Below, piece after piece: positions 1-64,000 of a stretch of DNA of 64,000 bases (the first letter of the stretch is position 1; every line of letters begins with the position of its first letter). The DNA lies in the NCBI RefSeq assembly GCF_006542355.1, contig NZ_CP038141.1, positions 1,243,501 through 1,307,500 on the forward strand. The letters are read 5' to 3'. A program made the translations under genes and the position numbers. Under the pieces are notes generated by a model that ran no database searches, was not told the origin of the DNA, and worked only from the letters and a program-made list of their open reading frames with translations. The stretch comes from Swingsia samuiensis. GTDB lineage: Bacteria; Pseudomonadota; Alphaproteobacteria; Acetobacterales; Acetobacteraceae.

Positions 1-327
1 ATCGAGGATTTAGCCAAAGCCTCGCTTGAGGCTCTTAAACATCGTGTTTTTGGAACAGGGTGGGGGCGGCTGCAGGAATTAACTGCTGGCTGGGTTGTTC
101 AAAAGCAACAAGGCATTATGCCTCAACCTTTGCACGAAGAGGATTTGCAGGTATTCGCTAGCTTTGCTTTGGAGTCCTTGACGCGTAGCCCTTATGCATT
201 GCAGGAGGGAAATACTCCATTGCAAAATAACAATGAAGTTGAGAGTGTTGCAGAGGAGCTGGAAGCCCCCAATAATGAAGGTGATATTTATAAATATGCA
301 CGTGCTCATTTAGCTTCTTGCTTATAA
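1..327 (+). CDS. C-terminal part of an unknown protein
   Basis: The reading frame is open from the first base of the window to a TAA at 325-327, so this is the 3' end of a gene that begins upstream; 108 residues are visible. The visible part is polar, with an acidic stretch rich in Glu and Asn around residues 75-95, and has no signal peptide, membrane segment or catalytic motif I recognise. It converges on the minus-strand glycosyltransferase, and a hairpin terminator lies between them. Function is unknown; because the N-terminus is missing, the family cannot be judged from this part alone. Confidence 0.6.
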   Translation: MEDLAKASLEALKHRVFGTGWGRLQELTAGWVVQKQQGIMPQPLHEEDLQVFASFALESLTRSPYALQEGNTPLQNNNEVESVAEELEAPNNEGDIYKYARAHLASCL

Positions 328-364
328 CTGCAATAAACGAGCGCTCTATTTTCGTGTTTCTGTG

Positions 365-396
365 ACGGCTCTTTAATAGAGCCGTTTAAAGTTTTT
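365..396 (+). terminator. Rho-independent terminator of the upstream gene
   Basis: An 8-bp perfect stem (365-372 with 378-385, loop TTAAT) is followed on the plus strand by TTAAAG and a run of five T. It sits 37 bases after the plus-strand stop codon and directly abuts the stop codon of the converging glycosyltransferase gene, so it may serve both strands, although the T tract favours the plus strand. Confidence 0.7.
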
Positions 397-2890
397 CAGG
401 GTCAATCAAGTCAAAAAAAGGCTGCTGGTCTACTGTGAAGTAGCGCGGATAAGCAGGGTCTCTCTCGAAGAGAGGGTTATTGCTCCACCGAGTGAGCATG
501 GTTTGTGTTTCGTGGAAGAAGCGGGTTTCGTGCTCTGGCCGATCATCGCTACCACGGGAAAGGCTTTCATGGTGGTAGGCGATGACTTCAGCACTAAAAA
601 TAATTCGATAGCCAGCGCTCCGGATTTTTAAACAGAGATCGACGTCATTATAGGCAACGGTGAGTTCTTGTTCGTCAAATCCTCCCACCTCGTGAAAGAC
701 ACTAGATTTAACAAGCATAGCCGCAGCAGTGACGGCTGTAACATCATGCGTGAGCATTGTACGACCAATATAGCCATATTCTGATAACGGATCTCCCCGA
801 TGCACGTGAGCGCCAATACCTGCGGGGCCAACGGCTACGCCTGCGTGTTGGATTGTATCATTCGGATAAAGAAGTTTTGCTCCGACAGCTGCAACATCTG
901 GGGCTGCTAATGCCTCACCTATCGCAATATTCAGCCAATCATTATGTGAAACGAAGACATCGTTATTCATAAAGAAGAGATAATCGGCCTTTGTAGAAGC
1001 GGCGGCTAGGTTGTTGAGGCGGGAATAATTGAAAGGCTCTTCAACCGTAAGGACTGAAACTTTTGGATGCTTTTCAATGTCTTTAATAAAGGAAAGAGTT
1101 TCTTCTTCTATCGACCAATTATTGACCAGTAAGATATCAAAGGCTTTATATTTGGTTCTCTCAAAAAGAGTCTCAACGCATTGGCGTGTAGTATCAACCT
1201 GATCTTTAAAAGGAATAATAATGGTTACTTTAGGCGTTTTACGCGTGAGCCATTGCACGCCGTAAAGAGTTAAGCCTCGAATGGATGAGACTTTTGATTT
1301 AACTTTGCAACGATCTAAATGGTCCTGAACACAGCGAATACCGGCTTCAATAGCATATGTTTTATTTGAAACATTTACGGCAGTGGAATTAGGTGTCTTG
1401 CGCCAGTGATAGAGAATTTCTGGAACGTGATGGATTTCTTCAGGTTTTAGAATTTCAACAGCACGCAACACAAAATCATGGTCTTGAGCACCATCATATT
1501 TAGATCTCAGGCTACCAATTTGGCGCATAAGCTTTGTTTCAACCATGGTAATGTGACAAATATAATTGCAACCCAGCAGGTAACGATAATTATAGTCTGG
1601 TTTTAAATTGGGCTCGAGAAAGTAACCTGCTTGATCAATTTTATCTTCATCGGAATACAGCAACTTAGCGCCGGTTTCGAGAGCCGCATTCACCATTGTT
1701 TCTAGCGCGACATCCACGAGAAGGTCATCATGATCGAAGAAGACAACATAATCACCTTTGGCTGCATCCATGCCTGCGTTGGTTGCGCCTGAAATTCCCT
1801 CATTTTTTTCTAAGATAATGGCACGGATACGTTTGTCTTCTTTAGTGAATTTTTTGATAATATCTGTAGTTTCTTTGCTTTTGCCTGCATCATCAATGAT
1901 GATGAGCTCCCAGTTCGTATATGTTTGAGAAACAACAGAGTTGATAGCCGCAATAAAATCACTGCTAAGAGGCCTATAGGTAGGGCAGAGAACAGAAACG
2001 AGAGGGGTTTTCTGAGAAGAATTGAGTTGGCGCTTTTTAATCGTCCGTTCACGTAAGAGGGGATAATATTTACGTGCCCAACGATCATAATCACCCAGAT
2101 TATGTCCACGCTGAGGGATGAGGTCTTTTACTTCGCGTCGTAATGTTGTGATTTGTTTATGAAGGCCATCAATGACGTCAAGCAAATCAACAAGTCGGCT
2201 CTCTAAAGCATCATCGGCGAGAGTCGTCGTGAAAGGGCTACCATTGAGCTCTTCTTTATCAGGGAGAGCAACAACATTAAAAGTATGAGGTCTGTTCCCC
2301 CGTAAGTGCTGAGGGATGGGAACTTCAAAACCGCAGTTTGGATCATGGCCTGTTGCAGCGGCGACATCTCCCCGGTACCGATCAGCACGGCTTTGAGTGA
2401 GGCGAACACCATTAACCGTTATGGCAATCGTACACTTACCGACAAAATCATGCCCTGGCCCAGCAGAACGTAAAACCCAGCCTCTTAAGGCTCCTTGTTT
2501 GATTCCATCTATGAAGCTTTTATATTGTGGCCGGATTGTTCCTTGGAAGGGAATAACAGGAAGAACATTCTCTGGATTATCAAGATCTGTAAACGGTAGA
2601 ACCGAACGATCCGGAAAGCGGAGAGAAAGTTGATGCTGTTTTCCGTCGAAAAACTTTTCAGGAATAAAAGCATTAAAACCGACTTTATTATGAGATAGTT
2701 TTAAGTTGTCTTGAACATCTGGCCGTTCACCGTCACAAACGATCTGTAAGACTTCTTGTTGATCGATAAGAAGGTGCAGAGTAACCGGCTCCGAATGATA
2801 GAGGCTCAGTGCCCACCCACTAATTTTTCCGTTTGAAAAATCGTCAAAGAAACCAATAAAAGCTCTTGGGGCAGGTTGATTATTCGTCAC
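386..2890 (-). CDS. Large glycosyltransferase with two GT2 domains
   Basis: 834 residues. Residues 1-110 and 115-225 look like two related N-terminal modules, each with an ISGWA/LRGWV-type motif, as found in surface-polysaccharide glycosyltransferases. A short coiled-coil-like segment (about 228-260) follows. The first GT2 domain starts at residue 297 (PLVSVLCPTYRP) and carries the metal-binding motif FFDHDD near 384-389. The second starts at 553 (KVTIIIPFKDQ) and has FMNND near 640-644. Tandem GT2 enzymes of this type usually extend O-antigen, exopolysaccharide or glycan chains by adding sugars from nucleotide donors at the cytoplasmic face of the membrane; no membrane segment is visible. 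The sugar specificity cannot be read. Start is ATG at 2890. Confidence 0.88.
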   Translation of the reverse strand: MTNNQPAPRAFIGFFDDFSNGKISGWALSLYHSEPVTLHLLIDQQEVLQIVCDGERPDVQDNLKLSHNKVGFNAFIPEKFFDGKQHQLSLRFPDRSVLPFTDLDNPENVLPVIPFQGTIRPQYKSFIDGIKQGALRGWVLRSAGPGHDFVGKCTIAITVNGVRLTQSRADRYRGDVAAATGHDPNCGFEVPIPQHLRGNRPHTFNVVALPDKEELNGSPFTTTLADDALESRLVDLLDVIDGLHKQITTLRREVKDLIPQRGHNLGDYDRWARKYYPLLRERTIKKRQLNSSQKTPLVSVLCPTYRPLSSDFIAAINSVVSQTYTNWELIIIDDAGKSKETTDIIKKFTKEDKRIRAIILEKNEGISGATNAGMDAAKGDYVVFFDHDDLLVDVALETMVNAALETGAKLLYSDEDKIDQAGYFLEPNLKPDYNYRYLLGCNYICHITMVETKLMRQIGSLRSKYDGAQDHDFVLRAVEILKPEEIHHVPEILYHWRKTPNSTAVNVSNKTYAIEAGIRCVQDHLDRCKVKSKVSSIRGLTLYGVQWLTRKTPKVTIIIPFKDQVDTTRQCVETLFERTKYKAFDILLVNNWSIEEETLSFIKDIEKHPKVSVLTVEEPFNYSRLNNLAAASTKADYLFFMNNDVFVSHNDWLNIAIGEALAAPDVAAVGAKLLYPNDTIQHAGVAVGPAGIGAHVHRGDPLSEYGYIGRTMLTHDVTAVTAAAMLVKSSVFHEVGGFDEQELTVAYNDVDLCLKIRSAGYRIIFSAEVIAYHHESLSRGSDDRPEHETRFFHETQTMLTRWSNNPLFERDPAYPRYFTVDQQPFFDLIDPEKL

Positions 2891-2945
2891 TGGATAAAAG
2901 CTCTCTTAGTCGGGTTAATGAAATGTCTCGCTTTGTTATAATGGA

Positions 2946-2963
2946 GTGACATAAATCTTTCAT
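2946..2963 (+). promoter_or_regulatory. Candidate Pho box upstream of pstC
   Basis: Two 7-bp half sites, GTGACAT (2946-2952) and CTTTCAT (2957-2963), are separated by the 4-bp spacer AAAT, giving the 11-bp repeat spacing of a PhoB operator. The second half differs from the classical CTGTCAT at one base, the first at two. The site lies about 130 bp before pstC. Assignment rests on spacing and position. Confidence 0.4.
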
Positions 2964-3091
2964 GATTTGTAGTCTCCTCCATTCAAGAGTGTCGTGATAT
3001 AGAAAAATTATACCTTATACTATTAGGTGGTGATCATAATGGGCAAGGTAAAGAACGTAGTGGTTTATAAATAGTTTTTGAGCGTGCATCT

Positions 3092-4051
3092 ATGAAACAT
3101 CTTCCTGCTGAGCCGCTCGTTCAAAAGCAGAATAAACAAAAATGGCCTCTCGCAGATTGTTTGTTTTATGTTTTAGTTGCTAGCTGCGCAGCTATTGTCT
3201 TAAGCGTATTAGGTAGTCTTGTCGTTTTATTGGGTGTGGGGGCTCAACAGGCTTTCCATCATTTTGGGTTTCAGTTTTTCATAAAGAATATCTGGAACCC
3301 CGTGTCTAACCAGTACGGTGCTGGAGCTCCGTTTTTTGGTACACTTGTGAGTACATTCATTGGTGTATTAATCGCTCTTCCTCTCGCTTTTGGAACGGCG
3401 TTTTGGTTGACAGATATTGCCCCTAAAAGAATATCTGCCGTGGTAGGAGAGGCGGTGCAGCTTTTATCGGCCGTGCCGTCTATTATTTTTGGGATGTGGG
3501 GGTTTTTTAACATAGTCCCCTTTATGGCTCGCCATGTTCAGCCTTTTTTGATGCACCATTTTCGACATGTCCCGGGGATTAAATTTATTATTCATGGCGC
3601 CCCTTTTGGAACGGGGTTGATGACGGCTGGGCTCGTTCTTGCCGTGATGATTGCTCCCTTTATGACAGCCATCATGAAAGATGTTTTTAATGCCGTTCCC
3701 CCCATGTTGCGTGAGAGTGCTTATGGTTTGGGAAGTACGCGATGGGACGTCATGTGGAAAATAGTTGTTCCATGGTCACGAACAGGGATTATTGGCGCTA
3801 TTGTTTTGGGGATGGGGCGCGCATTAGGTGAAACCATGGCTGTGACCTTCGTCATTGGGAACGTCACGGATGTAGGTTGGTCTTTATTCGCCCCACGGAG
3901 CACGGTGGCTTCATTAATCGCCTTGCAATTTCCGGAAAGTCCAGAAGGCTCTCTGCGGTTATCTTCCCTTTTAGGGCTCGGTTTTATTTTGATGCTTCTT
4001 TCTTTTGTGACGCTGTCACTGGCTCGTTTTTTGCGAGGTGATACGAAATGA
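3092..4051 (+). CDS. pstC: Phosphate ABC transporter permease PstC
   Basis: 319 residues with about six hydrophobic membrane segments, the first at residues 24-50. The binding-protein-dependent permease signature with the EAA-type loop lies around residues 205-235 (RESAYGLGSTRWDVMWKIVV), where the ATPase docks, and is followed by a GMGRALGET motif typical of PstC. The protein forms the inner-membrane channel for phosphate together with PstA. It is the first gene of pstC-pstA-pstB-phoU-phoB-phoR, and its stop overlaps the pstA start (ATGA). No pstS for the periplasmic binding protein lies upstream in this window. Confidence 0.95.
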   Translation: MKHLPAEPLVQKQNKQKWPLADCLFYVLVASCAAIVLSVLGSLVVLLGVGAQQAFHHFGFQFFIKNIWNPVSNQYGAGAPFFGTLVSTFIGVLIALPLAFGTAFWLTDIAPKRISAVVGEAVQLLSAVPSIIFGMWGFFNIVPFMARHVQPFLMHHFRHVPGIKFIIHGAPFGTGLMTAGLVLAVMIAPFMTAIMKDVFNAVPPMLRESAYGLGSTRWDVMWKIVVPWSRTGIIGAIVLGMGRALGETMAVTFVIGNVTDVGWSLFAPRSTVASLIALQFPESPEGSLRLSSLLGLGFILMLLSFVTLSLARFLRGDTK

Positions 4052-4917
4052 GCAATGGGAAGGTTTATAGCGGTTGGCAGACAGATCGATATGGCGCAAG
4101 GCGTAGGTGCATAGACCGTTTGGTGACGGGACTGAGCCTTATCGCAGCAAGCTGTCTTGTTTTGGTCTTGGCCTCTATTCTTTGGACTTTGCTTTCTAAG
4201 GGATTGTCTGGTTTAACTTTTGCAGCAGTTTCCAAGTCTATGGGGCCTCCCGGTTCAGGAGGAGGTTTTGCGAATGCGATTATAGGAAGCGTGATTCAAA
4301 CTGCTTTGGCATTAGTTATGGCGACACCTTTAGGGATGGGCTGTGGGATTTATCTGTCAGAGTATGGTTCGAAGAGGAACCATTTTGCTTTAATCGTGCG
4401 TTTTGTTTCTGATGTTTTGATGTCGGTACCATCCATTTTGGTTGGATTATTTGTGTATGAGGTTTGGGTTGCGCCGGTAGGCCATTTCTCAGCATTTTCA
4501 GGATCGGTTGCGCTGGCAATTTTAGCTGTCCCGATTATCGTCAGAACAACAGAAGATATGTTGCGGTTGGTTCCTCTGGCGTTGAGGGAAGCTGGCGCTG
4601 CCTTGGGAGCTGCGCGTTGGAAGGTAACACTTTCTATTTGCTTACGGTCAGCAAAAGCAGGCATCGTGACAGGAGTCTTATTAGCCCTAGCACGTGTGAG
4701 TGGAGAGACAGCACCTCTGCTTTTCACATCTTTAGGAAATCAGAATTGGTCTTTAAACCTTAACAAGCCAATGGCGAGCCTTCCGATGACAATTTATCAA
4801 TATGCTGGTGCCTCTTATGAGGACTGGGTACAGCTGGCGTGGGCCGCCGCATTGTTTGTGACACTGGGTGTTTTAACCATCAATATCGTCGTTCGTTTCT
4901 CTGCTCGGCGTGGATAA
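4048..4917 (+). CDS. pstA: Phosphate ABC transporter permease PstA
   Basis: 289 residues, six predicted membrane segments. The EAA loop is at about 175-205 (LREAGAALGAARWKVTL) and is followed by the PstA-typical RVSGETAPLLFTSLG stretch. It pairs with PstC to form the phosphate channel. Translation is coupled to pstC through an ATGA overlap, and pstB follows 13 bases downstream. Confidence 0.95.
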   Translation: MSNGKVYSGWQTDRYGARRRCIDRLVTGLSLIAASCLVLVLASILWTLLSKGLSGLTFAAVSKSMGPPGSGGGFANAIIGSVIQTALALVMATPLGMGCGIYLSEYGSKRNHFALIVRFVSDVLMSVPSILVGLFVYEVWVAPVGHFSAFSGSVALAILAVPIIVRTTEDMLRLVPLALREAGAALGAARWKVTLSICLRSAKAGIVTGVLLALARVSGETAPLLFTSLGNQNWSLNLNKPMASLPMTIYQYAGASYEDWVQLAWAAALFVTLGVLTINIVVRFSARRG

Positions 4918-4930
4918 GACGTGAGTTCTT

Positions 4931-5701
4931 ATGAGTACTGTTAAATCTCAATCTACTCTTACGACGCAGAGTTTGAATTTTTATTATGGAGAGCATCACG
5001 TTCTGCATGATATTAATATTGAATTTCCTGCGCAGAATGTAACAGCTTTGATTGGGCCAAGTGGATGCGGAAAGTCTACATTACTGCGAATATTCAACCG
5101 TATGTATGATTTATATCCAGAGCAAAGAGCCACAGGAGAAGTCGTCTTTGATGGACGTAATATCCTTGATACTGGATTGGATGTTAATGTGTTGCGTTCT
5201 CGGATAGGAATGGTTTTTCAAAAGCCAACGCCATTTCCCATGTCGATTTATGATAATATCGCTTTTGGCATTCGTTTGCATGAAAAGTTAAAAAAATCTG
5301 AAATGGATGAGCGAGTGCGAGACGCTCTTACGCGTGTAGCATTATGGAGCGAAGTGCAGGATCGCTTACACTCCCCAGCAATGGGGTTGTCAGGAGGGCA
5401 ACAGCAAAGATTGTGTATTGCACGTTCTATTGCCACGCGTCCTGAGGTTTTGTTGTTGGATGAACCAACATCTGCACTTGACCCAATCTCAACAGCAAGA
5501 ATTGAAGAATTGCTGGATGAGCTCAAGCAAGATTTTACGATCGTGATGGTGACGCATAATATGCAGCAGGCTGCAAGAAGTGCGGATCAGGTCGCTTTTT
5601 TCTATCTCGGACGTTTAATAGAAATGGATACGTCCGATCGTTTGTTTACCAATCCGCGTCAGCAACAGACCCAAGATTACATCACGGGAAGGTTTGGATA
5701 A
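4931..5701 (+). CDS. pstB: Phosphate ABC transporter ATPase PstB
   Basis: 256 residues, the normal PstB length. Walker [10 protein letters not shown] is at residues 42-50, the Q-loop follows in [11 protein letters not shown], the ABC signature is LSGGQQQR, Walker B ends in [11 protein letters not shown] and the H-loop is VTHNMQQA. It hydrolyses ATP to drive phosphate import through PstCA. All catalytic residues are present. The stop codon lies five bases before the ATG chosen for phoU. Confidence 0.97.
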
Positions 5702-5705
5702 AAAC

Positions 5706-6422
5706 ATGGCCGATAAACCGCATATTGTGAAAAGTTTTGAGCAGGAATTGGGGCAGTTACGCTCCATGATGGCTCAGATGGGTGGAATTGTTGAAAATCA
5801 GGTTGCTTTGGCTTTGGCGGCCATTGCAGACCGTGATGAAGAAGCGGCCAGTTCTGCCTATCAGCAGGATCTGGAAGTTGATCAGCTTGAGCGAGATGTT
5901 GAAGGGTTGGCCATACGTCTTCTGGCATTACGTGGTCCGATGGCGAGTGATTTGCGAGAAATTGTCGCAGCTCTTAAAATAACGGGTGATTTGGAGCGGA
6001 TCGGGGACTATGCGGCTTCCATCGCACGAAAATCTTTGCGCATACAAACAGGAGAGGGGCAGATTTCTCTTTCTGGTTTGAGAAGTATGGGGCGGTTGGT
6101 TCAAGATAACTTAAGACGTTCTATTGATGCAATGACACAACGTGACGCTAACCGTGCGACAGAAGTATGGCATGCTGATCGAGCGGTAGATGAATATTAT
6201 ACGGCGTTATTCCGTGAGTTGGTAACGTATATGCTTGAAGATCCGCGGAATATCCGGTCCTGCACAGAGCTTTTGTTTATAGCAAAAAATCTGGAGCGGA
6301 TTGGTGATCATGCAACGAACATTGTGGAACGTGTTTATTACGCTGTAACGGGCGAAAATTTACCACCTTTCCGGCCAAGAGGTGGGATAGAAATATCTGA
6401 TCAGGAGTGGGACGCACGGTGA
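5706..6422 (+). CDS. phoU: Phosphate signalling regulator PhoU
   Basis: 238 residues forming two homologous three-helix bundles with the family's metal-site repeats (DLERIGDYA near 95-103 and NLERIGDHA near 198-206). PhoU links the Pst transporter to the PhoR kinase and lowers Pho signalling when phosphate is plentiful. I chose the ATG at 5706, giving MADKPHIVKSF; a TTG at 5694 is also open and would overlap pstB. The end overlaps the GTG start of phoB (GTGA). Confidence 0.94.
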   Translation: MADKPHIVKSFEQELGQLRSMMAQMGGIVENQVALALAAIADRDEEAASSAYQQDLEVDQLERDVEGLAIRLLALRGPMASDLREIVAALKITGDLERIGDYAASIARKSLRIQTGEGQISLSGLRSMGRLVQDNLRRSIDAMTQRDANRATEVWHADRAVDEYYTALFRELVTYMLEDPRNIRSCTELLFIAKNLERIGDHATNIVERVYYAVTGENLPPFRPRGGIEISDQEWDAR

Positions 6423-7141
6423 AAAAAACAGGGCCGACGAGAGCGAAAGGGTTTATTTTACTGGTTGAAGATGACCCTGCTTTATCTTTAATGATGCGAC
6501 ACAATTTGGAGCAGCGGGGATATCGTATTGAAACAGTACCGGATGGAGAAACTGCGTTAGAGTTTCTTGAGACGGTTCGGCCTGACGCTGCTGTATTAGA
6601 TTGGATGTTGCCGGGTTTATCTGGTGTGGATTTAAGCCGTCGCATTCGCAATAATGTTGAGTTGCGTGATCTTCCATTGATTTTATTAACAGCGCGTTCT
6701 GATGAGCACGATACTATCCGTGCTTTAGACGCGGGGGCTGATGATTATTTGGTTAAGCCTTGCAGCATAGATACATTGGATGCGCGCTTGCGTGCGTTAT
6801 TGCGTCGTCATCAGTCTTCTTATGACGTGCTGTCATTTGCGGATATAACTTTAGACCCGGAAACCCATCGGGTAGAGCGCGCTGGGCGTCTTTTATCGTT
6901 AGGGCCAACAGAATATAAAATTTTGGATCTTTTAATACGGAATCCAAGAAAGGTTTTCTCACGGGAAGATCTGTTGTTAAGGATATGGGGCAAAAATATC
7001 CATGTCGAAATAAGAACGATAGATGTTCATATTAGACGTTTACGTAGAGCGATTAACGGTAAAGATGAAATAGACTTGGTGCGTACGGTAAGAGCCGCAG
7101 GCTATGCTTTGGACGATGCTCCACAAGTAAGTGGTGATTAA
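6419..7141 (+). CDS. phoB: Phosphate response regulator PhoB
   Basis: 240 residues from the GTG at 6419, which overlaps the phoU stop and follows AGGAG at 6403-6407; an in-frame GTG at 6407 is possible. The N-terminal receiver has the acidic pair EDD, the phospho-acceptor Asp at about residue 61 (VLDWMLPG) and Lys in VKPC. The C-terminal OmpR/PhoB winged helix occupies about 130-230. When phosphorylated by PhoR it binds Pho boxes, including probably the one at 2946-2963. Gene order phoU-phoB is typical of alphaproteobacteria. Confidence 0.94.
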   Translation: MKKTGPTRAKGFILLVEDDPALSLMMRHNLEQRGYRIETVPDGETALEFLETVRPDAAVLDWMLPGLSGVDLSRRIRNNVELRDLPLILLTARSDEHDTIRALDAGADDYLVKPCSIDTLDARLRALLRRHQSSYDVLSFADITLDPETHRVERAGRLLSLGPTEYKILDLLIRNPRKVFSREDLLLRIWGKNIHVEIRTIDVHIRRLRRAINGKDEIDLVRTVRAAGYALDDAPQVSGD

Positions 7142-7143
7142 AG

Positions 7144-8412
7144 ATGATGAGCCAAAGGGTAGCAGGTTTTCATCATTATAACGGTCTGCCACTTTGGTTT
7201 AATCTTGTTCTTATTGCTATGGCACTCAGTGGATGGTGTGCTTTCTTCGTTTACAAATATTATAATCGCCATCGCGCTGTTTTTCCAGAACAGACGAAAA
7301 TAGAGCACTTAATAACGAAAGAGCATATATCGATTGATCCCTTTCCGGGCAGCATTTTGCTAGTTGATCAGTGGGGGGCTGTTTTAAAGGCTAATCAACA
7401 GGCATTGGCGCAGTTTGGGGAGAGCATCCATGCTGTTATGCGTCATCCATCTGTAAGATCTGTGTTGTCTGCTACTCTTCAGGATAAAACAAATTATCCG
7501 GCAGAGGAACAGAACTTAGCTTATGAGACAACTTTTACCTTGGATGTTCCTGTTCGACGAACCTTGCATGTTATTTTGAAGAAGGTGCGAGGGACAGAAA
7601 GTGCAGAGGCCAGCGTAGAAGCATGTGTAGAGACATGTGTATTAGTATCCCTTTCTGACCGTAGCGAAGCACAGGCCGTTGATCGGATGCGCATGGATTT
7701 TGTAGCGCATGCCAGCCACGAGTTGCGAACACCATTGGCCTCATTAAGTGGGTTTATTGATGCTCTTCATCATGGGGAGGATGGCATGTCCCCGATGGTT
7801 CGCAAACAGTTTTTGGCAGTCATGTCTCAGCAAACAGATCGGCTTAAACGGTTAATTGATCGTTTGTTGTATCTTTCCCGTGTGCAGGCACATGAACATC
7901 AAAAGCCTCAAAAAATTGTTGAAGTGAGTGATGTGATGGCTTCTGTTTTGGATGAAATTGTTCCGCGCTTTCAAGAAAAAGAAAACGTATTAAATTTTAG
8001 GATAGATGATGAGCTCTATATCCGTGCTGATGAAGATGAAATGATCCAAGTGATGTTAAACTTGGTTGAAAATGCATTGCGTTATGCTCGAAAAGGACAA
8101 GAAGACATATTAACGGTGACTGTTTTTGCCTGCAAAGCAACAGAGGATGAGGAGCAGTGGCCTATGATTGGTGGCCTCATTATTGGGGTGGAAGATGATG
8201 GGAAAGGGATAGAAGCGCATCACCTTCCAAGATTAACCGAGAGATTTTATCGTTTAAATGAGGAAGATCGTTCTCAGCAGCCAGGTACGGGCTTAGGGCT
8301 GTCCATTGTCCGTCATATTATTGATCGGCATGAGGGGCGTTTAAGGATTAAAAGTGTTCCTAATAAAGGAACACGATGCATGGTGTGGCTCCCCCCTGTG
8401 AAGGGTCTGTAA
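7144..8412 (+). CDS. phoR: Phosphate sensor histidine kinase PhoR
   Basis: 422 residues. One membrane segment at about 18-37, a PAS-like region (about 60-170), a HisKA domain with the phospho-acceptor His192 in HASHELRTPL, and an HATPase domain with N box (LVENALRYA), G1 (VEDDGKGI), F box and G2 (GTGLGLS). The start lies two bases after the phoB stop, so the cognate kinase closes the operon. In many alphaproteobacteria phoR instead precedes pstS; PhoR is inferred from context plus architecture. Confidence 0.9.
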   Translation: MMSQRVAGFHHYNGLPLWFNLVLIAMALSGWCAFFVYKYYNRHRAVFPEQTKIEHLITKEHISIDPFPGSILLVDQWGAVLKANQQALAQFGESIHAVMRHPSVRSVLSATLQDKTNYPAEEQNLAYETTFTLDVPVRRTLHVILKKVRGTESAEASVEACVETCVLVSLSDRSEAQAVDRMRMDFVAHASHELRTPLASLSGFIDALHHGEDGMSPMVRKQFLAVMSQQTDRLKRLIDRLLYLSRVQAHEHQKPQKIVEVSDVMASVLDEIVPRFQEKENVLNFRIDDELYIRADEDEMIQVMLNLVENALRYARKGQEDILTVTVFACKATEDEEQWPMIGGLIIGVEDDGKGIEAHHLPRLTERFYRLNEEDRSQQPGTGLGLSIVRHIIDRHEGRLRIKSVPNKGTRCMVWLPPVKGL

Positions 8413-8434
8413 GGTCTTAGCCAAACAACTGGGT

Positions 8435-8791
8435 TTATTGATATTGAGATAAAATTTGTTTCAACACAGCTTCATTGCTTGGTTTTTCAAGAAAGCTAGC
8501 GTTAGGGTATTGTTCTTTTAGCTTATGATCTGTTTTATTACCTGAGTGGAATATAATAGGGACACCTTCATCCCGTAGTTTGTTGGCAATAGTAAAGATA
8601 TTTCCGTCTGCTAATTGGATATCAAGTATAGCGCAGGCGAGGGTACTCAGAGAAAGATGAGAGAGTGCTCTTTCGGTATCGATCAATGATCCATATGGCC
8701 CATTGATCGATAACCCTACTTCTTCAACCGTCATCTGAAGGTCAAGCGCAACGATCAATTCATCTTCAACGAGGAGAACTGTTTTATTCAT
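8435..8791 (-). CDS. Single-domain response regulator of the LOV/HWE locus
   Basis: 118 residues consisting of a receiver domain only. Acidic residues are Glu9/Asp10 (LVEDE), the phospho-acceptor is Asp57 (ILDIQL), the conserved Ser is in FHSG and the Lys is Lys103 (EKP). There is no output domain, so it probably passes phosphate on, acts as a phosphate sink or works by protein contact. Its ATG overlaps the end of the upstream HWE-kinase gene by eight bases, which makes that kinase its likely partner. Receivers of this FHSG type commonly pair with HWE kinases. Confidence 0.88.
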   Translation of the reverse strand: MNKTVLLVEDELIVALDLQMTVEEVGLSINGPYGSLIDTERALSHLSLSTLACAILDIQLADGNIFTIANKLRDEGVPIIFHSGNKTDHKLKEQYPNASFLEKPSNEAVLKQILSQYQ

Positions 8792-11700
8792 TCGAAAAAC
8801 ACATTCTAGGTAAAGTTATTTTCATCTCAAATCTTAAAGGTGTAGTATGCCGTTCTATGGTTGCTTTAAGTTGTCGTAAAGCTGTTTGTTCAAGCTGCTC
8901 GCCGAAACCTGAAGATCCCGTAAACGTGATCTCATTTTTTTTCTGTTCTTTCCAGTAAATAATGAGATTATCATGCTGTTCTCGCCAAGAAATATGAAGT
9001 GTCCCTTCACTGTTAATATTGAGAGCGCCGTATTTTACGGAGTTGGTTGCCCATTCGTGTAGCAAGAGAGCTAAGGGCGAGAGGTTTTTATAGTTGATCA
9101 GGACAGGGGGGCCAAAAATTTTGATGTTGTTGTCATGTTGATAAGGCGCCAACGTGTCTTTGATCAGATGTTGAATATTTGTGCCCTTATCAAAGCCGTT
9201 TTGTGCCGCGCAAGAATGGGCAATTCCTAAGGCGACGATACGTGTTCTCATGTCTTTAGCAAAAACACGGACATTATTATGACGATGAGCTGCGATAGAG
9301 ATCATACTACTGATAACAGCGAATAAGTTTTTAACACGATGGTTCATTTCACGAACCATCAGTTCACGCGTTTCGACAACTTCGTGTTCAGGGGTTACGT
9401 CGATGGAGACGCCAATGAGAGTAGGCGGCGAGCTATTGGCGATAAAATGCCCACTTGCACGAACCCAGCGTGTTTCACCGTTGCTTTGATGAACACTGAA
9501 GTTAATATCAAAAGGCTCTCCACTTTCTAAAGCATTATCAAATGTCTGGGTAATAATGGAGCGCTCTTGTGAACTAATCCAGGCGTGTGACTCTGAGTGG
9601 AAGGTTGAGATGTCCACAAGTGTTTGGTTGCCAACATCAAGAACAGTTTTTTTCTTCTGAGGTGAATATTCCCATACCCCGATGCGTGCAGCTCGAATGG
9701 CGAGCTCAAGTCTTTCACGTTCTGATGCTAATTGTCTTTCTAAATAAAGGGCATCTGTAATATCTGTGAAAACTAAGGTTGCTCCATTAATACTTTCTCC
9801 TTGTGTGCGATACGGCATAATACGCAAAGAATAGATGTGCTTTTTATTAATGCCAATGACACGCTTACTAATGACTTCGCCATTTTTTGTGACATTGATA
9901 GTATCTTGCAAATAATCATTTAGTTCAATTTGGCCAGATACATCCGCAAAAGGCCGCCCCTTATCACCCGGTTTAAGTGGGAATAGGAAAGTGGCTGCTT
10001 CTGTGTAGTTACGAATACAGAGGTTTTCGTCAACGACGACGACCGCTGCATTTGTAGAATCGAAAAAGTTTTTAAGGTCTGAGTTGGCAACAGTTAGCTG
10101 AGTGATTTTTGTTTTTAACTCGTCATTGACAGTCGACAGTTCTTCATTGGCAGATTGAAGTTCTTCATTCATCGACATCATTTCTTCATTGGAACTCTTT
10201 AGCTCTTCATTGGCTGTTTCAAGTTCTTCAATGGTGAGACGAAGCCTGTGGCGCATTAAGCGCAGTTCATCTTCTAAGATTTCAACATGGTTATTGTTGG
10301 TTTGAAATTCTTCAATGTCTTGGTTGCTAATCGGTTTTGCAGGGCTTTTATTTTGGAAGACAAGAAGAAAAGCATCTTCCCCAAGAGGGTCGCAAATGAC
10401 ATCCGTCTTTTGAGATGTAAACTCGCTGAGAACGTCAACATCTCGGATGATTGTTCGTTTAAGGGCTTGTTGTGTTTGCCTTAAAAGCTGTCCAATGACC
10501 CCTCGTAAACCGGGGCGGGCTAGTGTAAAAATACTGGAACCTCCCGTGCGGGTTACAGGGAAGTCAAAATAAATTCCAAGCTTACCAAAAGCGGAAATAA
10601 TTTCTCCATCTTTGTTAACGACGAGGCTTGGAGGAGTATATAATTCCAGTAAGCGCTGGCTGGCAGCCGTATCGCTTTGAATTTTTCGGTCGCTATTAAA
10701 CAGCTCTGAAGGACGCGTGGTTGGATTGGCATATTGCTGAGTAGGTAAAGCTATTGGGTGACTGGTGCCACCGTGTAGCTTTTCAAAAATTCGGGCCTGT
10801 TGATGTGCAACACTGAAAAACCCTTCAAAGCGACCGATACTATCGGATGGCCCCAAGAAGAGGTATCCATTCGGCCGAACAGCATAGTGTAGGATAGGAA
10901 CAATAGCTTTTTGTAAGTTTTCCTCAAAATAAATGAGCAAATTACGGCAAGAAAGAAGATCGACTTTAGAAAAAGGCGGGTCTTTTAAAAGGCTATGATT
11001 GGAAAACCGAACCATATTACGCACATGATTACTAATTTTGAAGCGATCTGCGACAGGGACGGTATAGCGCTCACGTAAATGTTCTGGAATATCAATAAGA
11101 GCGGCATTGGGATAAGTTGCTGCACGGGCAATGCTTAACATTTGCTCATCAATATCAGAGGCAAATATTTGTACATTGTGTGAGCATTCATGGATACGTA
11201 GCGCTTCGGCAAAGAGGATTGCTATACTATAGGCTTCTTCACCACTGGAACACCCCGCAACCCAGACGCGAATATCATCATGTAAGCCGCGATTAAGAAC
11301 AAGGGGTTCTATAACTTTTAGTCTTAGTTGTTCAAAAGCATCTGTATCGCGAAAGAATTTGGTGACGTTAATCAGAAGGTCTCGAAAGAGAGCTTGCGCT
11401 TCGGAATGGTCTTTTTGCATCCGAAGAAGATATTCATGTGGGGAGTCTATACCGACAACATGCATGCGTCGTGCAATGCGCCGGATTAGGGTGGAGTGTT
11501 TATAACCTGAAAAATCATGACCCACGACCATGCGGAGTTCACGACAGACAGCATCTAGATTATTGGCTAAAACATCAGAATCTGCATCGGTAAAACGTAG
11601 AGTTCGTCGGTCAAGGAAGTCTTTCAGGCAAGCAAAAATTTCTTCGGGAGGTTTAACAAAATCAACCAACCCTGTACCAACGGCGGAGAGGGGCATACCG

Positions 11701-12185
11701 TCATACCGGGCGGTATCTGGTTGTTGGACGATACAAACACCACCATTTTCTTTGATGGCTCGAACGCCTGTTGTTCCATCTGCACCTGTTCCCGAAAGAA
11801 TAACACAGGCTGCATTACTTTGCTGGTCATTGGCAAGAGAAACAAAGAAATCGTCAATGGGTCGTCTTAAGCCACGAGGGCGCGTAAAGTCAGTCAGTTT
11901 AAGAATACTATTTTGTATTTTCAGACCATGTCCGGGTGGAATAATATAAACATGATCAGCTTGTAGGAGCTCGCCTCCTTCACTTTGTAAAACAGTGAGT
12001 TCGGTATAACGTTCTAACAGCTGAGCTAAGAGACTATTATGATGAGGGTCAAGGTGTTGTACGACCACAAAAGCCATTTTTGTGGGCTTTTTGATAGAAG
12101 ACAGCATAAGGCGCAAAGCTTCTAAGCCTCCAGCTGAAGCGCCTACACCTACAACAAGAGGAAGGTTATTTTGAATAGTGTTCAT
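8784..12185 (-). CDS. CheB/CheR/PAS/HWE hybrid sensor kinase
   Basis: 1133 residues. CheB-like methylesterase at 8-185 with the triad Ser17 (GASAGG), His44 and Asp136. CheR-like methyltransferase at about 205-470 with the SAM loop VAGCSSGEEAYS. A PAS-like region near 505-620, a coiled coil rich in NEEL repeats (635-705), PAS domains at about 705-815 and 825-935, then an HWE kinase with phospho-acceptor His949 in MNHRVKN, N box HEWATNSVKYG and the WxE motif Trp1078-Lys-Glu1080. All catalytic residues look intact. It is soluble and lies between a LOV-domain gene and a receiver gene in one operon; no chemoreceptor or other che genes are nearby. Its substrate for methylation is unknown. Confidence 0.92.
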   Translation of the reverse strand: MNTIQNNLPLVVGVGASAGGLEALRLMLSSIKKPTKMAFVVVQHLDPHHNSLLAQLLERYTELTVLQSEGGELLQADHVYIIPPGHGLKIQNSILKLTDFTRPRGLRRPIDDFFVSLANDQQSNAACVILSGTGADGTTGVRAIKENGGVCIVQQPDTARYDGMPLSAVGTGLVDFVKPPEEIFACLKDFLDRRTLRFTDADSDVLANNLDAVCRELRMVVGHDFSGYKHSTLIRRIARRMHVVGIDSPHEYLLRMQKDHSEAQALFRDLLINVTKFFRDTDAFEQLRLKVIEPLVLNRGLHDDIRVWVAGCSSGEEAYSIAILFAEALRIHECSHNVQIFASDIDEQMLSIARAATYPNAALIDIPEHLRERYTVPVADRFKISNHVRNMVRFSNHSLLKDPPFSKVDLLSCRNLLIYFEENLQKAIVPILHYAVRPNGYLFLGPSDSIGRFEGFFSVAHQQARIFEKLHGGTSHPIALPTQQYANPTTRPSELFNSDRKIQSDTAASQRLLELYTPPSLVVNKDGEIISAFGKLGIYFDFPVTRTGGSSIFTLARPGLRGVIGQLLRQTQQALKRTIIRDVDVLSEFTSQKTDVICDPLGEDAFLLVFQNKSPAKPISNQDIEEFQTNNNHVEILEDELRLMRHRLRLTIEELETANEELKSSNEEMMSMNEELQSANEELSTVNDELKTKITQLTVANSDLKNFFDSTNAAVVVVDENLCIRNYTEAATFLFPLKPGDKGRPFADVSGQIELNDYLQDTINVTKNGEVISKRVIGINKKHIYSLRIMPYRTQGESINGATLVFTDITDALYLERQLASERERLELAIRAARIGVWEYSPQKKKTVLDVGNQTLVDISTFHSESHAWISSQERSIITQTFDNALESGEPFDINFSVHQSNGETRWVRASGHFIANSSPPTLIGVSIDVTPEHEVVETRELMVREMNHRVKNLFAVISSMISIAAHRHNNVRVFAKDMRTRIVALGIAHSCAAQNGFDKGTNIQHLIKDTLAPYQHDNNIKIFGPPVLINYKNLSPLALLLHEWATNSVKYGALNINSEGTLHISWREQHDNLIIYWKEQKKNEITFTGSSGFGEQLEQTALRQLKATIERHTTPLRFEMKITLPRMCFSNE

Positions 12186-12196
12186 TGAAATAACCT

Positions 12197-12766
12197 TTAA
12201 AAAGAGTTCATATTTTTTTCAAGATCATCAAGTAGAAGCTTCGCTTGGGCAATTGATTTAGAAGTATTTGCAATTGCGATTAATGATCCTTCTGACATAA
12301 TATTACTTTCAGATAGAATTGGATTAATATCACGGAGTGTTTGTCTTAATTCATTGTTATAATCGTCTAACAAATGAGATTGAGAGTTACTAATTTCAAA
12401 TTGAGAAGCAAAAATAAACTTTAGCTCTCCGCTCGAAGAGGTTAGCTTTGACATGAATAATAAGTTGATAAAGGGTGTTTTATCTTTTCTATAATTTACG
12501 AGAGAGGTTCTAATATTGTTAATCTCTGGGGTGCTTAAAAACTCGTGAATGGCTTGTCTTGATTTTGTATTATGCTCATGTGAGGCAGAACCTTGAAGAA
12601 GACGGCAGTTAACGCCTATGAGTTCTTGAGAGGAGTATTGAGTTAAAAGCTCGAATTTTTTGTTGATAAAAACTAAAGGGTGGTCGTTTTGAGCGTGAGC
12701 GACAGAAAGAGCAATGTTGGCATTCATGCAGTATTGTTTTAAATGCTGGGGAATGTCAGAGGTCAT
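12197..12766 (-). CDS. Short LOV-domain blue-light photoreceptor
   Basis: 189 residues from the ATG at 12766; an in-frame TTG at 12817 would add 17 residues with no support. The LOV core spans about 10-120. It has the flavin-adduct motif NCRLLQG with the photoactive Cys54, a NYRKD segment followed by FINLL that supplies the two flavin-binding Asn residues, and the Gln in FASQFEIS that senses the adduct. About 65 C-terminal residues are helical and have no output domain. LOV proteins bind FMN and form a cysteinyl adduct under blue light. The stop is 11 bases before the HWE-kinase gene, so signalling through that kinase is inferred. Confidence 0.88.
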   Translation of the reverse strand: MTSDIPQHLKQYCMNANIALSVAHAQNDHPLVFINKKFELLTQYSSQELIGVNCRLLQGSASHEHNTKSRQAIHEFLSTPEINNIRTSLVNYRKDKTPFINLLFMSKLTSSSGELKFIFASQFEISNSQSHLLDDYNNELRQTLRDINPILSESNIMSEGSLIAIANTSKSIAQAKLLLDDLEKNMNSF

Positions 12767-12968
12767 GCGGGGCTCAAATGTGAAGGTGAGATAATATTTT
12801 AAGAATAAATAAAACAAATTGAATATACGGTAAAGTATTTTTTAAAAATATTTAAGGCTATAGAGCTTCAAAGTTAGTAAAAATAGAATATTTTACTATT
12901 TAAAAAAGGTATTACATAAATATTTATAATTTAAATGAAAAGTAGTTTTGTTTCTATTTTTTGTTTTT

Positions 12969-12992
12969 GAGTGCTAAATTGCTTTAGCACTC
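12969..12992. repeat. Perfect 10-bp inverted repeat after ansP
   Basis: GAGTGCTAAA (12969-12978), a 4-base loop and TTTAGCACTC (12983-12992) form a strong hairpin 10 bases beyond the ansP stop codon. On the minus strand it is followed by A-rich rather than T-rich sequence, so it is not a canonical terminator for ansP, but it could protect the 3' end of the message. The remainder of 12767-13002 is A+T rich and should hold the promoter of the LOV operon. Confidence 0.5.
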
Positions 12993-13002
12993 ATTAATAG
13001 AT

Positions 13003-14409
13003 TTATTTTGATCTTTTAAGTAAAAACCACCCAATAACTAAAATGCCAGCAATTAAAGGGATAGAGCCTATTGTAATAGTGCCTTCAGGATAATCAAAAG
13101 CCATCATTACGAGAACAAAGGCTAAGAAGCCAAGCGTTGCCCATGTCGTGTAGGGGGCGCCTGGCATTGCAAACGTTGTTGCAGGGATTTCGCCACGATT
13201 AATCGCGGAGCGCAGTCGTAATTGGCAAAAAAGAATGGTGGCCCATGTGGAGATAATCCCCAAAGAAGCAAAGTTAAGAACGATCTCAAAAACTTTGGAA
13301 GGAATTAAGTAATTTAAACCCACGCCAACGAGATAAATCCCTAAAGTCGTTAAAATTCCAATATGAGGAACAGAACTGCTATTCATTTTTGCAAGAGCTT
13401 TTGGAGCAGAACCGCCCAAGGCAAGTGCTCTTAAAATACGCCCGGTTGAATAAAGACCGGAGTTTAAGCTGGATAAGGCGGCACTCAGAACAACGATATT
13501 CATAATTGTGCCAATTCCAGGAACGCCAAGTTTCTGAAAGAACGTCACAAAAGGACTTACTCCAGCATGATAAGCTGTCCATGGTAGTAAGCAGACGAGC
13601 AAAACAACTGAACCAACATAGAAAAGAGCAATACGCCAGATCACACTATTGACGGCACCGGGTATAATCTTACGTGCTTCATGAGATTCTCCGGCTGCTG
13701 TTCCTATTAATTCAATAGCAGAGTAAGCGAAGACAACGCCTTGCATTAATAGAAGTGCAGGGACAATTCCATGTGGGAAGAAACCACCATTTTCAGTGAT
13801 AAGATGTATTCCCGTTGAATGACCATCAATCGGCATGCGGCTCCCGAGTATAATTGTTGCGGCAATTAGAAAAATAGCAAGAGCAACAACTTTGATCAGG
13901 GAGAACCAGAACTCCATTTCACCAAAATAACGTACGCCGATCATATTCATGGTGCCGACGACACCCAAAGCGCCAAGTGCAAAGACCCACTGAGGCACAT
14001 TCACAAAAACAGCCCAATAGTGCATATACAAGGCTACGGCAGTAATATCGACGATCCCGGTCATCGCCCAGTTGAGGAATGAAAGCCAACCAGCGGTATA
14101 GGCGGCTTTTTCGCCTAAAAACTCACGTGCATATGTGACGAAGCTGCCGCTCGTCGGTTTGTACATTACGAGCTCACCAAGAGCACGGAGAATGAGAAAG
14201 CAAAAAACACCACAAATGGTGTAGATTAAAGCGAGTGATGGTCCGGCGAACTGTAAACGAGAACCTGCGCCGAGAAAAAGACCTGTCCCAATCGCCCCGC
14301 CGATAGCAATCATCTGGACGTGGCGACGGTCAAGATCTTTACTATACCCTTCTCCTGTAATGATCTCTTCCGAAGAGGTAGATTGACCGTGAGTAGGGCC
14401 TGTTTTCAT
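13003..14409 (-). CDS. ansP: L-asparagine/amino-acid permease, AnsP type
   Basis: 468 residues, about twelve membrane segments, amino acid-polyamine-organocation (APC) superfamily. The N-terminal signature MIAIGGAIGTGLFLGAG is followed by ILRALGELV and SGSFVTYAREFLGEKAAY, all very close to E. coli AnsP; FGEMEFWF and SALSSLNSGLYSTGR are shared too. Members import amino acids by proton symport; asparagine is the best guess from similarity, while related permeases carry Pro, Phe or GABA. It appears to be a single-gene unit with its own upstream region. Confidence 0.82.
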   Translation of the reverse strand: MKTGPTHGQSTSSEEIITGEGYSKDLDRRHVQMIAIGGAIGTGLFLGAGSRLQFAGPSLALIYTICGVFCFLILRALGELVMYKPTSGSFVTYAREFLGEKAAYTAGWLSFLNWAMTGIVDITAVALYMHYWAVFVNVPQWVFALGALGVVGTMNMIGVRYFGEMEFWFSLIKVVALAIFLIAATIILGSRMPIDGHSTGIHLITENGGFFPHGIVPALLLMQGVVFAYSAIELIGTAAGESHEARKIIPGAVNSVIWRIALFYVGSVVLLVCLLPWTAYHAGVSPFVTFFQKLGVPGIGTIMNIVVLSAALSSLNSGLYSTGRILRALALGGSAPKALAKMNSSSVPHIGILTTLGIYLVGVGLNYLIPSKVFEIVLNFASLGIISTWATILFCQLRLRSAINRGEIPATTFAMPGAPYTTWATLGFLAFVLVMMAFDYPEGTITIGSIPLIAGILVIGWFLLKRSK

Positions 14410-14485
14410 CTGCCGTATCCTGATGCCGAGAGTAAGTGTTGAAGATATTTTGACTGTATCATGGGCTAATTATGAAAACTATTAG

Positions 14486-14512
14486 CTATGCTCAATCTGC
14501 ATGGGAGCATAG
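14486..14512 (-). terminator. Possible terminator of the transglycosylase gene
   Basis: CTATGCTC (14486-14493) and GAGCATAG (14505-14512) form a perfect 8-bp stem with an 11-base loop, 65 bases past the transglycosylase stop. On the minus strand the stem is followed by CTAATAGTTTTC, a weak T tract. It separates this gene from ansP on the same strand. Confidence 0.4.
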
Positions 14513-14576
14513 AACAAAATACATAGATTGCCAACGGACACTTTTTCTCACTTTGTAAATATTTTAGCCATTTATA

Positions 14577-15797
14577 TTAATGCCCGGGCGGAACGGTGAA
14601 GCATGTAATTCCTTTTGAAGAGAGGTTTGAGCATGCTTGGAAAGCTCCGCTTTTATCAAGGCCGATTAAGCGTGCACGCCAAAATTGGGTTCCATGAGCT
14701 ATTGTGGGTTCAACATTTATGGTCGTGTTTTGTAAGAGCCCGCTCGTCTTTAGACGTGCAAAAGAGGCGGCTGATCGTGCTTGTTGGGCGTTTGTAAATG
14801 CACCAACTTGAACACCCCAATTGGTCGTTCTTAGAGTGGGAGCCGTATAATATGCAGGCGTGGTCGTATAGGTGCGTCTTGGTGGGGTTGGAATGATGGG
14901 CGGCGGTGGGCGGGGACTATTGTCTGTTTGATACGGCGTGGAAGATGAAGGGGAGGGGCTGCAGGGTGTATCTGGATCATAGGCCGCATTTGGGTTGCAT
15001 GGCTCAAGGGGGGAGAGTGCTGGAGGAGTAGGGTCAGATGGCACAGACGTTATCTGGCGATTAGACCATGCTTGAGCAACATTGCTTGGAGAGTCGGATG
15101 ATATGCTAGTAGTTGCGTATTCTGGTGAAGAAGCGGTTTGAGGCGAGTATGTTTGGTCCGTACCGGCATAGGCGGCAAGTGGGCCCGTTAGAGCAATTTC
15201 ATTCCCCAAATTAGGTGTGATGTTTGCGACATAATTTACTGTTTCTTCAGGGAGGGGCCGTCCTGAATAAAGGTAATCCTCTAAGCGTTGAGGTCCGGCA
15301 TTATAAGCCACAAGGAAAGCAGGAGCCCCATATTTTCGGTAGAGGATTTTGATGTAACCTGTTCCTGCTAAGATATTATCGTGTGGATCGTAAGGGTCAG
15401 ACCCTAATCCATATGTGTTTTGCATGTCAGAATAAGTTTCGGGCATAAGTTGCATTAAACCCATAGCCCCTGCGCTTGAGGTGATGGGCTGACCATCCAA
15501 ATATTCGTGTCCCCCAGATTCTTGATGAATAACAGCTCGAATCCACGCTTCAGGGATAGAAAAACGTTGAGCCGCTTCTTGAATATATGGTTTCCACGGA
15601 TCTGATGCAGGCCCGGGAGCAGGATAATTTTCCCTCATTGAATACTGATTATAGTGAGTGGGCGCTTGAGATGAGCAGCCTGCAAGCAAAAATATAAAGC
15701 AAGAAATGCTTCCAGCGCGCAGCAAAGAAGGCTTTTTACGGTAGGATATAAACTTGATATTAACTTTTTGGCTGGATGATGCCCCCTTCAAGAGCAC
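14577..15797 (-). CDS. Lytic transglycosylase lipoprotein with SPOR domain
   Basis: About 406 residues from the GTG at 15797. A basic segment and a hydrophobic stretch end in the lipobox LLAGC, so it is probably a lipoprotein. The SLT domain follows, with the catalytic Glu in HQESGG (about residue 93), SAGAMGLMQLMP and AYNAGP. A Ser/Pro-rich linker leads to a C-terminal SPOR domain (about 325-403, WGVQVGAF...), which binds denuded septal glycan. The protein cleaves peptidoglycan, giving 1,6-anhydro ends. The frame stays open to 15938, but that would overlap fliL; a TTG at 15725 giving a shorter signal peptide is an alternative start. Confidence 0.85.
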   Translation of the reverse strand: MLLKGASSSQKVNIKFISYRKKPSLLRAGSISCFIFLLAGCSSQAPTHYNQYSMRENYPAPGPASDPWKPYIQEAAQRFSIPEAWIRAVIHQESGGHEYLDGQPITSSAGAMGLMQLMPETYSDMQNTYGLGSDPYDPHDNILAGTGYIKILYRKYGAPAFLVAYNAGPQRLEDYLYSGRPLPEETVNYVANITPNLGNEIALTGPLAAYAGTDQTYSPQTASSPEYATTSISSDSPSNVAQAWSNRQITSVPSDPTPPALSPLEPCNPNAAYDPDTPCSPSPSSSTPYQTDNSPRPPPPIIPTPPRRTYTTTPAYYTAPTLRTTNWGVQVGAFTNAQQARSAASFARLKTSGLLQNTTINVEPTIAHGTQFWRARLIGLDKSGAFQACSNLSSKGITCFTVPPGH

Positions 15798-15809
15798 AAG
15801 GGGTTGTAG

Positions 15810-16280
15810 GTGGTGGAGACAAAGATAGAAGAGGGAGAAGAGCCTAAAAAAGGTAACAAAAAACGCTCCCTTATTTTTTTGATAGCGGCTTTGTGTGTGT
15901 TGGCAGCAGGAGGTGGAGCTTGGAAGCATTTTTATCACTCCGTGTCTTCAGCAAAAACTAAAACTCTGGTGGATGAACAGAAGAAAGTCATTGTTATACC
16001 TGCAGTGATGTCAAATTTGGATTCAAGCGATGGATATACGCACTATGTGAGAGTTAGTGCGCGTTTGTTGGTTCCGGAGAGAATAAATACAGCAGACGTT
16101 GAGGCGTATATGCCACAGATACAGGATTTATTTCAGATGTATTTGCATAGCACTCGTTTGCAAGAGCTCTCTGGGGAAGGGATATATCGCTTGCGAGAGA
16201 GTATGCTTCAACAAATTCAAAATACGCTTGCGCCTATACCTGTTGAGGATTTGTTTTTTGTGGAAGTTATCGTCCAATGA
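15810..16280 (+). CDS. fliL: Flagellar basal body-associated protein FliL
   Basis: 156 residues starting at GTG 15810, preceded by AAGGGG at 15798-15803. A charged cytoplasmic N-terminus (1-22) is followed by one membrane segment (about 23-41) and a periplasmic FliL domain ending in DLFFVEVIVQ. FliL surrounds the stator units and supports motor torque. It is the first gene of a flagellar operon and overlaps fliM by four bases (ATGA). Its start is only about a dozen bases from that of the divergent transglycosylase. Confidence 0.88.
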   Translation: MVETKIEEGEEPKKGNKKRSLIFLIAALCVLAAGGGAWKHFYHSVSSAKTKTLVDEQKKVIVIPAVMSNLDSSDGYTHYVRVSARLLVPERINTADVEAYMPQIQDLFQMYLHSTRLQELSGEGIYRLRESMLQQIQNTLAPIPVEDLFFVEVIVQ

Positions 16281-17269
16281 CATCTACGAAACTTCATGAA
16301 AATAATACTGATGATGCAAACAAAATGTCCGAATTATTACAGCCCGAGAAAAAATTTAATGTTTTAGAGACGCGTAAAAATTTAACTCAACAGAAAAAAA
16401 TTGAAAAACTGATTGGAACAGCGCCAACTTCATATGAGCGCTTACCGATGTTGGAAGTTGTTTTTGATCGGTTTGTAAGGAGATTAACAACGACTTTAAG
16501 AAACCGAATTACTGATAGTGTTGTAATCTCTATTAGAGAAATATTCTCTCAACGATGGGAGGAATACTTACAAAACGATGCAAAAAAATCATTATACGTA
16601 GTATTCAAAGCGGATGAGTGGAATGGTTCTGGCGTCTTAGTTTTGGAGTCTAAGCTATTTTATAGTCTTATTGATTCTTTATTAGGCGGTAGAAAGGAGA
16701 AAAATGCCTTCTTGTCGAATAGAGATCATTATACGGAAATAGAAAAAGCTTTAATTAAACCAATTTTACATGAAATATTAACAAGCTTTGCAGAGAGTTT
16801 TTACCCTCTGTGTAAGGTTGATTTTGCCTTTGAGCGATTGGAAACGAACACACGTTTTGTCGCTGTTTCTCGACCGATGGATGGGGTTGTAAGGCTATCG
16901 TTTAATATTCAGATTGAAGAAAATATAGGGAAAGCAGATTTTATTTTGCCATATGCAATGTTGGAGCCCATACGAGATACTTTATTACAGCAGTATATGG
17001 GAGAGAAACTTGGACATGATACCGTGTGGGAAAATCATTTAGTTCAGGAGTTGTGGAAAACCCATATTAATATTGATGTTGTTCTTGGTGAGCAAGAAAT
17101 AGATTTTAATAAAATTACTAATTTCTCTCCAGGAGATAAGATTTTTTTACGGAGACTAAGTGAAAACTTTGTTTCAGTTCGGTCTGGAGGGAAAGATTTA
17201 TTTACAGCAAAAATGGGCCAAAGGCGCGGAGGGGTAGCAATATCAATAGAAAATTCATTTATAGAATAA
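16277..17269 (+). CDS. fliM: Flagellar motor switch protein FliM
   Basis: 330 residues, the usual FliM length. The middle CheC-like domain spans about 60-240 (with LIDSLLGGR), and the C-terminal SpoA/FliN-type domain lies at about 255-325. FliM forms the cytoplasmic C-ring and binds CheY-P to switch rotation. The N-terminal CheY-binding segment is divergent: MSELL is present but the usual LSQDEIDALL motif is not. From here to 20557 the DNA is clearly A+T rich, with many Lys, Asn and Ile codons. Confidence 0.9.
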   Translation: MTSTKLHENNTDDANKMSELLQPEKKFNVLETRKNLTQQKKIEKLIGTAPTSYERLPMLEVVFDRFVRRLTTTLRNRITDSVVISIREIFSQRWEEYLQNDAKKSLYVVFKADEWNGSGVLVLESKLFYSLIDSLLGGRKEKNAFLSNRDHYTEIEKALIKPILHEILTSFAESFYPLCKVDFAFERLETNTRFVAVSRPMDGVVRLSFNIQIEENIGKADFILPYAMLEPIRDTLLQQYMGEKLGHDTVWENHLVQELWKTHINIDVVLGEQEIDFNKITNFSPGDKIFLRRLSENFVSVRSGGKDLFTAKMGQRRGGVAISIENSFIE

Positions 17270-17284
17270 GGGTGGATTATTATA

Positions 17285-17743
17285 ATGGAAAAAATACAAA
17301 TAGCCCTAGAAATATTTCTGAGTGTTATTTTGATAATAACATTGTTTTATGGGTTAACCGTTCGGAAGGCACTCTTCTTTTTAAAAAAAGATAAGAGAAA
17401 CTTTGATGCAATGATTGCAAAATTAGAAAATAATTTGGATAATATTCATCATAATATCAATAATATAAAGAAGACATCTAATGAACTGGAAGTAAAATTA
17501 TTAAAATCAATAAATGAGGGATTTTTCTTGAAAGAAGAGTTAGAGAAAATTTATAAAAAATCAGAAAAATTTATGTTGAATAGTAATATAATTTCATCTG
17601 AAGGAAATATAAATTTAAGGAAAAACACCCGTCTATCAAATGACGATGATGATATAAATAGAAAAAAATTTTCATTTGTTAATCAAGGAAAAAGCCAAGC
17701 AGAAAAGCAGCTGATTGAAGCGCTTCGCCGAAAGAAAGTATAA
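17285..17743 (+). CDS. DUF6468-like membrane protein of the flagellar operon
   Basis: 152 residues with one N-terminal membrane segment (about 8-28), then a coiled coil-like region rich in Lys, Asn and Glu (30-105) and a basic tail (QLIEALRRKKV). Position directly after fliM and before a MotE-like gene, together with this layout, matches the DUF6468 proteins of alphaproteobacterial flagellar clusters. Its precise role is not established; an accessory role at the motor is inferred from context. Confidence 0.7.
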   Translation: MEKIQIALEIFLSVILIITLFYGLTVRKALFFLKKDKRNFDAMIAKLENNLDNIHHNINNIKKTSNELEVKLLKSINEGFFLKEELEKIYKKSEKFMLNSNIISSEGNINLRKNTRLSNDDDDINRKKFSFVNQGKSQAEKQLIEALRRKKV

Positions 17744-17746
17744 AAA

Positions 17747-18400
17747 ATGCTGTATAGAATCATTGGGGTTTTTTGTGTTTTTTGTTGCTTATTGATTGGA
17801 GTAAATGCTTTTAATTTAATTGGTTTTATTTATGATGGTGAGAGTATTACCTCCGTTTCTTATGCATCGCCAAGTGATGATTTTAATAAAAGTCAATCGT
17901 CAAAAAATATAAATCCAATAGAAAAGAAGCAAGTGAAAAACATTTGTGATCAAGGAGGTTGTAATAACGACCACCCCTTTCAAAAAGAGATTAGAAAATT
18001 TAATAGTGAGACGAAAATTTCTTATGATTTGGATAAAAAGCAAAATGAATTAAATAAAAAAGAAGAAATATTGAATAACAAAGAGAATATTTTGAATATG
18101 ACTCAAAAAGAAATTCAAATTCAAATGAACGATTTAGAAAAAATAAAAAATAATTTTGCAAAACAAGAAGATAATGCTGATAAAATATTAGAGAATGACT
18201 CAGATAAACTAGTGAAGATATATGAAGCTATGCGTCCAGGAGACGCAGCATTAATTTTTAATGTCTTGGATTTGCGGATAGGAGTTAGGTTGTTAAGCCA
18301 AATGTCACCGCGTAAGTCTTCTGCAATCATGGCGCTAATGTCACCAGAAAGAGTGGTTTTAATAACCCAGCTTCTTTCTAAAATACATTCGCACATATAG
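17747..18400 (+). CDS. MotE-like flagellar stator chaperone
   Basis: 217 residues. A membrane segment or signal anchor at about 5-27, a long coiled coil (about 95-145, repeated KKEEILNNKENIL-like heptads) and a C-terminal MgtE_N-like helical domain (150-215, YEAMRPGDAALIFNVLD and MSPRKSSAIMALMSPE). In rhizobia MotE is a periplasmic chaperone for the stator-associated protein MotC. It follows the DUF6468-like gene by three bases. Assigned by architecture and position. Confidence 0.75.
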   Translation: MLYRIIGVFCVFCCLLIGVNAFNLIGFIYDGESITSVSYASPSDDFNKSQSSKNINPIEKKQVKNICDQGGCNNDHPFQKEIRKFNSETKISYDLDKKQNELNKKEEILNNKENILNMTQKEIQIQMNDLEKIKNNFAKQEDNADKILENDSDKLVKIYEAMRPGDAALIFNVLDLRIGVRLLSQMSPRKSSAIMALMSPERVVLITQLLSKIHSHI

Positions 18401-18421
18401 TCTTTTTAGAAAGAGCAAGTA

Positions 18422-20557
18422 ATGAAAAGGCTAGTAATTGGAATATATATATCTTTATTTATGTCTCCTGCTTATGCCGGCGATATAAAGAGTGTGGCCA
18501 ATGTATTGCCCCAAGGTTGGATGATTTTGAATCAGAGTAAAGTATCTTTAAAGCAAACAGTTAATGGCCAAGATAATACACTTTCAAAAGGTTTAACTGT
18601 AAATCATGATACTCCAACGGTTACCGGATTTTTGATACCTCTACAAAAAGAAACACCATTAGCTGCTTATGTGCGTGGGCAAGAACTTATTATTTTTCTA
18701 GATGGCAATATATTTTTAGATGAGAAAGAAATTAAAAAATTAATTTCTTCGTATGGATTTTCATTTAAAGTCGTAAATAACACAACAATTGTTATAATGA
18801 AAATTCCAGACCAAAAAAAAGTAAGTCTTGAATATATAGGAGGTGGTTTAGAAATATTATTTTCTCCTAATCTAGGAAATACAAAAGAATTTAAGATTGA
18901 TGTTTTGAAAGAAAAAATCAGTTTTTCCACTGTGATTTGGAGGGGGGGTGAAAAAGTTATATCGCTCCCAGATCCCATAACAGGAAGACGTCTTTTATTA
19001 GGTTTATCTTATGAAGGGAAGGTTGTTCGAGGCATTAATCAACCTCTGTTAGGATTTAATGTATGGCCTAGTTTGAGGGGAGTAGTTGTCTCAAGCGATA
19101 CAGATAAAGCAGATTTAAGTTTGGGACAAAATAGTTTTGTTTTTAAAATAAACAATTTAAAACATGGAGATGTAACACCTAATTCGTTTTTAAAGAGTTT
19201 GGGGGAAGAAGACCGTCAAAATATAAAAGCAAAAGCTTATCAAGACTGGATTAAAGTTATAGGTGCGACGTTAGGGCAGAAATTAAATGCTCGATTGAAT
19301 TTAGCTCAAGTTGTAGCGCAAATGGCGAATGCTCCTTTATTGGTGAGTCTTTTAAAAACGGCAATCAATGATGAGCCAGAGAGTACTTCGCGGTTAGACG
19401 TGCAATATCTACAGAAAATAGCAAATGTTTTAAGTAGGAAAATAATTTTTCCAGAAGACCCTAATTTTTTTACTAATTCATCGAGTATTCAACTTTGGGT
19501 TGATATGGAGAAAGCTATTGTAGCTGAGGGTGCTGGGGATGAAAATAATAGGCAAAAAAAAGAAATTGCTCATGCGTTAGCTAAAAATATTCAGGAAATT
19601 AATCGTTATTCAGATTCTATAAAGAGAAATATTGTACCCTTTTTAGCGCGTTGGATTGCGCAGTACGGGGATGCAGAAGATGTTAAAAACTTATCTCAGT
19701 TGCCGCCATATCAGTCTGCCCTTCTTTTTAAGAGTATGACTGGCGATAACCGTAAAGAGATTAAAGATAATATACATAAACTCACTTATAGTAATTCGCC
19801 TGTAATATGGCCGATTGCTCGGGAAGAAGAATTGCGGATGAATTTAAAAGAGGGAAAAATATCGGGGGAAGAAGTTGTTGATAAATTAAATAAAATCACT
19901 CCAGCACTAAGAATTGCAGGAGAAGAGGAAAGAGCTGATATTTTAAAAATCGATGCTCTAATAAAAGATAAAGATTTTAGCGGAGCACTACAAAATACGT
20001 TAGAAGGGCAAAGTTTGTTTCATGATAAGTATTTTCCAAGTAAGGATCGATTATTAAGTGTATGTAACGGTATGGAAAAAGAGTTATTAAAGAGCAGTCA
20101 AAAGGTTATACTTGAAATCGATAATTTAAAACAATTATTGTCGCAGACTGCGGTTACGGATGAATGGCGAGAGAATATATTGAAAGCTTTGACGGCAAGG
20201 TATGATTTTTTGGGAATGGATCAGGAGAAAGAGGAAGTTAATCAACAGCTACAGCCGCTTCATCAGGATAATGATATAAAGCCGATAGACAATGAATTAT
20301 TAGAGAATAAATTGAATAAAAATAATATTGATTATAATTTTGAAAAGCAGCTGTTATTAGAGAAAATACATAAGATAATGCTTTCTTCCAATAAAGAATT
20401 ATCTCCTGAAGAAGAGGATTTAGTATTAAAATATACAGCATCCGTTCTGAAAAATGAGGATAAAAGTGAATTGGCAGAATTAAGTAAACTGAGTGATAGA
20501 TTTTCTTCGTCTTCTTCTAGAGATTTATTTGTATTTTTAACACATAAGCAAAAATAG
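18422..20557 (+). CDS. Large exported protein of the flagellar operon, unknown function
   Basis: 711 residues. A signal peptide (about 1-19, ending AYA) predicts export. Residues 20-230 look beta-rich, and 265-700 are mostly helical, possibly repeat-forming, and strongly charged. No enzyme motif is recognised. It is the last gene of the fliL-fliM-DUF6468-MotE series, and large exported proteins with TPR-like helices are found at this place in other alphaproteobacteria, so a role in the motor or stator is plausible but unproven. Codon use is strongly A+T biased. The TAG stop lies inside a 14-bp tandem duplication. Confidence 0.7.
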   Translation: MKRLVIGIYISLFMSPAYAGDIKSVANVLPQGWMILNQSKVSLKQTVNGQDNTLSKGLTVNHDTPTVTGFLIPLQKETPLAAYVRGQELIIFLDGNIFLDEKEIKKLISSYGFSFKVVNNTTIVIMKIPDQKKVSLEYIGGGLEILFSPNLGNTKEFKIDVLKEKISFSTVIWRGGEKVISLPDPITGRRLLLGLSYEGKVVRGINQPLLGFNVWPSLRGVVVSSDTDKADLSLGQNSFVFKINNLKHGDVTPNSFLKSLGEEDRQNIKAKAYQDWIKVIGATLGQKLNARLNLAQVVAQMANAPLLVSLLKTAINDEPESTSRLDVQYLQKIANVLSRKIIFPEDPNFFTNSSSIQLWVDMEKAIVAEGAGDENNRQKKEIAHALAKNIQEINRYSDSIKRNIVPFLARWIAQYGDAEDVKNLSQLPPYQSALLFKSMTGDNRKEIKDNIHKLTYSNSPVIWPIAREEELRMNLKEGKISGEEVVDKLNKITPALRIAGEEERADILKIDALIKDKDFSGALQNTLEGQSLFHDKYFPSKDRLLSVCNGMEKELLKSSQKVILEIDNLKQLLSQTAVTDEWRENILKALTARYDFLGMDQEKEEVNQQLQPLHQDNDIKPIDNELLENKLNKNNIDYNFEKQLLLEKIHKIMLSSNKELSPEEEDLVLKYTASVLKNEDKSELAELSKLSDRFSSSSSRDLFVFLTHKQK

Positions 20558-20582
20558 GAAGTATAATATAGGAAGTATAATA
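20555..20582. repeat. 14-bp exact tandem duplication at a stop codon
   Basis: TAGGAAGTATAATA occurs twice in direct succession (20555-20568 and 20569-20582). The first copy contains the TAG stop of the preceding gene. It looks like a replication-slippage duplication. The rest of 20583-20801 is A+T rich with no gene seen; a TTGACG at about 20727-20732 is a possible -35 element for the RND operon, but no good -10 follows. Confidence 0.85.
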
Positions 20583-20801
20583 TTGGTCATATAAAAATAT
20601 AGGAAAGTGCTTTTAATCATATGAGGATAATAAATCCTATAACATTTAAACGATTTGTAAATGTATATTTATTGTGAGTATATTTCTTGTTGGTTGAGTT
20701 TGCATAGGAGCAATCTATTTCTTGAATTGACGGAGAGGGTAAAAAACGGTTAACTTCGACGATCAAGAAAATGTGAATTCCAACCGAGGATAGGCGCGTT
20801 T

Positions 20802-22004
20802 ATGCCCTTTTTCCAAAGAAAAATACTAGATTTTGTAGAGGATGGGGCAAAAAAGAGCCGCTCTTTGGATGTTATGAAAAGGAGTGCTGTGCTCGGGGCT
20901 CTCCCTATCGTTTTATTAGGCTGCCATAAAAAAGTAGAAACCCCTAAGCCTCAGCCACAACCTGTTGATATTATTACATTACATACTCAAGCTGTTGGTT
21001 TAGAGACATCCTTGCCAGGGCGAATTGAAGCCTATGAGCAAGCGCAGATTAGGCCTCAAGTAAGCGGCGTAATTGTTTCTCGTGATTTTGAACAAGGAGC
21101 CGATGTTAAAGCAGGTCAGCAGCTTTACCAGATTTATATAGCCCCTTATCAAGCAGCTTACGATCAGGCGAAGGCACAATTAATGAATGCCCAAGCATCT
21201 GCTGTACGCGCAAGAGCCCAATTAAGACGCTATGGTCCTCTCGTTAAGGCGCATGCTGTTAGTTCTCAGGACTATGACAATACGTTAGCAGCGGCTCGAC
21301 AAGCTGATGCACAGGTTGCTCAAGCAAAAGCAAGCGTTGAAGCGGCGACGGTTAATCTGAATTATACACATGTGCGCGCTCCTATTTCGGGGCGAATTGG
21401 TCGGACTTTATACACGGCCGGTGCATTGGTAACAGCTAATCAAACGCAGCCTGTTGCAGTCGTAACGCGTTTGGACCCTGTGTATGTAGACGTAAATTTA
21501 GCGGCTTCTGACATGCTGAGATTAAAGCGTGAATTAGCGAGCGGTCAGATCGAAAGAAAGGGTACAGATGCTGCCGCAGTTGGTTTGCGTCTGGAAGATA
21601 ACTCTGAATACCCTCAGTATGGAAAGTTAGAACTCTCTGAGGTGACTGTTGATCCGTCTACAGGAACATTGGTCATTCGTGCTGTTTTCGAAAACCCTGA
21701 TCATATTTTGCTACCGGGTATGTTTGTTCATGCCTATGTCCGTGAGGGTATTGACCCCAAGGGTATTTTAGTACCGCAAGAGGCCGTTCAAAGAGACTTC
21801 AAAGGGGCTCCCTTTGTGATGGTGATGGATAACGATCATAAAGTTCATCAACGTTCTATAGAAACAGTACGGACGATTGATTCCTCATGGCTTGTTAATA
21901 AAGGCGTACAAGCTGGAGAGAAGATTGTTGTGAACGGGCTACAGAAAATCTTGCCAGGTGCGGAAGTCTCTCCACGAGAAGTTTCTTCTGGGAAAGCAGA
22001 GTAA
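20802..22004 (+). CDS. RND efflux periplasmic adaptor lipoprotein
   Basis: 400 residues, AcrA/MexA family. The lipobox LLGC lies about 40 residues from the ATG at 20802, which has GAGGATAGG upstream; an internal ATG at 20874 gives a more usual lipoprotein signal (MKRSAVLGALPIVLLGC). The biotinyl-lipoyl domain, alpha-helical hairpin (about 110-165) and beta-barrel follow in order (YTHVRAPISGRIGR is typical). It links the inner-membrane pump to the outer-membrane channel. First gene of an operon with the pump five bases downstream. Confidence 0.92.
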   Translation: MPFFQRKILDFVEDGAKKSRSLDVMKRSAVLGALPIVLLGCHKKVETPKPQPQPVDIITLHTQAVGLETSLPGRIEAYEQAQIRPQVSGVIVSRDFEQGADVKAGQQLYQIYIAPYQAAYDQAKAQLMNAQASAVRARAQLRRYGPLVKAHAVSSQDYDNTLAAARQADAQVAQAKASVEAATVNLNYTHVRAPISGRIGRTLYTAGALVTANQTQPVAVVTRLDPVYVDVNLAASDMLRLKRELASGQIERKGTDAAAVGLRLEDNSEYPQYGKLELSEVTVDPSTGTLVIRAVFENPDHILLPGMFVHAYVREGIDPKGILVPQEAVQRDFKGAPFVMVMDNDHKVHQRSIETVRTIDSSWLVNKGVQAGEKIVVNGLQKILPGAEVSPREVSSGKAE

Positions 22005-22009
22005 ACGGT

Positions 22010-25000
22010 ATGTCAATTTCACGGTTTTTTATTGATAGGCCTATTTTTGCTTGGGTAATTGGCTTGGTGATTATGCTGATTGGTGGGGTAACCATCACCC
22101 GCATGCCAATAGCTCAATACCCGAGTATTGCTCCCCCTCAGATTGCTATTTCAGTGATGTATCCTGGTGCTTCGGCTGAAACGGTAAATAACACAGTTGT
22201 TCGGCCGATTTTACAGCAAATGTACGGACTGGACCATCTTGAGTATTTATCAGCTTCTTCTTACGCAAGCGGTCAGATGGAGATTGATCTGACATTTGCG
22301 CAGGGGACTAACCCAGATATTGCTCAAGTGCAGGTGCAAAACAAACTACAACTTGCACAGCCTCGATTACCCACAGAGGTAACGGCTCAAGGGATAAGCG
22401 TCACAAAAGCGACTAAAAACTTTATGATGGTTGTAGGCTTCATCTCAACAGACGGGAGTATGTCTGGTGCAGATGTTGCTGATTATGTGGCTTCCAATAT
22501 TTCTGATCCTCTTTCCCGTGTCAGTGGTGTTGGTGATCATACTTTGTTTGGTTCTGAATATGCGATGCGTATTTGGTTAGACCCAACCAAACTTTATAAT
22601 TATAATCTGGCCATTTCTGACGTTCAAAGTGCGATTCAAACACAAAATATTCAGGTTTCCTCTGGTGAGCTTGGGGGGCTCCCCGCAAAGAAGGGAATTG
22701 GTTTTGATGCAACAGTGATAGGGCCAACGCGTCTCAGCTCACCAGAGCAGTTTGAAAATATTCTGATTAAAGTCCAGCAAGACGGCAGTCAGGTGCGGCT
22801 GAAAGATATTGCCCGTGTTGAGCTTGGTGCTCAAAGTTATGCTTTGTCTTCAATGTATAATAATCAGCCGGCTGCTGCTATGGCTATTAAACTGGCTCCT
22901 GGCGCTAATCAGTTGGAAACAGAAGCAGCTTTACGGGCAAAGATTGCTCAGCTTGAGCATTTTTATCCTCCAGGTTTGAAAACAATTTACCCATTGGATA
23001 CAGAGCCTTTTATTACTCTTTCGATTCAAGAGGTAGTTGAAACGCTTCTGGAAGCTATTGCTCTTGTTTTCATTGTAATGCTGGTCTTCCTGCAAAACTT
23101 TCGAGCAACACTTATCCCAACGATTGCTGTTCCCATTGTTCTTTTGGGGACTTTCGGCATTATCCATGCGCTAGGCTACACGATTAATACATTGACAATG
23201 TTGGCGATGGTGTTGGCTGTTGGCTTGTTGGTTGATGATGCTATCGTTGTTGTTGAAAACGTTGAGCGGCTTATGTCGGAGAAGCAGCTTTCACCTAAAG
23301 AAGCTTCTCGTCAGTCAATGGATGAAATTTCTGGAGCATTGATTGGTATTGTTCTGGTCTTGACGGCCGTGTTCTTACCAATGGCTGCATTTAATGGCTC
23401 AACTGGTGTTATTTATCGTCAGTTTTCGATCACGATTGTTACGGCGATGTGGCTGTCGGTAGTCGTGGCTATGATTATGACGCCAGCTTTATGTGGTTCT
23501 ATGTTAAAGCCGACGTCAGAGAAAAAGCGAGGCCCTGCTGCATGGTTTAACCGTAACTTTGACCGGATGACCAATGGTTATTTGAGTGGCGTTAAGTGGT
23601 TGGTAAATGGTCGAGTAGTCAGTGGTATTATCTATATCGCGTTAACGGCTGTTGTTGTGGTGCTATTTTTACGTATTCCAGGTGGGTTTCTACCTGATGA
23701 AGACCAAGGGTTGATCTTTGGTCAGGTCACGATGCGTAATAATGCGACAAGACAGCAGGCTGCCGCAGTAAATAAAAAAATCACTGATTATGTTTTAAAA
23801 ACATATAGCCAGGATGTTGCTTCTGTTTTTACAATGACAGGGTTTAGTTTTGCGGGCCAAGGGCAAACGACGGCGGCGTTCTTCGTTCGTATGAAGCCAT
23901 GGGATCAACGGCATGGGTTCGCTCATACAACCATGGCCATTTCGCGTAAGATTATGCAGCATTTCTGGACAGACCCAGATGCGCAGATTTTTGCTGTGAA
24001 CCCTCCTGCTGTTCTGGAGCTCGGGAATGCAACAGGGTTCGATTTGGAGTTGGAAGATGTCGGGCACTTAGGGCATGCTGCTCTTTTGGCTGCACGTAAT
24101 CAGGTTCTGGCAGATGCAGCAAAGGATCCTCTCCTGCAAGCTGTTCGGCCTCTTGGAATGGAAGATGCTCCTCAGTTTGTTCTGGATATCAACCGTGAAA
24201 GAGCAAATGCGCTCAGTATTAATAATGCTGATATTAATACCACTATTCAAGGCGTACTGGGGTCTATTTACGTTAACCAGTTTATGCGGAATGACCGTGT
24301 AAAACAGGTATATATCCAAGGTGATGCTTGGGCGCGTATGACCCCAGAGAATCTGAACTTATGGTATATTCGTAATAGCTTGGGTTCTTTGGTGCCATTT
24401 AATGCCTTTGCTTCAGGGCATTGGAGCAGTGGGGCACAGAAGGTTGAAAACTATAACGGTTCAAACTCCTATGAAATACAGGGCCAACCTGTAACAGGGT
24501 CTAGCTCCGGTGAAGCAATGGATGAGATGCGTAAAATTCTCAGTAAATTGCCGCAAGGCGTAGGATATGAGTGGACTGGCTTGTCTTATGAGCAGATTGC
24601 ATCGAGTGGTTCTACAGGTCCTCTTTATGCGCTAGCCGGGATTATCATTCTGTTTTGCTTGGCCGCTTTATACGAAAGCTGGGCAATCCCGCTTGCCGTT
24701 ATGCTTGTGCTCCCACTTGGTGTTTTGGGGGCTGTGATTGCGACGCTGACCCGAGGGCTTGATAATGACGTTTACTTCCAAGTGGGGCTGCTTACGACAA
24801 TAGGTTTGTCTGTTAAAAATGCGATCTTGATTGTTGAGTTTGCCAAAGCCTTCTTTGAAGCAGGAAAATCATTAGAAGAGTCCGTACTTGAGGCGGCACG
24901 CGAACGTTTGCGTCCTATTTTAATGACATCGATTGCATTTGTATGTGGTGTGTTTCCTTTGGCGATTGCAACTGGGGCAGGGTCTGCTGCTCGTGTTGCC

Positions 25001-25186
25001 ATTGGGACATGTGTCGTCGGTGGTATGTTTACAGCAACATTGCTCGCTGTTTATTTCGTACCGGTTTTTTTCGTCATGACTCTGCGCTTGTTTCGTGTGC
25101 AGCGTATTCGTGATCGTAAAGATCCATATGCTTATTTGGATGAAAAAAATCAGACATCCGATAAGCAGGGAGAACAAGGCGTATGA
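22010..25186 (+). CDS. RND multidrug efflux pump, AcrB/MexB family (HAE1)
   Basis: 1058 residues, the normal length. N-terminal SRFFIDRPIFAWVIGLVIML and the motif NTLTMLAMVLAVGLLVDDAIVV are present, including the two adjacent Asp residues of the proton relay in transmembrane segment 4. Two large periplasmic loops and twelve membrane segments follow the family pattern. It is a homotrimeric proton-driven exporter of hydrophobic compounds. The stop overlaps the start of the outer-membrane factor (ATGA). No regulator is adjacent, and the substrate cannot be read from sequence. Confidence 0.95.
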   Translation: MSISRFFIDRPIFAWVIGLVIMLIGGVTITRMPIAQYPSIAPPQIAISVMYPGASAETVNNTVVRPILQQMYGLDHLEYLSASSYASGQMEIDLTFAQGTNPDIAQVQVQNKLQLAQPRLPTEVTAQGISVTKATKNFMMVVGFISTDGSMSGADVADYVASNISDPLSRVSGVGDHTLFGSEYAMRIWLDPTKLYNYNLAISDVQSAIQTQNIQVSSGELGGLPAKKGIGFDATVIGPTRLSSPEQFENILIKVQQDGSQVRLKDIARVELGAQSYALSSMYNNQPAAAMAIKLAPGANQLETEAALRAKIAQLEHFYPPGLKTIYPLDTEPFITLSIQEVVETLLEAIALVFIVMLVFLQNFRATLIPTIAVPIVLLGTFGIIHALGYTINTLTMLAMVLAVGLLVDDAIVVVENVERLMSEKQLSPKEASRQSMDEISGALIGIVLVLTAVFLPMAAFNGSTGVIYRQFSITIVTAMWLSVVVAMIMTPALCGSMLKPTSEKKRGPAAWFNRNFDRMTNGYLSGVKWLVNGRVVSGIIYIALTAVVVVLFLRIPGGFLPDEDQGLIFGQVTMRNNATRQQAAAVNKKITDYVLKTYSQDVASVFTMTGFSFAGQGQTTAAFFVRMKPWDQRHGFAHTTMAISRKIMQHFWTDPDAQIFAVNPPAVLELGNATGFDLELEDVGHLGHAALLAARNQVLADAAKDPLLQAVRPLGMEDAPQFVLDINRERANALSINNADINTTIQGVLGSIYVNQFMRNDRVKQVYIQGDAWARMTPENLNLWYIRNSLGSLVPFNAFASGHWSSGAQKVENYNGSNSYEIQGQPVTGSSSGEAMDEMRKILSKLPQGVGYEWTGLSYEQIASSGSTGPLYALAGIIILFCLAALYESWAIPLAVMLVLPLGVLGAVIATLTRGLDNDVYFQVGLLTTIGLSVKNAILIVEFAKAFFEAGKSLEESVLEAARERLRPILMTSIAFVCGVFPLAIATGAGSAARVAIGTCVVGGMFTATLLAVYFVPVFFVMTLRLFRVQRIRDRKDPYAYLDEKNQTSDKQGEQGV

Positions 25187-26637
25187 AGTTCCGTTTAAGT
25201 CTTGCGGCTTTTCTGATGCTTTCTGGTTGTAATCTTGCACCAAAGTATCAGCGCCCGACACAGCCCGTGCAGAATAGTTACCCAGATAATACGGGAGCCA
25301 AAAATGTTCCTGCTGCACAAAAGGCAGGCAATTTGGGGTGGGAGGATTTCTTTACAGATCCTCGGTTAAAAGCCCTGATTGAGTTGGCATTGAAAAATAA
25401 TCGGGATATTGCCGCACAGGCTGCCGCCATTATGCAAGCAAGGGGGCAGTATGAAGTTCAGCATGCGTCTTTGTTCCCGACAATCTCTGCGGGGGGAGCA
25501 GGAATGTTCTTGTCTCCGTCTGATACGGGCGGATTTTCATTTGCTCCAGGGATGGGAAGCAGTGTTTCGACGCTGCGTTTTTATCAAACGTCTATTGGCT
25601 TTTCTTCTTACGAGATTGATTTATGGGGACGCATTCGTAACCTCTCTCGTGAGCAATCAGAAAATATTTTGAGTAGCTTGGAGAATGCTCGAAATGTTTT
25701 GATTACGACGGTGTCTCAAATTGCGAGTACCTATATTCAATGGCTCGCTGACCGTGAGGAGTTGCGTGTTACGAACGCAACATTGAAGTCCCAGAGTGAT
25801 ACATTACGCCTTGTTCAGCTTTCTTATGATAATGGCGAGACAGATGCGCTTACCTTGGCGCAGGTAAAAACACAGGTTGAGCAGGCCTCAGCCAATGCGG
25901 CTCAATATACACGGGCTGTTGCAGAAGATGAACATGCTTTGCAACTTCTTGTGGGTACGCCATTACCGGCTGATCTTCCACCTGCTGCACCGTTTGGACG
26001 ACAAACGATGATTGCTGATTTACCAGCAGGTCTGCCGTCTGACTTGTTGGAGCAACGGCCTGATGTGTTGGCGGCTGAACATACTCTTGAAGGGGCGAAT
26101 GCAAATGTAGGGGCTGCACGGGCAGCATTCTTTCCGCGCGTAACCTTGACGGCATCTGAGGGGACAAGCTCTCTACAGTTTAGGCATTTGTTTACGCCAG
26201 GTGCTGAAACGTGGTCTGTATCACCTTCGATTAGCCTCCCTATTTTTACGTGGGGCCAAAATGAAGGGAACTTGCACATTTCAAAAGCTAAGAGACTGCA
26301 AGACATTGCTCTTTATGAAAAGACAATGCAGACGGCCTTTAAGGAGGTGTCCGACGCGCTCACTGCTCGTGAGACCTATAAAGTTCAAGAGCAGCACATG
26401 GGAGAGCTCGTTACGCAGTCTCAAAAAGCATATGACTTAGCGAAGATGCGTTATAATGCGGGGATTGACAGTTATTTGACAACGTTGGAGCAACAACGCT
26501 CGTTGTATCAATCTCAACAGAGTGCCATTATGATACAAGCGGCCGGGTTCCAAAACTTAGTCACATTATATCGTGCTTTAGGTGGTGGGTGGAGCCAGAA
26601 AACAGTTGTGCCTAAAACTGGCAAGAATATGCCGTAA
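25183..26637 (+). CDS. RND outer-membrane factor, NodT/OprM family
   Basis: 484 residues. Lipoprotein signal with lipobox LSGC (residues 13-16), then APKYQRP, the usual start of NodT-family lipoproteins. Two outer-membrane efflux repeats follow, with SYEIDLWGRIRNLSREQSE in the first and RPDVLAAEHTLEGANANVGAARAAFFPRVTL in the second. It forms the trimeric TolC-like exit duct. It overlaps the pump gene and is followed 12 bases later by a small exported protein gene. Confidence 0.93.
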   Translation: MKFRLSLAAFLMLSGCNLAPKYQRPTQPVQNSYPDNTGAKNVPAAQKAGNLGWEDFFTDPRLKALIELALKNNRDIAAQAAAIMQARGQYEVQHASLFPTISAGGAGMFLSPSDTGGFSFAPGMGSSVSTLRFYQTSIGFSSYEIDLWGRIRNLSREQSENILSSLENARNVLITTVSQIASTYIQWLADREELRVTNATLKSQSDTLRLVQLSYDNGETDALTLAQVKTQVEQASANAAQYTRAVAEDEHALQLLVGTPLPADLPPAAPFGRQTMIADLPAGLPSDLLEQRPDVLAAEHTLEGANANVGAARAAFFPRVTLTASEGTSSLQFRHLFTPGAETWSVSPSISLPIFTWGQNEGNLHISKAKRLQDIALYEKTMQTAFKEVSDALTARETYKVQEQHMGELVTQSQKAYDLAKMRYNAGIDSYLTTLEQQRSLYQSQQSAIMIQAAGFQNLVTLYRALGGGWSQKTVVPKTGKNMP

Positions 26638-26649
26638 GGAGAGTATGTT

Positions 26650-27003
26650 ATGCGTAAAGGTCTAATCTTTGCGATAGGTATGCTGGTTATTGCTGGAAGA
26701 GCCTTTGCGCAGGATGCGGGTGGAGGTGATGGTGACGACGCCAAGAAACCCAACATGCATGAACTGTTTAGAAACTCTGCAGTGCCAAAAAGCCATGCTG
26801 ATTTTAGTCGGTTTAAATATCGCCCCATTGGGGACACGGTGATTGAGCAGCCTGATGCTTTTCGTTTGCTCTTCCGTACTCCTGATGGGCAGCCAGATGG
26901 CTATGCGGAACGTCGTGGCATGTCGGTGTTTTATTATGACCGTCATGGGAATATGACACATATACAGCCATTGCCAGAAGATGCTTTTTCCTCTCCTCAA
27001 TAA
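26650..27003 (+). CDS. Small exported protein of the RND operon, unknown
   Basis: 117 residues with a signal peptide (1-20, cleavage after AFA), then a short Gly/Asp-rich linker (DAGGGDGDD) and a soluble domain with no recognised motif. The gene is 12 bases after the outer-membrane factor with AAGGAGAG just upstream of ATG 26650, so it is probably co-transcribed with the efflux genes. A periplasmic accessory role is inferred from position only. Its 3' end overlaps the convergent pnuC-like gene by seven bases. Confidence 0.7.
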   Translation: MRKGLIFAIGMLVIAGRAFAQDAGGGDGDDAKKPNMHELFRNSAVPKSHADFSRFKYRPIGDTVIEQPDAFRLLFRTPDGQPDGYAERRGMSVFYYDRHGNMTHIQPLPEDAFSSPQ

Positions 27004-27563
27004 AGAGAAGAGGCCTTGGCTCGCTGCCATTTTTTGTAGCCGACACAAGCCAGTAGTACGAAACACGCATACAGCAAACTGGTGATATAGAGGTTACGAC
27101 TAAAGAAAAGTATGCTGTATGCTGTGTCAATTAAGATCCAAGCAAGCCAGTTGATGGTATACCGTTTGGCAGCCCAGAGTTGGGCTGTAATGCTGTAGCT
27201 GCTTAGGAGAGCGTCTGTAACAGGGGTGGGATCGTCTGTATAAGATGCGAGGTAGGCACTCCAGAAAGCCCCTATTATAAGAGTTGTAATATTTCCATAA
27301 ATAAAACTCGATAAAGAAATTGATTTCACGTGGATAAGAAGGTGAGTATTTTTCTCTTCCTTCCAGTTGTACCACCCATACATAATCAGGATACAGAATA
27401 TAATTTGTAAAAGGGTGTCTGCGTAGAGATGAATATTAAAAAATATCCCCCCATAGAGCACGGCAGCACAAAATGAGACGGGCCAACACAAGATTGAGCG
27501 TTTTGAGGTGAGCCATACGCCTAAAGCACTGAGAAAAGCAGCACAAATTTCAGTCCAAGACAT
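26997..27563 (-). CDS. PnuC/PnuT-type transporter, probably thiamine
   Basis: 188 residues with about seven membrane segments. The PnuC hallmarks are the WPVSF segment near residue 27 and the aromatic GWYNW stretch near residues 63-67. PnuC proteins import unphosphorylated vitamin precursors by facilitated diffusion, with trapping by a kinase. As the third gene after a TPP riboswitch, TonB receptor and kinase, it is best read as the thiamine-specific PnuT branch rather than nicotinamide riboside PnuC. Its ATG overlaps the kinase gene by 14 bases. Confidence 0.85.
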   Translation of the reverse strand: MSWTEICAAFLSALGVWLTSKRSILCWPVSFCAAVLYGGIFFNIHLYADTLLQIIFCILIMYGWYNWKEEKNTHLLIHVKSISLSSFIYGNITTLIIGAFWSAYLASYTDDPTPVTDALLSSYSITAQLWAAKRYTINWLAWILIDTAYSILFFSRNLYITSLLYACFVLLACVGYKKWQRAKASSLY

Positions 27564-28704
27564 GTTGAGATCCTGTGATAAGGATGTTTTTTAATTCTTC
27601 TAGAAAAGCTTGTCCCGTTGAGGAAGAAAACCACTCACCATGCCCTAAAAGATAATCATAATAAGCACTATCTGCGGAGAGGGAGTCTAACACGAGCTGG
27701 TCGTAATAGCTGACTTCGGACAAGGCAAATTCGAGATGTACGAGAGGCAGGAAATGAATAAGAAGGTGACACTCTGCCGGAGAGAGAGAGCGTTTAGACT
27801 GATAGCCTTTTAAGAAAGACTGGAGGCGATCCCAAGTGATAGTGTAAGTAGAACTGAGCCACGAAATCATTGTACGCTCAAGTGCGACGGCAAGATCATA
27901 AACAGTACATGTTTGATTGGACATTCCAAAGTCAAAAATCCCCGAGATAGAGGATGACGGTTGATTATTTTGCCAAAATAGGTTGGAGGGATGCCAGTCT
28001 CCATGCCCCCAGCATGATTGTATCGATGAGAGATACGGTTTGAGCTGATGGTGGAAAGGAAAGAAAAGAGCGATATCTTTACGCCAAGGATAACGTTTGA
28101 GAGTATCAGATAAGCCGGGTTGTGTCGGGATCCATTGCTGAAGCCCCGTCAAAAGGTCTGGCTGGGTAATGACATCAAAACACGAGAGAAGAAGCTGACC
28201 TGTTCGTTTAGGAGCGTGATATGTTTCAGAGGCTAAATGCAGTTTTGCAAGTTCTTTTCCTGCGGTGAAAGCATGCTCAACATTCAAATATGGCTCCCAC
28301 GATTGAACGTTTCGATATAGATCCAATCCAGCAATGGGGCGGAAGATTTCATATGTCGAATGGTCAGATGAAACCGTTCTTGTGTGGTCACGTGTTAAAA
28401 GTGGTAAGTTTATAGGAAGATGGTGGCCTGCGAGGTGATGCATGAAGTGGTGTTCACTGCTCAGTGCGTTTTGATTTCTTAAATGGTTTGAATGTCTTTT
28501 GATAAAGAACGTGGATTGATCGGTTGTTTTTAGGAGCGCTGTTGCCGAAAAAGGCCTTTGACCATGCCACAGAATGTGATCAGGTGAGGTTGTAACGGAA
28601 GCAAAATGAGAAAGAACCGTTTGGGCCTCCTGAAGGGTGATTGCAGGCCAGTGTCGTTCTGATTGAATGCCTTTGACGCCAAACTGCCCTAAATGCGACG
28701 ACAT
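27550..28704 (-). CDS. APH-fold phosphotransferase, probable thiamine kinase
   Basis: 384 residues, aminoglycoside phosphotransferase/choline kinase fold. The catalytic loop is HGDWHPSN (about 245-252) with its Asp and Asn, and the metal-binding motif is FDFGM (about 267-271). An N-lobe Lys in FFIKRH (about 69-71) would bind ATP. It starts two bases after the TonB receptor stop and is followed by the pnuT-like gene, all behind a TPP riboswitch. I infer phosphorylation of imported thiamine to thiamine monophosphate, which would trap it in the cell. Similar folds act on homoserine, choline and sugars, so the substrate is contextual. Confidence 0.78.
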   Translation of the reverse strand: MSSHLGQFGVKGIQSERHWPAITLQEAQTVLSHFASVTTSPDHILWHGQRPFSATALLKTTDQSTFFIKRHSNHLRNQNALSSEHHFMHHLAGHHLPINLPLLTRDHTRTVSSDHSTYEIFRPIAGLDLYRNVQSWEPYLNVEHAFTAGKELAKLHLASETYHAPKRTGQLLLSCFDVITQPDLLTGLQQWIPTQPGLSDTLKRYPWRKDIALFFPFHHQLKPYLSSIQSCWGHGDWHPSNLFWQNNQPSSSISGIFDFGMSNQTCTVYDLAVALERTMISWLSSTYTITWDRLQSFLKGYQSKRSLSPAECHLLIHFLPLVHLEFALSEVSYYDQLVLDSLSADSAYYDYLLGHGEWFSSSTGQAFLEELKNILITGSQHVLD

Positions 28705-28706
28705 AT

Positions 28707-31100
28707 TTAAAAGCCGGTTGAGGCTGTAAAGAGTGTCGCAAATCCACCTCCGATATAATAAGTCGGGGCATTGCCACTAAGGGTTGAGCCATAAATGCCC
28801 GTGGTCGTACGTGCGTTGAGTGTTGTGCTGGCAACGCCTGACAGGGAGTGTTGATTGGTAATATTTACAAAATTCAAGCGGAAGGTTGGTTTTTGTAGAT
28901 GATACATATCCCCTAAACGGTATCCAATCGAAAGGTCTCCTGTTGTTCGGTCAGGCATACGCTCATCATTCATGAAGGATGAGAATTGATGAGCGGTATA
29001 ATGGAGCGTTGCCATACCAAAGAGATGACCGTCATCATAGCTAAGCCCTACTGCGGCTTGAAGCGGAGGGCTCCGAACGGCTGTTTTTCCTTTTGTAGGA
29101 AGTAGATCTCCGTTGCTGGCAAGGTTATTATCAATGGTGGCATGTAGGTACTCCCCTGAAATATAAGGGCTGAAGTGATGCCATGGACGCAAGCCAATCT
29201 CGATGTCGACACCACGGGATGTTTGCCCCCCAGCATTGATTGTGGATTGAATGGGGGAGCCGTTTTGGTAAATTGTGGTGGAGATTTGACGGTTGGTGAA
29301 ATTGTAATTGAAGAGTGTTAGGCTGCCAATAATCAAATTTCCTGTGCGGCGGTATCCTAGTTCTTCAGAAATAGAATATTCGTTCTTTATGCGTGATGAT
29401 CCTGTTGTTTGTGTACTCCCCGAACTCGGGTCATAGGTATTATAGAGGGCGTTTTGGTCTGGTGCCCGAAAGTTGGTGGTTGCATTCAAGAAAATCTGAT
29501 TATGAGAATCAATCCGCCAACGCATGCCCAGCCTTGGAAGAGGTTCCATGCTGTTTGAACCAACATTATATTGAGGGCCGGGCAGCTTGTTGGTGCCGTA
29601 TCGGCTCATCATAACAGCTTTAAATCCTGCTTCGATGACGAGACGGTTGTGTAATAAAGAGGCCCGATCAGCAATGTAGATTGCGTTGGTCTGAGAGATC
29701 GTGTGGAAATTGCCTCCCAGTAGTCTCATGCCGTTTGATAAATGAATAATATCGTGGTGGTTTTCAGCCCATATGTCAGGCGAATATCCTGTTGTGGAAA
29801 TTGGAGAAAAGGACTGCTGCTCATTATCATCTCCATAATCATACCAGTAACCTAAAATAGCTTCGTTCCATTTGGTTTTATAATGAAGGGATGTGTTGAA
29901 GCCGGAACGATAGCTGCGTTGTGTATAATTAGCGCGAACAAGTGCCGTGCCATCTTGCGCATTCGGTAGATCAAGATTGTCGGAAATGGGTTGTGTCCCG
30001 TAATAAAGCCCGGATTCCGATAAGGTTGAGCCAGCAGGAACGTTCCCATAAGCCATCTGGCTGTAAGGCGTTGCATTTAAACTAAGGTGGTTTGTTAAGG
30101 TGAAATGAACGGGAGCTCCAACATAGAGTGTCCGCTCAGGGGCGCGATATAAGCGCCAATAGTTTGTGGCTTGGCTCGGGTTGGAAGGATCAAAGGTTGC
30201 AGAAAGATTATTGCTTCCATGGATGGAATTCGCTTTCCAGCTTTGCATGGAGACAAGGCTGTAATAGCTGGTAATGGCCGTATTAAAGGAGCCTAAAAGA
30301 CTGGCGTGATTTCCGTTTCCCCATTCTTTTAGAAATTTGAAGTCAACATGTTGTCGGTGGTCACGCCCAGGCCCTCGCCAGTTGTCACTTGCTGCTTGAG
30401 AGTAGGATATGAACCCTCTTACTCCGCTCTGCCCGATATTACCGGTATTAAGGCGTATAAATTCTCGGTTGGTATTATAGGAGCCATAAGAGGCACTGGC
30501 ATATCCGCCTGCATGTTTACTTGGATTGAGGAAGGTTAAGCTCATAAGGCCGCCTGCGGCGTTTAGAACTGGACTATCAAGGTCGGCAGATCCTTGTGCG
30601 AGAGCGACTTGGCTATAGTTTTCAGTGTCGGCAAACTGGTTAGGGTAGCCAGAATAATAAGCAACATCATTTAAAGGCATGCCTTCCAAGACATACCCAA
30701 TAGAATCATTATTGAGGCCACGGACGGTTAGGTTTGTGTTGGGAGAAAACCCAAAAGGATCTGATGTTGCGACATTCGCACCCGGCAGCATCGCAGCAAG
30801 TTGGTAAGCTGTCGCCATAGGAGGTTGTTTATCCATATAATCACGGCTGACAGTACTGACAGAGCGTACGCCATTCTCAATTTTAATGAGACCTCCCCCT
30901 GGCTGATGGCCGGGTGCTCGATCTGATGTGCCATGAACGGAAATATGCTCTTCTTTGGGAGGAGCAGAAGATGTGTTGTGTGTGGGCACGGTATTGGCAA
31001 AAGAAGAGGTGCCACCGAGCAGAATAGTTAAAAGCGTTATATGGCTTTTATGGACATGAAGTGAGCGTATAAAAAAGTGATAATAACGATGATCTGACAT
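28707..31100 (-). CDS. TonB-dependent receptor, probable thiamine uptake
   Basis: 797 residues. A long N-region and signal peptide (ending near residue 35, TSSFA), a plug domain (about 75-190, with LTVRGLNNDSIGYVLEGMPLND) and a beta-barrel ending in an aromatic residue (ASTGF), as expected of a TonB-dependent outer-membrane receptor. Located directly after the TPP riboswitch, it should bring thiamine or a thiamine derivative across the outer membrane with TonB energy. The specificity comes from the riboswitch and neighbours, not from the receptor itself. Confidence 0.87.
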   Translation of the reverse strand: MSDHRYYHFFIRSLHVHKSHITLLTILLGGTSSFANTVPTHNTSSAPPKEEHISVHGTSDRAPGHQPGGGLIKIENGVRSVSTVSRDYMDKQPPMATAYQLAAMLPGANVATSDPFGFSPNTNLTVRGLNNDSIGYVLEGMPLNDVAYYSGYPNQFADTENYSQVALAQGSADLDSPVLNAAGGLMSLTFLNPSKHAGGYASASYGSYNTNREFIRLNTGNIGQSGVRGFISYSQAASDNWRGPGRDHRQHVDFKFLKEWGNGNHASLLGSFNTAITSYYSLVSMQSWKANSIHGSNNLSATFDPSNPSQATNYWRLYRAPERTLYVGAPVHFTLTNHLSLNATPYSQMAYGNVPAGSTLSESGLYYGTQPISDNLDLPNAQDGTALVRANYTQRSYRSGFNTSLHYKTKWNEAILGYWYDYGDDNEQQSFSPISTTGYSPDIWAENHHDIIHLSNGMRLLGGNFHTISQTNAIYIADRASLLHNRLVIEAGFKAVMMSRYGTNKLPGPQYNVGSNSMEPLPRLGMRWRIDSHNQIFLNATTNFRAPDQNALYNTYDPSSGSTQTTGSSRIKNEYSISEELGYRRTGNLIIGSLTLFNYNFTNRQISTTIYQNGSPIQSTINAGGQTSRGVDIEIGLRPWHHFSPYISGEYLHATIDNNLASNGDLLPTKGKTAVRSPPLQAAVGLSYDDGHLFGMATLHYTAHQFSSFMNDERMPDRTTGDLSIGYRLGDMYHLQKPTFRLNFVNITNQHSLSGVASTTLNARTTTGIYGSTLSGNAPTYYIGGGFATLFTASTGF

Positions 31101-31108
31101 TCTTTTCC

Positions 31109-31211
31109 CATCCCTCCGCCAGTATGATCTGGATCAGGTTCTATGGGTCGCTGCGCTAAGTATCGATGAGTATACTTCAGCAAGCTCTCAGTCTCTTGTC
31201 GAGACGCCCCA
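31109..31211 (-). promoter_or_regulatory. TPP (THI-box) riboswitch
   Basis: Read on the minus strand, the region starts GGGGCG, has the conserved CTGAGA (P2/J2-3 core, about 31187-31192), an ACCC element, the pyrophosphate-sensor block GAACCTGATCCAGATCATACTGGCG and the closing GGAGGGA (31111-31117). P3 is extended by an AAGTAT/ATACTT stem. The element ends about 10 bases before the ATG of the TonB receptor, and the only Shine-Dalgarno-like bases overlap its 3' end, so control is probably at translation initiation: bound TPP would hide the site. Confidence 0.95.
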
Positions 31212-31322
31212 AGGTTGTTGTGTCCTTTTCATAAGAAAGGTTGTATTGTCAATATTATGTCTCTGAAATGCGTTTGATTTATTTGTATAAGAACGTTGAT
31301 CATATCATTGTTGGGAAGCAGC

Positions 31323-31880
31323 GTGCGTTACGGCCTATATATTTGTTTATTGAGTTTTTCTATACTTGCGACGTGGATGGCTGTTATTGCTGTTAAAGAT
31401 ATAAGAACAACTCCTGAGCTTTCTGATGTGGCTGTAATTTTTGGCACAGCCGTAACCGCAGAAGGGGAGCCACGCTGGGCGTTGCGTGAACGTTTAAAGA
31501 CCGGGCTTTCTTTATGGAAGAATAAAAAAGCTACGGTGCTCATGGTGAGTGGGGCGATTGAAAAAAAGAATCATAACCAAGACGAAGCGCAGATTATGGC
31601 GCATTGGCTTGAAAAAGAAGGCGTTCCAGCACAAGCTATTATGATCGACTCACACGGCAATAACACATGGTGTACAGCACAAAACACAGCTCGGTTTTTT
31701 CCTCACAGGCGTCTCATTGTTGTAACACAATGGTTTCATGTTGCTCGAGCACGATGGGCTTTGTCACAGTTTGACTTTCAGCATATCTCAGCAGCTTATC
31801 CGCGACATTTTAAGATAATTGAAATATGGTATTTATTTCGTGAGGCAATTGCTTGGCCTGCCTACATGCTTTTGAAATAA
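31323..31880 (+). CDS. YdcF/SanA-like DUF218 membrane protein
   Basis: 185 residues from the GTG at 31323, which follows GGGAAG; TTG codons at 31296, 31308 and 31311 are in frame. One membrane segment (about 4-24), then the DUF218 domain: VAVIFGTAV near residue 38, the SG motif in VLMVSGA and the DSHGNNTWCTAQN segment near 110. SanA/YdcF proteins are linked to envelope integrity and polysaccharide metabolism, but the reaction is not defined. It stands alone, converging on the AGE-family gene. Confidence 0.82.
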   Translation: MRYGLYICLLSFSILATWMAVIAVKDIRTTPELSDVAVIFGTAVTAEGEPRWALRERLKTGLSLWKNKKATVLMVSGAIEKKNHNQDEAQIMAHWLEKEGVPAQAIMIDSHGNNTWCTAQNTARFFPHRRLIVVTQWFHVARARWALSQFDFQHISAAYPRHFKIIEIWYLFREAIAWPAYMLLK

Positions 31881-31884
31881 AAGG

Positions 31885-31918
31885 GGCACTACCCTAGTGG
31901 GAATAGGGCAGTGTATTT
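31885..31918. terminator. Convergent-gene terminator hairpin
   Basis: CACTACCCTA (31887-31896) pairs with TAGGGCAGTG (31904-31913) with one mismatch and a 7-base loop. T-rich sequence follows on the plus strand (TATTTGGTTTT), and CCCCTTTTATTT follows on the minus strand, so it could end both the DUF218 gene and the AGE-family gene. Confidence 0.55.
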
Positions 31919-31922
31919 GGTT

Positions 31923-33182
31923 TTAAAACTGAACGCCAATTTGTTTTATAGCAGTTGCAAGAGAAGGCGCTAAAGGCATTAAAGGAGCTATGGTTGCTTG
32001 ATATGCGTGATAGAGATCCGCTTTGCCTTTATAGATTTTTTCAGACGGTTTCCCACTAGGAGAAACTTCGTTAAACCAGCTCCCATATTCTCGGTCGACT
32101 AAAGTTGTATCAATATAATCCCAGAATGTACGGTACCAGTATTCATATTTGATATTTCCGGTGCGTTTGAACAGGTTGATAGCAGCAGTTAATGCCTCGG
32201 CCTCAACCCAATGGGCGCGCTCTGTGACATGGGGTTTATGTTTCCAATCAACCGTGTAAACAATCCCGGGTTTTCCATCTGCGGACCAGCCAGCGTTAAT
32301 ACCCGTTTCAAATAAGGATTGCGCATCATGGAGCATCCATTCAGGAGCTTTTTCACCGCGTCTTAATAAAGCAGCTTCCAGTTTAAGGGTAAGATGAGCC
32401 CATTCAAAAAAGTGCCCAGGCGTCATGCCATATGGGCGCAAACTGTCATAAGGTTCGTCTTTATTATAATCTTTTAACAGTTTCCATTGGCGATCGAAGT
32501 GTTCAGGCATGGCAAAGCCTTGCTGAGAGGCTAATTCATGAACAAAACGAGTGACAATTCTGAGAGCGCGGTGTAGCCATTTGACATCACCTGTTACATC
32601 CGCCAGCGCCATGAACGCTTCTGTGGAATGCATGTTACTATTTGCGCCTCTATAATTTTCTTCATCCGACCAATCAGCGGCAAAGCTTTCACGCATCACA
32701 CCTTCTTCATCTGACCAGAAGTGTGTTTCAATTTGATCAATGGCATCACGGAGAAGCTCGTCTGCTCCATCAATGTCAATAAGAGTAGCAGATGAAGCCC
32801 CAAGAGCCACGAACGCATGCAAATAGGCTTGTTTTCGATCTTTGGGTTTATTGGCAAAATGTTTCCACCCGCCATTTTTTGTATCTTTCAGACTTGTCCG
32901 GAGAGCCTCAACGCCATGAGATGCAAGCGAATGACTTCCCGGAATACCCTGTAAAGCAGCTACAGAATAAATATGTATGGCACGTGCAGTGAGGGTCGCT
33001 TCACCTCTTGCTTTGCTGGGAAGTTCACCTTTCAGGCTTAATCCAGAAAACCCGTCGTTTACTTTGGCTTTTTTATCAAAATTTAGGAGCTTACGGCCCA
33101 TATTGGAAAGCCATAAGCGATGAGAGGCATGGCGAATATAAGCTTCATGGCTTAAAAGGGTAGGCGAAAGACGATCGGACAT
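31923..33182 (-). CDS. AGE-family sugar epimerase/isomerase
   Basis: 419 residues, forming the (alpha/alpha)6 barrel typical of N-acylglucosamine 2-epimerase and YihS-type aldose-ketose isomerases. Conserved pieces are YRGANSNMHSTEAFMA (about 178-193), MTPGHFFEWAHL (about 260-271) and the HWVEAEAL segment, which carry the active-site His and Glu residues of the family. The overall pattern is nearer YihS/D-mannose isomerase than true GlcNAc epimerase, so interconversion of mannose, fructose and glucose is the better guess. It is cytoplasmic and divergent from rpe across a 160-bp gap. Confidence 0.82.
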   Translation of the reverse strand: MSDRLSPTLLSHEAYIRHASHRLWLSNMGRKLLNFDKKAKVNDGFSGLSLKGELPSKARGEATLTARAIHIYSVAALQGIPGSHSLASHGVEALRTSLKDTKNGGWKHFANKPKDRKQAYLHAFVALGASSATLIDIDGADELLRDAIDQIETHFWSDEEGVMRESFAADWSDEENYRGANSNMHSTEAFMALADVTGDVKWLHRALRIVTRFVHELASQQGFAMPEHFDRQWKLLKDYNKDEPYDSLRPYGMTPGHFFEWAHLTLKLEAALLRRGEKAPEWMLHDAQSLFETGINAGWSADGKPGIVYTVDWKHKPHVTERAHWVEAEALTAAINLFKRTGNIKYEYWYRTFWDYIDTTLVDREYGSWFNEVSPSGKPSEKIYKGKADLYHAYQATIAPLMPLAPSLATAIKQIGVQF

Positions 33183-33343
33183 TTTCCCTCGGGAGAAAAA
33201 TAAAAATTATGGAAATAATTATAAAAAGAAGTCGTTATAGCCAGAGAAGTTTTTCACATCACTAAGAGTTGTTTTCTCAAGAAGCCGCGTAAAGTGAGAG
33301 TAACGTCTTGCGTAATGTTCAGAGTTTGCGGATACTTCAATTT

Positions 33344-34003
33344 ATGACAGAAAAACCATCCATCATTGTAGCCCCTAGCTTATTAGCTGCTGACTTTGCT
33401 CGTTTGAAAGACGAGGTTGAATCTGTTTCACGGGCCCCGTGGCTGCATCTGGATGTAATGGATGGCCATTTTGTGCCCAATATCTCATTTGGCCCGTCTG
33501 TTATTGCCGCGTTACGCAAGCACACAAAAGCCAAGTTTGATGTGCACCTTATGATTGCTCCGGTTGACCCTTATCTGGAGGCAACAGCAAAAGCGGGTGC
33601 AGATCATATAACAGTTCATGTCGAAAATGCTCCCCATGTTCATAGAACATTGCAAACTATTCGGTCGCTTGGATGCAAAGCAGGCATAGCGTTATGTCCT
33701 GCAACTCCACCTGAGGCGATTTCAGAAGTTATGGATCTGGTGGATATTATTTTGGTGATGACGGTAAACCCGGGCTTTGGAGGACAAAGTTTTCTTGCAA
33801 GCCAGTTACCAAAAATTAAGAAAATATCGCAGATGATAAAAGAAAGTGGTCGAGATATTGTTCTGGCTGTTGATGGTGGTATAGACCCCAAGACAGCTCC
33901 GTTAACGGTAGAGGCTGGTGCACGTATGTTGGTTGCCGGTTCTGCTATTTATGGGCAATCAGATCGAGATGCTGCTATTCGAGCCCTTCAAGGGGCAGAC
34001 TGA
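33344..34003 (+). CDS. rpe: Ribulose-phosphate 3-epimerase
   Basis: 219 residues from ATG 33344; the frame is open from a TTG at 33308, but MTEKPSIIVAPSLLAADF is the normal family start. A TIM barrel with the metal and catalytic residues in HLDVMDGHFVPN (DVMD, His) and VDGGI, plus MTVNPGFGGQ. It interconverts ribulose 5-phosphate and xylulose 5-phosphate in the pentose phosphate pathway, the main sugar route of acetic acid bacteria. A heparinase-like gene follows 15 bases downstream. Confidence 0.95.
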   Translation: MTEKPSIIVAPSLLAADFARLKDEVESVSRAPWLHLDVMDGHFVPNISFGPSVIAALRKHTKAKFDVHLMIAPVDPYLEATAKAGADHITVHVENAPHVHRTLQTIRSLGCKAGIALCPATPPEAISEVMDLVDIILVMTVNPGFGGQSFLASQLPKIKKISQMIKESGRDIVLAVDGGIDPKTAPLTVEAGARMLVAGSAIYGQSDRDAAIRALQGAD

Positions 34004-34018
34004 GGAAATTAGAGCCGA

Positions 34019-35683
34019 ATGCCGATAACACGCTGGATCAGAGGAGCTAAATTATCTTTTGCGCGCCTTCCTATAAGAGGAGGAGCGCCATCTGAACCGG
34101 CGTATATATATCGTGATCCGTGGAAGGGAGACGCTGAGCAAGGGGCTAGAATAGTTTCTGGCCGTTTCTTGTTTGAACGGCAGGAATATTCCTTTCCATC
34201 GGGGCGGTGGGACCAAGGGACGTGGCCTGAGCCGGCCCAAGAGTGGCTACACAGTTTTTGCTGGCTGCGTGATTTGCGTGCCCTTGGGAGTGATGAAGCA
34301 CGTTTAACGGCGCGTGCGTTAGTCAGCCATTGGCTTTCTTATCCTCCGACTGATCTTTTGGTGAAAAACGCAAGTGTAACTGGGGCAAGGCTTGCTGCTT
34401 GGATTGCCAATCACGAGTTTGCACTTGCGTCGGCTGATCGTCGGATTCAGCAGAAATTTATGGAGCGTCTGCTACAGGAAGGAAGAACAATTGCTGCGTT
34501 TCTTCCTTTGCCGGCTCAGGGGTGGAAAGGGTTAAAGGCTTTAAAGGGCTTGCTGGCGGTGGCATTGGCCATTCCCGAACAAACAGGGTTTATGAGCCGT
34601 TTTTTGAGGTATCTTCCCGCAGAAATTGAACGGCTTATTCTTGCTGATGGTATGGTAGCTGAACGCTCCCCAGAAGCTCAGTTCCAAGCCGCGCGTGAAC
34701 TAACTGAAATGTCCATTATGTTTCGGACGGCTCATTCAAGTGTGCCTCCCATTTTGGAAACATCGTTAGATAAAGTCTGTCCAGTTCTGCGTGCTATGCG
34801 TCATGGAGATGGAGCGTTAGCCGTATTTAACGGGTCCCGTGAATTATATAGTTCTGTGATTGATGAGGTTTTGGCACAAGGGGCGCGTCAAAAATTACTG
34901 GCACCGTCTATGTCGCAAGGTTTGTTTACACGCTTGGCCTTGGGAAAAGCCTTGTTGATTATGGACAATGGGCCTCCAGCCGCAGAAGGGTTTGATAAAA
35001 GGGCGCATGCAGGGACGCTTTCTTTTGAGTTTTCTTATCAGCGGCATCGTCTTTTTGTAAATTGTGGAAGTGCTGAAGTTGGAGCTTGGAATAAAGCGTT
35101 GAGAGCTAGTCCAGCTCATACGGTTTTGGTTGCTGATGGTCTTTCATCGTCAGATTTTAATGCAGAAGGGCGAGTGGTACGTCGTCCTGCCCATGTAATG
35201 TGTGAACACCAGACGGATGGGACTGCGCATTGGTTAGAGACATCCCATGATGGGTATTATCCTCCTCTTGGGTTGAAATGGACGCGGAATCTTTATCTTG
35301 GAGGAGAGGGGGAAGATTTACGTGGACAGGAAATTGTTGAAGGGGAACGTGCAACTCCGTTTGCTTTGAGATTTCATATTCACCCAGATGTTACAGTTAT
35401 TCGGGATGATGAAGATATTATTTTAAAGGTTGGTGGAATGGTTTGGCGCTTCCGTCAAAAAGGAGGTCAAATTAATTTAGAAAATGATATTTATGTTGCG
35501 CGTGGTCGTGTTGAAAAAACACAGCAAATAGTTGTTGAATCGATACAATATAAAATATCCAGCGAAGATAATAAGCTGCAAGAATCTGACGAGGCCTCTT
35601 CAAAAGATTCTTTGAGTGAGAACAAAGAAAAGAAAAAGTTTTCTCAAACGGTGACCTGGCTGCTTGAGCGTATCCCAGAATAG
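34019..35683 (+). CDS. Heparinase II/III-like protein
   Basis: 554 residues. The N-terminal half is alpha-helical (about 1-280, toroid-like), and the C-terminal half is the beta-sandwich heparinase II/III domain (about 320-500, with RLFVNCGSAEVGAWNKALRASPAHT). The last 45 residues are highly charged (SSEDNKLQESDEASSKDS). There is no signal peptide, which is usual for this alphaproteobacterial group, whose substrate is unknown; the family as a whole includes polysaccharide lyases. It lies between rpe and a GT4 glycosyltransferase gene, suggesting cell-envelope or exopolysaccharide metabolism. Confidence 0.8.
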   Translation: MPITRWIRGAKLSFARLPIRGGAPSEPAYIYRDPWKGDAEQGARIVSGRFLFERQEYSFPSGRWDQGTWPEPAQEWLHSFCWLRDLRALGSDEARLTARALVSHWLSYPPTDLLVKNASVTGARLAAWIANHEFALASADRRIQQKFMERLLQEGRTIAAFLPLPAQGWKGLKALKGLLAVALAIPEQTGFMSRFLRYLPAEIERLILADGMVAERSPEAQFQAARELTEMSIMFRTAHSSVPPILETSLDKVCPVLRAMRHGDGALAVFNGSRELYSSVIDEVLAQGARQKLLAPSMSQGLFTRLALGKALLIMDNGPPAAEGFDKRAHAGTLSFEFSYQRHRLFVNCGSAEVGAWNKALRASPAHTVLVADGLSSSDFNAEGRVVRRPAHVMCEHQTDGTAHWLETSHDGYYPPLGLKWTRNLYLGGEGEDLRGQEIVEGERATPFALRFHIHPDVTVIRDDEDIILKVGGMVWRFRQKGGQINLENDIYVARGRVEKTQQIVVESIQYKISSEDNKLQESDEASSKDSLSENKEKKKFSQTVTWLLERIPE

Positions 35684-35692
35684 GGAATTCAG

Positions 35693-36811
35693 ATGAAAAT
35701 TCTCGAAATTACAAATGTGGATTTTGCGTTAAAACAGTTCCTGTTTCCGCTGATGAAAGCATTGCGTGATGCTGGTCATGAGGTGCAAGGCGTTTGTGCG
35801 GAAGGCCCTCATTTAGCTGCTGTGCGCGAGGCTGGGTTTGTTGTTCATGCCGTTCCTATGGCCCGAACATTATCACCTATAGCCCAGCTACGGGCTTTTT
35901 ATTCTTTAGTCAAACTGATCCGTCAGGAGAAACCAGATATCGTGCACGGCCATATGCCTATCAGTGGTATTTTGGCTCGTTTTGCAGCGCGTATTTGTGG
36001 TGTTCCTGTTGTCGCATATACGTGCCATGGTTTTTTGTTTAACCAGCCGAGTTCCTTCTTTCGACGTGCTTTATCTTTGATATTGGAGTGGATGGCGGGG
36101 CGGATAACAAACCTCTATATGACAGTTTCTGTAGAAGAAGCACGTGATGCTCGGCGGCTTCATTTGAATGCTCATCCAATAGCGATTGGTAATGGGCGTG
36201 ATCCGCAAAAATATAAAGCGAACCCTCAAAAACGACATGAAATAAGGCAAGCGTTAGGTGTGTCTGAAGATCAAGTTGTTATTATTATTATTTCCCGTTT
36301 GGTGAGGCATAAGGGGTATCCAGAGCTTTTACATGCTATGGAGCATGTTCCTCACGCGGAGTTATGGGTTGTAGGAGAGCGTTTACCTTCAGATCATGGA
36401 GATCATCTTGATATTATTTTTGATGAGGCGAAAAGTAAGCTAGGCACTCGTTTACGTATGTTGGGATATCGTGACGATATTCCTGATCTTTTGTCTGCGG
36501 CAGATATTTTTGTTTTGCCTAGTCATTTTGAAGGGCTGCCAATGTCGATTATTGAGGCGATGCTGACAGAACTTCCTGTTGTTGCTACCGATATTCGTGG
36601 CTCACGAGAGCAGGTCATTCATGGAGAAACAGGGTTTTTAGTGCCAGCGGGAGTATCAACCCCCTTAAGCTGTGCGTTGAATGCACTGACGAATAATAGA
36701 GAGCTTGCCCGTCAGATGGGGGAGCGAGGTCGTCAACATGCCGTTTCTAAATATAACGAGAAACGAATAGTTGAGACGACGGTTAAGTTGATTGAACAGG
36801 AAATTAGATAG
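35693..36811 (+). CDS. GT4-family glycosyltransferase
   Basis: 372 residues with two Rossmann-like halves. The N-terminal acceptor half includes GHMPISGILARFAARICGVPVVAYTCHGF; the donor half contains VVIIIISRLVRHKGYPELLHA and the GT4 nucleotide-sugar-binding motif FVLPSHFEGLPMSIIEAM (about 280-297). It probably transfers a hexose from a nucleotide sugar to a lipid- or polysaccharide-linked acceptor at the membrane. It starts nine bases after the heparinase-like gene, so rpe, heparinase-like and GT4 may form one unit. Confidence 0.88.
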   Translation: MKILEITNVDFALKQFLFPLMKALRDAGHEVQGVCAEGPHLAAVREAGFVVHAVPMARTLSPIAQLRAFYSLVKLIRQEKPDIVHGHMPISGILARFAARICGVPVVAYTCHGFLFNQPSSFFRRALSLILEWMAGRITNLYMTVSVEEARDARRLHLNAHPIAIGNGRDPQKYKANPQKRHEIRQALGVSEDQVVIIIISRLVRHKGYPELLHAMEHVPHAELWVVGERLPSDHGDHLDIIFDEAKSKLGTRLRMLGYRDDIPDLLSAADIFVLPSHFEGLPMSIIEAMLTELPVVATDIRGSREQVIHGETGFLVPAGVSTPLSCALNALTNNRELARQMGERGRQHAVSKYNEKRIVETTVKLIEQEIR

Positions 36812-36916
36812 GTAAAGAAAGTAGTTTTTTGTAATTTTTATAATGTGCTCTAAATTGTATAGGCAATAAATATATTTCCCTCTATGGAAGACCTATCTTT
36901 AATATGAGGGTCAGTG

Positions 36917-38317
36917 ATGCTGCTCAACGTTTTTAAAAAAAGAAATTTTTTCCTACTAATTCCTTTATGTGCAAGCGTAATAATGGGGTCGCTTCCAAAA
37001 GAAGGGTACGCAGAAGAAAAACGTATTTTAGTGTTTGATCCTGAGTTGGTTAACCAAGATCGATCGGGTCCACCATATATTGCTGTGAGGGATAGTAAGG
37101 GTATTCTCGAAGCCATGGAACGCGGAGATGATACGGCACTCTTGATTTTGCGTGATAGGCTGGCTCAAGATTATAGAAAAGATGCAGATTATGCGTCCCA
37201 GTTTATGTTGAGTTTGTGTGATGCATCTTTGGCTCGTTTGCATGGGAACTATGCCCGGAGTAATCAAATTTTAATGCAAGCACGTCAGGATTTGGGGCCG
37301 TTAAAGAATACAATTAATCCATTTATTTACATCATAGATCAAATGCGGAGTGGCAACCTTTTCTTGCAAGGAAAAATAAAAGATTGGGCGAATATGCAAG
37401 AATGGTTAGCGCAAGAGTATTATGTTCCGTTACGTCAACATTATCATATTTCGAATTTAGAGTTTCGGAATGATGATGTTATTACTTTGACAGTACCTGC
37501 GAGCCAAATTCCACAAGATGAAGTGATAGAAGCTTCTGAGAATAGAATTCCGTTTAATGGATATACAGCTGCGTTGGATGATCATGGTCTGATTGAAGCA
37601 AAGGGTCCTATTACGATTAATGGAGAAGTCGTTTCTGCTGTTCTGGACACAGGAACTTTTGCAAGTTCCCTCCCTCGATCGTATGTTGAGAAACATCCGT
37701 CGTTAAAAGTAGTTGGTGTCTCCCACGATATATCTTCTGGCAACAGAAGGCGTCATACAGAGTATTATGTCCTTATTGATACTCTGAAGCTGGGCGGAAC
37801 GACATTTCACAATCAGATGTTTTCTATTTCGAAAGATGAGGAGATCATGATCGGGTTACAGCAGCTCAGTCAGTTACGTCATGTTACGATCGGGCGTAAA
37901 GGGGCAACTTTTGGGATTAATGCTCCTTTTTCATGTAAAAATGAATTGGTCATGAGTTCGTTCAGGGGAGGCTATTCGGCTAAATGGCTTTTACCTGTTG
38001 AGCTGAATAGAGATTCTGTCATGGCTATTGTGAATACAGGGGATGATAGTCCTGAGGTTGTGATCAAAAAGGTAGGGGAGTTGCCTTCATCTATTCATGC
38101 GCGGTCAGTAGAAGAATATGGTTATAATAATGACGGATTTTATACAGAAAGTGTTGCGTCTAAAAGAATGAATATAAAGCTTGGGGATGTCTCGATTGAG
38201 GACTACTTAAAATATCGAGAAGAGCCAAGTGACCTTCCTGCTATGCTATCAACGGCTGCATTGCGGTATGGAAGTTATTCATTTGATTGGCCGACGCAAA
38301 AGGCATGTTTCCAATAG
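36917..38317 (+). CDS. Exported retropepsin-like aspartic protease family protein
   Basis: 466 residues from ATG 36917, with GAGGG six bases upstream; GTG 36914 is also in frame. A signal peptide of about 32 residues ends near GYA. A helical region (about 60-175) precedes a retropepsin-like domain (about 225-335) with the active-site VLDTGTFAS (Asp-Thr-Gly at 244-246). A second, similar half carries AIVNTGDDSPEVV, in which Asp is replaced by Asn (373-375). Whether it is an active protease is uncertain. Probably periplasmic. It seems to be a single transcription unit with its own 100-bp upstream region. Confidence 0.75.
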   Translation: MLLNVFKKRNFFLLIPLCASVIMGSLPKEGYAEEKRILVFDPELVNQDRSGPPYIAVRDSKGILEAMERGDDTALLILRDRLAQDYRKDADYASQFMLSLCDASLARLHGNYARSNQILMQARQDLGPLKNTINPFIYIIDQMRSGNLFLQGKIKDWANMQEWLAQEYYVPLRQHYHISNLEFRNDDVITLTVPASQIPQDEVIEASENRIPFNGYTAALDDHGLIEAKGPITINGEVVSAVLDTGTFASSLPRSYVEKHPSLKVVGVSHDISSGNRRRHTEYYVLIDTLKLGGTTFHNQMFSISKDEEIMIGLQQLSQLRHVTIGRKGATFGINAPFSCKNELVMSSFRGGYSAKWLLPVELNRDSVMAIVNTGDDSPEVVIKKVGELPSSIHARSVEEYGYNNDGFYTESVASKRMNIKLGDVSIEDYLKYREEPSDLPAMLSTAALRYGSYSFDWPTQKACFQ

Positions 38318-38350
38318 CTGCATGCTTTGTACGTTTTACGCTTATGAAGA

Positions 38351-38385
38351 AAAAGCGGAGAGGCCATTTAGGAAGGCCTCTCCTC
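38351..38385 (-). terminator. Rho-independent terminator of tyrS
   Basis: GGAGAGGCC (38357-38365) pairs perfectly with GGCCTCTCC (38375-38383) around a 9-base loop. On the minus strand the stem is followed by GCTTTTTCTTC, a good T tract, just past the tyrS stop at 38401. It may also help end the plus-strand protease gene. Confidence 0.85.
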
Positions 38386-38400
38386 TAGAGTTGCTAGACG

Positions 38401-39651
38401 TTATACTGGAACTAAAAGCACATGCTTTTTCTTACCAGAAGAGACTTTTAAAGACCCATCCTTGATATCCTTAGAAGAAAAAACCTGATTTTCGTCTGAT
38501 ATGACAATATCATTGATGCGTCCGCCTCCACCACGGATGAGGCGGCGCGCTTCTCCGCCGCTTGCGGCTAATTTTGCTTCTTGAAAAATTCTAAATGCGG
38601 GGATGCCTTCAGTTAAGAGAGCAGACGGAATGTCGATTGTTGGAAGAGCGGCCTGAGAAGAACCTTGCTCAAAAACGCGACGTGCTGTTTCCGCTGCTTC
38701 TTCTGCTGCGCTACGGCCATGACAGATTGCGGTCGCTTCGGTGGCAAGGATCTTTTTGGCGTCGTTAATCTCTGCTCCTTGCAAGGCGCCCAAGCGTTCA
38801 CATTCTTCAACAGGAAGGTCTGTGAAGAGTTTTAAGAAGCGCCCAACATCTGCGTCTTCTGTATTGCGCCAGAATTGCCAATATTCAAAGACGGGAAGTT
38901 TTTCGGCTCTAACCCAAGTTGCACCATTGGCTGATTTGCCCATTTTCGCACCAGATGATGTTGTGACCAGTGGTGTAGTAAGGCCAAAAACCTGCTTTCC
39001 ATCAGTACGGCGCGTTAAATCGATCCCGGAAACGATATTTCCCCATTGATCTGACCCTCCCATTTGGAGGACGGCACCATGTTGGCGATGAAGTTCTCGG
39101 AAATCGTAAGATTGCAAGATGGAATAATTGAATTCCAAAAAGGTCAGACCTTGTTCACGGTCAAGGCGTTGTTTAACGCTTTCAAATGAAAGCATACGAT
39201 TAACAGAAAAATGGATACCCGCATCTTGCAGAAGGTTGATGTAGGATAATTTATCGAGCCAGTCTGCATTATTGACGAGGATCGCTCCATCGGGAGTTTG
39301 CTCGTCAGAAAAATGGATAAATTGACGAAGAGACTTTTCAATGCCTGCAATATTATGAGCAATCGTCTCATTGGTCATCAGCTTACGAGCTTCATCACGA
39401 AAGGATGGGTCTCCGATTTTGGCTGTACCGCCTCCCATAAGAGCAATAGGACGATGGCCATGTTTTTGAAGCAGACGAAGCGCCATAATTGAGAGCGCGT
39501 TTCCGACATGCAATGAATCTGCAGTCGGGTCGAAGCCAACATAAGCTGTGATTGGCCCAGCGGACATAACCTCATCAAGTGCATCAAGGTCAGTACATTG
39601 GAAGATCAGGCCGCGTGCTTGAGCTTCGATCAGAAACGGGCTTTTGGGCAT
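38401..39651 (-). CDS. tyrS: Tyrosyl-tRNA synthetase
   Basis: 416 residues starting at ATG 39651 (MPKSPFLIEAQARGL); the frame remains open for 45 more codons upstream, but that part overlaps the terminator of the upstream gene. Class I synthetase with the HIGH-type motif HVGN (His48) and KMGKS in place of KMSKS. YVGFDPTA and the QMGGSDQWGNI tyrosine/AMP site are present, and an S4 RNA-binding domain lies at the C-terminus (RRLIRGGGGRINDIVI). It charges tRNA-Tyr. It sits downstream of the alpha/beta hydrolase gene, separated by a terminator. Confidence 0.96.
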   Translation of the reverse strand: MPKSPFLIEAQARGLIFQCTDLDALDEVMSAGPITAYVGFDPTADSLHVGNALSIMALRLLQKHGHRPIALMGGGTAKIGDPSFRDEARKLMTNETIAHNIAGIEKSLRQFIHFSDEQTPDGAILVNNADWLDKLSYINLLQDAGIHFSVNRMLSFESVKQRLDREQGLTFLEFNYSILQSYDFRELHRQHGAVLQMGGSDQWGNIVSGIDLTRRTDGKQVFGLTTPLVTTSSGAKMGKSANGATWVRAEKLPVFEYWQFWRNTEDADVGRFLKLFTDLPVEECERLGALQGAEINDAKKILATEATAICHGRSAAEEAAETARRVFEQGSSQAALPTIDIPSALLTEGIPAFRIFQEAKLAASGGEARRLIRGGGGRINDIVISDENQVFSSKDIKDGSLKVSSGKKKHVLLVPV

Positions 39652-39731
39652 TGATAAATCTTGCTTGGTTAGTGGTAAAGAATGAAGGGCAGAAATTATA
39701 ACAGCTTTTACAGAGATAGGAAAACGGCAAT

Positions 39732-39766
39732 AAAAAAACCCGCCTTGAGAGAAAGGCAGGTTTTTT
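39732..39766 (-). terminator. Terminator of the alpha/beta hydrolase gene
   Basis: On the minus strand AAAAAACCTGCC, a loop, then GGCGGGTTTTTTT form a stem with one mismatch and a long T tract, 24 bases beyond the hydrolase stop and upstream of tyrS. It indicates that tyrS has its own promoter in 39652-39730. Confidence 0.8.
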
Positions 39767-39789
39767 AAAATCTGGATTGAATGCAACGG

Positions 39790-40455
39790 TTAGTCTGCAA
39801 CCATAGCAAGTGCTTTTAACCCACGTTTTGTCATAACATGATCCTCAAGTGCCTCTGCAACTTGATCAGCATGTTTTGCAAAAATATGGTCGGCACCTTC
39901 GAAGATACGATAGTCGACAGTGACATTCTTTTGGGTATTTAGTTTTTCGACCAGCTTATTAATTCCTGGTTCAGGCGCCATTTCATCTTTACTGCCGGCA
40001 ATCATGAGGCCACCACAAGGGCATGGCGCCAAGAAGCCAAAGTCATAATCATTAGCGGGTGGAGCAACGCTAATCCAACCGCTAATTTCTGGGCGGCGCA
40101 TGAGCAACTGCATGCCCACAAAAGCACCAAATGAATAGCCAGAAATCCAAAGCTCGGTTGAGTTTGGATTGACCATTTGCATCCAATCTAATGCGGCAGC
40201 AGCGTCAGAAATTTCGCCAATACCGCCGTCATATCGCCCTTGAGATCGGCCTACGCCCCGTGAATTATATCGCATAACGGAGAAGCCCATCTTCTCAAAA
40301 CTACGATACATTGTATAAGTAATGCGGTTATTCATTGTTCCGCCATGAAGCGGATGAGGGTGCAAGACAAGGGCGAGTGGAGCGTTAGGCTCGCTGGAAT
40401 GGTGGTAACGACCTTCAAGCCGACCGTCTGGGCCGGCGAACATCACTTCAGGCAT
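39790..40455 (-). CDS. Alpha/beta hydrolase
   Basis: 221 residues from ATG 40455 (MPEVMFAGPDGRLEGRYHH), the usual start of this conserved alphaproteobacterial group; the frame is open to 40545. It has HPHPLHGGTMNNR (oxyanion-side motif), RGVGRSQG, the nucleophile elbow GYSFGA (Ser) and a C-terminal His in GADHIF, with the Asp in SKDEM between them. It is probably a cytoplasmic serine hydrolase (esterase or aminopeptidase-like); the substrate is unknown. Divergent from the cysteine desulfurase operon. Confidence 0.85.
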   Translation of the reverse strand: MPEVMFAGPDGRLEGRYHHSSEPNAPLALVLHPHPLHGGTMNNRITYTMYRSFEKMGFSVMRYNSRGVGRSQGRYDGGIGEISDAAAALDWMQMVNPNSTELWISGYSFGAFVGMQLLMRRPEISGWISVAPPANDYDFGFLAPCPCGGLMIAGSKDEMAPEPGINKLVEKLNTQKNVTVDYRIFEGADHIFAKHADQVAEALEDHVMTKRGLKALAMVAD

Positions 40456-40593
40456 GAATACTCTCACTCTGTGTCGGGTAGAATTAATGGACCTACCGTC
40501 CGGTGTGGCCTTGTATATAGGGTTGACAGTCCTAATTTCCACCAAAATCGACTTAGGATTGCGATTCGTGTTAATTTATATGAATTATAAAGA

Positions 40594-41691
40594 ATGATAG
40601 CAGCTTCTTCCCCAATCTATTTAGATGCGAATGCAACAGAACCTTTGCGGCCATCGGCCCGTGATGCGGCGGTTGATGGGATGATGCTTCTTGGCAATCC
40701 TTCATCTGTTCATGCGCAAGGCCGTGAAGCACGGCGTTTTCTGGAAGATGCTCGTAAGGTGCTGTCGGATGGTTTTGAACGTGATGCAGGGACGTGCGTC
40801 TTTACCGCAGGTGGCACAGAGGCCGATGCAATGGCTGTTCATGCATTTCGTAAAAATAGGCCTGTTTTGATTGGGGCGACGGAGCATGATGCTATTCGTA
40901 AGGCCGCATTAGATGCTGAATATATCCCCGTTAATGAACACGGTATTTTAGATATTGAGTATGTGCGAAAGCGTTTGCTTGAAAGTGGCCCAGCACTTGT
41001 TTGTGTGATGTCAGCTAATAATGAAACAGGTGTTTTGTCTCCGTTAGAAGATGTTGCTTCTTTATGTCATGAAACAGGTTCGCACTTACATGTTGATGCC
41101 GTGCAAAGTGCAGGCCGTCTTCCATTTAAAATATCAAATTGTAGTGTCGCCTTATCAGGGCATAAAATGGGTGGGCCCAAAGGAGCAGGGGCTTTGTTGT
41201 TGCCTAATGATGAACCGATGGATGCCTTGGTGCTGGGCGGTGGTCAGGAACGTGGAAGGCGGGGTGGAACGCAGCCCTTGCCAGCTATTTTAGGAATGAC
41301 GGCTGCTTTTCAGGAGGCACAACAGCAGAAGTGGGATGATATTCGAGCGTTAAGAAACAGACTCGAAGAAAAAGTGAGTGAAGCTGGAGCTGATGTCGTT
41401 GGGAAGAGTGTGCCGCGGCTTCCAAACACGAGTTGTTTGATCTTGGAAGGAGTGTCTTCTCAAGTGCAACTTATGACCTTGGATTTGGAAGGATTTAGTG
41501 TTTCGGCGGGTTCGGCTTGTTCTTCTGGAAAGGTCGCAGCCTCGCATGTCCTGACGGCAATGGGGAAACAAGCAAGCGCTACACAAGCTATTCGTGTTTC
41601 ATTGCCGTGGAATGTTAAGAAAGAACATGTAGACGCGTTTGGAGATGCTTACGTTCGGATGGCATCTCGGCTGAGAAAGAAGACGGTATGA
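40594..41691 (+). CDS. Cysteine desulfurase, first copy (NifS/IscS type)
   Basis: 365 residues, PLP-dependent class V aminotransferase fold. YLDANATEPL at the start, TEHDAI with the PLP-stacking His (about residue 92), HVDAVQSAG, the PLP Lys in SGHKMGGPKG and the catalytic Cys in SAGSACSSGK (about residue 308). It takes sulfur from cysteine as a persulfide. Its stop overlaps the start of a second desulfurase gene (ATGA), giving a tandem pair. Sequence identity with the second copy is clearly partial, so the two may serve different acceptors. Confidence 0.92.
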   Translation: MIAASSPIYLDANATEPLRPSARDAAVDGMMLLGNPSSVHAQGREARRFLEDARKVLSDGFERDAGTCVFTAGGTEADAMAVHAFRKNRPVLIGATEHDAIRKAALDAEYIPVNEHGILDIEYVRKRLLESGPALVCVMSANNETGVLSPLEDVASLCHETGSHLHVDAVQSAGRLPFKISNCSVALSGHKMGGPKGAGALLLPNDEPMDALVLGGGQERGRRGGTQPLPAILGMTAAFQEAQQQKWDDIRALRNRLEEKVSEAGADVVGKSVPRLPNTSCLILEGVSSQVQLMTLDLEGFSVSAGSACSSGKVAASHVLTAMGKQASATQAIRVSLPWNVKKEHVDAFGDAYVRMASRLRKKTV

Positions 41692-42821
41692 TTTATCTGG
41701 ATTATTTTTCCACAACTCCGTGCGATAAGGTTGTTCTGGAAAAGATGATCCCGTGGTTTTCGGAAGATTATGGAAACCCACATAGTGTGCATGCCTTTGG
41801 GCAAAAAGCATCAGACGCGGTGGAACATGCTCGTCAGCAAATTGCGACACTGATTGGTGCAGAATCACGAGAAGTGATTTTTACGTCCGGGGCAACGGAG
41901 GCCAATAACCTCGCGATAAAAGGGGCTGCGCGTTATTTTAAGAAAATAGGCGATGAGCGCAGGCGTATTGTAACGGTTGCCACCGAGCACAAATGCGTTC
42001 TTGAATCGGTACGCTCATTAGAAGAAGAGGGGTTTGAGCCTGTTATTTTGGGAGTGGATCAGTTCGGACGGCTTGATCCAGAGACATTAAAAGAAGCCCT
42101 CCAAGCGCCGACATTGCTGGTGAGCATTATGGGAGCCAATAATGAGACGGGTGTTTTGCAAAATCTCCCTGTATTATCAAAAATTGTGAAAGAAGCTGGC
42201 GCGTTATTGCATGTGGATATGGCGCAGCTTGCGGGGAAATTACCTGTAACATTAGAGCGTGTGGATTTAGCTTCGTTATCGTCTCATAAGATGTATGGGC
42301 CTAAAGGAATCGGCGCTTTATATGTTCGGCGGCGCCCACGAGTAAGGTTGCTTCCGTTGTTTTCAGGGGGCGGACAGGAACGGGGCCTGCGTTCTGGAAC
42401 GCTGCCTACGCCACTCGTTGTTGGTTTTGGAGAAGCTGCGGAGCAAGCTGCCAAGCGGTTACATACGGATATAGAATATATTTCTGGGTTAAGAGATGAT
42501 CTTTGGGGAAAGCTTAAAGTTCTATTCCCAGGAATAGAATTAAATGGCGCAGAAGCTGAACGTTTGCCCGGAGCGTTGAATGTGTGTTTGCCAGAAGGGA
42601 TAAGGGCTTTGGAAGTAATGGCTAAAGCTCCTGAACTCGCCGTATCAACAGGATCTGCTTGTACGGCTGCGGATGTAACCCCTTCATATGTGTTGACGGC
42701 GATGGGTTTTTCTGACGAGAAAGCATCTCGGTGCTTGCGTCTATCCGTTGGACGATTTACCTCCAAGTCTGATATTGATCGTGCGGTGACTTTGTTGGAA
42801 GAAGCGGTTCGCGCGCTCTAA
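41688..42821 (+). CDS. Cysteine desulfurase, second copy (IscS type)
   Basis: 377 residues. MIYLDYFSTTPCD start, ATEHKCV with the PLP-stacking His, HVDMAQLAGKLP, the PLP Lys in SSHKMYGPKG and the catalytic Cys in STGSACTAADVTPS (about residue 325). It is closer to IscS than the first copy. With the ferredoxin and mnmA downstream it most likely supplies sulfur for Fe-S clusters and for tRNA 2-thiouridine. A 30-base gap separates it from the ferredoxin gene. Confidence 0.93.
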   Translation: MIYLDYFSTTPCDKVVLEKMIPWFSEDYGNPHSVHAFGQKASDAVEHARQQIATLIGAESREVIFTSGATEANNLAIKGAARYFKKIGDERRRIVTVATEHKCVLESVRSLEEEGFEPVILGVDQFGRLDPETLKEALQAPTLLVSIMGANNETGVLQNLPVLSKIVKEAGALLHVDMAQLAGKLPVTLERVDLASLSSHKMYGPKGIGALYVRRRPRVRLLPLFSGGGQERGLRSGTLPTPLVVGFGEAAEQAAKRLHTDIEYISGLRDDLWGKLKVLFPGIELNGAEAERLPGALNVCLPEGIRALEVMAKAPELAVSTGSACTAADVTPSYVLTAMGFSDEKASRCLRLSVGRFTSKSDIDRAVTLLEEAVRAL

Positions 42822-42851
42822 CGTTTGTGGAATAGAAAAGACAAATAGCCT

Positions 42852-43166
42852 ATGCCTAAAATGACCTTTATCGAACGTGATGGTTCTCGTCGTGAAGTGG
42901 ATGCTCCTGTCGGATTATCCGTGCTGGAAATTGCTCATAAATATGACCTTGACCTAGAAGGAGCGTGTGAAGGTTCCTTGGCTTGTGCGACATGCCATGT
43001 GATCGTGGATCCACAATGGGCTGAGAAGCTTAGCTCACCAACGGATGACGAAGAAGATATGCTTGATCTGGCATTCGGCTTAGAGCCAACCTCACGTTTG
43101 GGATGCCAGATTGTTATGACAGAAGCTCTTGATGGGCTCGTTGTTCGACTACCGAAAGCAGGCTGA
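42852..43166 (+). CDS. fdx: ISC-type 2Fe-2S ferredoxin
   Basis: 104 residues, adrenodoxin-like fold. Four cluster ligands are visible: [10 protein letters not shown] supplies three Cys (spacing C-x5-C-x2-C), and the fourth is in SRLGCQIV. It transfers electrons during Fe-S cluster assembly. Located between the desulfurase genes and mnmA, two bases before the latter, so it probably belongs to the same operon. Confidence 0.93.
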
Positions 43167-43168
43167 TT

Positions 43169-44251
43169 ATGCGTATACTCGTTGCCATGTCAGGGGGCGT
43201 GGATAGTTCCGTTGTGGCCGCGCTCTTAAAACGTCAAGGCCACGAGGTAATTGGCGCAACTTTGCAACTCTATGATCATGGTCAGGCTGCGAAGCCGGGG
43301 GCGTGTTGCGCTGGGCGTGATATTATGGATGCCCGTTCTGTTGCAGATAAGCTGGACTTTCCGCACTATGTTATTGATGCGGAAAGCCGTTTTCGTGACA
43401 GTGTGATTGAAAGCTTTGCGGACTCGTATGCTCGGGGTGAGACGCCTGTGCCATGTGTTGCATGTAACCAAGGAGTCAAATTTACGGATTTGCTTGGTAT
43501 GGCGCGGGATCTTGGGTGCGAGGCCATGGCAACGGGGCATTATGTTCGCCGGGTTGAAGGGGATCATGGGGTGGAAATGCACCGTCCCGTAGATGCCGAG
43601 CGCGATCAGACATGGTTTTTATTTGCGACCACAAAAGAACAGCTCGATTATCTTCGTTTCCCGCTTGGTGAAATGCCAGATAAAGCGCATGTGCGTGCAT
43701 TAGCCCAAGAGTTGGGGTTAGATATTGCCTCAAAGCCAGATAGCCAAGATATCTGCTTTGTTCCGAGTGGGTCTTATGTGGAGGTGGTTGAAAAACTTCG
43801 TCCTGAAATACAAGGCCCCGGTGAAATTGTAGATGAAAAAGGAAATGTCTTAGGGCGTCATGAAGGTGTGGCGCGTTATACCGTTGGGCAGAGTAAACGG
43901 TTAGGTGATATTCATACGGCGATTGGCGAGCGTCAAATGGTGACGCAAATTGATGTGCCAAAGCGTCGTATTGTTGTAGGCCCTCGTGTTCAAGCTACGG
44001 AGAGTGATGCGCGTCGCACGGTTCATCTGCGTGATATGAACTGGCTAATTGATGCCTCTCCGGAAGGGGTTGAGTGTGGCGTACAAATCAGAGCGCGAGA
44101 AAAGCTCCGTAAAGCGCGTGTAAAACCACTTGTTGGGGGAAAGGCGCTTGTTGAATTTGAAGAGCCTGCAATGCCTGCCCCAGGGCAAGCGTGTGTTTTA
44201 TATGATGGGACACGCGTTTTAGGGGGCGGCTTTATTCTGGCGGGAGAATAA
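43169..44251 (+). CDS. mnmA: tRNA-specific 2-thiouridylase MnmA
   Basis: 360 residues. PP-loop ATP-binding motif SGGVDSSVV near residues 8-16, the catalytic Cys in PCVACN (about residue 95) and the second Cys in SQDICFVPSG (about 190), both required for persulfide transfer. The central and C-terminal beta-barrel domains follow. It thiolates U34 of tRNA-Lys, -Glu and -Gln using sulfur delivered from the cysteine desulfurase encoded upstream. Cytoplasmic. Confidence 0.95.
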   Translation: MRILVAMSGGVDSSVVAALLKRQGHEVIGATLQLYDHGQAAKPGACCAGRDIMDARSVADKLDFPHYVIDAESRFRDSVIESFADSYARGETPVPCVACNQGVKFTDLLGMARDLGCEAMATGHYVRRVEGDHGVEMHRPVDAERDQTWFLFATTKEQLDYLRFPLGEMPDKAHVRALAQELGLDIASKPDSQDICFVPSGSYVEVVEKLRPEIQGPGEIVDEKGNVLGRHEGVARYTVGQSKRLGDIHTAIGERQMVTQIDVPKRRIVVGPRVQATESDARRTVHLRDMNWLIDASPEGVECGVQIRAREKLRKARVKPLVGGKALVEFEEPAMPAPGQACVLYDGTRVLGGGFILAGE

Positions 44252-44255
44252 CGGC

Positions 44256-44906
44256 GTGACAGGTACTCTTTATTTAGGCTCTCGGCGTTATTCATCATGG
44301 TCTTTACGAGGGTGGTTGGCTATTCGGCTTGCGGGTATCGATGTTGTTGAGCGTGTTATCCCGTTAAAAGGTCAAGGGCGCACAACAGAAATTCATGCTC
44401 TTTCTCCTAATAAATTGGTACCATATCTTCAGCATGAGGGGGCTGATATTTGGGAAAGTCTGGCTATTTGTGAATATGCGGCTGAGTATAAACCGTCTCT
44501 ATGGCCAGAAGAACGAGGTGCACGGGCGCATGCGAGAAGTGTGAGTGCACAAATGCATGCAGGCTTTCGGGTTGTTCGTCAAACATGCCCTATGGATTTG
44601 GAGCGCAAGTCTAAACCGTTAGTGGATATGGCAGCAGATTTGTTGGCCGATGTGGAATTGCTCAAGAGAACATTAGAAAATGCCCTTATGAGAACAGGGG
44701 AGCAGACACGTTATTTGTTTGGTTCAGACCTTACGATTGCTGACTGCATGTATGCTCCGATTGCTATTCGGGTAATGAATTATCAACTCCCCGTAGGAGC
44801 CATCGTCATGGCATGGTGTGAGACAATGCTAGACCACCCATTGATGAGGGAGTGGGCTAATCTGGCTTATCAAGAGCCAGATGAATGGCGTTTGTTTTAC
44901 TCGTAG
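44256..44906 (+). CDS. Glutathione S-transferase family protein
   Basis: 216 residues from GTG 44256, five bases after mnmA. Thioredoxin-like N-terminal domain with SRRYSSWSLRGWLA, in which a Ser-rich loop takes the place of the catalytic Ser/Cys site, and the glutathione gamma-glutamyl binding motif WESLAICEYAAEY (about 66-78). A helical C-terminal domain includes LTIADCMYAP. Cytosolic conjugation or peroxidase activity is the family expectation; the substrate is unknown. It may be co-transcribed with mnmA and converges on oxyR. Confidence 0.85.
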   Translation: MTGTLYLGSRRYSSWSLRGWLAIRLAGIDVVERVIPLKGQGRTTEIHALSPNKLVPYLQHEGADIWESLAICEYAAEYKPSLWPEERGARAHARSVSAQMHAGFRVVRQTCPMDLERKSKPLVDMAADLLADVELLKRTLENALMRTGEQTRYLFGSDLTIADCMYAPIAIRVMNYQLPVGAIVMAWCETMLDHPLMREWANLAYQEPDEWRLFYS

Positions 44907-44918
44907 GAATGAGTACGA

Positions 44919-45860
44919 TTACACTTCACACGTAATACAACCATCGGGGGTTATTTCTTTTAAGCAATTAGCAAATTCTTTAAAAGAAGCTGCGCGAGGG
45001 TCAGAGGCGCGCCAGACTAGCCCAATGGTGCGGCTAGCCTCTGGCTCGTGTAAAGACCGGATTGCAACAAGGTTCTCAAAGTCAGATCGATTTTTGAGAG
45101 CGAGTTGAGGGATAAGGGAAAAACCTTCTCCTGCTCCAATCATATGCCATAACATTTCTAGACTGGTGGCTAATCGAGGGTCTCTTTTGCGAGGCAGGGT
45201 AGGGCAGATGGATAAAGCTTGCTCACGTAGGCAGTGTCCATCTTCAAGGAGCAATAAGTCTTCTCTGCTCAACTGGGACAAAGTGATTTTTTTAAGTCGT
45301 GCCAGCTCGTGTGAAGCTGGAAATACCCCTAAAAAAGGCTCTGTGAAGAGCTCAATAGCGCCTAAAGAATCACTCGCAGTCGGCACGGCTAATAGTGCCA
45401 AATCAAGCTCACTGTTGCGAAGGGCTCGAACGAGACTATCCGTCATACCCTCAGTCAATCGCAAGTTTAAATGCGGGTATTTTTGACGAATATGAGGTAA
45501 TAATCCCGGGATATAATACGGCCCTAGGGTTGGGATAACACCAAGGCGTAGCACCCCATCAAGAGGGCTGGTGCGTGCGCGTGCGACTTCCAGAAGAGAG
45601 CGAGCAGACGCAAGAACCTCTCGCCCAAGAGCGATGAGCTGCTCTCCATCAGGCGTTGGAGCGACGTGTCTACGAGAACGTTCAAAGAGTGTAACGTCCA
45701 GAAGGATTTCTAATTTTCGAACTTGCTCTGACAAGCCAGCTTGACTAACACCACAGCGTTCTGCTGCACGGGAGAAGTTGCGTAAGTCATCAACTGCCAC
45801 AACATATTCTATGTCTCGTAAAGACAAGCCGGAAAGAGGGACGTAGCTCATATGTCTCAT
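44919..45860 (-). CDS. oxyR: Peroxide-sensing regulator OxyR
   Basis: 313 residues, LysR family. N-terminal winged helix (about 12-72, FSRAAERCGVSQAGLSEQVRKLE). The redox pair is conserved: Cys210 in LEDGHCLREQ and Cys219, nine residues apart as in E. coli OxyR (199/208). Oxidation by peroxide would form the disulfide and switch on antioxidant genes. No catalase or peroxidase gene is adjacent. ATG 45860 was used; ATG 45851 is possible. Confidence 0.92.
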   Translation of the reverse strand: MRHMSYVPLSGLSLRDIEYVVAVDDLRNFSRAAERCGVSQAGLSEQVRKLEILLDVTLFERSRRHVAPTPDGEQLIALGREVLASARSLLEVARARTSPLDGVLRLGVIPTLGPYYIPGLLPHIRQKYPHLNLRLTEGMTDSLVRALRNSELDLALLAVPTASDSLGAIELFTEPFLGVFPASHELARLKKITLSQLSREDLLLLEDGHCLREQALSICPTLPRKRDPRLATSLEMLWHMIGAGEGFSLIPQLALKNRSDFENLVAIRSLHEPEASRTIGLVWRASDPRAASFKEFANCLKEITPDGCITCEV

Positions 45861-46201
45861 TATAATCGAAAATGCTTATATAGAATACTGGTTTTACCTG
45901 TAATTAAAATGATTTTTTAAGGTTGTGCGATGAAGACACACTTTTTGTAATGTATTCTGTAATAAAAGGGGTGTTTCTTATGTTTTTTGAAATAAAATGT
46001 AATAAAACACTTTGTCATTAATCATTCCCTTCTAATGGAAATCAAGCAAACAACGGAATGTATTAATTTTTTGATAAAATTTATTAAAGCTTTGTTGTTT
46101 AATAGAAGGGGACGGCGGGCAGGACGCTATTGCTCGGGGTGTTCATGAAAACGGGCCACCTTAAAAATAAGGTGGCAGCCATATGTGGTGAGCAGGGTGT
46201 T
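45861..46201. other. A+T-rich intergenic region upstream of oxyR
   Basis: No gene is supported here; open frames are below 15 codons. It contains three copies of TGTAAT at 45947-45952, 45959-45964 and 45999-46004 (the first two exactly 12 bp apart), which could be binding sites, and the terminator of the lysE-like gene near its right end. The oxyR promoter should lie in its left part. Confidence 0.5.
46155..46176 (-). terminator. Terminator of the lysE-like gene
   Basis: GCCACCTTA (46155-46163), loop AAAA, TAAGGTGGC (46168-46176) is a perfect 9-bp stem. On the minus strand it is followed by CCGTTTTC. It lies 25 bases beyond the stop of the LysE-family gene. Confidence 0.65.
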
Positions 46202-46816
46202 TTACTGTGGTATGCTTTCCTGAAGGAGGGGATAGAGAGAAGCAATAAGCAGCAAGGCCATACCAACATTAAAACCGCGTAGAACTGCGGGGTGTGTGAG
46301 CCACCGCTTCATAGCAGCGCCAAATCCCACCCAAAGACTCACACTTGGAAGATTGACTGCCCCACAAATCAGACAGGCAATGAGCAGGTTAAACAGAAAG
46401 TTCTGTCGCGGCGTATAAGCAGAAATCACGCTGATTGTCATGATCCATACTTTTGGGTTGACCCATTGAAAGCCGAGAGCTTGAAGAAAGCCAAGAGGGC
46501 GTGCGTGGCTAGTGGATGCGTTATTCATACTGGATGTTGCAATTTTCCAAGCAAGCCACAGTAAGTAGGCGACACTCATATATTTTAATAAGGCATAGAG
46601 CCAAGGTAAGCGATTGAAGATATTTCCAAGTCCAATCCCGACGAGCACGACCATCACAGCAAACCCGACACTCACCCCTAATATATGGGGAATAGTTCGC
46701 CGAAAACCATAATTAAGGCCCGATGCTGTCAGCATAGTGTTATTCGGTCCTGGCGTAATTGATGTGACGAGTGCAAATACAGCCAGAGGTCCTAGACTGC
46801 TCCAGAGGGATGTCAT
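46202..46816 (-). CDS. LysE-family amino-acid exporter
   Basis: 204 residues from ATG 46816, which has GGAG nine bases upstream; the frame stays open to 46897. Six hydrophobic segments, with the family signature SITPGPNNTMLTASGLNYG at about 18-36. LysE/RhtB exporters remove amino acids or related metabolites across the inner membrane. The divergent MocR-type regulator gene, 111 bp away with an inverted repeat between, is probably its regulator. The substrate is unknown. Confidence 0.88.
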   Translation of the reverse strand: MTSLWSSLGPLAVFALVTSITPGPNNTMLTASGLNYGFRRTIPHILGVSVGFAVMVVLVGIGLGNIFNRLPWLYALLKYMSVAYLLWLAWKIATSSMNNASTSHARPLGFLQALGFQWVNPKVWIMTISVISAYTPRQNFLFNLLIACLICGAVNLPSVSLWVGFGAAMKRWLTHPAVLRGFNVGMALLLIASLYPLLQESIPQ

Positions 46817-46884
46817 TGGTAAAACTCCATTTACATCTGAGGAAGTCTCTGCATTATTGATGAAGAAAGCAGAACAGAACCGAT

Positions 46885-46912
46885 ACAGTTTGATCAATCT
46901 CTTTCAAACTGT
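46885..46912. promoter_or_regulatory. Inverted repeat between lysE-like and MocR genes
   Basis: ACAGTTTGA (46885-46893) and TCAAACTGT (46904-46912) are perfect 9-bp arms with a 10-bp spacer. It occupies the 111-bp divergent promoter region, 16 bp before the regulator start. It is a good candidate operator for the MocR-type protein, whose family often controls the divergent gene. Confidence 0.6.
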
Positions 46913-46927
46913 TCTGGAGAATTAACC

Positions 46928-48367
46928 GTGACAGTTAACCGTATGCAAGACTCACTAACGCTGCGCTGGCAGCCTGTGCGTGGCGGAGATCGCACACTGG
47001 TTACTCAGCTTGAAGATGAAATCGCAGGGCGTATTGCGGATCATATTTTAAGGCCAGGTAGTCGCCTGCCGTCTGTGCGACGTATGGCAGAAGCAGCAGG
47101 AGTTAGTCGCTTCACGGTTATTGAGGCCTATGAGCGATTGGTGGCGCGCGGACTTATAGAGCCTCGGCAGGGAGCCGGTTATTTTGTTCGATCGTTTATA
47201 GAAATGCCGATAGTGGCAGATACAGCATCTGTAGCGTCCCCACCCCCTTCTCGTTTAGATGTGGGTTGGCTTCTTCGTAGTACTTTCGGGAATGGCGCTT
47301 CAGTGGAAGTTGAAGCGGGAGCAGGGCTTCTGCCAAAGAGTTGGTTAGATGCTGAGCTGGTTAATGCTGCTATTCGTGCTGTCGGGCGTAAAATGGATGG
47401 TCAGTTGCTTAGCTACGGGCATCCGCGTGGGTATTCGTTATTACGCGCTCAGCAGGCCTCTTTGCTTCAAAGCCAAGGGATAGTCGCCCATCCAGATCAA
47501 CATCTATTGACGACGGCAGGCGTCACGCAAGCATTGGATCTTATTTTGCGTTTGCTTGTTCAGTCCGGTGATACGGTTTTGGTGGAAGACCCGGGTTGGT
47601 TCCTGATTTTTGGACGGCTTGCAGCTTATGGTACGCGGATTATCGGTGTTCCACGTGGTCCAGAAGGGCCGGACTTGGAGGCTTTGGAGCGACTGGCGGC
47701 TGCTTATCGCCCTAAATTATTTCTCATTAATAGTGCGGTGCATAATCCCACCGGTTTTACAGTAACCGCTTCAGCGGCATATGACGTGCTTCGGATAGCA
47801 GAGAAATATGATTTCCGTATCGTAGAAGATGATACCTATGCTGATTTTCACCCTGGGACACCGATTAGGCTTGCATCCCTTGATGGGCTTCGGCGTGTTA
47901 TTCTTGTGAGTGGGTATGCCAAAACATTAGCAGCTGGGCTACGAGTTGGCATATTGGCTGCAGAGTCAGATCTCATTATGCGATTAACGGACCTGAAGCT
48001 TTTAATGGGGCTCACGACCTCTAATTTAGGTGAAAATGTTGTAAACCATTTATTACATGAAGGGCATTATAAGCGACACGTATCGCGCATTCGTCGAAGA
48101 GTTGATAAGGCCCGGCATCGTTGTATAGAGGCATTAACAGAATGTGGCTTGCAGCTACCTCACTTGCCTTACGCAGGTATTTTTGTTTGGGCGGACTGTG
48201 GGCAAGATTCTGAGAGTGTGGCGCGTCGAGCGTCTGAGCATGGGGTATTACTGGCCCCAGGGTCACTTTTTTCTCCGGATCAAGCCCCATCGACTATGTT
48301 GCGTTTTATGGTGAGTATAGCAGATAATCCAAAAATCTGGCCTGTTTTACGAACACTTTTAACTTAA
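46928..48367 (+). CDS. MocR/PdxR-type transcription factor
   Basis: 479 residues from GTG 46928, with GGAG about nine bases before. N-terminal GntR winged helix (about 25-90, LPSVRRMAEAAGVSRFTVIEAYERL) fused to a class I aminotransferase-like domain (about 120-475). The PLP Lys lies in SGYAKTLAAGLRVG. Such regulators sense PLP adducts with amino acids. It is divergent from the LysE-family exporter gene, so it probably controls export of an amino acid. Confidence 0.92.
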   Translation: MTVNRMQDSLTLRWQPVRGGDRTLVTQLEDEIAGRIADHILRPGSRLPSVRRMAEAAGVSRFTVIEAYERLVARGLIEPRQGAGYFVRSFIEMPIVADTASVASPPPSRLDVGWLLRSTFGNGASVEVEAGAGLLPKSWLDAELVNAAIRAVGRKMDGQLLSYGHPRGYSLLRAQQASLLQSQGIVAHPDQHLLTTAGVTQALDLILRLLVQSGDTVLVEDPGWFLIFGRLAAYGTRIIGVPRGPEGPDLEALERLAAAYRPKLFLINSAVHNPTGFTVTASAAYDVLRIAEKYDFRIVEDDTYADFHPGTPIRLASLDGLRRVILVSGYAKTLAAGLRVGILAAESDLIMRLTDLKLLMGLTTSNLGENVVNHLLHEGHYKRHVSRIRRRVDKARHRCIEALTECGLQLPHLPYAGIFVWADCGQDSESVARRASEHGVLLAPGSLFSPDQAPSTMLRFMVSIADNPKIWPVLRTLLT

Positions 48368-48452
48368 GAGATTTATGCTTGAGTTTGCAATTTATAAAAC
48401 GGGAGTATCCATGGTCCAGCCCGAATTTTACAATAGAAGTTACCAAGGCAAG

Positions 48453-48474
48453 TTTAGGTTTATGCGAACCTAAA
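48453..48474. repeat. 8-bp inverted repeat after the MocR gene
   Basis: TTTAGGTT (48453-48460), a 6-base loop and AACCTAAA (48467-48474) form a hairpin between the converging MocR gene and tRNA-Leu. There is no convincing T tract on either strand, so its role as a terminator is uncertain. Confidence 0.4.
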
Positions 48475-48500
48475 AACGTTATAATTTTAATGAATTAAAG

Positions 48501-48586
48501 TGGTGCGAACTGCGGGACTTGAACCCGCACGCCCTTACGGACCCAAGATTTTAAGTCTTGTGCGTCTACCATTCCGCCAAGCTCGC
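48501..48586 (-). tRNA. tRNA-Leu (anticodon UAA)
   Basis: Read on the minus strand: acceptor GCGAGCT pairs with AGTTCGC, discriminator A and an encoded CCA end. The D region GGCGGAATGGTAGACGC is typical of tRNA-Leu, the anticodon stem-loop is CAAGA-CTTAAAA-TCTTG with anticodon TAA, a long variable arm follows (GGGTCCGTAAGGGCGT), and the T arm is GCGGG-TTCAAGT-CCCGC. 86 bases including CCA. It begins 15 bases after the stop codon of the DUF45 gene on the same strand, so it may be read from the operon upstream as well as from its own promoter. Confidence 0.97.
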
Positions 48587-48601
48587 ACGTCCTTTTAATG
48601 A

Positions 48602-49288
48602 TCATGCCGATCTTAAAAGGCGTGCCCCGTTATTACTCAACCAGCGCTCGGCTGCAAGACGTTTTCTTCCATCTTTTTCATAATTTTTTTCAACAAGGGT
48701 CCAAAAATCTTTTCCATGGTCAAAAAATTTAAGATGTGAGAGTTCGTGGATGACAACATAAGTGCTAATTTCTGGGGGAGCCATGATGAGGCGCCAGTTC
48801 AGCATAATGCGTCCTTGGCGTGTGCAGCTGCCCCATCGGGAGCGTGTATCACGGAAATCAAGCCGAGAGGGGTAAAGCTCCATTTGCTCACTATAATGCC
48901 GGATGGATTTTGTGAGTTGAATGCGCGCCAAGGTTTTCAAAAACTCTTTTACACGTCGTTCTGTATGCGCAGCGTCCCCACTGACATATAAATTGTTTTG
49001 TTCAATCCAACATCCTCTGTGAGCATGAGGCATATGATGTATAGTATGGTCTACCCCTTCAATAGGAACGGAATAACCATCCGTTAAAGGTGTTTTTTGC
49101 GGAAGAGCTGCAAAATTCCTTTCAATCCATTCTATGTTTTCTTGTAAAAAACCCATCCCTTGTTTTTGTGACATTCGATAAGGGAGGGTAATAACGACCG
49201 CTCCTTTAACGGGGTCGATGCGGAGTGAGAGACGTCTGGCCCGTTTAGAAGGGTTCCAGATAATTGGGATGGTCGGAGGCGAAGGCAA
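48602..49288 (-). CDS. YgjP-like DUF45 metallopeptidase
   Basis: 228 residues from TTG 49288. The zinc motif HELSH (about residue 176) followed by FFDHGKDFW supplies the metal ligands; RSRWGSC is the other family signature. Members resemble the SprT/WrpA metallopeptidases. It is cytoplasmic and the substrate is unknown. The gene lies seven bases after the YcgN-family gene. A CCTTTTAA/TTAAAAGG inverted repeat (48591-48598 and 48613-48620) spans its stop codon. Confidence 0.85.
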   Translation of the reverse strand: MPSPPTIPIIWNPSKRARRLSLRIDPVKGAVVITLPYRMSQKQGMGFLQENIEWIERNFAALPQKTPLTDGYSVPIEGVDHTIHHMPHAHRGCWIEQNNLYVSGDAAHTERRVKEFLKTLARIQLTKSIRHYSEQMELYPSRLDFRDTRSRWGSCTRQGRIMLNWRLIMAPPEISTYVVIHELSHLKFFDHGKDFWTLVEKNYEKDGRKRLAAERWLSNNGARLLRSA

Positions 49289-49295
49289 GCGTTAA

Positions 49296-49787
49296 TCAGG
49301 TTTTTTTCAGGAAGAAAGATAAAGGGGCTTTTTCAGGCCATTCTCCAGGCCAGTCAACAATATAATCTTCCAATGGACCAGCCTGACGTTCACTAATGCA
49401 GCGTCCACCCGCAGAGGCTCCTACTTTTTGAACACTTTCAGAGGTTCCTGTGCGTAGAGGATGCCACTCCGGAAGGTCATACCCATCTCGTAACAGACGA
49501 TATGAGCAGCTGGGTGGAAGCCAGTCAATGTCTGTCAGAAGTTCAGGAGTAAGAGTTACGCAATCTGGGACTTTACGATGCCGTTTAAGATAATCTGTGC
49601 AACGGCAGCTTTCTGTATCCAGCAACCGACATGAAACAGAGGTATAGATGACTTCTTCCGTTTCATCATCTCGTAGCTTGTTAAGGCAGCAGCGACCACA
49701 ACCATCACAAAGAGATTCCCATTGTTCACGAGACATTTTGTGAAGAGGGGTTGTGTGCCAGAAAGGGCGTTCAGAAGATTTTGTCAT
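49296..49787 (-). CDS. YcgN-family (UPF0260) cysteine-cluster protein
   Basis: 163 residues. A conserved cysteine cluster, CDGCGRCC near residues 28-35 with further Cys at about 52, 60, 62 and 75, and the WLPPSCSYRLL motif define the UPF0260 family. Metal or Fe-S binding by the zinc- or iron-chelating CxxCxxCC motif is likely, but the function is not known. ATG overlaps the stop of the upstream permease-like gene (ATGA), so the two are translationally coupled. Confidence 0.88.
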   Translation of the reverse strand: MTKSSERPFWHTTPLHKMSREQWESLCDGCGRCCLNKLRDDETEEVIYTSVSCRLLDTESCRCTDYLKRHRKVPDCVTLTPELLTDIDWLPPSCSYRLLRDGYDLPEWHPLRTGTSESVQKVGASAGGRCISERQAGPLEDYIVDWPGEWPEKAPLSFFLKKT

Positions 49788-50212
49788 GGACGATCAAGTA
49801 TGATGCAGATAAAGGAAAAAGCAAATGCGATGAAAAGCGACAAAAAAGCGGAAGGGAAAAGTACTGGTATCCAGATTAAGCGTAAGCGCGTGTAAAAGTT
49901 TGCACCAAGGCTTTTGGCTGTTCGGTTCGTTCCTGCTGGGAGTTGGAGAAGCGTTGCTCCAAGAGGGAATATAATGGTGGGTGAAATGAATATTCCTTGA
50001 AAAAAGGCAAATTGAGTTCTGGTAATATTAATTCCATTTTGGTGCCAAAAGGGAAAGAAGAATGCCATTAAAGGGCTGGAAAAAAGAAGCAAAAGGCCCA
50101 GTAAGCGTGTGGAAGAGTAGGGAAGAAGCTTGATACCCAAACCACACAGGGAAAGGCCAGATATAAGCCCTAAGAATAGAAAGGGAGAGTACGTATAAAA
50201 AGCAAAAGTCAT
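49784..50212 (-). CDS. Half-size ABC permease-like membrane protein
   Basis: 142 residues, about four hydrophobic segments. The stretch SLGANFYTRLRLIWIPVLFPS (last 20 or so residues before the final segment) resembles the EAA loop by which ABC permeases contact their ATPase. True permeases of this type have about 270 residues and six segments, so this protein is roughly half length. It sits between a PotD-like binding-protein gene (TAATG overlap) and the YcgN gene. It may be a remnant or a reduced permease; similarity is short and should be treated with care. Confidence 0.6.
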   Translation of the reverse strand: MTFAFYTYSPFLFLGLISGLSLCGLGIKLLPYSSTRLLGLLLLFSSPLMAFFFPFWHQNGINITRTQFAFFQGIFISPTIIFPLGATLLQLPAGTNRTAKSLGANFYTRLRLIWIPVLFPSAFLSLFIAFAFSFICIILDRP

Positions 50213-51327
50213 TAGAGCCTTCCGTTTTTATACCAAGTTTGAAATTGCTTTTCGAGCTCGTCTGAATGTTCAGCCCAGAAGCTTTCATTTATGGGCAAAA
50301 TAGTATCGTGCGAGTTAACATTTTCATTAATGACATCGTCAATATGCGGATTAATTGATCTTAAATCTCCGAGAGTTTTTTGGGCTATATGAAGCGGTAC
50401 ATTTTTAGGAATAGCCCAAAACATTTCAGTCCGAAGAATATTATTATGTTGCGCAATAAAGATGGACGAAGCGAGCCCCGCTTTGACCTTTGTGCTGACA
50501 CTTGCAATCTCGGTCATGGGAGCGCTGGTCATAAGAGCGCTGCTTTGCGCCATAATATTTGCAGCATCTGCCGGTGTTTTCCACCAAACAATATAAGGGC
50601 GCAGCAGGTCAAGTTGATGAAAAGCCCTTTGTACCCCCGCTTCTGTAGAAAGAGCAGTATAGATATCCTGTGGGTCCACGCCATCAGCGAGGAGTGCGAT
50701 TTCCAGAGTTGTGCGTGCCCCTAAATGTAACCCTCGACGGCCGGGTAAGCGGGCAACGTTCCAAAAATCAACCCAGTTGGGAGGGCTCTCTAAATGTGAG
50801 CGATCCCAAGCAAGGGCAAGATCGCTCGTTCCTCCCGTAACGCCGCATGTTGTTGATTCGTTGTCGATGTTTAAACTTTGTATCCAACCATTATTACACG
50901 CTAATTTAAGTTGGTAACCATTTAAAAGCACCGCCGCCCATTTCGGTTTTTCAGCATTGGTAGCGGACATTAATGTGTCAATTTGTTCATCCCATTCAAC
51001 AAGCTTAAGGGATGTTACTGGCGTTTGGAGGGCTGAGGAGGCAATCGTTCCTTGAGGCACAGCCCATCCTAATTTTGTTAGGTATGTTGCGGAGGAGCGG
51101 TGTGGTTTAGGAAGGTGCTTTTTCTTTTTTGCATGTTTATGCATGTGTGAGGCAGGAGCTGCAAGAGCAGATGGAGCTAGAATAAGTGGAGCAATATGCG
51201 CTGTTACGAACGAAATGAGGTTCTGAGAGGAGGTTGTTTGGGCCGCTTGGCCGGAGAAGGGGGTGTTGGGAATAAGTTGGGCACATAAAATTGAAACGAA
51301 CATAGTATAACGTGCCACACGTTGCAT
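50212..51327 (-). CDS. PotD-like extracellular solute-binding protein
   Basis: 371 residues from ATG 51327; the frame stays open to a GTG at 51453 that would place a non-signal-like stretch first. An N-terminal hydrophobic segment is followed by a second Ala-rich one and a His/Lys-rich patch (HMHKHAKKKKH). The body resembles polyamine-type binding proteins: WVDFWNVARLPGRRGLHLG, TLEIALLADGVDPQDIY and LRPYIVWWKTPADAANIM follow the PotD pattern. Binding of a polyamine-like solute in the periplasm is expected but the ligand is unknown. It lies between the degenerate ATPase and half-size permease genes. Confidence 0.75.
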   Translation of the reverse strand: MQRVARYTMFVSILCAQLIPNTPFSGQAAQTTSSQNLISFVTAHIAPLILAPSALAAPASHMHKHAKKKKHLPKPHRSSATYLTKLGWAVPQGTIASSALQTPVTSLKLVEWDEQIDTLMSATNAEKPKWAAVLLNGYQLKLACNNGWIQSLNIDNESTTCGVTGGTSDLALAWDRSHLESPPNWVDFWNVARLPGRRGLHLGARTTLEIALLADGVDPQDIYTALSTEAGVQRAFHQLDLLRPYIVWWKTPADAANIMAQSSALMTSAPMTEIASVSTKVKAGLASSIFIAQHNNILRTEMFWAIPKNVPLHIAQKTLGDLRSINPHIDDVINENVNSHDTILPINESFWAEHSDELEKQFQTWYKNGRL

Positions 51328-51476
51328 TCCATTCGCTCGAATGAATGGTGCAAGGGAATGTCCCGCAGAATTTTGGCGCCGGTCTAAAATGGAAACCTCG
51401 TAAAAAACAGAAAACGTATAGAATAAAAACGTGCAGCGCGTGCACGCTAACACAATAATGGAGTAACGTCCTTAAC

Positions 51477-52625
51477 TTATGGCGGAAAAGCAGTCGCATT
51501 ACCAGCCATCCATGCTAATTGAACAGAAGAGCCGTTTGAAGGGATCTGCTGTGATTGAATGGGAGGGCGGTGTAAGTCAATTTCCGTACCGTCAGGAGTA
51601 CGTACTCGCATTTTAATATGATCTCCTAAATGGATACTCTCTATCAAAACCCCATTTACTGGAGAAGATGTGTCTTCGTCAAAGTTAAGGGGCCTTGATC
51701 CAAAGAAAGGTGATATTTGATCAGGGCGAATACATACGATGCATTCATCGCCTTTATGTAAACGTTCGGATGATACAAAAGCTTCAACTACTCCACCACA
51801 AGCAAGCTGGATTGAGGCAATATCATCCCCAATACCCAATATTTGCCCTGTGAGAGCGTTTGCTTCTCCAAAAATTGTTGCGATTTCAATAGCCGCTGGG
51901 CGGTCATACAAAACTGCCGCCGTATCATGTTGGAGAAGAGCTTCATGGTTGAAGAAGGCAATTTTCCCTCCCGCTCTTAGCGCATCTTCTCGGTGAGACG
52001 TTGTTTGTACGATGGTGAGGTCAAGCGCACGGGAAAGCTTTATAAGGAGAGAGGTGAATTGGCGCGTGGTGTGTAAGGGTAAAGAAAAATAAGGGTCGTC
52101 AATGAGAAGAAGTTTAGGAGAACACGCAAGCGCGCGGGCTAAGAGGGTACGAAGTGTCTCTTCTGAAGAGAGAGATTTTGTATGTGCGTGGCCGTGTCCA
52201 TCTAAGCCTACAAGAGATAACATTCGGTTGGCAGCATCGAATGCTTCAGATTTATTTTGTCCCGTCGCCTGAAAAGCAAAAGCAATGTTTTCATGAACAT
52301 TCATATGTGGGAATAGGGGAGTGTGTTGATTTATAAGGCCGATTTTTCTTTTCCCTAGCGGGAGAGAGGAGACATCCTCATCGTGAAGAAATATTTTCCC
52401 GTCAATAAGAGGTGCAAATCCGGCCAACTGTTCAAGAAAAGTTGATAAAACAAAAGGTGTCGTCCCAAATGCTGTAAGGATTTCACCTTTTGTAAGGGTT
52501 AAATCAAAGGGGACGCTTTCTACAGTGAGGCGAAGACCTTCAATCTTTAGAGAGGGGGGTGTTCTTTCTGCCCGAAGACGTTTTTTATTAAGGGCATAGA
52601 GGGATGTGTTAGGTGAGAGAGACAT
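51477..52625 (-). CDS. Degenerate PotA-type ABC ATPase, probably inactive
   Basis: 382 residues with the layout of polyamine/iron-type ATPases: ABC domain (about 25-245) and C-terminal TOBE-like domain (about 250-380). Key motifs are altered. The Walker A position reads AFGTTPFVLSTFL, without the Gly-Lys-Ser/Thr; the signature is LSSEE instead of LSGGQ; Walker B ends LLIDDP rather than DEP, and the D-loop is FSLP. The Q-loop (INQHTPLFPHM) and H-loop His (TTSHREDA) remain. The reading frame is intact. Likely lacks normal ATP hydrolysis. First gene of an operon reaching tRNA-Leu. Confidence 0.8.
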   Translation of the reverse strand: MSLSPNTSLYALNKKRLRAERTPPSLKIEGLRLTVESVPFDLTLTKGEILTAFGTTPFVLSTFLEQLAGFAPLIDGKIFLHDEDVSSLPLGKRKIGLINQHTPLFPHMNVHENIAFAFQATGQNKSEAFDAANRMLSLVGLDGHGHAHTKSLSSEETLRTLLARALACSPKLLLIDDPYFSLPLHTTRQFTSLLIKLSRALDLTIVQTTSHREDALRAGGKIAFFNHEALLQHDTAAVLYDRPAAIEIATIFGEANALTGQILGIGDDIASIQLACGGVVEAFVSSERLHKGDECIVCIRPDQISPFFGSRPLNFDEDTSSPVNGVLIESIHLGDHIKMRVRTPDGTEIDLHRPPIQSQQIPSNGSSVQLAWMAGNATAFPP

Positions 52626-52706
52626 GCAACCTCTATGAATATGTTTGCGTTTTAACTAGAGGGCCTAATTTGAGGCTCTTGTAAGATTTGAAGAAGGTTT
52701 CAGCAA

Positions 52707-52985
52707 ATGAGCCGTAATGACGTCAAGAAAAACATCGATGAAGCAGTTGAAAAAGGTCAAGATCAAGTTCAAGATCTTCGTAGCCAAATAGAGCAGATTT
52801 TGAACGAACGGGTTAGCCCTGTTTTGCAACGCGCTGTGAGCCGGACCGACCAAGTGGTTGCTAATGTGCGACATGGCGACCATGAACTTCAAGAAGTTGT
52901 AACGGAACATGTAAAGTCTCGTCCAATTGCAGCAATTCTTATTTCAGCCGCGATCGGTTTTGTGTTAGGTCGTTTTTCAAAATAA
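52707..52985 (+). CDS. ElaB/YqjD-like DUF883 membrane-anchored protein
   Basis: 92 residues: a charged helical region (about 1-68) and one C-terminal membrane segment ending GFVLGRFSK, the hallmark of the DUF883 family. E. coli relatives are inner-membrane proteins that bind ribosomes in stationary phase. It is divergent from the ABC ATPase gene and is followed 80 bases later by another small membrane protein gene. Confidence 0.85.
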   Translation: MSRNDVKKNIDEAVEKGQDQVQDLRSQIEQILNERVSPVLQRAVSRTDQVVANVRHGDHELQEVVTEHVKSRPIAAILISAAIGFVLGRFSK

Positions 52986-53065
52986 AAATTTTGGTATAAT
53001 TTGGGTACAAGGGCGATTATTTATAATATAATTGTCCTTCCCATTAGAAAAGGCAATGACACTCC

Positions 53066-53506
53066 ATGAAGCCCCTCGAACTTGGTCAGGAAGTTCTGTC
53101 CGCGCAAGGCACAATTGTAAAACGTTCGGCAACACGTATTGGTCGAAGAATTGCATGTGCGTTGGTTGCTGCTGTATTCTTGATGTTTGCAGCTATCTCC
53201 TTTCATGGCTTTATGTGGGCCTTTTTCATGAGCGTGATGGGATTGAGCTGTGTTAAAGCCTCTCTTTGTGTGATTGCGGTTGATTTATTCTTTGTTATTA
53301 TATTTGGTATTTGTGCGGCATGGTCTATTCCTGACCCAGTAGAAATTGAAGCCAAGATTCGCCGTGATCGTAAACTGGTTGAGTTGCGGCAGGCTTTTGC
53401 TTTGTCAACGATGATGACAATTTTATTTAGCCCTCTTGGACGCACAGCAGGGAAAAAGACATTTTCCCTTTTGTTCGGAATGTTTAAGCGTTCAAAAAAA
53501 GGTTAG
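53066..53506 (+). CDS. Two-segment membrane protein, holin-X-like context
   Basis: 146 residues with two strongly hydrophobic segments (about 28-52 and 65-88), a basic N-terminus and a basic tail (FKRSKKG). In many proteobacteria a DUF883 gene is followed by a two-segment membrane protein of the phage-holin-like (Holin-X) group, and this fits by position and layout. No catalytic motif is seen and the function is unknown; there are no phage genes around it. Confidence 0.65.
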   Translation: MKPLELGQEVLSAQGTIVKRSATRIGRRIACALVAAVFLMFAAISFHGFMWAFFMSVMGLSCVKASLCVIAVDLFFVIIFGICAAWSIPDPVEIEAKIRRDRKLVELRQAFALSTMMTILFSPLGRTAGKKTFSLLFGMFKRSKKG

Positions 53507-53517
53507 TTATATAACTG

Positions 53518-53553
53518 CGTGAATTTAGACTAGTTTTTTAGTGTAAATTCACG
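53518..53553. repeat. 10-bp inverted repeat between two small genes
   Basis: CGTGAATTTA (53518-53527) and TAAATTCACG (53544-53553) are perfect arms around a 16-base loop containing a run of six T. It begins 11 bases after the stop of the preceding gene. It may be a terminator of poor form or a regulatory site for the efflux genes downstream. Confidence 0.5.
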
Positions 53554-53667
53554 TATTTGATTGCCTCGTACTACGACTTCCTTATGTAGGGATGCGTGGG
53601 ATAGCGAGGTTTTTTTTGTGTGGTATTTAAAGAAATATTTTATTCCTTTCTGTAAGGCATATGCATA

Positions 53668-53862
53668 ATGCTTACAGAAGTTAATGTGTTCGGTATATTT
53701 GTTTCCCCTTTTTCAATTTATGCGGTATCAGCCGTTTTTATAACTTTATTGTTAAGAAATATTCTTTGGAGAACAGGGGCGCTGAATTGGTTTTGGCATG
53801 TCGCCCTATTTGAGATAGCGCTTTATGTTTGTATTTTGTGTCTTCTTATTTTGTATGTGTAG
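53668..53862 (+). CDS. DUF1656 (AaeX-like) small membrane protein
   Basis: 64 residues with two hydrophobic segments (about 8-30 and 40-62) and the family pattern EVNVFGIFVSPF near the start. DUF1656 proteins accompany HlyD-type adaptors in aromatic-acid efflux systems such as E. coli aaeXAB. The adaptor gene follows after 15 bases. Inner membrane; the exact role is unknown. Confidence 0.85.
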   Translation: MLTEVNVFGIFVSPFSIYAVSAVFITLLLRNILWRTGALNWFWHVALFEIALYVCILCLLILYV

Positions 53863-53877
53863 TCGTAAGAGGCGGGA

Positions 53878-54789
53878 ATGAATTGGGCCCAACGTCTTGT
53901 AAGAATTATTCTTACATCTATTGTTTTGCTACTGGCCGTTGGTCTTGGTTTGACGCTTTGGGATATTTATGTTCTGGCTCCATGGACACGCGATGGCCGC
54001 GTGCGGGTATACGTCGTAGATAATGCCCCAGAAGTGTCGGGAACAGTTGTTTCTGTGCCTGTTGTTGATAATCAGTTTGTACATAAAGGGGATCCATTAT
54101 TTGTATTGGATCCTGTACGTTTCCGATTGGATATTGATGCCGCGCGTGCGCGTTTGGCTGGTTTTGAAGAAGATTTGAAATTAAAAAAATCTGATGCCCA
54201 TCGACGCATGGGGCTCGGTGGTATCGTTTCTGCTGAAGAGCAGGAAGATTTTAATTCTAATGTTGAAACGCAAAGAGCCAAAGTAAATGCAGCAAAAGCT
54301 GAACTGAATACAGCACGGCTCAATTTGCAACGCTCGACGGTTTATTCTCCTGTGGATGGATACGTTACAAATCTCAATTTAAGGGTGGGTGATTATGCTC
54401 ACGCCGGCCAGCCAGGCATGGCTGTAATTGATGCTCATAGTTATTGGTTAAATGGTTATTTTGAAGAAACCAAAATGAGTGGCGTTCATATTGGGGACAA
54501 GGCCCGTGTGAAGCTGATGGGGTACAAGCAAATTATTCCCGCACATGTTGTGAGTATAGGCCGCGGTATTAATGATCAGAACGGCGTGTCAGACCGGTTG
54601 GGCCTTCCTGATGTTAATCCTATTTTTACATGGGTGCGATTAGCGCAGCGTATTCCGGTGCGTTTAGAGTTTGATTATGTTCCACCAGAAATAACTTTGG
54701 CAGCAGGAATGACGGCAACCGTTACAATCGGGGATGAGAGCCCGGGGGCGCGGGGTAAGTTAACGACGTGGCTACAGAATCATTTATAA
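53878..54789 (+). CDS. HlyD/AaeA-type efflux adaptor
   Basis: 303 residues from ATG 53878, preceded by GAGGCGGG. One N-terminal membrane segment (about 10-32) and the motif APWTRDGRVR typical of AaeA-like adaptors, then a biotinyl-lipoyl domain, helical hairpin (about 85-150) and beta-barrel (HSYWLNGYFEETKM). It should bridge an inner-membrane permease and the outer-membrane factor encoded next. The usual FUSC permease (AaeB) is not in the window. Confidence 0.9.
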   Translation: MNWAQRLVRIILTSIVLLLAVGLGLTLWDIYVLAPWTRDGRVRVYVVDNAPEVSGTVVSVPVVDNQFVHKGDPLFVLDPVRFRLDIDAARARLAGFEEDLKLKKSDAHRRMGLGGIVSAEEQEDFNSNVETQRAKVNAAKAELNTARLNLQRSTVYSPVDGYVTNLNLRVGDYAHAGQPGMAVIDAHSYWLNGYFEETKMSGVHIGDKARVKLMGYKQIIPAHVVSIGRGINDQNGVSDRLGLPDVNPIFTWVRLAQRIPVRLEFDYVPPEITLAAGMTATVTIGDESPGARGKLTTWLQNHL

Positions 54790-54790
54790 A

Positions 54791-56296
54791 ATGTTACGAA
54801 ATCTTTTTAAACTTACGCTCTGTAGTGGTTTACTTTTAAGTGCCTGCACTGTCGGGCCTAATTTTAAGCCCGACAAGATGAAAATTCCCGATTCTTTTGT
54901 TGAACAGCCTCAGGTTGCAACTCTTCAAGAGGTGCAAAAAACAGAGGCTGATATGAAAGATTGGTGGGCGCAGTTCCATGATCCTATGCTCAATCAGCTT
55001 ATTGAGGAAGCGATAAAGGGGAATTACGACCTACAAATTGCATCCCAGCATATTATTGCAGAGCGTGCTGTTCGGCGGCAGGCACAAGCGGCATGGTATC
55101 CGCAACTTGACGCAGCAATGGGCGGGGGGGACGATCGTTATTCTATTAATGTTGATAATTGGCCTATACGCCCCGGAAACCCATCGAATCATCCAGAAGC
55201 ATCGGTTCTAACATATGGAGCGCGAGCAAGCTGGGAAATTGATTTGTTTGGGCATATCTCGCGTCAAGTAGAAGAGCGTAAGCGCATTGTTGAAGAATCT
55301 ATTGAGAGTAGAAGGGCGGTTCTTCTTTCATTACTTTCTGAAGTAGCGGCAGATTATATTACTTTAAGGGGTGTTCAGGAGCGTTTAACAGTTACAGAGC
55401 AAAGTATTGATGTTGCGCAAAAATCTCGCCTTCTCACTGAAAAATTATATATTCATGGTCTAGGGAATACGCTTGCGGTTGCGCAGGCACAAACAGAAGA
55501 ACATTTGGAAAGGTCTCGTTTAGCGCCTCTTCATTCACAAGAAGAGCGGCTTATGCACGCTATTTCTGTTTTGTTGGGCCAAATGCCGGGACAGTTAGAG
55601 GAGGAACTTCAAGTTCGCCGGCCTCTACCTTCTTTACCGAGTTTCCCAACCACTTTGCCCTCAATTGTCTTGGCAAACCGTCCTGATATTCGTGCGGCAG
55701 AGGCTCAATATGCGGCTGATACAGCAGAAGTCGGGGTGGCCGTCTCTAACTTATATCCGAAGTTTTCTATTCCACTCACATTTAATCCAAATGCGTCCGC
55801 TTTGTATCAGGCTTTTCAAGTGGGGGGGATGAGCTGGAGTTTCATGATGATGGCCACTTTGCCCATCATTCATGGAGGGCGATATACAGCACAAATTGCT
55901 CAAGCCCGTGCGGAAGCTGAAGCGAGTCGGTTAGGGTATCGGAAGACGGTTTTGAAAGCGTTTCAAGAGGTTGAGGATGCTTTGGGCGATTGGCGGCATG
56001 ATGATGAGTTGGTTAAAGAGTTGGATCAGGCCGCTATTGATTCAGGCTTGGCACGAGATAGGGCAGCAAAATTATTTCAAGCTGGTCTTGCTGGATATCT
56101 GAATGTGTTAACGACGGAACAGACGGCATTATCTGCGAGGGACCAAGCTGTTGTGGGGCGTATAGCGCGATTGAGAAATGCGATATCACTTTATATCGCC
56201 ATGGGAGCAGGATGGCAGGGACGCCAATTAACAGATACGCGCTTACCTATTGAAGTAAAAAAGCAAAATGCCTTGGCCCGTGCTATTACTCGATAA
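54791..56296 (+). CDS. NodT-family outer-membrane efflux factor
   Basis: 501 residues, beginning one base after the adaptor stop. Lipobox LSAC (about residues 16-19), then TVGPNFKP, the family start. Two outer-membrane efflux repeats with SWEIDLFGHISRQVEERKR and RPDIRAAEAQYAADTAEVGVAVSNLYPKF. It would form the exit channel for the DUF1656/HlyD system. It is the second such factor in the window and is clearly different from that of the RND operon. Confidence 0.92.
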   Translation: MLRNLFKLTLCSGLLLSACTVGPNFKPDKMKIPDSFVEQPQVATLQEVQKTEADMKDWWAQFHDPMLNQLIEEAIKGNYDLQIASQHIIAERAVRRQAQAAWYPQLDAAMGGGDDRYSINVDNWPIRPGNPSNHPEASVLTYGARASWEIDLFGHISRQVEERKRIVEESIESRRAVLLSLLSEVAADYITLRGVQERLTVTEQSIDVAQKSRLLTEKLYIHGLGNTLAVAQAQTEEHLERSRLAPLHSQEERLMHAISVLLGQMPGQLEEELQVRRPLPSLPSFPTTLPSIVLANRPDIRAAEAQYAADTAEVGVAVSNLYPKFSIPLTFNPNASALYQAFQVGGMSWSFMMMATLPIIHGGRYTAQIAQARAEAEASRLGYRKTVLKAFQEVEDALGDWRHDDELVKELDQAAIDSGLARDRAAKLFQAGLAGYLNVLTTEQTALSARDQAVVGRIARLRNAISLYIAMGAGWQGRQLTDTRLPIEVKKQNALARAITR

Positions 56297-56411
56297 GTTA
56301 AAGTGCTTCGTGGCAGGAGTTTATTAATTTTGGTAAAAATAGTTTCATTAAGGTCATTGACCAAGATTAATTGACAGCACACATTTGTAAATAACTAAAG
56401 GATGTAAGTAT

Positions 56412-56573
56412 ATGCCACAAGATGGACACCCAGCAGAGGACTTCCTGAAACCGAAATTACAAAATCTTATAGAAGGTGCTGTAAAAGCTGGCTTTTCTAA
56501 AGATGTTATTTTGGCGGTTTTAATAGATCTTTTGGATGATGGTGATGTTGCAACGAATGCGGAGGTGAAATGA
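56412..56573 (+). CDS. 53-residue protein coupled to the DnaJ-like gene
   Basis: ATG 56412 to TGA 56573, with AAAGGA about ten bases upstream. The product begins MPQDGHPAEDFL and is hydrophilic and helical, with an amphipathic stretch (KAGFSKDVILAVLIDLLDD). Its stop overlaps the ATG of the DnaJ-type gene (ATGA), the mark of translational coupling. I know no family for it. Supporting evidence is the ribosome-binding site, the coupling and protein-like composition; it might be a small partner of the co-chaperone. Confidence 0.7.
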   Translation: MPQDGHPAEDFLKPKLQNLIEGAVKAGFSKDVILAVLIDLLDDGDVATNAEVK

Positions 56574-57502
56574 AAGATCCTTATTCCGTACTTGGAGTTT
56601 CAAAAAACGCAACGGATAAAGAAATTCGGAGTGCCTATCGTAAATTAGCTAAAAAATATCACCCTGATCATAATCCTGACAGCAAGGAAGCTGAAGAACA
56701 GTTTAAAGCTGTGGGTCAAGCCTATAATATTATTGGTGATAAGGAAAAACGCGCACGTTTTGATCGTGGTGAGATCGATGGCGAAGGCCAGGAGCGTGGT
56801 CCTTTTGGAGGCGGCGGCTTTGGCGGTGGTGGCTTTGGCGGTGGTGGCTTTGGAGGCGGCGCTGGTGCACATGGCTTCCAAGGCAATTTTAGCCAAGAAG
56901 ACTTGGGTGCGTTTTTCTCGGATATGTTTGGCGGTGGTGGTTTTAGTGGAGACTTCCGTCCAGGCGGTGCTGGTGGACGTCGTGCTGCTAAGGGGGCGGA
57001 CCGACGGTATTCCGTAACTATTCCCTTTGTGCAGGCTATTTTAGGGACTTCTTTAGAGCTTAATCTTGGAGAAGGTAACCATACAGAGGTCCGTATTCCA
57101 GCTGGGGTAGAGGATGGTCAAACTCTACGTGTTCGCGGCAAAGGAGCGCCGGGTCGGCCGGGTATGGATGGACAGCCCGGTGTTGCGGGTGATGCCCTGA
57201 TTACGGTTTCGGTTACCCCAGATAAGCGTTATGTCCGTGAAGGCCGCAATGTGCGGATGACGCAGAATATTGATTTAAAAATTGCCGTTTTGGGTGGGAA
57301 AGTAACGGTTCAAACTCCGAGAGGGGATGTTGCAGTAAAAGTCCCTAAACACTCAGATAGCGGTAAGGTCTTACGGCTGGGAGGCCGTGGCGTTGGTGCA
57401 AATAAAAAAGAAGAAGCTGGAGATTTGCTCGTAACGCTTCAAATTCAGTTAGGGCACGTTACGCCAGAGCTTGAGGCTTTTTTTGAGAAACAGGAGAGCT
57501 AA
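56570..57502 (+). CDS. Type-B DnaJ co-chaperone (CbpA-like)
   Basis: 310 residues. J domain (1-66) with the HPD motif in KKYHPDHN, which stimulates DnaK. A Gly/Phe linker (about 76-135) contains four FGGGG-type units. Two C-terminal substrate-binding domains follow (about 140-305), with no CxxCxGxG zinc finger, so it is type B like CbpA rather than DnaJ itself. No dnaK is adjacent. It overlaps the small upstream gene and is followed by a small membrane protein gene. Confidence 0.92.
   Translation: MKDPYSVLGVSKNATDKEIRSAYRKLAKKYHPDHNPDSKEAEEQFKAVGQAYNIIGDKEKRARFDRGEIDGEGQERGPFGGGGFGGGGFGGGGFGGGAGAHGFQGNFSQEDLGAFFSDMFGGGGFSGDFRPGGAGGRRAAKGADRRYSVTIPFVQAILGTSLELNLGEGNHTEVRIPAGVEDGQTLRVRGKGAPGRPGMDGQPGVAGDALITVSVTPDKRYVREGRNVRMTQNIDLKIAVLGGKVTVQTPRGDVAVKVPKHSDSGKVLRLGGRGVGANKKEEAGDLLVTLQIQLGHVTPELEAFFEKQES
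56804..56863 (+). repeat. Four 15-bp in-frame repeats in the DnaJ-like gene
   Basis: Four consecutive 15-bp units of the form TTTGGNGGNGGNGGN encode FGGGG, FGGGG, FGGGG and FGGGA. The second and third units are identical. They expand the Gly/Phe linker and could vary in number by slippage without shifting the frame. Confidence 0.85.
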
Positions 57503-57504
57503 TC

Positions 57505-57696
57505 ATGGGTATGGCCAGACGTGTGAAAGCATATATTCCACACTGGCCATGGCATGAAATATTTGGTTTTTGTGTTGCTATTCTGTTTGTCGTTATTCTG
57601 TCTGTTATTGGCATAAAGGCTTTAATTCTCGCTGGTAAAGCGCATTTGCCGCAAAAAGAGCTATCATCATTGTTACAGATTTTGCATGCCCTTTAA
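57505..57696 (+). CDS. Small single-pass membrane protein, unknown
   Basis: 63 residues beginning two bases after the DnaJ-like gene stop. Basic N-terminus, one hydrophobic segment (about 20-43) and a short polar tail. Its 3' end overlaps the start of the peptide transporter gene by 11 bases, which suggests co-transcription. No family recognised. Confidence 0.65.
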   Translation: MGMARRVKAYIPHWPWHEIFGFCVAILFVVILSVIGIKALILAGKAHLPQKELSSLLQILHAL

Positions 57697-59182
57697 TCCA
57701 TCCCCCCCCTCTGTTCCTGTAGTAGGCGTAAAAAGACGTAAAGCTTTTGCAGTGGTGTTAGCCATCGAACTATGGGAGCGGTTCGGGTATTACGGAATGC
57801 AGGCCGTCCTGACGCTGTTTATGATTCAGCAACTGCATATGGCAGATTCTGCGGCTAATTTGATGTTGGGTGCATTTGCTGTTTTAACATATACATCGCC
57901 AGTAATCGGTGGGTTACTTGGTGATCGTGTTATTGGAACGCGGCGCACGATGGTGAGTGGCGCTGTATTGCTTGCCATTGGTTATGCACTCTTATCCATT
58001 TCATTGCATTCGCAATCATTATTACTCTTTGCTATGGCATTGATTGCAACAGGGAACGGACTGTTTAAACCGAATGCAGGCAATCTTGTAAGGCGTATCT
58101 ACGAGGGTGATAATGCGGCTTTAGACGCAGCTTTTACTCTGTACTATATGGCTGTTAATGTTGGCTCGACTGTCTCGATGTTATTAACACCATGGTTGCA
58201 GCTTCGTTATGGTGCGTCTGTTGCTTTTGCAACGAGTTCTATAGGGCTAGTTGTTGGCTTAATTTACTATGTATTAAAATCACATAGGCTAAATTATATT
58301 TCCAGTGCTTTAGAACGAAGACCTATTTCTTTAGGGCGTATTGGACTGATCTGTTTAGGGCTTTTGTTCCTAACCTGTTTAAATGCACTGGTTTTAGGGA
58401 GTAATGGATTAGCGAAGATTTGTATTTTTGTCTCTGGTCTGTCTTTAATATTTTCGTGGATTTTTTTGTATTTTCGTTCTGAGGAAAAAGAACGGGCAGG
58501 CTTACTTCTGACGTACTTATTATGCCTGCAGGGGACTATTTATCTAGTATTTTATCAGCAAATGATCACATCGCTGACCCTATTTGCGCTGCGTGATGTG
58601 GATGGTGATTTTAGAATAGGTGGCTTCACGTTATGGCACTTGTCTGCCGGCCAGTTTCAAGCCCTTAATCCAATTTGGATTATGGTTCTGAGCCCTCTAT
58701 TAGCAAAGCTATATAATAAACAAGGCCGTAATGGCACGGATTTTTCATTAGCCCGTAAGATGTTGATTGGGTATGTCTGTGTTGCATGTTCATTTGCAAT
58801 CTGGTGGTGGGCTGCTGCAACAACTCATGATTTGGTTTCTTCATGGGTTATGCTGGTAGGATATGGTTTTTTATCCTTTGCTGAGCTTTTAACGAACGGC
58901 TTGGGTTTAGCGATAGTCGCACGTTATACTCCAGCTCGTTTGAGTGGCTTTATGATGGGTGCACTTTACCTGCTTTGGGGTATTGCGATGTATACAGGAA
59001 GTATTATCGCCAATCATGCGGCTATGACCAATGATGCGTCTCTTTCTATAGGCCGGGCGCTTTATACAGGTCTTTTTCGTGGCTTGTGTGAAGCAGCAGT
59101 CGGTATTGTGTTTGTTCTTTTATGCTTAGAGCCTTTAACGCGGCGCTGGGATCGTTTGCATACGATGTTATCTAAAAGTTAA
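57686..59182 (+). CDS. POT-family proton-coupled peptide transporter
   Basis: 498 residues, about twelve to fourteen membrane segments. The proton-binding ExxER motif is present in ELWERFGYYGM (about 27-37), followed by GGLLGDRVIGTRR and the family signature FKPNAGNLV (about 128-136) and FTLYYMAVNVGS. POT transporters import di- and tripeptides with protons. Conserved residues look intact. It follows the small membrane protein gene with overlap. Confidence 0.92.
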   Translation: MPFNPSPPSVPVVGVKRRKAFAVVLAIELWERFGYYGMQAVLTLFMIQQLHMADSAANLMLGAFAVLTYTSPVIGGLLGDRVIGTRRTMVSGAVLLAIGYALLSISLHSQSLLLFAMALIATGNGLFKPNAGNLVRRIYEGDNAALDAAFTLYYMAVNVGSTVSMLLTPWLQLRYGASVAFATSSIGLVVGLIYYVLKSHRLNYISSALERRPISLGRIGLICLGLLFLTCLNALVLGSNGLAKICIFVSGLSLIFSWIFLYFRSEEKERAGLLLTYLLCLQGTIYLVFYQQMITSLTLFALRDVDGDFRIGGFTLWHLSAGQFQALNPIWIMVLSPLLAKLYNKQGRNGTDFSLARKMLIGYVCVACSFAIWWWAAATTHDLVSSWVMLVGYGFLSFAELLTNGLGLAIVARYTPARLSGFMMGALYLLWGIAMYTGSIIANHAAMTNDASLSIGRALYTGLFRGLCEAAVGIVFVLLCLEPLTRRWDRLHTMLSKS

Positions 59183-59381
59183 GTGGGCTATGAAGTGTGT
59201 CCTTTTGGTAATAAATTGGACAGGAAAATCGCGAAAAAGAGATAATTTGTTGTAAAATTCCTCTAGTTTATATTAGAAAATATCCATCTTTCTTACGGTC
59301 TCAGTTGGGAATGAAAGCGTTCCTTGATTGAGAAAATTTAATGAATTATAACGATGATGAGCCTAGAGGATAAAAATATTC

Positions 59382-61058
59382 ATGCCGAAATTGAATAGTG
59401 CCGGGCTAAAGTTACTTAGCATTCTCCTTATGAGTACGACACTTTCTGAAGGTCATCATGCATATGCTCAAGTTTTGTCGGGAGCGCAGGATTCTTCTTC
59501 TGGGCAGAATGCATCTATGTATAAACAATACATGGACCGGTTGCCGATAGGGAACCGTCAGTCAGGTGTCCGTTTAAAGCCGCTGCAAGGCGAAACGTTT
59601 GAAGCTGAAAAAATAAAGGCGATGGATGATGCTGAATATCATCTTTACGAACGCAAATTATACACGGTCGGAAGCCCGGTTATTCGGACACAGTCTCAGC
59701 CTGATGTGCTAGGCGTTGTTAAAAAAAATCAAGCTCAACAAGCAAGCCTCATTTCAGATACAACCGAAAAACACTTCTTTCCTGCAAGTTTTCATGACTG
59801 GCTCACTCAAAGCACCATGACAGGAGATTGGGGTGGTTTGAGAACACGTCTGACAGATATGGGTATTAATATTGGTGGACGTTTCTTGCAGGATACCTCA
59901 GGAAATCCGCGGGGCGGAAAAGCAAAAACGACGCGTTATGCTGATGAATTTGGTTTGAACATTGATTTTGATTTGAAAAAACTAACCGGTTATAAAATTG
60001 GTTATATCCATTTCTCTAGTACATCCCGTCAGGGACTGGGTATTGGAGCTAAGTTACCTGCTCTTGATAGCCCTCAGGAAATCTTTGGTTCAGGTGAGAC
60101 GGTGCGTTTGACACGTCTTTCTTGGGAAATGAAGTGGAACCAATACGTTGCAACCGAGGTTGGTGAAATCAATACAGAAAATGATTTTGAACAAGGATCA
60201 ACCTACTGGGGAATGAACGCGTACTGTCAATTCCAGTCTAACGCCATTTGCGGTATGCCCCAATCAATCGCGATGAACTCAGGGTATGGATATTATCCAA
60301 CGGCTCACCCTGGAGCATGGGTAAAGTTTTACCCTGCCGGGAATGATCATTATCTGGTTCAGTTTGGTGTTTACTCGGTCGATCCTACAATTTCCAACAC
60401 GCATAATGGTTGGAAAATGAATCTTCACGGCACAACGGGAACATATCTTCCATTCCAGTTAGGCTGGCACCAAGGCGGCGCGAATGACTATAGCGGTCCT
60501 TTGCAGACGAATATTAAGGTTGGTGGATATTGGGACACGTCAGAAGTTAAAGATGTTTATTCCCAGTTAGGGACGTTCGAAGTTCCTCAGCAATATTTGG
60601 TGTCGGCTCCATCTCAAAAAGTAAGAGGCCGTTTTGGTGGATGGGTTCAGGCTGATCGCATGTTAGAACGCGATAAGAGAGATCCAAGCCGTGGAACTTC
60701 TGTTTTTGGTTCTTTTACGTGGGGAGACCCACGTACGTCTGTCGCTCCGTATTTTATTACTTGGGGGGTAACGCGGAAGGGGACTTTTGCGTCCCGTCCT
60801 AATGATACTTTTAGTATTGGTATGAAAATGTTGTGGGTGAATCCAAAGTTAACCATTTGGGCACGCCAAATGCAGGAGGCCGGTGCAAAAGGTCTTTACA
60901 AACCTTCAGGAGAGCATGCGCTGGAAATGAATTATGGTTGGCGTCCTACTCCATGGCTGATGGTTAGACCTGGGGTGCAGTATATTTGGAATACTGGGGG
61001 AACCAAAAAATATAATAACCCTGTGATATTAGATTTAGAAACAGGGATTACGTTCTAA
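59382..61058 (+). CDS. OprB-family carbohydrate-selective porin, first
   Basis: 558 residues. Signal peptide ending near residue 29 (HAYA). An N-terminal extension of about 115 residues precedes the OprB barrel, which begins with GDWGGLRTRLTDMGI (about 147). WEMKWNQYVATEVGEIN and a C-terminal aromatic residue (LDLETGITF) fit an outer-membrane barrel. OprB porins allow sugar diffusion across the outer membrane. Not operonic; converges with a second OprB gene. The 199-bp upstream gap includes a loose palindrome, GGAATGAAAGCGTTCC, of LacI-operator look. Confidence 0.9.
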   Translation: MPKLNSAGLKLLSILLMSTTLSEGHHAYAQVLSGAQDSSSGQNASMYKQYMDRLPIGNRQSGVRLKPLQGETFEAEKIKAMDDAEYHLYERKLYTVGSPVIRTQSQPDVLGVVKKNQAQQASLISDTTEKHFFPASFHDWLTQSTMTGDWGGLRTRLTDMGINIGGRFLQDTSGNPRGGKAKTTRYADEFGLNIDFDLKKLTGYKIGYIHFSSTSRQGLGIGAKLPALDSPQEIFGSGETVRLTRLSWEMKWNQYVATEVGEINTENDFEQGSTYWGMNAYCQFQSNAICGMPQSIAMNSGYGYYPTAHPGAWVKFYPAGNDHYLVQFGVYSVDPTISNTHNGWKMNLHGTTGTYLPFQLGWHQGGANDYSGPLQTNIKVGGYWDTSEVKDVYSQLGTFEVPQQYLVSAPSQKVRGRFGGWVQADRMLERDKRDPSRGTSVFGSFTWGDPRTSVAPYFITWGVTRKGTFASRPNDTFSIGMKMLWVNPKLTIWARQMQEAGAKGLYKPSGEHALEMNYGWRPTPWLMVRPGVQYIWNTGGTKKYNNPVILDLETGITF

Positions 61059-61079
61059 TCCGGTAGATATAAAGGTAAT

Positions 61080-61110
61080 AAAAAAGGCGGCATATAAGCC
61101 GCCTTTTTTA
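61080..61110. terminator. Bidirectional terminator between the two porin genes
   Basis: Preceded by AAAAA, GGCGGC (61086-61091), loop ATATAA and GCCGCC (61098-61103) are followed by six T. The symmetrical A and T tracts serve both strands, ending the two convergent porin genes. Confidence 0.95.
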
Positions 61111-61128
61111 TTAGGAAGAATAATAAAC

Positions 61129-62727
61129 TTAAAGAACGACAGACAACTGAACGCCAAGAACAGCGGCATCTTTAAATGTTGTGGTTGCGCTTGGACGTTG
61201 GATATATTGAAAGTCTGGTTGAATATTCAACGCACGGGCTACATGGGCGCTATAGAAAAGCTCGTAAACGTTCTCGTGGCTCTGCACACCGTATACGCTA
61301 CCCCATTGGTTGTTTTGGAAGGGGAGATGAAGAGCAAGAGAAGATTCTTGTTGAAGAGCAGCGGTTCGGCTCATATCGAAATGTTGCCACATCATACCAA
61401 CTGTATCGAGGGGGCGTCCCCAATCGGTACCCGTATCAAGTAAGCCAACCCACGTGTGATCTCGCATCGCAACGGTTTTTCCGTCGCTATACATGGCTCC
61501 AGCAAGGGCAATGAGACCGTTTGTATCTCCTGCACCATGACGCCAGATCATTTGGTCCATAATGAGCCAAGTACTATTCATTCCTGCTTGATAACGCTGT
61601 GCAAGGCCTGTTGCTTGCCAAGAGTTGCCGTTAATATCTTCGTAAAGGTTGGGATAGCTGGAATTGTCGTAGGAATAGCCTAATTTGTAATGGCCAATAA
61701 GTTTCTTTTTCCCAAAAGAAGGGATCCAGCCAATTTCTACCGGAGTAGAAAACTTGCCAAGGCCAGATTGCGCCCATGACCATCCTGAAATGCCACCAGT
61801 ATATTCATGAGGGCTTACTGCAAAAAGACCACTCATAATGTAAGTATTATGGGTAGGCATAACACGCGCAACGGCGCCCAAGTTACCAGAAGGCCAGTCT
61901 TTATTTCCTGAAGTGTATTTATTGGGAGCAGGGTTTCCGCAAATAGCCACGTTCATAAAGTCACAGAACATGGGGGAGGAGGCAAAGAACGTTCCAACAG
62001 GGATCCAGCCTGCGTTAAGATCTAGTCGATTATGGAAAAAACTTTTTTCAGCATACATGGCGACAAGATGGGCAATGACGTTGCCTCGGGCACCATAAAT
62101 TTCTTGTGTGGCGGCAAGAGAGTCCCCAAATTGTTGAGAAACGCTCCGTCCATGCCCGTTAACGATAATCGTGTGGGTCCAGAAATCCTTAATACCAGCC
62201 AATTTATTCCAGTCGAGATCAAGCTCTAACCCAACTTGCCCGGTATTCGTATAAGTCCGTTGTCTGCCGCCTGTAATATTTCCAGCAAATTCTTCGTTAA
62301 TCGAAAGGAGTAATTGTATGCCGTGTTTCATAAGCCACGGTTGAACGCCTCCCCAGTTTCCAAAGAAATGTTGAGATTCCAGAGAGGGAGCCGCGGTGGT
62401 TTGATCGAGCAGCTTATCTGTAGAGGCGGAACTATGTACTGAGTTAATATTATTAATAGCAATGGGTGTAGGCGCAGCAATCAGGTGAGCAGGAGTATGC
62501 CTCACAAGAGGAGACGATAAAGAGCGTGATTTAATATGGTGGATTAAAGGTTGATGATTAATTGGATGAGAATAAGTCCGTGTAGGTGTTTTGATTTTGG
62601 AGTGGGGCGTAGAATGCGGAGAAGTACGGATTGTTGCTCCATAAGCATAACTTGAAGAAAGAACGGACGCATAGAGGAGACTTAAGATAGCTTTGCGCAA
62701 GTTTTTATTTTTGAGCCTGTGTGTCAT
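61129..62727 (-). CDS. OprB-family carbohydrate-selective porin, second
   Basis: 532 residues. Signal peptide (1-30, ending AYG) and a His/Ser/Pro/Thr-rich linker (about 32-115) before the barrel, which starts at FFGNWGGVQPWLMKHGI (about 117). The conserved middle part RLDLNAGWIPVGTFFASSPMFCDFMNVAICGNP marks the OprB family. Outer membrane. It differs clearly from its convergent neighbour, so the pair looks like an old duplication or separate acquisition. A 149-bp A+T-rich upstream gap contains no other gene. Confidence 0.9.
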   Translation of the reverse strand: MTHRLKNKNLRKAILSLLYASVLSSSYAYGATIRTSPHSTPHSKIKTPTRTYSHPINHQPLIHHIKSRSLSSPLVRHTPAHLIAAPTPIAINNINSVHSSASTDKLLDQTTAAPSLESQHFFGNWGGVQPWLMKHGIQLLLSINEEFAGNITGGRQRTYTNTGQVGLELDLDWNKLAGIKDFWTHTIIVNGHGRSVSQQFGDSLAATQEIYGARGNVIAHLVAMYAEKSFFHNRLDLNAGWIPVGTFFASSPMFCDFMNVAICGNPAPNKYTSGNKDWPSGNLGAVARVMPTHNTYIMSGLFAVSPHEYTGGISGWSWAQSGLGKFSTPVEIGWIPSFGKKKLIGHYKLGYSYDNSSYPNLYEDINGNSWQATGLAQRYQAGMNSTWLIMDQMIWRHGAGDTNGLIALAGAMYSDGKTVAMRDHTWVGLLDTGTDWGRPLDTVGMMWQHFDMSRTAALQQESSLALHLPFQNNQWGSVYGVQSHENVYELFYSAHVARALNIQPDFQYIQRPSATTTFKDAAVLGVQLSVVL

Positions 62728-62876
62728 TGAGGAACTGAACCATGGGATTTTATGAGAGATATTAACGAAGTTGGTTGTTTTTATTTTATAAAATCAGGAT
62801 AAAAATGGGAAGTAATAAATTTCAGAAAGTTAATATTTTGGAAATATATAAATAATAATGAACGCAGGGGTTTAAT

Positions 62877-63434
62877 TTAAAGGAAAAGAGACGTTATGTC
62901 GTGAGGGGCAAGGGTAAATGGTAGATAAAGAGGGTGTTCAGGTCTTCCATGTTTACTTAGTCTTAGAGTGCTAACGCTTATATTATGCTTTACAAGCATA
63001 GATGCTACAGATGGCCCGCGGCTATGAAGTACTTTTGCTTGAGGGGATCCGTACGCTAAAATGACTAAATTGGCTTCTTGAGCCATTTTTAGAATATGTT
63101 TGTCATTATCTGGCCCGATTGGGTCATTTACTTCAAGCAAACGTTTTTGATCCGTGCAGCGATAAGCAAAACTATTGCCAATTAAGATACTGCCAAACCC
63201 CCATGATCGAGCATATCTTTGACATTTTGCGACCGTTCGATCATCCCCAAATTCAGTCGCTACCGATGGGTTCATCATGAGCCACATTACCGTTGGTTGA
63301 GAGGGATCCCACACGCGATGAAGACGGTAGCGGTAGCAATCATTTGTCCCTCCATAAATGGCGGTACTTTGCACGTCCTCCGATAACTGTAAGGGACGAG
63401 CTTCTCCGACATTATGTGGAGGTGAGGAACCCAT
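62877..63434 (-). CDS. DUF1643 protein
   Basis: 185 residues. DUF1643 features: MWLMMNPSVATEFGDDRTVAKCQRYARSWGFGSILIGNSFAYR (about 51-93) and ILAYGSPQAK (about 131). No signal peptide. The function is unknown. It begins five bases after the peroxiredoxin gene, so the two are probably transcribed together. Confidence 0.82.
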   Translation of the reverse strand: MGSSPPHNVGEARPLQLSEDVQSTAIYGGTNDCYRYRLHRVWDPSQPTVMWLMMNPSVATEFGDDRTVAKCQRYARSWGFGSILIGNSFAYRCTDQKRLLEVNDPIGPDNDKHILKMAQEANLVILAYGSPQAKVLHSRGPSVASMLVKHNISVSTLRLSKHGRPEHPLYLPFTLAPHDITSLFL

Positions 63435-63439
63435 AGTGT

Positions 63440-63988
63440 TTAGTGTTTATGCTCGAGCGATTTAAGGGCTTGGAGTATTTTTTCAACATGCTCATCGGGG
63501 GACATCGCAGCATAGGAAAAAGCAATCCGACCATTAGGCATAATAATATAGGACGTGCGGCTTGAAGTATTCTGTAACGGTTGCTTCGCCTTGTAAGCGT
63601 TTGTGATCTTGCCGTTTGGATCAGCTGCAACAGCAAAAGCATTCCGGCATTCACTCACGGAAAAACGCACCAGTTTCGACAGCGGGTCCATGGAGATGCC
63701 GATCACCGTTGCGTTTAAGGCCTTAAAATCAGGAATCGCGCCAGCAAATTCATGGGCCTCAATAGTGCATCCCGGAGTGAAAGCAGCAGGATAGAAATAT
63801 AGGACAACAGGGCCCTTTTTAAGAGCGCTTGCTAAATGGTATGAAAAAACATGTCCACCGAGGCTTGCTTGCGCTGTAAAGTCAGGCGCTTTTGCACCAT
63901 TATCAAGCGCAGCAAAAGCTGGCGTGTTCAGGGAGAAAATACACCCTAAAAATAAAGCCGATAAAACAGAACGTATGTTGGTTTTCAC
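63440..63988 (-). CDS. Exported peroxiredoxin (AhpC/TSA-BCP type)
   Basis: 182 residues from GTG 63988; TTG 63994 is also in frame. A signal peptide ends near AFA (about residue 26), so the enzyme is periplasmic. The peroxidatic Cys is in YPAAFTPGCTIEA, in which TPGCT is the family motif, and no second Cys follows five residues later; another Cys is in SVSECRNAF. It would reduce peroxides with an exported thiol donor. It precedes the DUF1643 gene. The upstream regulatory region is mostly outside the window. Confidence 0.85.
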   Translation of the reverse strand: MKTNIRSVLSALFLGCIFSLNTPAFAALDNGAKAPDFTAQASLGGHVFSYHLASALKKGPVVLYFYPAAFTPGCTIEAHEFAGAIPDFKALNATVIGISMDPLSKLVRFSVSECRNAFAVAADPNGKITNAYKAKQPLQNTSSRTSYIIMPNGRIAFSYAAMSPDEHVEKILQALKSLEHKH

Positions 63989-64000
63989 GATCAAAGTTTA

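Follow-up and report, generated by a model that had tools for sequence, protein, structure and literature searches.

A conserved short LOV protein, CheB-CheR-PAS-HWE kinase and receiver module in Swingsia samuiensis with a putative role in blue-light signaling

Genes and domains of the locus

The window, i.e., the whole stretch of 64,000 nucleotides from Swingsia samuiensis that was analyzed, contains three tightly packed minus-strand genes, which encode a short LOV protein, a large kinase and a lone receiver (Table 1). An ORF check confirmed all three at the positions given in the initial annotation and reproduced both the 11-base gap between the LOV and kinase genes and the 8-base overlap of the kinase and receiver genes. 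Scans of sigma-70-type promoters (13 sites, 11.4 ± 3.4 in shuffles) and of terminators (6 sites, 4.3 ± 1.9 in shuffles) revealed no excess. Flagellar genes are found about 3 kb upstream of the operon (FliL, 15810-16280; FliM, 16277-17269).

Table 1. Features of the operon, in window positions
Feature	Position	Strand	Remarks
Short LOV protein	12197-12766	-	189 aa counted from ATG; LOV core and C-terminal two-helix extension; model mean pLDDT 90.7
Codon of presumed photoactive Cys54 (GVNCRLLQ)	12605-12607	-	Cys in 49/49 sequences
CheB-CheR-PAS-HWE kinase	8784-12185	-	1133 aa; order CheB, CheR, PAS-like region, coil, PAS_10, PAS_3, HWE histidine kinase
CheB methylesterase domain, residues 12-185	11631-12152	-	Pfam
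CheR N-terminal and SAM-binding domains, residues 210-463	10797-11558	-	Pfam CheR_N, CheR
Coil, residues 653-691	10113-10229	-	candidate methyl-accepting helix; inside long helix of model
PAS_10 domain, residues 704-810	9756-10076	-	Pfam
Second PAS, about residues 825-935 (Pfam PAS_3 872-926)	9381-9713	-	candidate LOV docking site
HWE kinase, residues 946-1127	8805-9350	-	presumed phospho-acceptor His949 (MNHRVKN), HEWATN N-box, W-K-E, G-box
Lone receiver	8435-8791	-	118 aa
Codon of presumed phospho-acceptor Asp57	8621-8623	-	within the receiver

PAS_9 is the only Pfam domain of the LOV protein, which carries no fused effector domain and, in the predicted structure, only two helices after the LOV core. 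The presumed photoactive Cys54 within NCRLLQG and the putative flavin-binding Asn and Gln residues, which had been read from the window, are indeed present: Cys54, Asn91, Asn101 and Gln122 are invariant in all 49 LOV sequences compared, and the adduct-forming Cys and the flavin-contacting Asn, Asn and Gln are also invariant in an alignment of 53. With the LOV model as query, a Foldseek search against the PDB returned RsLOV from Rhodobacter sphaeroides (PDB 4hj3, 7ob0) at all of ranks 1-12, with 181-192 columns and TM scores of 0.66-0.75. Both proteins combine a LOV core with C-terminal helices and match over nearly the whole chain, with 182 columns for the LOV model, although their sequences are only 21-23% identical, the rmsd exceeds 4 Å and the TM score is moderate (about 0.7). 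This suggests that the LOV protein of the window is an RsLOV-type short LOV protein. RsLOV is described as a dimer in the dark and a monomer in the light (PMC9614035), and a 2022 statement in PMC9758184 gives its partner as not known.

For the kinase, the joining of CheB, CheR and HWE modules in one gene is borne out by Pfam domains, and the residues checked are invariant. The CheB/CheR/PAS/HWE content as first read has to be extended, since there is a second PAS domain as well as a long coil. Ser17, His44 and Asp136 of CheB are kept in 49 of 49 sequences, the HWE_HK profile scores 55.7 bits (cut-off 22.8), and the H-box His and the N-box Glu occur in all 46 readable kinases; three loci at contig ends (L103, L107, L111) lie outside these HWE counts and the kinase tree. 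The kinase of L190, with a stop within the coordinates used, is included in the tree and stands outside the conservation and distance counts. An MCPsignal domain is absent from the kinase's Pfam matches. As the model of the kinase C-terminus reached a mean pLDDT of 73.9 and a pTM of 0.41, it was used for the order of elements only.

The third gene had been annotated as a receiver. Its Response_reg match (25.8 bits) is below the cut-off of 30.2, but E9, D10, D57, S83 and K103 are all in place, and the annotation stands. FATGUY receivers are reported to carry a PFxFATG(G/Y) motif (PMC5964349). A canonical FATGUY receiver was rejected, as 38 of 46 receivers have P-x-x-F-H-S-G-H at this place and the rest close variants.

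Linkage and distribution of the module

A conservation search in relatives, set beforehand as the refuting test of the initial annotation, found LOV beside the kinase in 8 of 8, 45 of 45, 13 of 13 and 17 of 19 cases. In the family draw, where scoring covered two candidates per genome, the 8 of 299 genomes with a full-length LOV are the same 8 that have a full-length kinase; all eight modules have the order LOV-kinase-receiver, with LOV and kinase as separate ORFs throughout. Among the best 80 of 424 relatives, the kinase adjoins LOV in all 45 named loci with a full-length LOV, and the receiver is present in 42 of the 45, the remaining three being contig ends. As the patterns for these named loci were built from eight close LOV proteins, this search favors close relatives; L118-L152, which match only part of LOV, are outside the 45-locus neighbor count. 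Among plasmid records, 13 carry at least 80% of LOV, and these are at the same time the 13 best for the kinase, with kinase identities of 44-56% before the next records drop to 33%.

Sphingomonadaceae with the kinase have LOV within 1 kb in 17 of 19 cases. In one of these genomes (G923) kinase and receiver are accompanied by no LOV found at E 1e-8, and in another (G730) the kinase frame is broken and no LOV adjoins it, so the kinase can exist without LOV. A co-transcribed receiver is likewise not universal, as the receiver gene is convergent in 10 of the 19 and none was present within the 1.5 kb examined in four. In four of the 19 loci, a gene for a Crp-type regulator is located between LOV and kinase (Pfam HTH_Crp_2 in the one copy tested, from G844). 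A comparison of ORFs of at least 100 aa shared by at least three of 23 loci yielded no fourth conserved module gene; the other shared-neighbor clusters were, by their coordinates, other frames of module genes, or ABC ATPases. Distances in the LOV and kinase trees correlate with r 0.93 over 60 taxa, a correlation which a single operon is expected to give.

LOV, kinase and receiver thus form a conserved but patchily spread module. The arrangement had been considered unusual for an acetic acid bacterium, but such bacteria are not its only carriers: it occurs in members of Acetobacterales, Hyphomicrobiales, Rhodobacterales and Sphingomonadales, among them many plant-associated and aquatic bacteria. 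It is nevertheless rare overall, and in an even draw across the class a full-length LOV was present in 1 of 385 genomes, S. samuiensis itself. No description of the module was found in the open literature, in a search not aimed at self-methylation of the coil.

In the kinase tree, the window kinase is sister to that of Neokomagataea with a support of 1.0. Its identity to the kinases of same-genus genomes is about 55%, and PhoR shows 54-57% to the 25 other genomes of the genus. A recent horizontal gain in S. samuiensis was rejected, as PhoR is equally divergent and the kinase is sister to Neokomagataea. On a larger scale, transfer of the module appears likely, as the three Acetobacteraceae lineages do not group together in the tree of the kinase, where two lie close to Sphingomonas, and as the module occurs on plasmids.

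A putative blue-light pathway

As the linkage of LOV and kinase is conserved, it appears quite probable that the operon encodes a self-contained blue-light two-component module, in which LOV would control the adjacent kinase by light. The earlier idea that LOV works through the kinase as its light input is partly supported, namely by this linkage, while control by light, binding of flavin and activity of the enzymes remain putative. Judged from its residues, the LOV protein would bind flavin and form a Cys54 adduct in blue light, and a light-dependent change in its dimerization or its C-terminal helices may be passed in trans to the HWE kinase. The linkage suggests that the signal would enter most likely via the second PAS and alter autophosphorylation of His949, from which the phosphoryl group would reach Asp57 of the receiver. 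Like LovR in the case of LovK, the receiver may then connect to the general stress response as a relay or a sink. PhyR is present in the S. samuiensis genome, and NepR-like and ECF-sigma-like ORFs adjoin it. The kinase would also be adjusted by its own CheR and CheB domains, presumably through reversible methylation of the coil, leading to adaptation to steady light; this is the least certain step.

The second PAS is a candidate docking site for LOV. Six CheB-CheR-PAS-HWE kinases (L051, L053, L054, L056, L058, L066), in whose 1.5-kb flanks no LOV was found, share CheB, CheR, PAS_10 and HWE with the window kinase but have no second PAS. The corresponding stretch measures 128-134 residues in 46 LOV-linked kinases versus 6-7 in four unlinked ones. 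The LOV-less kinase of G923 keeps it.

It is unlikely, by comparison, that LOV acts elsewhere, e.g., on a transcription regulator, with the operon merely co-expressing an independent stress kinase. A precedent is PmSB-LOV of Pseudomonas mendocina, likewise a short LOV described as a trans-acting protein whose target is encoded by the adjacent gene; this partner, PmlR2, is, however, a MerR-family repressor and not a kinase (PMC9758184). The Crp-type regulator gene in four Sphingomonadaceae loci and the one kinase without LOV (G923) would also fit such an action. Against it stands the pairing itself, which several data sets show with otherwise differing flanks: searches that start from LOV find the kinase, and those that start from the kinase nearly always find LOV.

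In LovK of Caulobacter, LOV is fused to the kinase. The window LOV is a separate protein instead and the window kinase adds CheB, CheR and the coil. An operon that pairs a blue-light kinase of this kind with a lone receiver is reported for LovK-LovR, too (PMC5964349). Short LOV proteins account for about 14% of 496 bacterial LOV domains (analysis quoted in PMC8508746), and in 2022 PMC9758184 presented a partner that it describes as the first for a bacterial short LOV. The conserved adjacent kinase gives this orphan class a likely partner and makes the question of short-LOV targets directly testable.

The acidic coil and possible substrates of CheR and CheB

The coil contains six acidic pairs (EE or DE) at an exact spacing of seven residues (653, 660, 667, 674, 681, 688), and in this arrangement they resemble chemoreceptor methylation sites. 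It is better conserved than any other 39-residue stretch of the kinase. In 61 of 61 sequences, each of the first five pairs has Ser or Thr three positions further on. Both small residues follow pairs 1, 2 and 4 only and one follows the other pairs, the sixth pair not being universal; the chemoreceptor methylation consensus fits the coil in part, with its upstream half incomplete.

These features permit the tentative proposal, to which we give somewhat less than even odds, that CheR methylates and CheB demethylates the coil of the same kinase dimer; the response to a light signal received in trans would therefore adapt without a chemoreceptor. CheB-CheR-PAS-HWE kinases unlinked to LOV would then be the same device with other inputs, and chemoreceptor-type adaptation chemistry would also operate inside a soluble histidine kinase. 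Such a kinase would have a light input that can be switched with ease and would also make a useful optogenetic part. Sensory rhodopsin and Htr form a membrane complex that feeds a separate kinase. Here kinase, CheR and CheB would be one chain, if this reading holds, while a separate photoreceptor bound to a methyl-accepting transducer is the feature described for sensory rhodopsin-Htr (PMC6798134) that both would share.

That the CheR and CheB domains instead act on separate chemoreceptors, linking light to chemotaxis, is very improbable. MCPs are present in 31 of 36 module-bearing handles (28 of 33 distinct genomes) in a search covering the genomes of 28 of the 45 named loci and eight others, and the proximity of FliL and FliM to the operon would fit such a link. 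The lack of chemoreceptors near the operon, as first annotated, extends however to the whole genome of S. samuiensis, where the signaling domain (PF00015) has no match, while 7 of 14 control genomes match. Five other carriers (G157, G200, Cereibacter flavus, Paracoccus shanxieyensis and Falsirhodobacter) gave no MCP match either, yet the modules of all genomes without a match keep the CheB and CheR residues that were checked, and no chemotaxis gene is among the shared neighbors of the 23 loci.

A more serious competitor of self-methylation, with an about even chance of being correct, is that the coil is just a highly conserved signaling helix, with CheR and CheB acting on a different substrate or serving a structural purpose. 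Long coils are common in the linkers between sensor and kinase domains, and the partial fit to the chemoreceptor consensus, with both small residues at three of six pairs, is in agreement with this. Yet the mean conservation of the coil (0.98) is above that of CheB (0.81), CheR (0.76) and the HWE DHp (0.66), and in a 39-residue window picked after the coil was seen, six or seven pairs fall into exact heptads compared to at most three in shuffles. In addition, the four unlinked kinases compared have the same kind of coil as the window kinase, and theirs is longer by exactly 14 residues, i.e., by exactly two heptads.

The LOV, kinase and receiver genes

The short LOV gene, the gene for a CheB-CheR-coil-PAS-PAS-HWE kinase and the gene for a lone receiver form a conserved light-signalling set, a description of which was not found in the open literature searched. 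The tight packing reported in the initial annotation, with an 11-base gap between LOV and kinase and an 8-base overlap between kinase and receiver, was confirmed on the open reading frames (ORFs). PhoU, a PhoB-like regulator and a PhoR-like kinase are convergent neighbours, and upstream of the three genes lie an amino acid permease and then FliL and FliM. The stretch 16000-21000 of the window, which covers FliM and a number of ORFs lacking a Pfam match (for example 18422-20557, 711 aa), has a G + C content of about 0.30-0.37; within the first 30 kb of the window only 12001-13000 is equally low.

Genes of the light-signalling module in the window
Gene	Coordinates	Strand	Product and profile matches
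LOV	12197-12766	minus	189 aa; Pfam PAS_9
Kinase	8784-12185	minus	1133 aa; Pfam CheB, CheR_N, CheR, PAS_10, PAS_3, HWE_HK
Receiver	8435-8791	minus	118 aa; receiver profile 25.8 bits, under the Pfam cut-off of 30.2

The earlier description of a LOV domain with a presumed photoactive Cys beside intact CheB, CheR and HWE kinase modules and a receiver also agrees with a comparison of 49 sets (the window, the loci L038-L040 and 45 loci from named records). Asn53, Cys54, Arg55, Gln58, Arg86, Asn91, Asn101 and Gln122 of LOV and Ser17, His44 and Asp136 of CheB are present in 49 of 49, eight CheR residues in all 48 sets that could be read, and His949 with the N-box, W-x-E and G-box residues of HWE in 46 of 46 readable sets, as are E9, D10, E11, D57, S83 and K103 of the receiver (46/46). 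The roles given to the individual residues are those established for their families. The flavin and Cys residues of LOV are also kept in a deeper Sphingomonadaceae branch (53 sequences). The predicted LOV model (mean pLDDT 90.7) comprises a LOV core and C-terminal helices 130-152 and 168-186. Its twelve best PDB matches are chains of RsLOV, the short LOV protein of Rhodobacter sphaeroides (181-192 columns, TM 0.66-0.75), from which it differs with an identity of just 21-23% and an rmsd of 4.1-4.9 Å. A passage of PMC9614035 describes RsLOV as a dimer in the dark and a monomer in blue light. According to an excerpt of PMC9758184, no binding partners were found for RsLOV, DsLOV and the short LOVs of P. 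putida, and PmlR2 is introduced there as the first such partner for a short LOV from bacteria.

Distribution and gene order

Among 299 genomes of the family, 106 contained a LOV match of some kind at E 1e-8, but only eight a match over nearly all 189 residues. The same eight had a near-full-length kinase match (two candidates scored per genome), and the remaining listed kinase matches stop at residue 938 or earlier. The order LOV, kinase, receiver, whose conservation had been put forward as a check, recurs in all eight, with four kinds of surroundings; in genome G011 a longer antisense ORF masks the LOV ORF, the position of which was set in a separate analysis. A full-length LOV was present in five of 26 genomes of the genus and, among 385 genomes drawn evenly across the class, only in S. 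samuiensis itself; the module is therefore rare and patchy.

From named records, 80 of 424 relatives were kept, of which 45 (L073-L117) contained a near-whole LOV; four of these loci (L104, L108, L109 and L113) come from genomes included in the counts above. At all 45 loci the LOV gene lies beside the kinase gene, and the receiver comes next at 42, the other three being contig ends. As these loci belong, among others, to Sphingomonas, Novosphingobium, Sphingobium, Sphingomicrobium, Cereibacter, Rhodobacter, Paracoccus, Falsirhodobacter, Agrobacterium, Mesorhizobium, Aureimonas and Neokomagataea, the module occurs in Sphingomonadales, Rhodobacterales, Hyphomicrobiales and Acetobacterales (order looked up for one genus each). 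Several strain names hint at a leaf or flower origin. A record of Bacillus sp. 2B10 (L114) bears a Sphingomonas-like module and is probably contaminated or misnamed. At L102 (7001-7540) the LOV frame stops after 125 residues while similarity continues, which is a frame break or sequencing error within the C-terminal helices.

Starting from the kinase (E 1e-250 or better), 19 of 298 genomes of the family of Sphingomonas phyllosphaerae (L092, included) were carriers. LOV lies upstream in 17 of the 19, directly adjoining in 13 and separated by one gene in four (L190-L193), whereas the receiver is co-directional in five, convergent in ten and absent within 1.5 kb in four. The LOV-kinase pairing is thus tighter than the receiver's place. 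The intervening gene is the same in all four (74-96% identical where compared), and its copy in genome G844 matches a Crp-type helix-turn-helix. In a single branch of Sphingomonadaceae (L190-L193 and L208, 8347-9116) a Crp-type regulator gene stands between LOV and kinase and is a possible output there. In genome G730 the kinase frame is broken and LOV is present only elsewhere. Genome G923 contains a kinase of the LOV clade and a receiver (L204/L206) but no LOV at E 1e-8, possibly owing to LOV loss or to another input.

Probable light input and the acidic coil

It is likely that LOV controls the adjacent kinase by light. Distances between LOV proteins and between kinases agree (r 0.93, 60 taxa), as would be expected of genes in one operon. 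HWE follows straight after PAS_10 in six kinases of the CheB-CheR-PAS_10-HWE type whose 1.5-kb flanks contain no LOV (two of them, L053 and L058, near a receiver-like match), unlike in LOV-linked kinases: the stretch between positions 812 and 940 measures 128-134 residues in the 46 LOV-linked kinases compared but 6-7 in four unlinked ones. The extra PAS is a reasonable candidate for a LOV docking site, but the LOV-less kinase of G923 has it too. That LOV acts elsewhere and the operon merely co-expresses it with an independent kinase appears unlikely. In genome G287 (C96, 2463-6592) a CheB-CheR kinase of the unlinked type has a different LOV-bearing ORF (824 aa) some 1.7 kb upstream of it in the same orientation, which may be a second light pairing.

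The 39-residue window with the highest conservation across 61 kinases of the clade (60 and the LOV-less L204) begins at 653 (mean majority fraction 0.983), compared with 0.887 for the best window away from this coil, 0.81 for CheB, 0.76 for CheR and 0.66 for the HWE DHp. Acidic pairs stand at 653, 660, 667, 674, 681 and 688, the first five being EE in 61/61 and the sixth DE in 60/61, and Ser/Thr occupies the third position after pairs 1-5 in all 61 kinases; for the sixth pair this holds in at least 39. If Gln and Asp are counted as well, the exact-heptad runs of such pairs reach six or seven in every kinase and at most three in shuffles (300 per protein, eight proteins), the sole control used and a weak one for a coiled coil. 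Three pairs (EELETA, EELKSS, EELQSA or EELQST) match the downstream half of the chemoreceptor consensus completely and the others match half of it, while the upstream half is incomplete. In four unlinked kinases a similar coil is longer by exactly 14 residues, or two heptads; heptad number, as stated in part of PMC2577667, defines chemoreceptor classes. A bolder and tentative reading is that the kinase methylates and demethylates its own coil. CheR and CheB might instead act on separate chemoreceptors, linking light to chemotaxis, and chemoreceptors do co-occur with the module in 31 of 36 entries (33 distinct genomes, because G720, G722 and G724 are G011, G054 and G180). However, MCPsignal had no match in S. 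samuiensis, with matches in seven of 14 control genomes, and none was found in G157, G200, Cereibacter flavus, Paracoccus shanxieyensis and Falsirhodobacter. Chemoreceptors can therefore not be the substrate in these six carriers, and this alternative is improbable.

Probable output and movement of the module

In the S. samuiensis genome (2.19 Mb, 2 contigs; three HWE matches in all) PhyR scores above cut-off, and its neighbours are a NepR-like ORF, two ORFs judged by eye to be ECF-sigma-like and a further HWE-matching kinase. The nearest solved relatives of the receiver are mainly PhyR-type proteins. In Caulobacter, the blue-light kinase LovK and its receiver LovR are described in part of PMC5964349 as a phosphate sink on the stress-response hub, and the abstract of PMC12148442 has HWE/HisKA2 kinases coordinating the stress response in Alphaproteobacteria. 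Given this locus, these relatives and both precedents, we favour a signal that would end in the stress response.

The kinase tree joins the window kinase to Neokomagataea as its sister (support 1.0) but places H6797 and the genus g100 with Sphingomonas, which makes transfer of the module between orders probable, with plasmids as a possible vehicle. Upstream of the module in H6797 (L035, 1801-7166) are two more ORFs that resemble the end of the kinase. Thirteen plasmid records contain at least 80% of LOV and are also the best kinase records, with adjacent coordinates and 44-56% kinase identity (next listed, at most 33%); two annotated examples name a PAS domain protein, a CheR or CheB protein and a response regulator. 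The coil alone retrieved the same 13 records, every match falling within the kinase match (low-complexity filter on).
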